A DNA stretch of 20,991 nt from a virus: IMG/VR virus record IMGVR_UViG_3300010233_000020, positions 33,460 to 54,450 of that record; one strand, given 5' to 3'. The position numbers and the translations under genes are program-made. Below the pieces are notes generated by a model, which made no database searches, was not told where the DNA came from, and worked only from the letters and a program-made list of their open reading frames with translations. Each line of letters opens with the position of its first letter. The stretch's first letter is position 1. This document shows positions 1-20,991 of this stretch, piece after piece.

Positions 1-62
1 ATGACGCAAACGGAATTACGCTTCACAAACTCAAGACATGGCCGGAAGAGATTGTGATTTGA
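1..62 (+). CDS. 3' end of an unknown gene (partial)
   Basis: The reading frame at position 3 runs to a TGA ending at 62 and gives a plausible protein tail (DANGITLHKLKTWPEEIVI). The start lies left of the window. A competing frame from the ATG at position 1 ends at 57 with a less protein-like sequence. No function can be assigned from 19 residues. Downstream, 63-116 is a short leader with an AGGAG at about 103-107. Confidence 0.45.
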   Translation, partial: DANGITLHKLKTWPEEIVI

Positions 63-116
63 CTTTCCCCGTTCATGTGCAAGAGTTGAGTAATCGCTCG
101 GACAGGAGAACAAACG

Positions 117-320
117 ATGATGTATGGTGAGAGAATCCCTGAAACCCGGACGATGGGGAATAACAACTCCCCTCATCAGTATGGGTACTTCTCAGGGGGA
201 TCGCATCGGGGATTCGGGGTCCTGGGTCCAAGACGGGAACGACACAACAGGATTGCGAAGCAACGAGCGAACAAGCAGCGTCGGAAACTGAACAAGGAAC
301 TCATCAGGGAATCAGCATGA
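117..320 (+). CDS. small basic hypothetical protein
   Basis: A 67-residue protein I do not recognise. It begins with two ATG codons (117 and 120), preceded by AGGAG at a normal distance. The N-terminal half is Gly/Asn/Ser-rich; the C-terminal half, from about residue 38, is very rich in Arg and Lys (GPRRERHNRIAKQR onward), which suggests nucleic-acid or ribosome binding, but this is inference from charge only. Its stop overlaps the next start (ATGA at 317), so the two are probably translationally coupled. Confidence 0.7.
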   Translation: MMYGERIPETRTMGNNNSPHQYGYFSGGSHRGFGVLGPRRERHNRIAKQRANKQRRKLNKELIRESA

Positions 321-595
321 AAGTGGTAGACACAAAAACCCTGAAACGAATGCTCTCCCATGCGAGAGCAAGGGGATTTAATCGTCAGATGCACTCTGCA
401 ACGGAACGAATGCTTGACCCCGATGGAAAGCATGTCCTGACAAACGCATTCGATCATGGAGATGGACTGAATATCCGTTGCGGGACTGTCCTCTGCAAGA
501 TGCTGGAACAGACAGGACCATTCGTAATGGTCCTCGATTTCACCTACGACGACTTCCTTGCTATCCCTGAATTCGTCGAACAGGAGACAGCATGA
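317..595 (+). CDS. hypothetical protein
   Basis: A 92-residue soluble protein with no motif I recognise. The N-terminus is basic (KTLKRMLSHARARGFNR); the C-terminus is acidic and hydrophobic (VLDFTYDDFLAIPEF). It starts in an ATGA overlap with the upstream gene and ends in an ATGA overlap with the downstream gene (592), so it sits in the middle of a coupled early operon. No membrane segment or signal peptide is visible. Confidence 0.7.
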   Translation: MKVVDTKTLKRMLSHARARGFNRQMHSATERMLDPDGKHVLTNAFDHGDGLNIRCGTVLCKMLEQTGPFVMVLDFTYDDFLAIPEFVEQETA

Positions 596-921
596 GCAAA
601 CAGGAGGAGATGAAAACGGAGAAGCTCGCCCATGAGCTATACATCGAAAAGGTCAATCGTCTCACCTATCGCATCTGGTGGAACAGGAAGCATGTCGATA
701 CGATCCGGGGATTCCGGGACAAGGTTCTGCGGAGAGCGTGGAGTATCGTCATCAATCATTTCGTAAATCAGGAAAGCGTACACAAGCTCTATCTCGAAGT
801 ATTCCGGGAGCGATGCAAACACGATATCTCGTATCGCTGGCAACTGCTGGAGGTGCTGGACAAACTCGGGTACGAAGGGACAGCGAAACTCCTGATGAAA
901 GGAAACGACAATGGGACTTGA
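592..921 (+). CDS. hypothetical protein
   Basis: A 109-residue, charged, probably all-helical protein (EKLAHELYIEKVNRLTYR near the start; VHKLYLEVFRERCKHDISYR in the middle). I do not recognise a family. It is coupled to the preceding gene by an ATGA overlap, and its last 11 bases overlap the next gene at 911, which supports real translation of both. Confidence 0.7.
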   Translation: MSKQEEMKTEKLAHELYIEKVNRLTYRIWWNRKHVDTIRGFRDKVLRRAWSIVINHFVNQESVHKLYLEVFRERCKHDISYRWQLLEVLDKLGYEGTAKLLMKGNDNGT

Positions 922-1276
922 TTTGATTCTCGTTCCGATCCGTTATGATCGGATAAATTGGTGGCTGGCAACGAACCGTCTCGACACGGACAGAGACTAC
1001 AATCTGTACGAACAGATTGCGGAACACGGACGAACAACGCCAATCAAACGTCTCCCTGCTCCCCGTCCTCTCCCTGAGAAAACCCATTTCGAGTGGTATG
1101 AGGATGAAGGATTGAAGATACGAAAGGATGACCCTTACGGTTCTCCCCTGACAATGCTGACAGCGGGAGAACTAGCACAAGCAGATACATCACAATCATC
1201 AGCATGGAACAAAGCAGTATGGGAGATGATTCGCAATCTTCCTCCTGATACTCCCATCGTTCTCTGGTGGCACTAA
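911..1276 (+). CDS. hypothetical protein
   Basis: A 121-residue protein of unknown function. Its start lies inside the end of the previous gene, after the purine-rich 'ggaaacgaca'. Visible features are a Trp-containing start (RYDRINWWLATNRLDTDRD), a proline-rich centre (RLPAPRPLPEKTHFEWYEDEG) and a hydrophobic tail (DTPIVLWWH). There are no Cys clusters, membrane segments or nucleotide-binding motifs. Confidence 0.65.
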   Translation: MGLDLILVPIRYDRINWWLATNRLDTDRDYNLYEQIAEHGRTTPIKRLPAPRPLPEKTHFEWYEDEGLKIRKDDPYGSPLTMLTAGELAQADTSQSSAWNKAVWEMIRNLPPDTPIVLWWH

Positions 1277-1291
1277 GGGGTAACAACAACC

Positions 1292-1801
1292 ATGAGCGTG
1301 ACAGAGGAAGCAAAACAACGACTGCGAATAATCGCTGAGAGGAAGCGATTGGAGAATCCTAAACCAAAGGATATCGAGCTATCCTTTTGGGCGATGATGT
1401 TCGACAAGGCACAAGAGGACGGAGTTAAATTCGATCCTGCACTTCCCGTTGATGACCACAAGCAGGAAGTATGCTTCCTCCGCTACGTTCCGAAGGATAT
1501 CATCGCCTTTCTCATGACGATCTGTCCTCATGCGAGAGCAGAGGTTTATACTCGTCCTGTCAATGGAGTCAGCACAAGGGAAGTGATCCTCTTCCCCGCA
1601 CGGATCATTGAGAAGGTACTGGAGATGCTCAAACTCGACTACCAAAAATATTCCTCACTCGCATACTCAAGAGACATGATTCAGAAAGCAAGGATCAGAC
1701 GACGATGGACTACAATCTATCGGTACAAAACTATCCTCACAACAGAGCAGGTTGAGGAAATCAGGAAAACATACAAGGACGATTTGGACAAATACTGCTA
1801 A
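1292..1801 (+). CDS. hypothetical protein with C-terminal helix-turn-helix-like tail
   Basis: A 169-residue protein. The N-terminus is a charged helix (EEAKQRLRIIAERKRLENPKP). The C-terminus is strongly basic (KARIRRRWTTIYRYK), followed by a short helix-turn-helix-like stretch (LTTEQVEEIRKTYKDDL). A similar 'W/T-x-A/T-E-Q-I/V-E-E' tail occurs in the gene at 3566, so the two may share a small DNA-binding element; this is inference from pattern only. Its stop TAA shares one base with the next ATG (TAATG at 1799-1803). Confidence 0.7.
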   Translation: MSVTEEAKQRLRIIAERKRLENPKPKDIELSFWAMMFDKAQEDGVKFDPALPVDDHKQEVCFLRYVPKDIIAFLMTICPHARAEVYTRPVNGVSTREVILFPARIIEKVLEMLKLDYQKYSSLAYSRDMIQKARIRRRWTTIYRYKTILTTEQVEEIRKTYKDDLDKYC

Positions 1802-2211
1802 TGGATAACAACACACTACACGGAATGCTTCTCGGAGTATCGGAAGGGGATGAGCTATCTTGTCTCGCTCTTTCCGATTACCTAGAAGACCACGGAGAGC
1901 AAATGCTCAATCTCAAAGTCGGGGAACAGTATCTTTTCGAGACTGCACGCTGGTACTATCTGGGAAGAATCAGTGAAGTCAGTGCAATGGGATTCAAAAT
2001 CGAAAATGCAGTTCTCCTCCACTGGATCGGAGATATGCCCACACTACTCGAATCTGGTGACTACTCAACAGAGGATGAGGTTTCTCCCATCCCCGATGGA
2101 GCAACGTTCTCTTTTCTCATGTTGATTGGTCCCCCAATTCCATTCCGTCATGAAATCGACAGAAAGAGAACACACGAACCTCAGGAAAAGAAAAGGAGGA
2201 ATCGCAAATGA
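1801..2211 (+). CDS. hypothetical protein with 'LSDYLEDHGE' motif
   Basis: A 136-residue protein. Residues about 19-34 read DELSCLALSDYLEDHG, which resembles the signature of small repeat-companion domains (consensus like 'LADWLEERGD') that I associate with planctomycetes and their phages. The same idea recurs in the genes at 13849 and 14256. The tail is very basic (DRKRTHEPQEKKRRNRK). An AAGGAGG at 2193-2199 inside its 3' end serves the next gene, whose ATG overlaps its TGA. Confidence 0.65.
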   Translation: MDNNTLHGMLLGVSEGDELSCLALSDYLEDHGEQMLNLKVGEQYLFETARWYYLGRISEVSAMGFKIENAVLLHWIGDMPTLLESGDYSTEDEVSPIPDGATFSFLMLIGPPIPFRHEIDRKRTHEPQEKKRRNRK

Positions 2212-2489
2212 TTGGATCATTGTTGGCTATCGAACTGGAAGACGATTATTGGTACGAAGCAAGAGCAAGAGCAAGAGCAGGAGCAGGAGCAAGAGCAAGA
2301 GCAGGAGCAGGAGCAAGAGCAGGAGCAGGAGCAGAAGCAGGAGCAAGAGCAGGAGCAAGAGCAGGAGCAGGAGCAAGAGCAAGAGCAGGAGCAGGAGCAA
2401 GAGCAAGAGCAGGAGCAAGAGCAGGAGCAGGAGCAAGAGCAGGAGCAAGAGCAAGAGCAAGAGCAAGAGCAGGAGCAATCGAAGAATGA
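2208..2489 (+). CDS. Ala-Arg/Ala-Gly dipeptide-repeat protein
   Basis: A 93-residue protein. A unique 17-residue N-terminus (MIGSLLAIELEDDYWYE) is followed by about 36 dipeptide steps of Ala-Arg or Ala-Gly (one Ala-Glu), ending AIEE. By my count about 18 steps are Arg, all AGA codons, and 17 are Gly. I chose this frame because of the AAGGAGG at 2193-2199 and the ATGA overlap with the upstream gene. The other frames of the array are also open (Glu-Gln, or Ser-Arg/Ser-Lys). The product would be extremely basic and disordered; nucleic-acid binding is a guess. The AGA load fits the tRNA-Arg(UCU) encoded at 5069. Confidence 0.6.
   Translation: MIGSLLAIELEDDYWYEARARARAGAGARARAGAGARAGAGAEAGARAGARAGAGARARAGAGARARAGARAGAGARAGARARARARAGAIEE
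2259..2477. repeat. hexamer array (GCA-RGA)n, about 36 units
   Basis: A 219-bp tandem array of GCAAGA and GCAGGA hexamers, with one GCAGAA, inside the gene at 2208. The only variation is essentially A/G at the fourth base of the unit. No stop codon arises in any forward frame (Ala-Arg/Gly, Glu-Gln, Ser-Arg/Lys), and the reverse frames give Leu runs or Ser-Cys runs. Such arrays expand and contract by slippage, so copy number may differ between isolates or assemblies. Confidence 0.9.
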
Positions 2490-2759
2490 ACACAACGAAA
2501 TGGATCAAAAAATCCGACAAGTACGCTGAGTTGAGGTCCTTTCTGGATTCGTTTTCAACTCGAAAGGTATGATAGTTGGGGAAATGAAGCAACAGAATGG
2601 AAACTGTTCGCTACTCCCGACCTCTGTACTCCAATCACAACATTCGATGCTACTCTGTCGATGAATGACGCTATCCGCTGTGCAACGGTCTGGATCAAAC
2701 AGGAAATGGGGGAATGGATGGAGAAGCTAATTCCCCCTCTGATGGAGAAAACGACATGA
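2486..2759 (+). pseudogene. small hypothetical gene with apparent +1 frameshift
   Basis: ATG 2486 lies in an ATGA overlap with the repeat gene and opens a 28-residue frame (MNTTKWIKKSDKYAELR...) that stops at 2572. The next frame, from 2535 to 2759, is a convincing protein with no start codon near its beginning (FWIRFQLERYDSWGNEATEW onward, ending PPLMEKTT), and its TGA forms an ATGA overlap with the next gene at 2756. Joining the two by a +1 shift at about 2535-2545 gives one coherent protein of about 90 residues. This may be a real mutation, an assembly error next to the hexamer array, or programmed frameshifting. Confidence 0.55.
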
Positions 2760-2971
2760 GCGGAGGATTTTTCTATTATCATGCAGGACACCTCGCTATC
2801 GACGCTTCCCGTCCTTGGCAAGTCTGCTCTCTGCTCGGATGTGTTCTTGCGAAGCTGGACAGCGAAGCGAAAGCAATTGCTGCTGTCGATGCACTGACGG
2901 AGGACAAGCAGAAGGGTATCCTTCCCTGCAACCTCTCAACATGGGACAGGAAATCCGTACTGGAGAATTAG
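2756..2971 (+). CDS. hypothetical protein
   Basis: A 71-residue protein starting in an ATGA overlap with the preceding broken gene. The sequence is compact and soluble (SGGFFYYHAGHLAIDASRPW; then CSLLGCVLAKLDSEAKAIAA), with a final DRKSVLEN. There is no recognisable family. Its intact coupling to the stop of the frameshifted gene upstream argues that the second half of that gene is, or recently was, translated. Confidence 0.65.
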   Translation: MSGGFFYYHAGHLAIDASRPWQVCSLLGCVLAKLDSEAKAIAAVDALTEDKQKGILPCNLSTWDRKSVLEN

Positions 2972-2973
2972 CA

Positions 2974-3183
2974 ATGACGGAACAAGAGCTAGGTATGATT
3001 CTGGAACAACATGACAGAATGGTTCATTACCTTGAGCAAATCAAAAAATATGTTCTTACATTCAAACACAGAGACCAAACCAATTTCATCATTGAGCAGA
3101 TTGACAGGTGCGTTGACGCTGCATTCTCCACTCCTGAAAAGGATCATACAGACTTCACTGGTGTTGTGAGGAAGCTACCATGA
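2974..3183 (+). CDS. small helical hypothetical protein
   Basis: A 69-residue protein that looks mostly helical (TEQELGMILEQHDRMVHYL; then IKKYVLTFKHRDQTNFIIEQ), with no motif I recognise. It starts two bases after the stop of the previous gene and ends in an ATGA overlap with the gene at 3180. A longer reading of this frame from 2815 exists, but its extra N-terminus is a Cys-rich shadow of the gene at 2756. Confidence 0.65.
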   Translation: MTEQELGMILEQHDRMVHYLEQIKKYVLTFKHRDQTNFIIEQIDRCVDAAFSTPEKDHTDFTGVVRKLP

Positions 3184-3569
3184 AATACGCTGAAATCATC
3201 CTGGGGAAGACATACAATGTTCTCCTCTCAGGAAAGATCAGAAGTGTGAAACTTATCGGGGAGCATCACGCGGGGGGATTCTTCGGAGTGAACCTCACGA
3301 CAGGGAGGGAAGTCCGTATCCCCTCCGCCAAGATGATCCTGAAGGAATGTCCAGAACCCAAAACACTCCCATTCGGACACACGGATACAGTAGAGGTTAC
3401 GCTTGTGAGGGGAGATGACTTCACCCGTATCCTCTGTCGCTGTCCATCCGATGATAGCTGCCCTCTGGAGGAATTCGAGAAGGTCGGATCAACGCTGACG
3501 CTAGGGGAATGGACACGACAGGAGGGGTGGGAGATTCTTTCGTATCGTCCTGTGGAGGTAATCCGATGA
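3180..3569 (+). CDS. hypothetical protein, probable small beta-barrel
   Basis: A 129-residue protein. Residues 1-55 look like a small beta-barrel (KTYNVLLSGKIRSVKLIGEH; GGFFGVNLTTGREVRIPSAK), a pattern common in phage proteins that bind nucleic acid or protein, without any clear family. The second half is a separate beta-rich segment with Cys residues (RILCRCPSDDSCPLEEFEK). It is coupled by ATGA overlaps to both neighbours (starts 3180 and 3566). Confidence 0.65.
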   Translation: MKYAEIILGKTYNVLLSGKIRSVKLIGEHHAGGFFGVNLTTGREVRIPSAKMILKECPEPKTLPFGHTDTVEVTLVRGDDFTRILCRCPSDDSCPLEEFEKVGSTLTLGEWTRQEGWEILSYRPVEVIR

Positions 3570-3826
3570 GCGAGCTTCAAGGTGCAATTGATACAGGAAC
3601 ACTTGAGGAAATCTCAACCATCCTCACTCGATTAAAAGACCTTCCTAATTTCGCTTCAATCATCCTGACAGATTTTGAGGAAGATTATGCAGAAGCGAGA
3701 CGAGCAGAAATCGCAGCAAGATTGAAAAGGATCAAAGCAAGAGCAACAGCGGAACGAGTATTGAAGAAATGCAAACAGACGTGGACAGCAGAACAAATCG
3801 AGGAAGCAACGGGATACAAACTATGA
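3566..3826 (+). CDS. hypothetical protein, basic C-terminal tail
   Basis: An 86-residue protein. The N-terminal half is acidic and helical (ISTILTRLKDLPNFASIIL; DFEEDYAEARRAEIAARL); the C-terminal half is basic (KRIKARATAERVLKKCKQ) and ends WTAEQIEEATGYKL, a short helix-turn-helix-like tail resembling the end of the gene at 1292. DNA binding is possible but unproven. ATGA overlaps link it to both neighbours. Confidence 0.65.
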   Translation: MSELQGAIDTGTLEEISTILTRLKDLPNFASIILTDFEEDYAEARRAEIAARLKRIKARATAERVLKKCKQTWTAEQIEEATGYKL

Positions 3827-4167
3827 AACGCACTATCAAACTATCGACCTGGATCGAACTCCTCAAGTACACAAAGGGGAAGGATTGTTTGTGGGGATGG
3901 TGGTTCTGCAAGACAAATCGTCCAGACATGACTCTGTATCCGACAAGAGAAGAAGCAATGAATGCTGCTACTCCTGTTCTTAAAACAAGAATGGAACAAC
4001 GATACGCTTCTATCGAATGTGAAGATGAGGTTGAAATCGAACAGGATGACCCTCCTCTCATCGAATATGGATTGAAAAGAGTGAAGTTGCTGCAACGGGG
4101 AGAGAAGCGACGGAGAGCAGGAGGACACGGATACTCAGGAGGAGATGGATTTGTAAGACTGGACTAA
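3823..4167 (+). CDS. hypothetical protein
   Basis: A 114-residue protein. It has a Trp-rich N-terminal module (STWIELLKYTKGKDCLWGWW), an acidic linker (ECEDEVEIEQDDPPLIEYG), and a basic, Gly-rich tail (LQRGEKRRRAGGHGYSGGDG). The style of the N-terminal part (a short 'W-I-x-L/x-Y' strand pair followed by an EEA-type helix) recalls the small protein at 4664, so both may be small alpha/beta domains. It is the last gene of this operon; a 264-bp non-coding gap follows. Confidence 0.65.
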   Translation: MKRTIKLSTWIELLKYTKGKDCLWGWWFCKTNRPDMTLYPTREEAMNAATPVLKTRMEQRYASIECEDEVEIEQDDPPLIEYGLKRVKLLQRGEKRRRAGGHGYSGGDGFVRLD

Positions 4168-4254
4168 TCGCTCTAGGACTGTCGATCCTCCCTCAGACGC
4201 ATTCCGTATCAGTTTTCCCCTCTTTCGAGCTTTTAGACGCTGTTCTGTCAATCT

Positions 4255-4283
4255 GGAGAGGGATAACAACATTTCCCCTCTCC
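4255..4283 (+). terminator. hairpin in the 4168-4431 gap, possible terminator
   Basis: GGAGAGGG at 4255-4262 pairs with CCCTCTCC at 4276-4283 around a 13-base loop. There is no long T-run after it, so it is a weak candidate for an intrinsic terminator, but its place between the end of one operon and the promoter at 4362 fits. The rest of 4168-4361 shows no gene; an imperfect inverted repeat (ATTTTCGA with TCGAGAAAAT, about 4326-4347) just upstream of the promoter could be a protein-binding site. Confidence 0.4.
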
Positions 4284-4361
4284 GTTCAATCACTTCCCTT
4301 GACTCCCATACTGAACAACTGTATAAATTTTCGAGCAATCGAGAAAATCTCGGATTCGGGT

Positions 4362-4398
4362 TTGACAAACAGGAAACAGGGAGTATATTTCCTGTGTA
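4362..4398 (+). promoter_or_regulatory. sigma-70-type promoter with shared start-site motif (site A)
   Basis: TTGACA at 4362-4367, a 16-base spacer and TATATT at 4384-4389. The spacer ends ACAGGGAG and the -10 is followed at once by TCCTGTGTA, the same arrangement as at 5158, 9395 and 16187. It should drive the gene at 4432 and those that follow, through the tRNA. Confidence 0.8.
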
Positions 4399-4431
4399 GA
4401 GAAGAACGAAACGACTAGACAGGAGACTCAG

Positions 4432-4659
4432 ATGCGAAGCCGCTACAGACTCATGCCGAAGAAGAAGCCTCAGAGCTTCAACGCTTCCTGTCTGCAAGTC
4501 AGGAGAGCATACGAGAATCATTTCGGAATCCTGATTGGTTCGATGAGCTATCAGGAAGCCGGGAACATTCTTGTCAAGGAAATGGGACTGGAAGCTGCTC
4601 AGACGTTCATCCTGTCTCAGAGCAACGATCCGAACACAGTCGAAACACTCAGGGGTTAA
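4432..4659 (+). CDS. hypothetical protein
   Basis: A 75-residue, basic protein (MRSRYRLMPKKKPQSFNASC...), first gene after promoter A, with AGGAG at 4421-4425. The second half is helical (YQEAGNILVKEMGLEAAQTF). No family is recognised. As the promoter-proximal gene of its unit it may be expressed at a high level early, but that is inference. Confidence 0.7.
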   Translation: MRSRYRLMPKKKPQSFNASCLQVRRAYENHFGILIGSMSYQEAGNILVKEMGLEAAQTFILSQSNDPNTVETLRG

Positions 4660-4663
4660 TCCG

Positions 4664-4858
4664 ATGTACGAGCTTTTCCTTCGTCCCTCTGATGCGAAGC
4701 GAACCCGGAAAGAGAACTGGATTCACTACGGGGACTTCTCATCCGAAATCGCTGCTGCCATGTTCGCTCGGAACAAGATGGGACGATCCGACAAGAATTT
4801 CTACGTCAAGTACGTTGACAAGCCCAAGACAACGGGCGTTCTGGAGCTGGATAGCTAA
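4664..4858 (+). CDS. small hypothetical protein
   Basis: A 64-residue protein starting four bases after the previous stop, just after GGGGTTAATCCG. It reads as a compact alpha/beta domain: strand (YELFLRPSD), strand (WIHYGDFSS), helix (EIAAAMFARNKM), strand (NFYVKYVDKP). That layout suggests a very small single-domain binding protein. The function is unknown. Confidence 0.7.
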   Translation: MYELFLRPSDAKRTRKENWIHYGDFSSEIAAAMFARNKMGRSDKNFYVKYVDKPKTTGVLELDS

Positions 4859-4870
4859 GGAGTCTTTTCG

Positions 4871-5062
4871 ATGCTCAATGAATTCAAAACCCTACAAGCA
4901 GGTGCGGAAACTGTCCTTCTGGAAGTGGGGGAAGTCCTCTTCGATTTCCAGCGAGGGGAGAAGCAGGAATGTCTGATAACACTCGCTCAGACAATCCGCG
5001 ACCTGGAAACGCTCCTGCAACAGACAAAACGTCTTCACTCAGTTATCGAAGGAATGGAATGA
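4871..5062 (+). CDS. small coiled-coil hypothetical protein
   Basis: A 63-residue helical protein with a good ribosome-binding site (TAAGGAG just before the start). It has heptad-like spacing of Leu and Val (LQAGAETVLLEVGEVLFDF; LITLAQTIRDLETLLQQTKR) and would form a helical hairpin or coiled coil. The tRNA begins six bases after its stop, so the tRNA is probably processed from the same transcript. Confidence 0.7.
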   Translation: MLNEFKTLQAGAETVLLEVGEVLFDFQRGEKQECLITLAQTIRDLETLLQQTKRLHSVIEGME

Positions 5063-5068
5063 CTACTT

Positions 5069-5143
5069 GACTCCGTAGCGCAGTCTGGATAGAGCAATCG
5101 GCCTCTACCCGATAGGTCGTAGGTTCAAATCCTACCGGAGTTA
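5069..5143 (+). tRNA. tRNA-Arg(UCU)
   Basis: A full cloverleaf can be folded: acceptor GACTCCG/CGGAGTT (first pair G-U), D arm GCGC/GAGC (one G-A mismatch), anticodon stem ATCGG/CCGAT with loop CCTCTAC, five-base variable loop, and T arm GTAGG/CCTAC with loop TTCAAAT; discriminator A, no encoded CCA. The anticodon UCU reads AGA and AGG, both used heavily here. Oddly, position 33 is C and not the near-universal U. It lies between two small genes, just before promoter C. Confidence 0.88.
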
Positions 5144-5157
5144 TTCGGATTTTGCAG

Positions 5158-5180
5158 ACAGAGACTATAATCCCTGTGTA
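5158..5180 (+). promoter_or_regulatory. promoter with shared start-site motif (site C)
   Basis: ACAGAGAC, then a consensus TATAAT at 5166-5171, then CCCTGTGTA; this matches sites A, B and D. The -35 is poor (TTCGGA at 5144-5149 with a 16-base spacer is the best). The 12-mer CCTGTGTACAGG at 5173-5184 is nearly palindromic, and its exact reverse complement lies in the spacer of site B, so it may be an operator. It precedes the gene at 5197. Confidence 0.65.
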
Positions 5181-5196
5181 CAGGAGAAAGGGAACC

Positions 5197-5394
5197 ATGC
5201 TGGACTGGAAACGAAACGACGCTGTAGTAGGAGGATTGTTAGCATATGCTCCTGATGCAACATGCTACACGATCTACACAGACAACAGCAACGAAAGCAA
5301 GTTGAGAGTCAACGGAGTGCAAGTAGTCTGGTTCTCGACAGTCGAGAAATGCAAGGAACAAGCGGAAAAGCTGGAAAGGAAGAAACAGAAATGA
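5197..5394 (+). CDS. small hypothetical protein
   Basis: A 65-residue protein. I prefer ATG 5197, with AGGAGAAAGGG just upstream, over an in-frame TTG at 5152 that would lie inside the promoter. It has a beta-rich body (CYTIYTDNSNESKLRVNGVQ) and a Lys/Glu-rich C-terminal helix (EKCKEQAEKLERKKQK). No family is recognised. It ends in an ATGA overlap with the next gene. Confidence 0.7.
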   Translation: MLDWKRNDAVVGGLLAYAPDATCYTIYTDNSNESKLRVNGVQVVWFSTVEKCKEQAEKLERKKQK

Positions 5395-5597
5395 GCCCGC
5401 TCGAAAAGACGATGAGCGATTTATTCGAGAATCATCCCCTCTCGGATATCCTCCTCATACTTGCTCGCAGAGTACGGGATGAATCCGGGATCGCTTACGG
5501 AGAGAAGAGACCAGAGGACGGTCGCAAGTGGGGAATGATTGCGGGGGAAATCACTCGCGTTGCAAACGATATCGAAACTCCTCTGATGAAGGGATGA
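5391..5597 (+). CDS. hypothetical protein
   Basis: A 68-residue protein of unknown function, coupled to the upstream gene by an ATGA overlap. It looks helical throughout (EKTMSDLFENHPLSDILLIL; MIAGEITRVANDIETPLM) with a charged middle (RRVRDESGIAYGEKRPEDGR). No catalytic or binding motif is visible. Confidence 0.7.
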   Translation: MSPLEKTMSDLFENHPLSDILLILARRVRDESGIAYGEKRPEDGRKWGMIAGEITRVANDIETPLMKG

Positions 5598-5600
5598 ACA

Positions 5601-5828
5601 ATGAAAACGGAACTGACGGAAACAGAGAAGGAACTCCGTAGGAAGATGACAAAAGAGGAGAAAGAGAAACAACTCAAGGGATTGGAAGAGGAGGCAGTTG
5701 GCATTATTGAATTTGCTAAAGGTCTATCTCATCCATACAGGAAACAGCGAACATTGCAAAGGGCAATCGAAGCTCTGGAAGACGCTATCATGGTCGCAAC
5801 AGAACTCAACAACGGGGAATACTCATGA
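5601..5828 (+). CDS. small charged coiled-coil protein
   Basis: A 75-residue protein, starting three bases after the previous stop. The N-terminal half is nearly all Glu and Lys with spaced Leu (a charged helix, residues about 3-33); the second half is a helical pair (IEFAKGLSHPYRKQRTLQRA; then IEALEDAIMVATELNNG). It is a probable coiled coil, so perhaps an adaptor or an inhibitor of a host protein; no direct evidence. It ends in an ATGA overlap with the gene at 5825. Confidence 0.7.
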   Translation: MKTELTETEKELRRKMTKEEKEKQLKGLEEEAVGIIEFAKGLSHPYRKQRTLQRAIEALEDAIMVATELNNGEYS

Positions 5829-6166
5829 AAGTCCGCTGTCATACAAACCTTGATCTTCCCCATACAGAGAAATGGCCGGACGATCTTCCCGCTGTCCCGC
5901 GTGTCGGGGATCGAATCTGCTCTGGATACATCTGGCACACGAACGGCGACAGGATCGGCTTTCAACTGGAACTGGAAGTATGTGGGGTCCGGTGGGTTCC
6001 GAATCAGGCGGGATATGAGGAAACAGGAGCAATGACCCGTTTTATCAAACAGGAGTGGATTCCCGAAATCGAGCTACACATTATCTCTGCTCGCAAGTGG
6101 AGCATCACAGATTTCTACAAGTGGTACGCTCCTCTTGTCGGGATGACTGTCGGAAACTTCATCTGA
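5825..6166 (+). CDS. hypothetical beta-rich protein
   Basis: A 113-residue protein, beta-rich in the first half (RVGDRICSGYIWHTNGDRIG; then FQLELEVCGVRWVP), with a Trp-containing C-terminal helix (ITDFYKWYAPLVGMTVG). No family is recognised. It is translationally coupled to the coiled-coil gene upstream and followed after 12 bases by a tiny membrane peptide. Confidence 0.65.
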   Translation: MKVRCHTNLDLPHTEKWPDDLPAVPRVGDRICSGYIWHTNGDRIGFQLELEVCGVRWVPNQAGYEETGAMTRFIKQEWIPEIELHIISARKWSITDFYKWYAPLVGMTVGNFI

Positions 6167-6178
6167 AAGGAATAAGCA

Positions 6179-6265
6179 ATGGACGTATTCTGGTGGGTAT
6201 TCATGATTCTCACATTCATCTTGCTTGCAAAAGTAATCATGGTGTGGGATAGCAAACAAAACTGA
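6179..6265 (+). CDS. 28-residue single-pass membrane peptide
   Basis: A very short gene with AAGGAAT before its ATG. The product begins MDVFWWVFMILTFILLAKV and ends in polar residues (WDSKQN), giving one clear hydrophobic segment of about 20 residues with a short polar tail. Phages often make such peptides to act on the host inner membrane or as part of lysis control, but nothing here says which. Size and ribosome-binding site make it plausible, not certain. Confidence 0.55.
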   Translation: MDVFWWVFMILTFILLAKVIMVWDSKQN

Positions 6266-6286
6266 CAAGAAAGGACAAGCAGCCTA

Positions 6287-6814
6287 ATGCCAGCTATCAT
6301 CGTTCGTTCAAGGGAAGACTTTCGGAGACACCTGGAGACTCGCTACGAATTCATCCAGAGCAGAGTCAAAACCCTCTCTCATCCCGAACGGAGAGCAAAA
6401 GAGAAGGGACTCGCAACGGGGATGGCGGAGTGTCTGCTTGCTCTGGAACAATGGGAGAGTAACCAGCATGTTGCCTCCCCAGAGCAGGATGCATTCCTCA
6501 TTCGCTGTCTCAGGAGCAGGACCGTACTGGATTCCACTCTCGTTCATTACGAAGTCTCCTTTGTGGAAGCGTGTGAATTCTGGGGGTGCTCCTCCGAAAG
6601 CAAACTGGATATTACCTCCATTCTCAAGGGATTCCGCATCTTGCTTGCGGAATGCAATCTCCTCATCACTCGACAGGAACAGGAGGAAATCATTCTCAGC
6701 AATCGACGTTCTGTCAACATACTGGATATCGAAAGGATCGGATGGGTCGATACAATGCTCCGATCCACTTTCGAGAGACCCCTACGAATGCTCAGCAGGA
6801 GGAAGCGATCATGA
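6287..6814 (+). CDS. hypothetical protein
   Basis: A 175-residue protein, mostly helical and charged. The N-terminus is basic (SREDFRRHLETRYEFIQSRV), followed by a stretch with Cys and Trp (ECLLALEQWESNQH; CEFWGCSSESKLDI), and the C-terminus is strongly basic (RPLRMLSRRKRS). I do not recognise it. It ends in an ATGA overlap with the gene at 6811, which leads into the sigma factor, so it belongs to that operon. Confidence 0.65.
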   Translation: MPAIIVRSREDFRRHLETRYEFIQSRVKTLSHPERRAKEKGLATGMAECLLALEQWESNQHVASPEQDAFLIRCLRSRTVLDSTLVHYEVSFVEACEFWGCSSESKLDITSILKGFRILLAECNLLITRQEQEEIILSNRRSVNILDIERIGWVDTMLRSTFERPLRMLSRRKRS

Positions 6815-7029
6815 AACTGTTTCTCATCTACATCGCTGGAGTCAGAGACAAATTCATCGGCAATCAGAAATGGATTGTCAGAGCGGATACGGAAGAAGAA
6901 GAAGCATTCGACAAGGTGAGGAAAGGATCATCCGTGAATCTTTTTGCGGAGCGTCTCGAACCCATCGGACTCGATCTATTTGCTGATCTTGTCTCATTCG
7001 ACAAAAACGGCGTATGGAGAATATCATGA
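6811..7029 (+). CDS. hypothetical protein
   Basis: A 72-residue protein with a strand/helix pattern: KLFLIYIAGVRDKFIGNQKW, then an acidic helix (EEEEAFDKVRK), then ERLEPIGLDLFADLVSF. It looks like a small alpha/beta domain common in phage early regions. It sits in ATGA overlaps on both sides; the downstream one is with the sigma factor, so the two are probably made in similar amounts. Confidence 0.65.
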   Translation: MKLFLIYIAGVRDKFIGNQKWIVRADTEEEEAFDKVRKGSSVNLFAERLEPIGLDLFADLVSFDKNGVWRIS

Positions 7030-7541
7030 TTGATCCAAAATTCATCAGTTGGTTACAGGGATACTGTATCAGAGCATGGAAATCTCACGGACTCCCCATT
7101 GATACTCATGATGATTGCACTCAGGATGTTTTCGCTCGTATCAGCAAGAGCATTCCTCAAGCTGATTGGGAGAAGATCGGGGAGCTTGAGTCAGAGGAGC
7201 GGAGGGAATTCCTCAGAGCGATTGACGCAACACAGCACAAGGAAAGGAGGTACTTGCAGGGAGGGAGTAAGAAGTACAAGCGAACGACGCTCTACGACCT
7301 TGTTTACTTCAGGGATGACCCATCGGACATTGCACAGGAGAATGAGACGAAGCGAGTTCTTATCCTTTGCATTAGAGGACTGTCCCTCAAACAGCGTCTC
7401 ATCCTGTTACTCTCGCTCCGGGGACTGGATCAAACAGAAATCAGCGAGAGGACTGGGATTGAGTATCGGAAGATCAAGGACCACAAGTACAAGGCGTTAG
7501 CAAAACTCAGACAGGACGAACGGTTACTCAACTACGCATAG
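7026..7541 (+). CDS. sigma-70 family RNA polymerase sigma factor (ECF-like)
   Basis: A 171-residue protein with the two-domain layout of small sigma factors. Residues about 28-40 (HDDCTQDVFARIS) match the core-binding end of region 2 ('D-D-x-x-Q-[DE]-V-F-x-R'). Residues about 119-163 are a typical region 4 helix-turn-helix (LSLKQRLILLLSLRGLDQTE, then ISERTGIEYRKIKDHKYKAL). It should bind host core RNA polymerase and direct it to a promoter subset, a common way for phages to time later genes. It is coupled to the preceding gene. Region 2 looks shorter and less conserved than in housekeeping sigma factors. Confidence 0.8.
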   Translation: MIDPKFISWLQGYCIRAWKSHGLPIDTHDDCTQDVFARISKSIPQADWEKIGELESEERREFLRAIDATQHKERRYLQGGSKKYKRTTLYDLVYFRDDPSDIAQENETKRVLILCIRGLSLKQRLILLLSLRGLDQTEISERTGIEYRKIKDHKYKALAKLRQDERLLNYA

Positions 7542-7552
7542 GGAGTCAGATA

Positions 7553-8206
7553 GTGGAAAAGCATCTGTGGAAAGACAAAGCGTCAAAGTCTGGAATCATC
7601 ACCCCGCTCGTCGCTGCTGCGATGGCAAAGGAAGGGAGGAAATTCGACAAGCATCATCTGCTTGCAGAAGCAACAAGAGAGCTAGTTGCTAACTACAGCA
7701 ACTCAGAACGACAGGGAGTCAAGTTCACTCGGAATGACATCGACCGTGCAATGCTCGACCTCAAACGACAGGGAAAGACAGGAGAGAAAGTATCTGCTCC
7801 TTTTCTTCCCGTCAACGGCAGAGGCAAGGTTAACAAGCTACAACTGCTCATGAACATCATCGAGGAGGAACTGAACGCGGGGAGGGAAATCGACTGCAAG
7901 AAAACTCTCCTCATCGCTGCGAAGCGACTGGAACAGTACAAACCCCAACAGCGAGCAGGAGTTGTCTGTACTATCAAGGACTACTCCAACGCCTCCAACT
8001 TCGTCAGGAACAAGACGGGAAAGGTCGGGGAGAAACTGACTCCGATCACCGTTCCCTCTGCTGCTCAGATGACAGCACCAACAGAGAAGGAATCCTACAC
8101 AATCGAAGAACTGGATTGTGCTGCGTACTTCCTCTCTACCTGCAACGGGGACGTGAAAAAGGCGGACAATCTGATTCATCTCGTTTCCAGACTGCAAGGA
8201 AAGTAA
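7553..8206 (+). CDS. hypothetical protein
   Basis: A 217-residue protein starting with GTG 7553, preceded by AGGGAGTC; 11 bases separate it from the sigma factor. It is basic and helical, with two similar-looking helical blocks (residues about 30-75 and 95-140, each with a long Glu/Leu helix followed by basic residues), a linker with PITVPSAAQMTAPTEKES, and a C-terminal helical segment (DCAAYFLSTCNGDVKKADNL). I do not recognise a family. Nucleic-acid binding would fit its charge and place but is inference. Confidence 0.65.
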   Translation: MEKHLWKDKASKSGIITPLVAAAMAKEGRKFDKHHLLAEATRELVANYSNSERQGVKFTRNDIDRAMLDLKRQGKTGEKVSAPFLPVNGRGKVNKLQLLMNIIEEELNAGREIDCKKTLLIAAKRLEQYKPQQRAGVVCTIKDYSNASNFVRNKTGKVGEKLTPITVPSAAQMTAPTEKESYTIEELDCAAYFLSTCNGDVKKADNLIHLVSRLQGK

Positions 8207-8239
8207 CTCAACCTTCTCTACTTCAAGGAATCTGATCCA

Positions 8240-9319
8240 ATGGCGACAAACAATCTGACCGCTCAACAGTCCTACGTCAAGCTCATTGAACTTCGGGACC
8301 ATTCAGGAGCAACGATTTTCGAGAGACTCAAGCTCGCTGATCGTCTCCTCTCCGACAGGGAATGGGTACATCTCCCGGAAGGAGGGGGAGGAGACGAGAG
8401 CAAGGCAATTGATCGTCTGGAGGACAATGCTTTCGGGGATATCAAATACAAAAACGAATCTGATGATATAGACTTCAGTGATTTTCTACCAATTCACGAT
8501 CAGAAAACGCAGGCGTTCGCCAACTATGTCTCTGGATTCGCAGATGGAGAAGGTTCTTTTATGCTCAGGGTATTAAGGGAAGATACTGAACTTCCCGTAA
8601 TTCTGGGAGCGGAATTTGCTATTGTTTTGAGAGCTGATGATGCGGATATCCTCTACAAAATCAAAAAATTCTTCAACTGTGGAGTGGTCAACCTCCACCC
8701 TGGAAGAAAAGCCGCCAATAACGTAGCTCATTACAGAGTGGGAAATTCGGTCGATTTAGTAGCTAACATCATCCCTCATTTTGACAGATACCCATTAAGA
8801 GCGAAAAAACTACGGGACTACGAATTGTGGAAGAGAGGAGTAGAAATCATCTACACCATCAGATGCAGACCCGGAAGGAAGGGGAAATTGTACATTCCGC
8901 AAAGGACAAACGATGAGATTGTTGAATTCATCAGACTCAGAGATTCCATCCGAGAAGGCAGAAAATACACTCAAGAACGTACTGCATCAAACAACCCCTC
9001 TATCAGCGGAGCATTGTCGCTCCCCGAAATGCTCGATATCCTCAAGGGAGTTCCCCAACTGAGTCAATGGAAAGCGATGAAGTTCAATCTCCGCAAGCTC
9101 CATATGGAGATGAAGGGACGACAGAAAGCGAAGACCCACCCTACTGCTCCTATCTCTCCTCCGAGAGAACCCAGGACGATTGAGGAGAAGTACAAAGCAG
9201 TCCAGAATGAAAAGCAACTGCTACTCCGGGAGATTGCTGACCTCAAGCGGGAGAACAGGAGACTCCGAACAGCAGTCAGCAACCTCCAGCAAGCAATGAA
9301 TAACCTGCAACTCACTTGA
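8240..9319 (+). CDS. coiled-coil phage protein interrupted by an in-frame LAGLIDADG endonuclease domain
   Basis: A 359-residue protein in three parts. Residues 1-67 and about 254-359 look like one phage protein (IFERLKLADRLLSDREW; then SLPEMLDILKGVPQLSQWKA) ending in a coiled coil (about 312-355). Between them, about 68-253 is a single-motif LAGLIDADG domain: VSGFADGEGSF at 97-107, with the acidic Asp of the active site, and the family's C-terminal signature (HFDRYPLRAKKLRDYELW) at 180-197. Single-motif enzymes act as dimers. No intein splicing block and no room for a group I ribozyme is visible, so the domain probably stays in the product. AAGGAA precedes ATG 8240. The role of the carrier protein is unknown. 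Confidence 0.75.
   Translation: MATNNLTAQQSYVKLIELRDHSGATIFERLKLADRLLSDREWVHLPEGGGGDESKAIDRLEDNAFGDIKYKNESDDIDFSDFLPIHDQKTQAFANYVSGFADGEGSFMLRVLREDTELPVILGAEFAIVLRADDADILYKIKKFFNCGVVNLHPGRKAANNVAHYRVGNSVDLVANIIPHFDRYPLRAKKLRDYELWKRGVEIIYTIRCRPGRKGKLYIPQRTNDEIVEFIRLRDSIREGRKYTQERTASNNPSISGALSLPEMLDILKGVPQLSQWKAMKFNLRKLHMEMKGRQKAKTHPTAPISPPREPRTIEEKYKAVQNEKQLLLREIADLKRENRRLRTAVSNLQQAMNNLQLT
8441..8998 (+). mobile_element. in-frame LAGLIDADG homing endonuclease insertion (approximate limits)
   Basis: The segment encodes the endonuclease part of the gene at 8240. Its limits are set by where protein style changes, from 'LEDNAFGD' (acidic carrier sequence) to 'IKYKNESDDIDFSDF' on the left, and from 'TASNNPS' to 'ISGALSLPEMLDIL' on the right; they could be off by some 10 codons. 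Its codons look more A+T-rich than the flanks, consistent with foreign origin. Confidence 0.6.
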
Positions 9320-9341
9320 TCCGCGTGCAAGGCGGGAATGG

Positions 9342-9376
9342 AAGGAGGGGGAGGAGCAATCTTTCCCCCTCCTTTC
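9342..9376 (+). terminator. intrinsic terminator after the LAGLIDADG-containing gene
   Basis: AAGGAGGGGGA at 9342-9352 pairs perfectly with TCCCCCTCCTT at 9364-9374 around an 11-base loop, followed by a short T-rich stretch (TTTCT). It ends the 5197-9319 transcription unit just before promoter B at 9380. Confidence 0.7.
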
Positions 9377-9379
9377 TGC

Positions 9380-9417
9380 TTGACATTCCTGTACACAGGG
9401 AATATACTTCATGTGTA
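9380..9417 (+). promoter_or_regulatory. strong sigma-70-type promoter with shared start-site motif (site B)
   Basis: TTGACA at 9380-9385, a 17-base spacer and TATACT at 9403-9408: a near-consensus promoter. The spacer ends ACAGGGAA and the -10 is followed by TCATGTGTA, as in sites A, C and D. The spacer also holds CCTGTACACAGG (9388-9399), the reverse complement of the 12-mer at site C; a repressor bound there would block RNA polymerase. It should drive the block from 9443 onward. Confidence 0.85.
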
Positions 9418-9442
9418 CGAAACTTTCTCAGAAGGAGAAACC

Positions 9443-9502
9443 ATGCTCACCATTTCATCTGATTATCTACTACAAATAGGGTTTATCCATGTTCTGCACT
9501 AA
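9443..9502 (+). CDS. 19-residue leader peptide, or true start of the next gene
   Basis: ATG 9443 has the best ribosome-binding site in this transcript (AGAAGGAG, 9429-9436) and encodes MLTISSDYLLQIGFIHVLH before a TAA at 9500-9502. It overlaps the start of the gene at 9489 by 14 bases in another frame. Either it is a coupling leader, or the real gene starts here and the reading frame is changed by +1 at the end of the leader (mutation, sequence error or programmed shift). Confidence 0.5.
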   Translation: MLTISSDYLLQIGFIHVLH

Positions 9503-10181
9503 TGAGGGGAAGTCATTTGAGGAACTATCCGCTATCCCCCTTGTCCCTGCTCCGAGAGCGGGGAATAAATGGGAAGGGATTGAACACAGCAAATTGATGG
9601 ACCTAATCCTTTTGAAGCTGCGGGAACGAGAATGGACAGCAGGGATTCCAACATTGATTACTTCAAAGGACGGAGCGGATTTTGCTGGATGGTTACCCCT
9701 GACTGTTCCTTCTGTTGAAGCTCCTGAAGGACAGCGATTAGCAATGGGGGTAGTCAACTCAAATGCGATGCACGGACCTCTGAAATTGCTTGTAGGAACG
9801 TCGATTTTGCTGTCTAATCAATGTATCGTCCTTGCGTCCGTTACAGTCGCTCAGAAGCGAATTCAGGGGCTTGATCTTGATAGCAAACTGGATGAGGGGT
9901 TGAGACAGTTTCGCATCAAAGCGAAGTGTATAGGGAAGATCAATAACCTCCTGCAAAAGCGATATCTCAATGAGGAGGACAGCAACAGGATTTTGATGAA
10001 TGCGGGAAGACTGGAAATGATGCCCTTCTCCCGCATCGGACGTGTGGATGAGTTGTATCGACGGGAGAACCACAAAACAAGCTGGAGTCTCCTCCTGTCC
10101 TTTGCAACAGTCGTGAAGATGAATCCGCCCCTGCAACAGATGGACCAACTACTGAGGTTCTTCCGAATCCTTCCGAGGTGA
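9489..10181 (+). CDS. possible DUF932-like phage protein
   Basis: A 230-residue protein. The centre (residues about 58-115) follows a pattern I associate with DUF932 (phage/plasmid-like) proteins: GWLPLTVPS, then RLAMGVVNSNAMHGPLKLLV, then GTSILLSNQCIV, i.e. a 'G-x-x-N-S-x-x' strand followed by a 'C-x-N' or 'SNQC'-like strand. The C-terminal part is helical and basic. ATG 9489 has only AGGG upstream; the leader at 9443 may supply ribosomes or be the true N-terminus. Family assignment is tentative; such proteins are common in phages and plasmids, with no role that I can state. Confidence 0.5.
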   Translation: MFCTNEGKSFEELSAIPLVPAPRAGNKWEGIEHSKLMDLILLKLREREWTAGIPTLITSKDGADFAGWLPLTVPSVEAPEGQRLAMGVVNSNAMHGPLKLLVGTSILLSNQCIVLASVTVAQKRIQGLDLDSKLDEGLRQFRIKAKCIGKINNLLQKRYLNEEDSNRILMNAGRLEMMPFSRIGRVDELYRRENHKTSWSLLLSFATVVKMNPPLQQMDQLLRFFRILPR

Positions 10182-10186
10182 TAACA

Positions 10187-10396
10187 ATGACAATCCTACC
10201 CGACGAATTGGGATGGATGATTGACAATCCCTGCCTGAAGTGCAATAGGAGTAACTGTTCTGGTAGTATCCATCTATGGATTCCAAACAAGAAGGGGAAT
10301 CACAAGGACGGACTATCAGAGAACGAAGCAAAAGTATATGCAGAGGGCATATTGATTCAGCATCAATCCCTCTGCTCCAATGGAGAATCCAAATGA
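10187..10396 (+). CDS. small Cys-containing hypothetical protein
   Basis: A 69-residue protein starting six bases after the previous stop (GAGGTG upstream; a GTG at 10178 is an alternative start). NPCLKCNRSNCSGSIHLW has a C-x2-C-x4-C cluster and a nearby His, a likely zinc site. It ends in an ATGA overlap with the sigma-like gene at 10393, which suggests that the two proteins are made together. Confidence 0.65.
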   Translation: MTILPDELGWMIDNPCLKCNRSNCSGSIHLWIPNKKGNHKDGLSENEAKVYAEGILIQHQSLCSNGESK

Positions 10397-10935
10397 CTGT
10401 TACCCTCTCTCAGTACGTCATCGACGGAGTGTACCACGATGTACAGGGTATTATCCGTATGTACGTCCGACGCTGGATCGACAGGTACGGAACTGTTCTC
10501 GGAGGATGGGAAGAAGTCGAGAGCATGGCTAACGAATTTTTCATGGACGCATACAGCACATTCGATGCGTCCCGGAGTGAATTCAATACATGGGTAGGGA
10601 ATCTCATTCGCTTCAATCTCTTGACAGCGATGAAGAAGAAGTTTCTTCACGACAAGAGATTTCCAGCAGAGGAAGCTACATTCGATGAACTCGCTCCGAA
10701 GCAATCTTCCTTCGTCCTTCCTGAGTTTCTGGAGGAACTATCGGAGGATGCTCGCACTGTTGCAGAATTGGTGCTGGATGCTCCGATAGACATTCGCTTA
10801 GCTCTCGCTCAACACAAGACAGTCAAACCTTCCCAACTGAGGAGAGCAGTTATGGGATTCCTCAAGGATATCGGATGGTGTGCGGAACGGATCGCTGAGA
10901 GTTTTTCAGAGGTATCCGAAGCACTAAGGAGCTAA
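10393..10935 (+). CDS. sigma-70 region 2-like protein (second sigma-like factor)
   Basis: A 180-residue protein. Residues about 38-82 resemble sigma region 2: WEEVESMANEFFMDAYSTFD, then SRSEFNTWVGNLIRFNLLTA, which matches the pattern 'D-L-x-x-E-x-[FY]-x-x-[AV]-x-x-[FY]-D-x-S-R-x-x-F-x-T-W' that binds core polymerase and the -10. The C-terminal third (residues about 140-175, KPSQLRRAVMGFLKDIGW, then RIAESFSEVSEAL) could be a helix-turn-helix in place of region 4, but the match is poor. It could be a sigma factor or an anti-host decoy of one. Confidence 0.6.
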   Translation: MTVTLSQYVIDGVYHDVQGIIRMYVRRWIDRYGTVLGGWEEVESMANEFFMDAYSTFDASRSEFNTWVGNLIRFNLLTAMKKKFLHDKRFPAEEATFDELAPKQSSFVLPEFLEELSEDARTVAELVLDAPIDIRLALAQHKTVKPSQLRRAVMGFLKDIGWCAERIAESFSEVSEALRS

Positions 10936-10936
10936 C

Positions 10937-11197
10937 ATGCAAACAGAAACACGATGCAGACAAATCTCTGAAGGACAAAACCCAGAGAAAGTAATTGTCT
11001 ACGAACGGAATTGCAGAGGAGATGTAACAGACGAATACCAGGAAAATGGAAGTAGGATTCTCGCAACTCTTGAATTCCTCTCCACTATCGACCCTACGGA
11101 CGTATTCAGCATCTCCGAAGGGATTCACCAACCTGTATTCACAAGGGAAAGACCAACAGCATTCACTCGCATCTACTATCGCGTGAAAGGAAACTAA
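10937..11197 (+). CDS. hypothetical protein
   Basis: An 86-residue protein with AAGGAG before ATG 10937. It is beta-rich and charged ([37 protein letters not shown]). It carries the same MQT- start as the enzyme gene that follows one base later. No family is recognised. Confidence 0.65.
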
Positions 11198-11198
11198 C

Positions 11199-11978
11199 AT
11201 GCAAACGACAATCGACAATGAAAACCTGGATAATCCCATCCTCCACGGACTGTCAGGATTGCTTCCAGACTGGATGATTCGCAAGTATGTCTCCATCACT
11301 CCCTTTGCAGAGGGGGAGAAACGACAGGGGATCATCTCATACGGTCTTGACTCGTATGGTTACTCAATCCGTCTCGGGTACAAGTTCAAAGTGTTCAGCA
11401 ACGTCAACTGTGCTGTTGTCGATCCGAAGAACATTGACGACAAGTCTTTCACAAGTATCGACCTGACCCCTATTCCTCATCGCTGGATCAAGAGCGAGGG
11501 TCCTGGGTTCTACTGTGATAATCCCGGATGCTATGAAACGTATTGCAATGAGTCATCCACAGAAGGGAAATTCTACATCAAACCTACTGATCTTCCGAAA
11601 CCGGACGGAGGCGTATGCGATCCTGTTCCCAATCACATCCTCATCCCTCCTAACTCCTTCGCTCTTGCGGAAACACTGGAGTATTTCGATGTTCCGCGAG
11701 ATATTCTCGTTGTCGGGATCGGAAAATCTACTTACGCCAGATGTGGTATTATCCTGAATGTAACTCCAGCCGAACCCGAATGGAAGGGAAAGCTCACACT
11801 CGAAATCAGCAACACTACTCCTCTCCCTGTCAAGGTGTATGTAGGAGAGGGAATCTGTCAACTCCTCTTCTTCCGCACACTCGCAACGTGTGAAAAAAGC
11901 TATGCTGATCGCAATGATGGAGCAGGGGGTATCTATCAGGATCAACAGGGATTGACTCTCCCGCGTGTGCAGACATGA
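11199..11978 (+). CDS. dcd: dCTP deaminase / dUTPase-superfamily enzyme with Cys-rich insertion
   Basis: A 259-residue protein with the trimeric dCTP deaminase fold. N-terminal LPDWMIRKY and [14 protein letters not shown] (47-60) match the family. Residues 174-206 ([18 protein letters not shown]; then [12 protein letters not shown]) hold the conserved 'G-[KR]-S-x-x-A-R' and the catalytic Glu (E202 in TLE). The C-terminal [14 protein letters not shown] is the nucleotide-closing tail. It should convert dCTP to dUTP (or to dUMP if bifunctional), feeding thymidylate synthesis. It is longer than the roughly 190-residue bacterial enzymes because of an insertion at about 91-141 with C106, C111, C116 and C140, perhaps a metal site. 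Confidence 0.82.
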
Positions 11979-12208
11979 TCGACAAGCACGGTCATTTCCA
12001 CCACTCGAAAAAGGAATGTGACGATTTCGTTTTCGAGAGAATGACCTCATTCCCCTCTCCCATTCCCATTGTCTATCATTGTGATGCATGTTGGTTCCAG
12101 AGGATTCGCTGTCGTCACTGTCGAAAGTATTTCTGCTCTCACTACATGCAGACAAGAACCCTGTGCCTCCGCTGTCACTTCATAAGGATCATTCAACATG
12201 GTAACTAA
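11975..12208 (+). CDS. small zinc-binding protein
   Basis: A 77-residue Cys/His-rich protein in an ATGA overlap with the dCTP deaminase gene. The Cys/His run is arranged as [20 protein letters not shown] and LCLRC (residues about 36-67), giving two C-x2-C pairs plus extra Cys/His, as in AN1- or ribbon-type zinc fingers. The N-terminus ([13 protein letters not shown]) is also His-rich. Its end overlaps the helicase start by 11 bases, so it may be a partner of either neighbour. Confidence 0.65.
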
Positions 12209-13577
12209 AGCATTTCCGTATCAGCTTGAAGATGTTGAGAGGATGGAACAATTGGGAGGGAGGGTACTCAACACAAACTCTATGGGTACAGGGAAGAGTT
12301 TGGAAACATTGCTATTTGCTCATCGCAATCCCCATATCAGACCCGTCATCATTGTTTGTCCAGCATCCCTGAGATGGAATTGGCAGAACGAGTGTATCCA
12401 TCACTACAACATCATGGCGGAAGTTCTTGAGGGAATGAACCCAAAAAAGCACCACATTGATAAGAAACGAAGATTCTTCATCATCAATTATGATATCCTC
12501 CGTGGATGGATGGAATTCCTCAAATCAATTGATCCTCAACTCATTATCCTAGATGAGAGTGGTTCGTTCTTGGGTTCCACCAAAACCATTAGAACAAGGC
12601 AAGTCAGAAAACTATGCAAGAATGTTCCCCATGTTCTCGCATTGAGCGGGACTCCATTCACTAGCAGACCCGCTCAATTGTGGCCAACATTAAACATCCT
12701 CGCTCCTCATAAATTCCCTTCCTTTTTCCCATTTGGTTTGACCTTCTGTGATGGAAAGAAGACTCCCTACGGATGGACGTTCACAGGAGCAACAAAGCTA
12801 AAGGAGTTACACAGACTCCTAAAACCCATCATGATTAGGAGAAAGAAGGAAGACGTATTGAAGGATTTACCTCCAAAGTCACGACACATTGTACTTGTCG
12901 ATATTGAACAGAGAGAGGAATACGACAGGGAGAAAGCACAATTCATCAAATGGTTACGCATCAATGCAAGCAAGGATGGGGATATGTTCTCCAAGCTGCG
13001 GATCGAACGTGATGCAAAAATGGGATCATTGAAAAGGATGGCAGGAGAATTGAAACTCCCCTCAACTATCGAATGGATTCAATCGTTTCTTGAGGGGACG
13101 AACGACAAACTCATTGTGTATGGAATTCATCGTGCTGTACTCGGAACAGTCCGAAAAGCATTTCCAAGAATTCATGCTTTCGTTGATGGGTCAGTTACGG
13201 GGAGGGACAGACACAAGGAATTCACGAAATTCGTCAAGGATAAGAGGACAAGACTTTTCATCGGAAACATCATTGCTGCGGGGACAGGATGGAATGCTAC
13301 GGGATGTAGCAATGTTGTTTTCATCGAATACGACTGGAACCCAGCAAATCACATTCAGGGAGAGGATCGTACATCTGGAATCAATCGAGGAGTGAAGGGA
13401 ATCCCATCAACAGCATATTACCTCACAGCAAAGGGAACACTTGAAGAGAGTATCGCTGGTAGGATTCAGGAGAAGCAAAAGAATCTGGATACAGTTCTCG
13501 ACAACGGAAAAGTAATTCAGACACTCAACGTTTTCGATTTGCTCACGAAACAACTACTGGAGGAATCAGGGAAGTGA
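12198..13577 (+). CDS. SNF2-family (SMARCAL1-like) DNA helicase/translocase
   Basis: A 459-residue superfamily 2 ATPase with motifs in order: Q-like PYQLEDVERM (8-17), Walker A SMGTGKS (28-34), Ia VCPASLRWNWQNE (53-65), motif II LDESGS (118-123; DESG in place of DEAH), motif III LSGTPFTSRPAQLW (149-162), the SNF2-type IMIRRKKEDVLKDLP (211-225), motif IV VYGIHRAV (307-314), motif V NIIAAGTGWNATG (357-369) and motif VI QGEDRTSGINR (387-397). It is near the minimal size for the family. Such enzymes translocate on duplex or branched DNA; in phages they serve replication or recombination. It lies upstream of the primase gene. The downstream gene starts in a GTGA overlap. Confidence 0.9.
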   Translation: MVTKAFPYQLEDVERMEQLGGRVLNTNSMGTGKSLETLLFAHRNPHIRPVIIVCPASLRWNWQNECIHHYNIMAEVLEGMNPKKHHIDKKRRFFIINYDILRGWMEFLKSIDPQLIILDESGSFLGSTKTIRTRQVRKLCKNVPHVLALSGTPFTSRPAQLWPTLNILAPHKFPSFFPFGLTFCDGKKTPYGWTFTGATKLKELHRLLKPIMIRRKKEDVLKDLPPKSRHIVLVDIEQREEYDREKAQFIKWLRINASKDGDMFSKLRIERDAKMGSLKRMAGELKLPSTIEWIQSFLEGTNDKLIVYGIHRAVLGTVRKAFPRIHAFVDGSVTGRDRHKEFTKFVKDKRTRLFIGNIIAAGTGWNATGCSNVVFIEYDWNPANHIQGEDRTSGINRGVKGIPSTAYYLTAKGTLEESIAGRIQEKQKNLDTVLDNGKVIQTLNVFDLLTKQLLEESGK

Positions 13578-13852
13578 AACCATTCGACTTTGAATTGTTC
13601 ATGAAAGTGATGCGAGTTGTTGCTTATGAATTGTCTGATAATGATCTGGACCTATTCGTCAGAGATAGAATCAAACAGTGTATCGACAACAACCCCACTC
13701 CCGCACAACTCTACGATTGCATGGATTGGGTGAGCAAACAACAGTGTGACCGGATTAGACTTGAAGGACTGAGGTTGGATATTGGGTACATCAGTGGATT
13801 CACTCAATCCCTTTGTGACGTAACAAAACACTACGAAAGACCATCAGAATGA
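13574..13852 (+). CDS. hypothetical protein
   Basis: A 92-residue protein starting at GTG 13574, overlapping the helicase stop. It is helical and acidic (KVMRVVAYELSDNDLDLFVR; IKQCIDNNPTPAQLYDCMDW), with no known motif. Coupled translation with the helicase suggests a partner or regulator of it. It ends in an ATGA overlap with the next gene. Confidence 0.65.
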   Translation: MKPFDFELFMKVMRVVAYELSDNDLDLFVRDRIKQCIDNNPTPAQLYDCMDWVSKQQCDRIRLEGLRLDIGYISGFTQSLCDVTKHYERPSE

Positions 13853-14259
13853 ACGTCATCACTCAGGAAGTCGATCAACGGGAAAGACTCGATCCGCTCA
13901 CGCTTGCAATCCTCAAAGCAGCAATCGAACAGAATCCCTCTGATACGCTTTCTTACCTCATCGCTGCTGACTTGCTTGAGGAAGAGGGAAATTACAAACT
14001 AGCTGTTGCTTATCGCTACTGCGGACAGAACAAACAATATCCGATCCATCACGACGACATTTTCAAGGATGAGGGAGGCAGTAATAATAGATGGGGATGG
14101 TTGAGAAATCAAAAGGTGTGCAGTTCTCCTAATTCAATGCTCATACATGAAACACTCAATGATTGGTTTGATGATAGAAGCAAAAAAGGATGGGTGCGTC
14201 ACTCCTTCTCCGAAATCATGTCTGCTCTCGCTGACGCTATTGAGGAGAACGGACTGTGA
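13849..14259 (+). CDS. repeat-companion-like protein (paralogue of next gene)
   Basis: A 136-residue protein. The N-terminal helical domain (ILKAAIEQNPSDTLSYLIAA, then DLLEEEGNYKLAVAYRYC) has the shape 'A-I-x-x-N-P-x-D-x-x-x-x-L-I-A-A-D-x-L-E-E-x-G', which resembles small domains common in planctomycetes and their phages. The C-terminus (HSFSEIMSALADAIEEN) is helical. Its N-terminal segment, 'DLLEEE-N-Y' and C-terminal ALADxxEExG ending recur in the next gene, so this is a tandem duplication that has diverged. No enzyme motif is visible. The next start is in a GTGA overlap. Confidence 0.7.
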   Translation: MNVITQEVDQRERLDPLTLAILKAAIEQNPSDTLSYLIAADLLEEEGNYKLAVAYRYCGQNKQYPIHHDDIFKDEGGSNNRWGWLRNQKVCSSPNSMLIHETLNDWFDDRSKKGWVRHSFSEIMSALADAIEENGL

Positions 14260-14621
14260 CCACTTCGCAACAACTCATCGACACACTCGCAAAAGACCCT
14301 ACTCAATTCGATCTGTTCCTTGTCATCGCGGATTTGCTGGAGGAAGAGGATAACTACAGATTGAGTATTGCCTATCGCTGGTGTGGGGAGAATCAAAAAC
14401 GACCAGATTGGAGAGAATTTGACAGTTTATGGAAATGGTATTGTACTCCATTTCACAAATACCCAGACGCAAAAAAAACAGATCATGCTCGACTGCCAAA
14501 AATACTAGAGGAGAATGATTTTTCTTTGTGGGCTCCCTTATTCCGTCATTCCTCCTTTCAAAAAGCAATGCAAGCACTTGCTGACAACCTGGAACTAGCA
14601 GGGATTCACTATGACCATTGA
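14256..14621 (+). CDS. repeat-companion-like protein (paralogue of previous gene)
   Basis: A 121-residue protein starting at GTG 14256. It carries QLIDTLAKDPTQFDLFLVIA then DLLEEEDNYRLSIAYRWCG, which aligns with residues about 20-60 of the previous protein, and a matching C-terminal helix (QKAMQALADNLELAGIH). The middle differs (Trp- and Lys-rich here). Its last 11 bases overlap the original primase start at 14611; in the intact ancestor this would have coupled it to the primase gene, but a cassette now separates them. Confidence 0.7.
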   Translation: MTTSQQLIDTLAKDPTQFDLFLVIADLLEEEDNYRLSIAYRWCGENQKRPDWREFDSLWKWYCTPFHKYPDAKKTDHARLPKILEENDFSLWAPLFRHSSFQKAMQALADNLELAGIHYDH

Positions 14622-14715
14622 AGAAATCCTAGATGAATACAACATCTCCACTGCTCCTGAAGGACATCAATTCACAGAAGATGTTCCCAGCTTTTGCCCG
14701 ATACAATCCTTTTAA
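14611..14715 (+). pseudogene. displaced 5' fragment of the primase gene
   Basis: ATG 14611 opens a 34-residue frame whose first 20 codons (MTIEEILDEYNISTAPEGHQ) match the start of the intact primase at 15295 (MTIQEILDEYNI, then a similar Gly/His stretch). From codon 21 on, the sequence is the 3' end of the minus-strand HNH gene, and the frame stops at 14715. Over the first 13 codons the two DNA copies differ at 9 of 39 bases, 7 of them silent, so they are homologous but not a recent duplicate. Confidence 0.75.
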
Positions 14716-15208
14716 CAGTTCCGCGAGAAATACCGAATTTTTGAGAACACATTGTATAAAAAGCTCCTACATATTTAGCAGTTCCTCCAGATTTGAAATT
14801 TGCTCGCATCCATAAAACATCTTCAGATTTCAATAGTACCATACCGTTTCGTGTTCCTCTATTACTAACACCATGATCGACGCGATCTTTCATATTTTCT
14901 TCTCGCGTTCCCCACGCTAGGTTTTCTAAATTGTTGTTTCCCGGGTTCCCGTCGAGATGTCTGCACTCCATTCCTTCAGGGCATGGACCAACAAAAGCCA
15001 TGAGAATGAGACGGTGAAGCATGATACTTTTGTTATTCTTCTTGCTCCCAATATTAATCGAAATATGCCCAGATTTTAGGTGTCTACCATGTAATTCCTT
15101 CCATCCCTTACTGGTCCACTTGTAATACGAACCATTATCACCGACGCAACGATCAGGACGATTGATGCAGTACAGTCTTTTGTAGCGGATACTAGAATTC
15201 TCAGACAT
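14672..15208 (-). CDS. HNH homing endonuclease with C-terminal DNA-binding repeat
   Basis: A 178-residue protein, the only clear minus-strand gene here, with GGGAG before its ATG. The N-terminal part (YYKWTSKGWKELHGRHLKSG) is a NUMOD4-like module. The HNH core is LHRLILMAFVG...MECRHLDGNPGNNNLENLAW at about residues 64-98 ('L-H-R', 'C-R-H-L-D-G-x-x-x-N-N', 'N-L-x-x-x-x-W'). The C-terminal part (LLKSEDVLWMRANFKSGG; then KFGISRGTVKRIVSGKSW) is a helix-turn-helix binding repeat typical of phage HNH homing enzymes. It should nick or cut an uninterrupted primase gene. Confidence 0.85.
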   Translation of the reverse strand: MSENSSIRYKRLYCINRPDRCVGDNGSYYKWTSKGWKELHGRHLKSGHISINIGSKKNNKSIMLHRLILMAFVGPCPEGMECRHLDGNPGNNNLENLAWGTREENMKDRVDHGVSNRGTRNGMVLLKSEDVLWMRANFKSGGTAKYVGAFYTMCSQKFGISRGTVKRIVSGKSWEHLL

Positions 15209-15231
15209 GGCCTTCGCTCCCTAAAGCGGGG

Positions 15232-15273
15232 TTGTGAGGAATGGGATGAGGTGCTATAACACCCTCCCATTCC
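15232..15273 (+). promoter_or_regulatory. inverted repeat and possible promoter in front of the primase
   Basis: GGAATGGGA at 15238-15246 pairs with TCCCATTCC at 15265-15273, and inside it GGTG with CACC (15250-15253 and 15260-15263) around CTATAA. The same DNA offers TTGTGA (15232-15237), 17 bases, TATAAC (15255-15260), a candidate promoter for the primase. It could instead be a shared terminator or operator. Both strands can form the hairpin, so it may also affect the HNH gene. Confidence 0.5.
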
Positions 15274-15294
15274 GATTATTCTACAGGAACCACA

Positions 15295-16179
15295 ATGACA
15301 ATTCAAGAAATTTTAGACGAGTATAATATCCCTTACTTGGTTCAAGGTGAACATCACCATGCAACAGAGGGGTTCTTTCAGGTAGACTGTCCCTTCTGTT
15401 CCCCTGATACAAATGGATGGCGTCTTGGGTTATCCCGTAGTGGACTTGCTGCGAATTGCTGGAACTGTGGTCAGAAATCAGTTTTCGATGCTCTACAGGA
15501 GCTAACAGGACTTCCAGCGAACGAGGTCTACAAGCTCAAGAGCGGGATCGAATTCCAGCAAACGAAGCACAAAGTAAAAGCTATCGGGAAACTGCAACTC
15601 CCGAAAGGACTCGGAGCAATGCAGAAATGTCACAGGAAGTATCTGCGGAGCAGGGGGTTCGATCCTGACAAGCTCGAAAAGCTATGGGGGATTCAGGGGA
15701 TCGGACTTGCAGCAAAATATAGCTGGAGACTGTTCATTCCCGTTTTCTATCGGGGAGCAATGGTTAGCTGGACAACGAGAAGCATCAGCGACGAATGCGA
15801 GACTCGCTATGTCAATGCACCTCCTGAATGCGAGACAATCTCCCTGAAGGATTGCATCTTCGGAGAGGATTATTTGCGTCACTCCATCGCAATTTTCGAG
15901 GGACCAACAGACGTATTCAATGTGGGTCCGGGTTCCTCCTGCACTTTCGGAGTCAACGTCACATCCTCTCAGCTAAACAAAATCATCTCCTATCCCACCC
16001 GGATTGTCTGCTTTGACTCGGAAAAACAAGCTCAGAAACGAGCAAGATATCTCTGCGATCAGATTGAGAGTTTCCCCGGAAAGACGATCAACGTAGTCAA
16101 TGAATACAAGGGGAAAGACCCTGGAAGCTGGACGGAGGATAGTGTACAGGATTTCCGCAAGAGATTCCTTGATGATTGA
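15295..16179 (+). CDS. DnaG-type primase (zinc-ribbon plus TOPRIM)
   Basis: A 294-residue primase. Residues 32-58 hold the N-terminal zinc ribbon (C32-x2-C35 and C55-x2-C58: DCPFC and NCWNCGQKS), which reads the template. The TOPRIM part has FEGPTDVFNV (E202, D206) and, further on, CFDSEKQAQ (D241). It makes RNA primers for phage DNA replication. It is shorter than bacterial DnaG and lacks the helicase-binding C-terminus. The start is ATG 15295, with CAGGA upstream. Its N-terminus repeats codons 1-20 of the fragment at 14611, so this is the working copy after cassette insertion. Confidence 0.85.
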   Translation: MTIQEILDEYNIPYLVQGEHHHATEGFFQVDCPFCSPDTNGWRLGLSRSGLAANCWNCGQKSVFDALQELTGLPANEVYKLKSGIEFQQTKHKVKAIGKLQLPKGLGAMQKCHRKYLRSRGFDPDKLEKLWGIQGIGLAAKYSWRLFIPVFYRGAMVSWTTRSISDECETRYVNAPPECETISLKDCIFGEDYLRHSIAIFEGPTDVFNVGPGSSCTFGVNVTSSQLNKIISYPTRIVCFDSEKQAQKRARYLCDQIESFPGKTINVVNEYKGKDPGSWTEDSVQDFRKRFLDD

Positions 16180-16186
16180 ATAAAAC

Positions 16187-16209
16187 ACAGCGACTATACT
16201 TGCTTTGTA
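16187..16209 (+). promoter_or_regulatory. weaker copy of the shared promoter motif (site D)
   Basis: ACAGCGAC, TATACT (16195-16200), then TGCTTTGTA matches sites A-C with three differences. No good -35 is visible at the usual distance. It lies just after the primase stop and ahead of the gene at 16319, where a new transcription unit would be reasonable. Confidence 0.5.
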
Positions 16210-16318
16210 CTGCAAACTACTCTACACTTACTCACAGTGATGGTGTTATAAATGACATCCATTGAAAACCACACTGTAGGACGCAACAACGGGAGGATTA
16301 AAGTAGGAGGTGCAGCAC

Positions 16319-16555
16319 ATGAGCAATGCAACACTGACAGCAGAGCGGACGGAAGTGATGATTCCCTGGGTCATCGCTATGGAAGTCGCATTTCTGGATG
16401 AGACGATGGAAGAGGAAGAGTATCGTCATCACGTCAAGAACATCGTCCGTCGCCACACAAGACCAATGCGGAATGACTTGAACGTTCCCGGTCCCTATCG
16501 GATGTATGACTCATACATCCAAAGCATCATGAGTGAGGTTCTGGAAGAGAGTTGA
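16319..16555 (+). CDS. hypothetical protein
   Basis: A 78-residue protein with an excellent ribosome-binding site (AGGAGGT ending eight bases before ATG 16319). It is acidic and helical at first (VIAMEVAFLDETMEEEEYRH), then basic (VKNIVRRHTRPMRNDLNV), with no known motif. The strong ribosome-binding site suggests high expression. It is followed by a terminator-like hairpin, so it may be its own unit, started from site D. Confidence 0.7.
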   Translation: MSNATLTAERTEVMIPWVIAMEVAFLDETMEEEEYRHHVKNIVRRHTRPMRNDLNVPGPYRMYDSYIQSIMSEVLEES

Positions 16556-16574
16556 TAGGTTAATCGGGAATGCT

Positions 16575-16619
16575 AAAGGGGGAGAGTGAATTCGTAAGGG
16601 TTCGTTCCCCTTTTCGTTT
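16575..16619 (+). terminator. terminator-like hairpin
   Basis: AAAGGGGGA at 16575-16583 pairs with TTCCCCTTT at 16605-16613 (one G-U) around a 21-base loop, followed by TTTTCGTTTA. The large loop weakens the call. A TATAAT at 16619-16624 just after it is a possible -10 for the gene at 16662, with no clear -35. Confidence 0.5.
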
Positions 16620-16661
16620 ATAATCCCATAGGGAAAATTTACACTCTCAAGGGGAACGACG

Positions 16662-17174
16662 ATGGGTAGCATGGCAGATAAGATCATCGAAAAGAACAAA
16701 CAGCGACAGGCTGCACTCGCGGGGAAAACAGCAACAGTCACTCCTGCAAAAGCTCCTGTCAAGATCGGAACAGCAGAGGAAGCGAAAAAGGAAGTGGAGA
16801 AGAAAGCACTCCACAAGTGCGGACACGAAATACCAATCAAATCCCTGATGAATCAGGACTGTTCCTCCTGTGGATACAAGAAACGACAGGAGAAGCGACA
16901 GAAGAAAAGCGATGCGAAGCGGGAAGCAACCGCACTCATCAATACTCGTCTACCCAACGGAAGCAAATGGGAGATTGAACCCTATGATGCTCTCCGTGTC
17001 ACATGGACGGGGAAGCTCATCATTCCGCAAGGGGAAGGAAAGGACAATCTCGTATTCGAGGGGAAGTTTGGTGCTGTCTTCGGACTGCTGAAGATGCTAG
17101 ATCATCAGTATCGAGTGTGGTTGGAGCAACAGAAGATCAAGGAAAATTCTGTAGCAAAAACGGAGGGAACATGA
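16662..17174 (+). CDS. basic zinc-ribbon-like hypothetical protein
   Basis: A 170-residue, strongly basic protein. The N-terminus is Lys/Ala-rich and disordered (residues 1-50). C53, C67 and C70 (HKCGHE and CSSCG) suggest a zinc site, followed by a very basic helix (KKRQEKRQKKSDAKREAT). The C-terminal half looks like a folded alpha/beta domain (WEIEPYDALRVTWTGKLIIP; then LVFEGKFGAVFGLLKMLD). Binding to single-stranded or structured nucleic acid would fit its place among replication genes but is inference. AAGGGGAA lies before ATG 16662. Confidence 0.65.
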   Translation: MGSMADKIIEKNKQRQAALAGKTATVTPAKAPVKIGTAEEAKKEVEKKALHKCGHEIPIKSLMNQDCSSCGYKKRQEKRQKKSDAKREATALINTRLPNGSKWEIEPYDALRVTWTGKLIIPQGEGKDNLVFEGKFGAVFGLLKMLDHQYRVWLEQQKIKENSVAKTEGT

Positions 17175-17325
17175 TACTATAATAAGTTCGGGGGCCGGAG
17201 CGACTAGCTATCGCTTCCTGCTTGAACTACAGGTTCTTTACACCATGATCCGATCCGTCTGAAGGGTTTTCCCTCAGTTTTCCTTTCAGACGGTGACGAT
17301 CAGTCAAAACGAGGGTTGTTGGATC
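17175..17325 (+). promoter_or_regulatory. structured leader with -10 element and hairpins
   Basis: A TATAAT at 17178-17183 (no clear -35) opens a 140-bp stretch without a normal gene. It has a bulged hairpin GGAGCGA/TCGCTTCC (about 17197-17218), a five-codon ORF (ATG 17244 to TGA 17261: MIRSV), and a strong hairpin, CCGTCTGAAGG (17255-17265) with CCTTTCAGACGG (17282-17293), that overlaps the stop of that ORF. It may be a regulated leader for the gene at 17326 or a small RNA. Confidence 0.45.
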
Positions 17326-17787
17326 ATGTCTACTCATTCCTCCCATCACTACGAATTAGACTATCTACGAGAAGTGGACAGGGATTCTCTACGGGAAACG
17401 CTTATCCGATCCCTTCAATACTGTCATGGATTGGATAACTGGTGTGGCGGAATCCTATATCACTTCATCAAATACACAACAGAAATAACGACAACAAGGA
17501 TAGATAACAAGGACGGATGGTTTCATATTGATCTGGTACATTTCATGAGGAAAAGAGCGAATAAGCTACCTGACTCGGATTACTTCGATCATGTCAAAGC
17601 ACTCGTCAAATATCAACTTGTAGAATCTCTGACCTGCGGGAATCCTCCCAAAATCTTCTATCGAGTCAATCATCAGAGATTGGTGGAAATGCTCCTACTC
17701 GACCGTCCCATCAAAAAATATCGAGACAGGATCAAGGAATTGACGAATGAAATGGAATCAGAATGGGAGACATCCAATGCTCAGTGA
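17326..17787 (+). CDS. hypothetical protein, probable winged-helix module
   Basis: A 153-residue protein. I chose ATG 17326 over the in-frame GTG 17293, which lies in the hairpin and has no ribosome-binding site. Helices and a strand-turn (DSLRETLIRSLQYCHGLDNW; DSDYFDHVKALVKYQLVESL; then PPKIFYRVNHQRLVEMLL) suggest a winged helix, as in replication initiators. It overlaps the next gene by 11 bases and ends in acidic residues. The role in replication is inferred from position. Confidence 0.6.
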   Translation: MSTHSSHHYELDYLREVDRDSLRETLIRSLQYCHGLDNWCGGILYHFIKYTTEITTTRIDNKDGWFHIDLVHFMRKRANKLPDSDYFDHVKALVKYQLVESLTCGNPPKIFYRVNHQRLVEMLLLDRPIKKYRDRIKELTNEMESEWETSNAQ

Positions 17788-18742
17788 GGAAACGTATGAC
17801 AAGAAAATCAGTACCATTCTGATGCACTCCGGTTCTGCTTTCGTTCAAACGCGGTTGAGTCACATTCGTTTCCTTCAAGGCAATTGCAATGCGGCTACCG
17901 TACTGTCCTACATCCTCAACCTACTACGAATGAAGGACGAAAACCCAAAAGACCGCAAACTGCTGATGAGAAAAAACTTGTGGTTTCGCTGTCCAGCAAA
18001 GGACATTCAGAGACATCTAGGAATGAAGGAAGACAAACAGAGAGGGGCTGTTGACGTGCTGATGAAGAATGGAATCATCAAGGTTAGTAGACGTATTGGA
18101 AACGTACTCTGGATCAGAGTGAGCGGAACGAGATTGACAGCAATGGATAAATGGGACAGGGACGAACAGGATTCAGAAACGGGAAAAAGCAGAAACGGGG
18201 AAATCCAGGAACAGGAAAATCCCGGAACAGGAAACGGGGAAATCCCTGAACTAGAAGTCAGAAAATCCCGTATCCCTTCTTCTAAGAATCATTCTGAAGA
18301 ATCTGCTAACAATCGTCACTCGTTTTCGAGTGACTGTGCGAATGGGACTTTTTCCAATGAAAAAGAAACTTCAACTCCTCAGATGGAATTAGCTAACCAA
18401 CTTCAGAATATTCTTATCAAATACCTCAAAGCTAGGTCTACTACATCAATTAAGGGATGGAGTAGACACTTTCTCAAACTTCTGAAAGACTATCCTTTCA
18501 AGAGAATTAAGAAAGTCCTCAAGTGGTTCGGAGAGAAAGAACATTTCAAATGGAGATGGACTCCTCATCTCAATACAGCGAAGAAGTTTCAAGAACGGTT
18601 TGAAGACATGGAAAGAGCTATCGTCAGATGGAATGAGGAGCAGGGGATCGAAGAAGCTCCATCGGACATTCCCGATTGGGCCAAGAACCCAGATGGAACA
18701 GTCAAGACTCTAGGTAATGGAACACCTGTTTACATGCCATAA
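17777..18742 (+). CDS. probable replication initiator / helicase loader
   Basis: A 321-residue protein just upstream of the replicative helicase. Residues about 60-117 look like a winged helix (AKDIQRHLGMKEDKQRGAVD, then VLMKNGIIKVSRRIGNVLWI). Residues about 125-205 are a polar, repetitive linker. Residues 213-290 form a basic helical domain (SIKGWSRHFLKLLKDYPFKR). The layout, a DNA-binding N-terminus, a flexible linker and a C-terminal domain next to the helicase gene, is that of phage initiators and loaders such as lambda O, without detectable sequence identity. The linker DNA holds iteron-like repeats. Confidence 0.6.
   Translation: MLSEETYDKKISTILMHSGSAFVQTRLSHIRFLQGNCNAATVLSYILNLLRMKDENPKDRKLLMRKNLWFRCPAKDIQRHLGMKEDKQRGAVDVLMKNGIIKVSRRIGNVLWIRVSGTRLTAMDKWDRDEQDSETGKSRNGEIQEQENPGTGNGEIPELEVRKSRIPSSKNHSEESANNRHSFSSDCANGTFSNEKETSTPQMELANQLQNILIKYLKARSTTSIKGWSRHFLKLLKDYPFKRIKKVLKWFGEKEHFKWRWTPHLNTAKKFQERFEDMERAIVRWNEEQGIEEAPSDIPDWAKNPDGTVKTLGNGTPVYMP
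18176..18254. repeat. iteron-like repeats, candidate replication origin
   Basis: Inside the linker of the initiator gene: GAAACGGGAAAAAGC at 18176, GAAACGGGGAAATCC at 18192 and again at 18231 (39 bp apart), with AGGAACAG and GGAACAG between them. Lambda-type origins lie in the same place in their initiator gene. Codon repetition (the protein reads NGEIQEQE and NGEIPELE) could also explain them. Confidence 0.45.
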
Positions 18743-18768
18743 TCCCGTTTTCAAATGGAACTCCTCAA

Positions 18769-20991
18769 ATGATCGAAGTAAGGGACGGTACCCGAGAGCG
18801 TCGAATTCTTGTCTCTCTCGTCACAGATGCGACAGTGCTAGGGAGGATTGCAGCGAAATGGGACGGGAATCTGTTCGATAGCAAATCCTCAAATCTCATC
18901 GCTTCCTGGTGTATCGAGTATTTCAGGAAGTACAGTCAACCTCCGAAGCAAGCAATCGAGCTTCAATTTGCTGAATGGTCAGAAACCCATCAGGATCATT
19001 CCGAAATCAAACGGATTGAGACTTTCCTCTCAACGCTTTCCGACGAATATGAACAGGAGAGCGAAACGAATCCCCTCCACACAATCGACATGGCGGGAGA
19101 GTTCTTCAATCGGATCAAACTCCGTCGATTAGCGGACTCCATTCAAACCGCTCTCGATAACGGGAAGCTCGAAAAAGCAGAATCAGCAATCACGACATTC
19201 TCGCGGGTGGAGATGGGAGCAGGAGCAGGAATCCATGTCTACACGGATGAGGAGGCGATCCTCTCCACATTCGCTGAGAACACAACTCAACCATTAGTCG
19301 AGTACGAAGATGCTGCTCTCAACAGGTTTTTCGGGTATTCTCTTGCAAGGGATGACTTTATTTGTTTCTGTGGTCCTCAGAAGTCAAGCAAGAGCTTTTG
19401 GTTGCTGGATATTGCTTATCGAGCAATGCTCAATCGAAAGAAGGTCGCTTATTTCCAGGTGGGAGATATGACGGAGCGACAAGTCAAGGAACGCTTCTAC
19501 ATTCGTGCTGCTGCTCATCCCCGCCGTTCTCCGACAAGGGACTGGCCATGTACGATCCGCATTCCTGAATCAATCGAGTGGGTGAAGGGAGATGACAGAG
19601 CAACAGTCAGTCATCGGGAGAAGACATTTGAAAAACCATTGGGAGGAAAGCGAGCGATCATCGCTGCTCGAAAGCTGATGGACTTCCGGGTAAAGAGCAA
19701 GCGAAGCTATTTCTGTCTTGCTGCATTCCCGAACCTGTCAATCAACGTACATGCAATTACTTCAACTCTGGAACAATGGGAGATGGAAGGATTCCTACCG
19801 GATGTAACTTGTATCGCTGAAGGCTCCCTCGTTCTTACGGATCATGGACTGATCCCCATTGAAAAAGTTTCTTGTAGTGATAGACTATGGGATGGAGTTA
19901 ACTGTGTCAATCACGACGGTCCTATCTGTAAGGGGGAACGGGATGTCATCGAATACGCCGGACTTACGGCAACACCAGAGCATGAAGTCTACACGGAACA
20001 AGGATGGAGAACCCTTGAGTCGTGCCTACGAATGGGATTACGAATTGCTCAAACCGGAAGTAGAGGGAAAGAAGTACGGATTGGCAGTAGTTTCGTCACC
20101 GATAGTTCGCATCAGGTTAACTCCGTACAAGAAATACGGTCGAATCTATCACGACAAAAAGGAATACGTTTATGTGAAATGTGTTCAATGCGGTTCCGAG
20201 AAATGGGTGATGCACAGCAATCTTCAACGAGGATTGTCAAAGGGGTGTCGTGCCTGCCTACAACCAAAAAGATTTCCAACGTGGCTTTTCGACAAATTCG
20301 AGGGAGCAAGGCAGCGGTGTCAGAATCCAAAAAGCTCCGTTTGGAAATACTACGGAGGCAGAGGAATCGAGTTTCGATTCCCTTCCGTATCGGATGCCTG
20401 TCTATGGGCATTGGAGAATTGGGGGGAGAGAGTATTGGATCGTTCGATGGAGATAGATCGCATCGACAACGACGGACACTACGAACCTGGCAATCTCAGA
20501 CTGTCAACAAGAAAGCAAAATTGCTCTCACACATCGCGTCGCCCCATCACTCCTGCCATGCACCGATTTCGTCAACTGTATCCGTATGTGACTTATGCGG
20601 ACGGGACGCTATCGGACTTTTTCGAGGATGGGATGACACCGGAACAGATCGAAGCAAGATGGAAGAAAAACAGAAACAGATGCAAAAACAGAGAGTGTGG
20701 GACGTCCTCAATGCCGGACCCCTTCATCGCTTCACAGTGCAAGGACTTCTAGTTCACAATTGCATTGACTACATGGATAACTTTGCTCCTGTTGATGCAC
20801 GGATGGAGCAGAGGGATCAAATCAACTACAACTGGAAGTACATGAAGAAGGTAGCTAATGAGCGTCACTGTCTCATTGTGACTGCTACTCAAGTGAATGC
20901 TGCGGGCTTCGGAGCGAGATGGTTAGCTAGAAAGAACTTCAGCGAGGACAACCGCAAGCTCAATCACGTTACGGGGATGATTGGGATTAAC
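18769..20991 (+). CDS. DnaB/RecA-type replicative helicase with intein (3' end beyond window)
   Basis: One frame is open from ATG 18769 to the window edge (741 codons, no stop). N-extein residues 1-347 include the P-loop at 202-209 (GPQKSSKSFWLL; Ser replaces the usual Gly of GxxxxGK[ST]) and a following VAYFQVGDM. Residues 348-664 are an intein. The C-extein resumes with CIDYMDNFAPVD, so the ligated protein reads LPDVT-CIDYMDNF, the Walker B region, followed by CLIVTATQVNAAG (sensor-like strand). It unwinds the phage replication fork with the upstream loader and primase. AAGGG-type signals are absent before the start; coupling to 17777 is likely. Confidence 0.88.
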   Translation, partial: MIEVRDGTRERRILVSLVTDATVLGRIAAKWDGNLFDSKSSNLIASWCIEYFRKYSQPPKQAIELQFAEWSETHQDHSEIKRIETFLSTLSDEYEQESETNPLHTIDMAGEFFNRIKLRRLADSIQTALDNGKLEKAESAITTFSRVEMGAGAGIHVYTDEEAILSTFAENTTQPLVEYEDAALNRFFGYSLARDDFICFCGPQKSSKSFWLLDIAYRAMLNRKKVAYFQVGDMTERQVKERFYIRAAAHPRRSPTRDWPCTIRIPESIEWVKGDDRATVSHREKTFEKPLGGKRAIIAARKLMDFRVKSKRSYFCLAAFPNLSINVHAITSTLEQWEMEGFLPDVTCIAEGSLVLTDHGLIPIEKVSCSDRLWDGVNCVNHDGPICKGERDVIEYAGLTATPEHEVYTEQGWRTLESCLRMGLRIAQTGSRGKEVRIGSSFVTDSSHQVNSVQEIRSNLSRQKGIRLCEMCSMRFREMGDAQQSSTRIVKGVSCLPTTKKISNVAFRQIRGSKAAVSESKKLRLEILRRQRNRVSIPFRIGCLSMGIGELGGESIGSFDGDRSHRQRRTLRTWQSQTVNKKAKLLSHIASPHHSCHAPISSTVSVCDLCGRDAIGLFRGWDDTGTDRSKMEEKQKQMQKQRVWDVLNAGPLHRFTVQGLLVHNCIDYMDNFAPVDARMEQRDQINYNWKYMKKVANERHCLIVTATQVNAAGFGARWLARKNFSEDNRKLNHVTGMIGIN
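19810..20760 (+). mobile_element. intein in the helicase Walker B site (317 residues)
   Basis: It starts with Cys (CIAEGSLVLTDHGLIPIEKV, block A), has block B GLTATPEHEVYTEQGW with the Thr and His used in the first splicing step, and ends in a block F/G strand (VWDVLNAGPLHRFTVQGLL, then VHN) followed by Cys+1. All residues needed for splicing are present. The splicing domains take up about residues 1-80 and 295-317. The middle, in this frame, looks like no endonuclease; the endonuclease is in another frame. Confidence 0.92.
19943..20752 (+). CDS. HNH endonuclease nested in the intein, +1 frame
   Basis: A 269-residue protein read entirely inside the intein in a different frame. ATG 19943 follows AAGGGGG (19930-19936) at six bases; the frame is open further upstream to an ATG at 19859, but without a ribosome-binding site. 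C80-x2-C83 and C102-x2-C105 (VKCVQCGSE and KGCRACLQP) form a zinc ribbon; YYGGRGIEFRF and MEIDRIDNDGHYEPGNLRLS (169-188) are the HNH core of phage-type homing enzymes (D-R-I-D, H, N-L-R). It should cut the intein-free helicase gene. The last 20 or so residues overlap the intein's own C-terminal block, so they are probably free to vary. Confidence 0.85.
   Translation: MSSNTPDLRQHQSMKSTRNKDGEPLSRAYEWDYELLKPEVEGKKYGLAVVSSPIVRIRLTPYKKYGRIYHDKKEYVYVKCVQCGSEKWVMHSNLQRGLSKGCRACLQPKRFPTWLFDKFEGARQRCQNPKSSVWKYYGGRGIEFRFPSVSDACLWALENWGERVLDRSMEIDRIDNDGHYEPGNLRLSTRKQNCSHTSRRPITPAMHRFRQLYPYVTYADGTLSDFFEDGMTPEQIEARWKKNRNRCKNRECGTSSMPDPFIASQCKDF

Follow-up and report, generated by a model that had tools for sequence, protein, structure and literature searches.

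A putative HNH homing endonuclease gene overprinted on a phage helicase intein, and its recurrence among related inteins

We analyzed a stretch of viral DNA of 20,991 nucleotides (IMG/VR record IMGVR_UViG_3300010233_000020, positions 33,460 to 54,450; the whole stretch is referred to below as the window) and found in its helicase gene an intein that is open in the helicase frame throughout and that encloses an HNH endonuclease gene in the +1 frame. Taken as a whole, this arrangement is very probably an overprinted splicing intein with an internally initiated +1 HNH homing endonuclease. According to this model, the Walker-B region of a DnaB-like phage helicase is occupied by a mobile intein. 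The host frame would yield one long precursor. Its intein ends, about 84 residues on the N-terminal side and 37 on the C-terminal side, would fold into a splicing domain that cuts itself out and joins the helicase parts, the middle of about 200 residues forming an unstructured loop where the endonuclease usually sits. On the same mRNA, ribosomes would start internally at ATG 19943 and make a separate +1 HNH endonuclease; this protein would cut or nick intein-less helicase alleles, and repair would copy the intein in. The splicing frame, for its part, is under selection that excludes any synonymous HNH codon creating a stop. The two frames, the avoidance of stops, the switch of constraint between frames and the empty sites are established at the level of sequence analysis. 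Splicing, internal initiation, expression of the HNH protein, site-specific cleavage or nicking, and homing are inferred, without protein-level evidence; the relatives make this inference strong, not certain.

The host ORF begins at 18769 on the plus strand and is stop-free up to the end of the window (Table 1). Its residues 348-664 form an insertion in which intein blocks A, B, F and G can be recognized, together with the splicing signature (C1, the TxxH motif at T55..H58, H316-N317 and C+1). The sequence-only reading of this DNA had described an insertion of 317 codons, open in the helicase frame and equipped with intein blocks, and its limits of 19810-20760 proved exact, from Cys1 (19810-19812) to Asn317 (20758-20760) and followed by Cys+1. 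The N-extein ends in ...LPDVT, where a Walker-B-like strand begins. Five residues of the N-terminal half (C1, T10, G13, T55 and H58) are invariant in the alignment, and D298, N301, G303, F308 and N317 of the C-terminal half are invariant in the relatives. A single ORF carries both halves here, unlike the layout of a split intein or fractured gene.

Table 1. Coordinates of the helicase gene, the intein and the HNH gene in the window
Feature	Position	Strand and frame	Basis or remark
N-extein, DnaB-like replicative helicase, 347 aa	18769..19809	+	phrog_19, E=1.6e-14; flush alignment with intein-less homologues
Intein, 317 codons, stop-free in helicase frame	19810..20760	+	Conservation in relatives; AF2 and Foldseek
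N-terminal splicing half: block A (CIAEGSLVLTDHG) and block B (TATPEHEVYTEQGW, TxxH at T55/H58)	19810..20055	+	Alignment; AF2 pLDDT 89-95
Shine-Dalgarno-like AAGGGGG for HNH, over intein codons K-G-E	19930..19936	+	Duplex energy; function inferred
HNH homing endonuclease gene (putative), 269 aa	19943..20752	+, +1 frame	phrog_374, phrog_3377; start inferred
Intein-frame middle, stop-free shadow of HNH gene, predicted disordered	20056..20691	+	pLDDT, stop counts, codon-position mismatches
Zinc-ribbon part of HNH protein (CVQC...CRAC)	20180..20257	+, +1 frame	C-x2-C...C-x2-C; four Cys conserved in relatives
HNH-family core motif DRIDNDGHYEPGN	20456..20494	+, +1 frame	Nearly invariant
C-terminal splicing half, blocks F and G (VWDVLNAGPLHRFTVQGLLVHN)	20692..20760	+	AF2 pLDDT 91-93
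Helicase C-extein from Cys+1 (CIDYMDNFAP...)	20761..20991	+	ORF; flush alignment; continues beyond window

In the AF2 model of the intein frame, pLDDT is near or above 90 toward the two ends (residues 1-80 and, approximately, 290-317), whereas almost the entire stretch 84-279 falls below 50; both ends of the intein are thus modeled as a splicing fold, with the middle predicted to be disordered. The top Foldseek matches of this model were all inteins, the best being the Mtu RecA mini-intein (E=2e-4), indicating a HINT fold. This mini-intein (PDB 2IN9, 5I0A) is the nearest solved structure to the splicing halves of the window in both fold and sequence but, unlike the window intein, has no endonuclease shadow loop. 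The middle of the intein frame had been said to resemble no enzyme, and it indeed matched no Pfam, PHROG or NCBIfam family; a match to phrog_26005 in this frame is limited to the block B region. It is 30% identical to L002 and L003, which is probably a by-product of the conservation of the HNH protein.

The HNH reading frame lies +1 relative to the host frame; its ORF spans 19859..20752, the frame being open from about 19853, and it ends at a TAG stop at 20750-20752, inside intein block G. Two PHROG profiles match its product (phrog_374, E=7e-20; phrog_3377, E=1.5e-16), and the zinc-ribbon cysteines recur in the relatives, in agreement with the earlier description of an HNH protein with a zinc ribbon in the +1 frame. 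No Pfam HNH family matched, and the profile matches are to PHROG only. The AF2 model of this frame is of good confidence (mean pLDDT 85); Foldseek found no PDB structure matching it at E<=0.001, and the HNH homing endonuclease 1U3E gave a weak sequence match (E=0.65). Because no solved structure matches the model, the HNH label rests on sequence profiles, and a His-Me finger fold like that of solved HNH enzymes is putative. The DNA of the HNH core motif reads HRQRR-LRT in the intein frame, where the family has the shadow motif R-QRR-LR.

We then compared stop counts with a null model in which the HNH protein was held fixed, its own synonymous codons were permuted and stops were counted in the intein frame. 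Over 204 codons of the window (about 20051-20662) we found no intein-frame stops, against 9.4 expected, and none of 100,000 permutations contained fewer than two. The chance estimate of the sequence-only reading, (61/64)^214, used too simple a null, and the selection that it had been taken to imply is upheld by the permutation. Across 97 clusters (<90% identity; 18,444 codons) the count was again zero, against 813.6 expected, and T at the HNH third position before AA, AG or GA codons occurred in 0 of 3666 cases, compared with 34.1% elsewhere. The controls had no such avoidance: 272 stops against 272.1 expected in the third frame of the nested HNH genes, 568 against 615 in 52 free-standing HNH relatives, and, in two split-intein relatives discussed below, 23 against 18.9 (L019) and 14 against 15.2 (L017). 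The clusters are related to one another and pooled P values are therefore not independent tests; the zero count is nonetheless absolute. Loci were gathered by their intein N-half or HNH protein, not by an open frame to the C-half, so that openness was no selection criterion. Judged by these counts, selection keeps the intein frame stop-free.

Mismatch rates over 434 pairs, taken separately at intein codon positions 1, 2 and 3, locate the change of constraint. They are 0.27, 0.19 and 0.58 in the N-extein, 0.23, 0.12 and 0.52 in the intein N-half, 0.55, 0.28 and 0.21 in the middle, 0.14, 0.06 and 0.24 in the last 23 intein codons, and 0.25, 0.15 and 0.58 in the C-extein. The fastest position is thus intein position 3 in the exteins and splicing parts, and intein position 1 (equivalent to HNH position 3) in the middle. 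The free position switches in this way, and the DNA of the middle evolves as an HNH gene. Codon-position rates in both frames had been suggested as a check, and these rates bear out the description of the middle as a stop-free shadow of the HNH gene. The only demand on the intein frame in this region is to stay open. The alternative that the intein-frame middle is a functional domain was rejected on account of the absence of a family, the predicted disorder and the HNH-type codon-position profile; the middle follows the HNH constraint.

The best candidate start for the window HNH gene is ATG 19943 behind AAGGGGG, whose duplex with the anti-Shine-Dalgarno sequence (-11.2 kcal/mol) is the best among the candidate starts listed for the window element; this start is likely, although inferred without protein evidence, and TTG 20015 is an alternative. 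In the family, 71 of 101 clusters have an HNH-frame ATG at intein nucleotide 145 (0-based), formed from Y-D or Y-E codons and preceded by a GGAGGT-like site formed from K/R-E-V codons. Codon choice at this site departs from that of the exteins: E-V pairs use GAG in 52 of 64 cases (140 of 295, or 47%, in exteins), tyrosines use TAT, which gives the ATG, in 69 of 84 (899 of 2116, or 42%, in exteins), and the Shine-Dalgarno strength exceeds the synonymous null (mean -6.8 versus -5.5 kcal/mol). For two elements that lack an upstream stop (L106 and L131) the scan of starts read the wrong frame, which leaves these counts unchanged. Internal initiation within a translated ORF is usually inefficient. 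Mini-inteins without an HNH gene (L084/L085 and others) still have the codons that form its Shine-Dalgarno-like site and ATG; the signal may therefore be partly inherited from HNH-bearing ancestors or driven by the intein itself. Alone, it is no proof of current use.

We searched for relatives with the HNH protein as query, which found 80 loci, and with the intein N-half against viral and genome contigs, which found 155 further loci; the whole host protein as query found none. Wherever an HNH-query locus had an intein N-half just upstream, the HNH gene was out of frame with it, and the host frame was open to the C-half except in two split cases, whereas no free-standing HNH relative was overlapped by a host frame. 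The N-half query gave 121 contiguous inteins with an HNH match, every one of them in +1, together with 20 mini-inteins of about 106-143 aa without HNH and four HNH-bearing inteins cut by contig ends. Among the 121, six have a length of only 124-181 aa and retain a truncated remnant of the HNH in +1. Pooling both searches, we count 118 distinct full-length inteins with the HNH gene in +1 and four distinct ones with it in +2 (L011, L087, L091, L092); no in-frame HNH occurs among the related inteins found by either search. Intein ends similar to those of the window served as the seed of this sampling, and other intein families are outside its coverage. Within that coverage, the sequences place the out-of-frame HNH intein as a recurring architecture, in more than 100 phages and prophages. 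The host genes are mostly phage DNA polymerase I (site KIAELA/C...HN/CGYGGS), with helicases and other replication genes also represented, and named phages with the overprinted layout include Gardnerella phage AB1, Streptococcus Javan113, EBPR siphovirus 2, Shewanella SFCi1, Caulobacter RLK and APSE-1. To explain nesting, the HNH tree has to admit a minimum of two label changes over its starred branches, or six if the best tree is taken. As separate observations, one host ORF (L018:3712-5916) holds two overprinted HNH inteins, each with its own +1 HNH gene, and short inteins with a truncated +1 HNH remnant (L121, L162, L175, L207, L210, L232 and L086) represent intermediate states of decay.

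Intein-less homologues of the helicase (a paralogue beside the L002 helicase, and L250) align flush across the window site (DVV/VIDS and DVI/IIDY, versus DVT/CIDY in the window). In our reading of this alignment, the insertion site is a hydrophobic strand ending in Asp and fits the Walker B motif. These intein-less relatives are only about 30-40% identical to the window helicase, and recent homing is therefore not shown at this locus. Closer alleles exist in streptococcal PolA, where a copy with the element (L083) and one without it (L251) are 92.4% identical upstream and differ by an exact 927-bp insertion. Full elements, remnants, mini-inteins and empty sites together fit a homing cycle of gain, decay and loss, insofar as sequences alone can trace one.

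The sequence-only reading had named, as what would refute it, relatives with an intein frame broken by stops, or indels that would restore an ordinary in-frame endonuclease. About 120 relatives keep the out-of-frame layout and none is in-frame; intein-frame stops occur only in L017 and L019, both of which are split with a new C-half start and so fit the idea. In these two PolA genes (L019, Cys1 at 1287, 1287-2300; L017, at a contig start, 1-1000) the N-half frame stops soon after block B, the HNH gene follows in +1, and a C-half ORF with its own ATG (L019:2222, L017:855) overlaps the HNH 3' end. Both belong to the same intein and HNH family, and their HNH gene overlaps the N-half as well as the C-half. 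Farther downstream, each of the two contigs holds another overprinted intein, this one contiguous. This layout suggests, without showing it, that overprinted inteins can turn into split ones. We had considered the PolA inteins of L026 and L019 as contiguous and split alleles of one site, and rejected this because flank alignment places their insertion sites two codons apart; the transition is thus not directly caught. More broadly, overprinted HNH inteins may make up a lasting class of mobile elements from which split inteins naturally arise, in that loss of the stop-free constraint plus a C-half start at the HNH 3' end would give a fractured host gene and trans-splicing, L017 and L019 being such products; we regard this proposal as evenly balanced between being right and wrong.

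Several other explanations of the window element have to be weighed. The HNH protein could arise through a programmed frameshift that fuses it to the N-halves of the helicase and the intein, and the HNH frame is in fact open some way upstream of the likely start in many elements, the window included (from about 19853). The position of the last upstream HNH-frame stop varies, however, from nucleotide 25 to 202, the start and Shine-Dalgarno codons are enriched over extein codon use, and 118 of 122 elements would need a +1 shift, which is the rarer kind in bacteria; a -1 shift could not reach the +1 frame. We consider this route unlikely. Still less likely is that the HNH frame, although real, is a dead passenger whose openness is inherited, the intein now being a plain splicing element. 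Loss states do exist (mini-inteins and remnants) and no activity has been shown, but the middle keeps HNH positions 1 and 2 with position 3 free, which means that the HNH protein is under purifying selection family-wide. In the window, moreover, the core of this protein is intact, and it shares 58% identity with the L002 HNH across nearly its full length.

The remaining two explanations can scarcely be maintained. The source record is a viral contig and not an isolate, so that an ordinary in-frame HNH intein might have been disrupted by two sequencing or assembly indels; this is refuted by the relatives, since about 120 elements have the intact out-of-frame layout, isolate genomes among them (Gardnerella AB1, Streptococcus Javan113, APSE-1, Caulobacter RLK and Shewanella SFCi1), and the search turned up no relative with the HNH in frame. 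The segment could instead be a self-splicing intron with an HNH ORF, removed from the RNA and resembling an intein only by coincidence; phage group I introns often carry such ORFs. We give this no real credence: Rfam gave no group I or II match at E<=5, the splicing residues are invariant and the fold is that of an intein, the intein frame is constrained at both ends, and an intron can do without an open frame, whereas none of the 814 expected stops is present. The overprinted intein with internal initiation of the HNH gene remains the reading that we prefer.

The usual description of an intein is that of one polypeptide whose splicing domain and endonuclease domain share a frame. Canonical large inteins (LAGLIDADG or HNH) resemble the window intein in that their splicing domain is likewise interrupted at the endonuclease position and in that full, mini and empty states occur; their endonuclease is, however, a domain of the intein polypeptide, whereas in the window it is a separate +1 ORF and the in-frame middle is predicted to be disordered. 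Endonuclease genes lying between split intein halves, termed fractured genes, were reportedly described by Dassa et al. in 2009. Like the window, these have a separate endonuclease gene in the intein, and L017 and L019 are the split version; unlike them, the window intein is contiguous and its splicing frame runs through the endonuclease gene.

The closest published case is that of the ShiLan domain and Pacc40 gp60 insertions, which have an out-of-frame HNH gene and an open host frame in a phage gene, with a disjunct distribution suggesting homing (Arsenault, Gosselin, Gogarten 2025, PMC11855218). In those insertions splicing domains could not be detected, no Shine-Dalgarno site was found for the HNH gene, and the inserted segment is thought to be retained in the host protein (PMC11855218); the window element differs in that its HNH gene is bordered by splicing blocks and an intein fold, with an SD-like site ahead of its start. 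The hidden Pacc40 HNH is a distant homologue of the window HNH and sits apart in the HNH tree. The same architecture as in the window, with HNH in +1 of an intein, is present in APSE-1 (L089, NC_000935.1), whose record annotates the P46 'HNH endonuclease' (4431-4853) inside the P45 DNA polymerase (2177-5158) in another frame, as overlapping CDS; we found no paper describing P45/P46 as an overprinted intein endonuclease. More generally, our literature search found no paper on an intein with its endonuclease overprinted in another frame, although a preprint on non-canonical intein architecture in phages (Gosselin et al. 2025, doi 10.1101/2025.01.02.630785), cited in PMC11855218, may overlap.

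The family decouples splicing and endonuclease, placing one stretch of DNA under two readable constraints, an open splicing frame and a conserved HNH protein. It is a large and clean example of overlapping genes in nature, for which the free-standing and split relatives serve as internal controls. The internal Shine-Dalgarno site over intein codons is a possible answer to how hidden phage HNH genes are translated, and annotation almost always overlooks this homing element. The split relatives define a testable route from contiguous to split inteins, and split inteins are prized in protein engineering.

Elsewhere in the window, a second HNH endonuclease gene (14672-15208, minus strand) is free-standing and belongs to another group (phrog_59, E=8.5e-34). 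An ORF at 8240-9319 (plus strand) has no PHROG match and contains, by eye, a LAGLIDADG-like stretch (FANYVSGFADGEGSF); it is a third possible homing endonuclease within 21 kb. At 2208-2529 (plus strand) there is a short-unit repeat with several frames open, which read as GARA-, EQEQ- and SRSK-type repeats.
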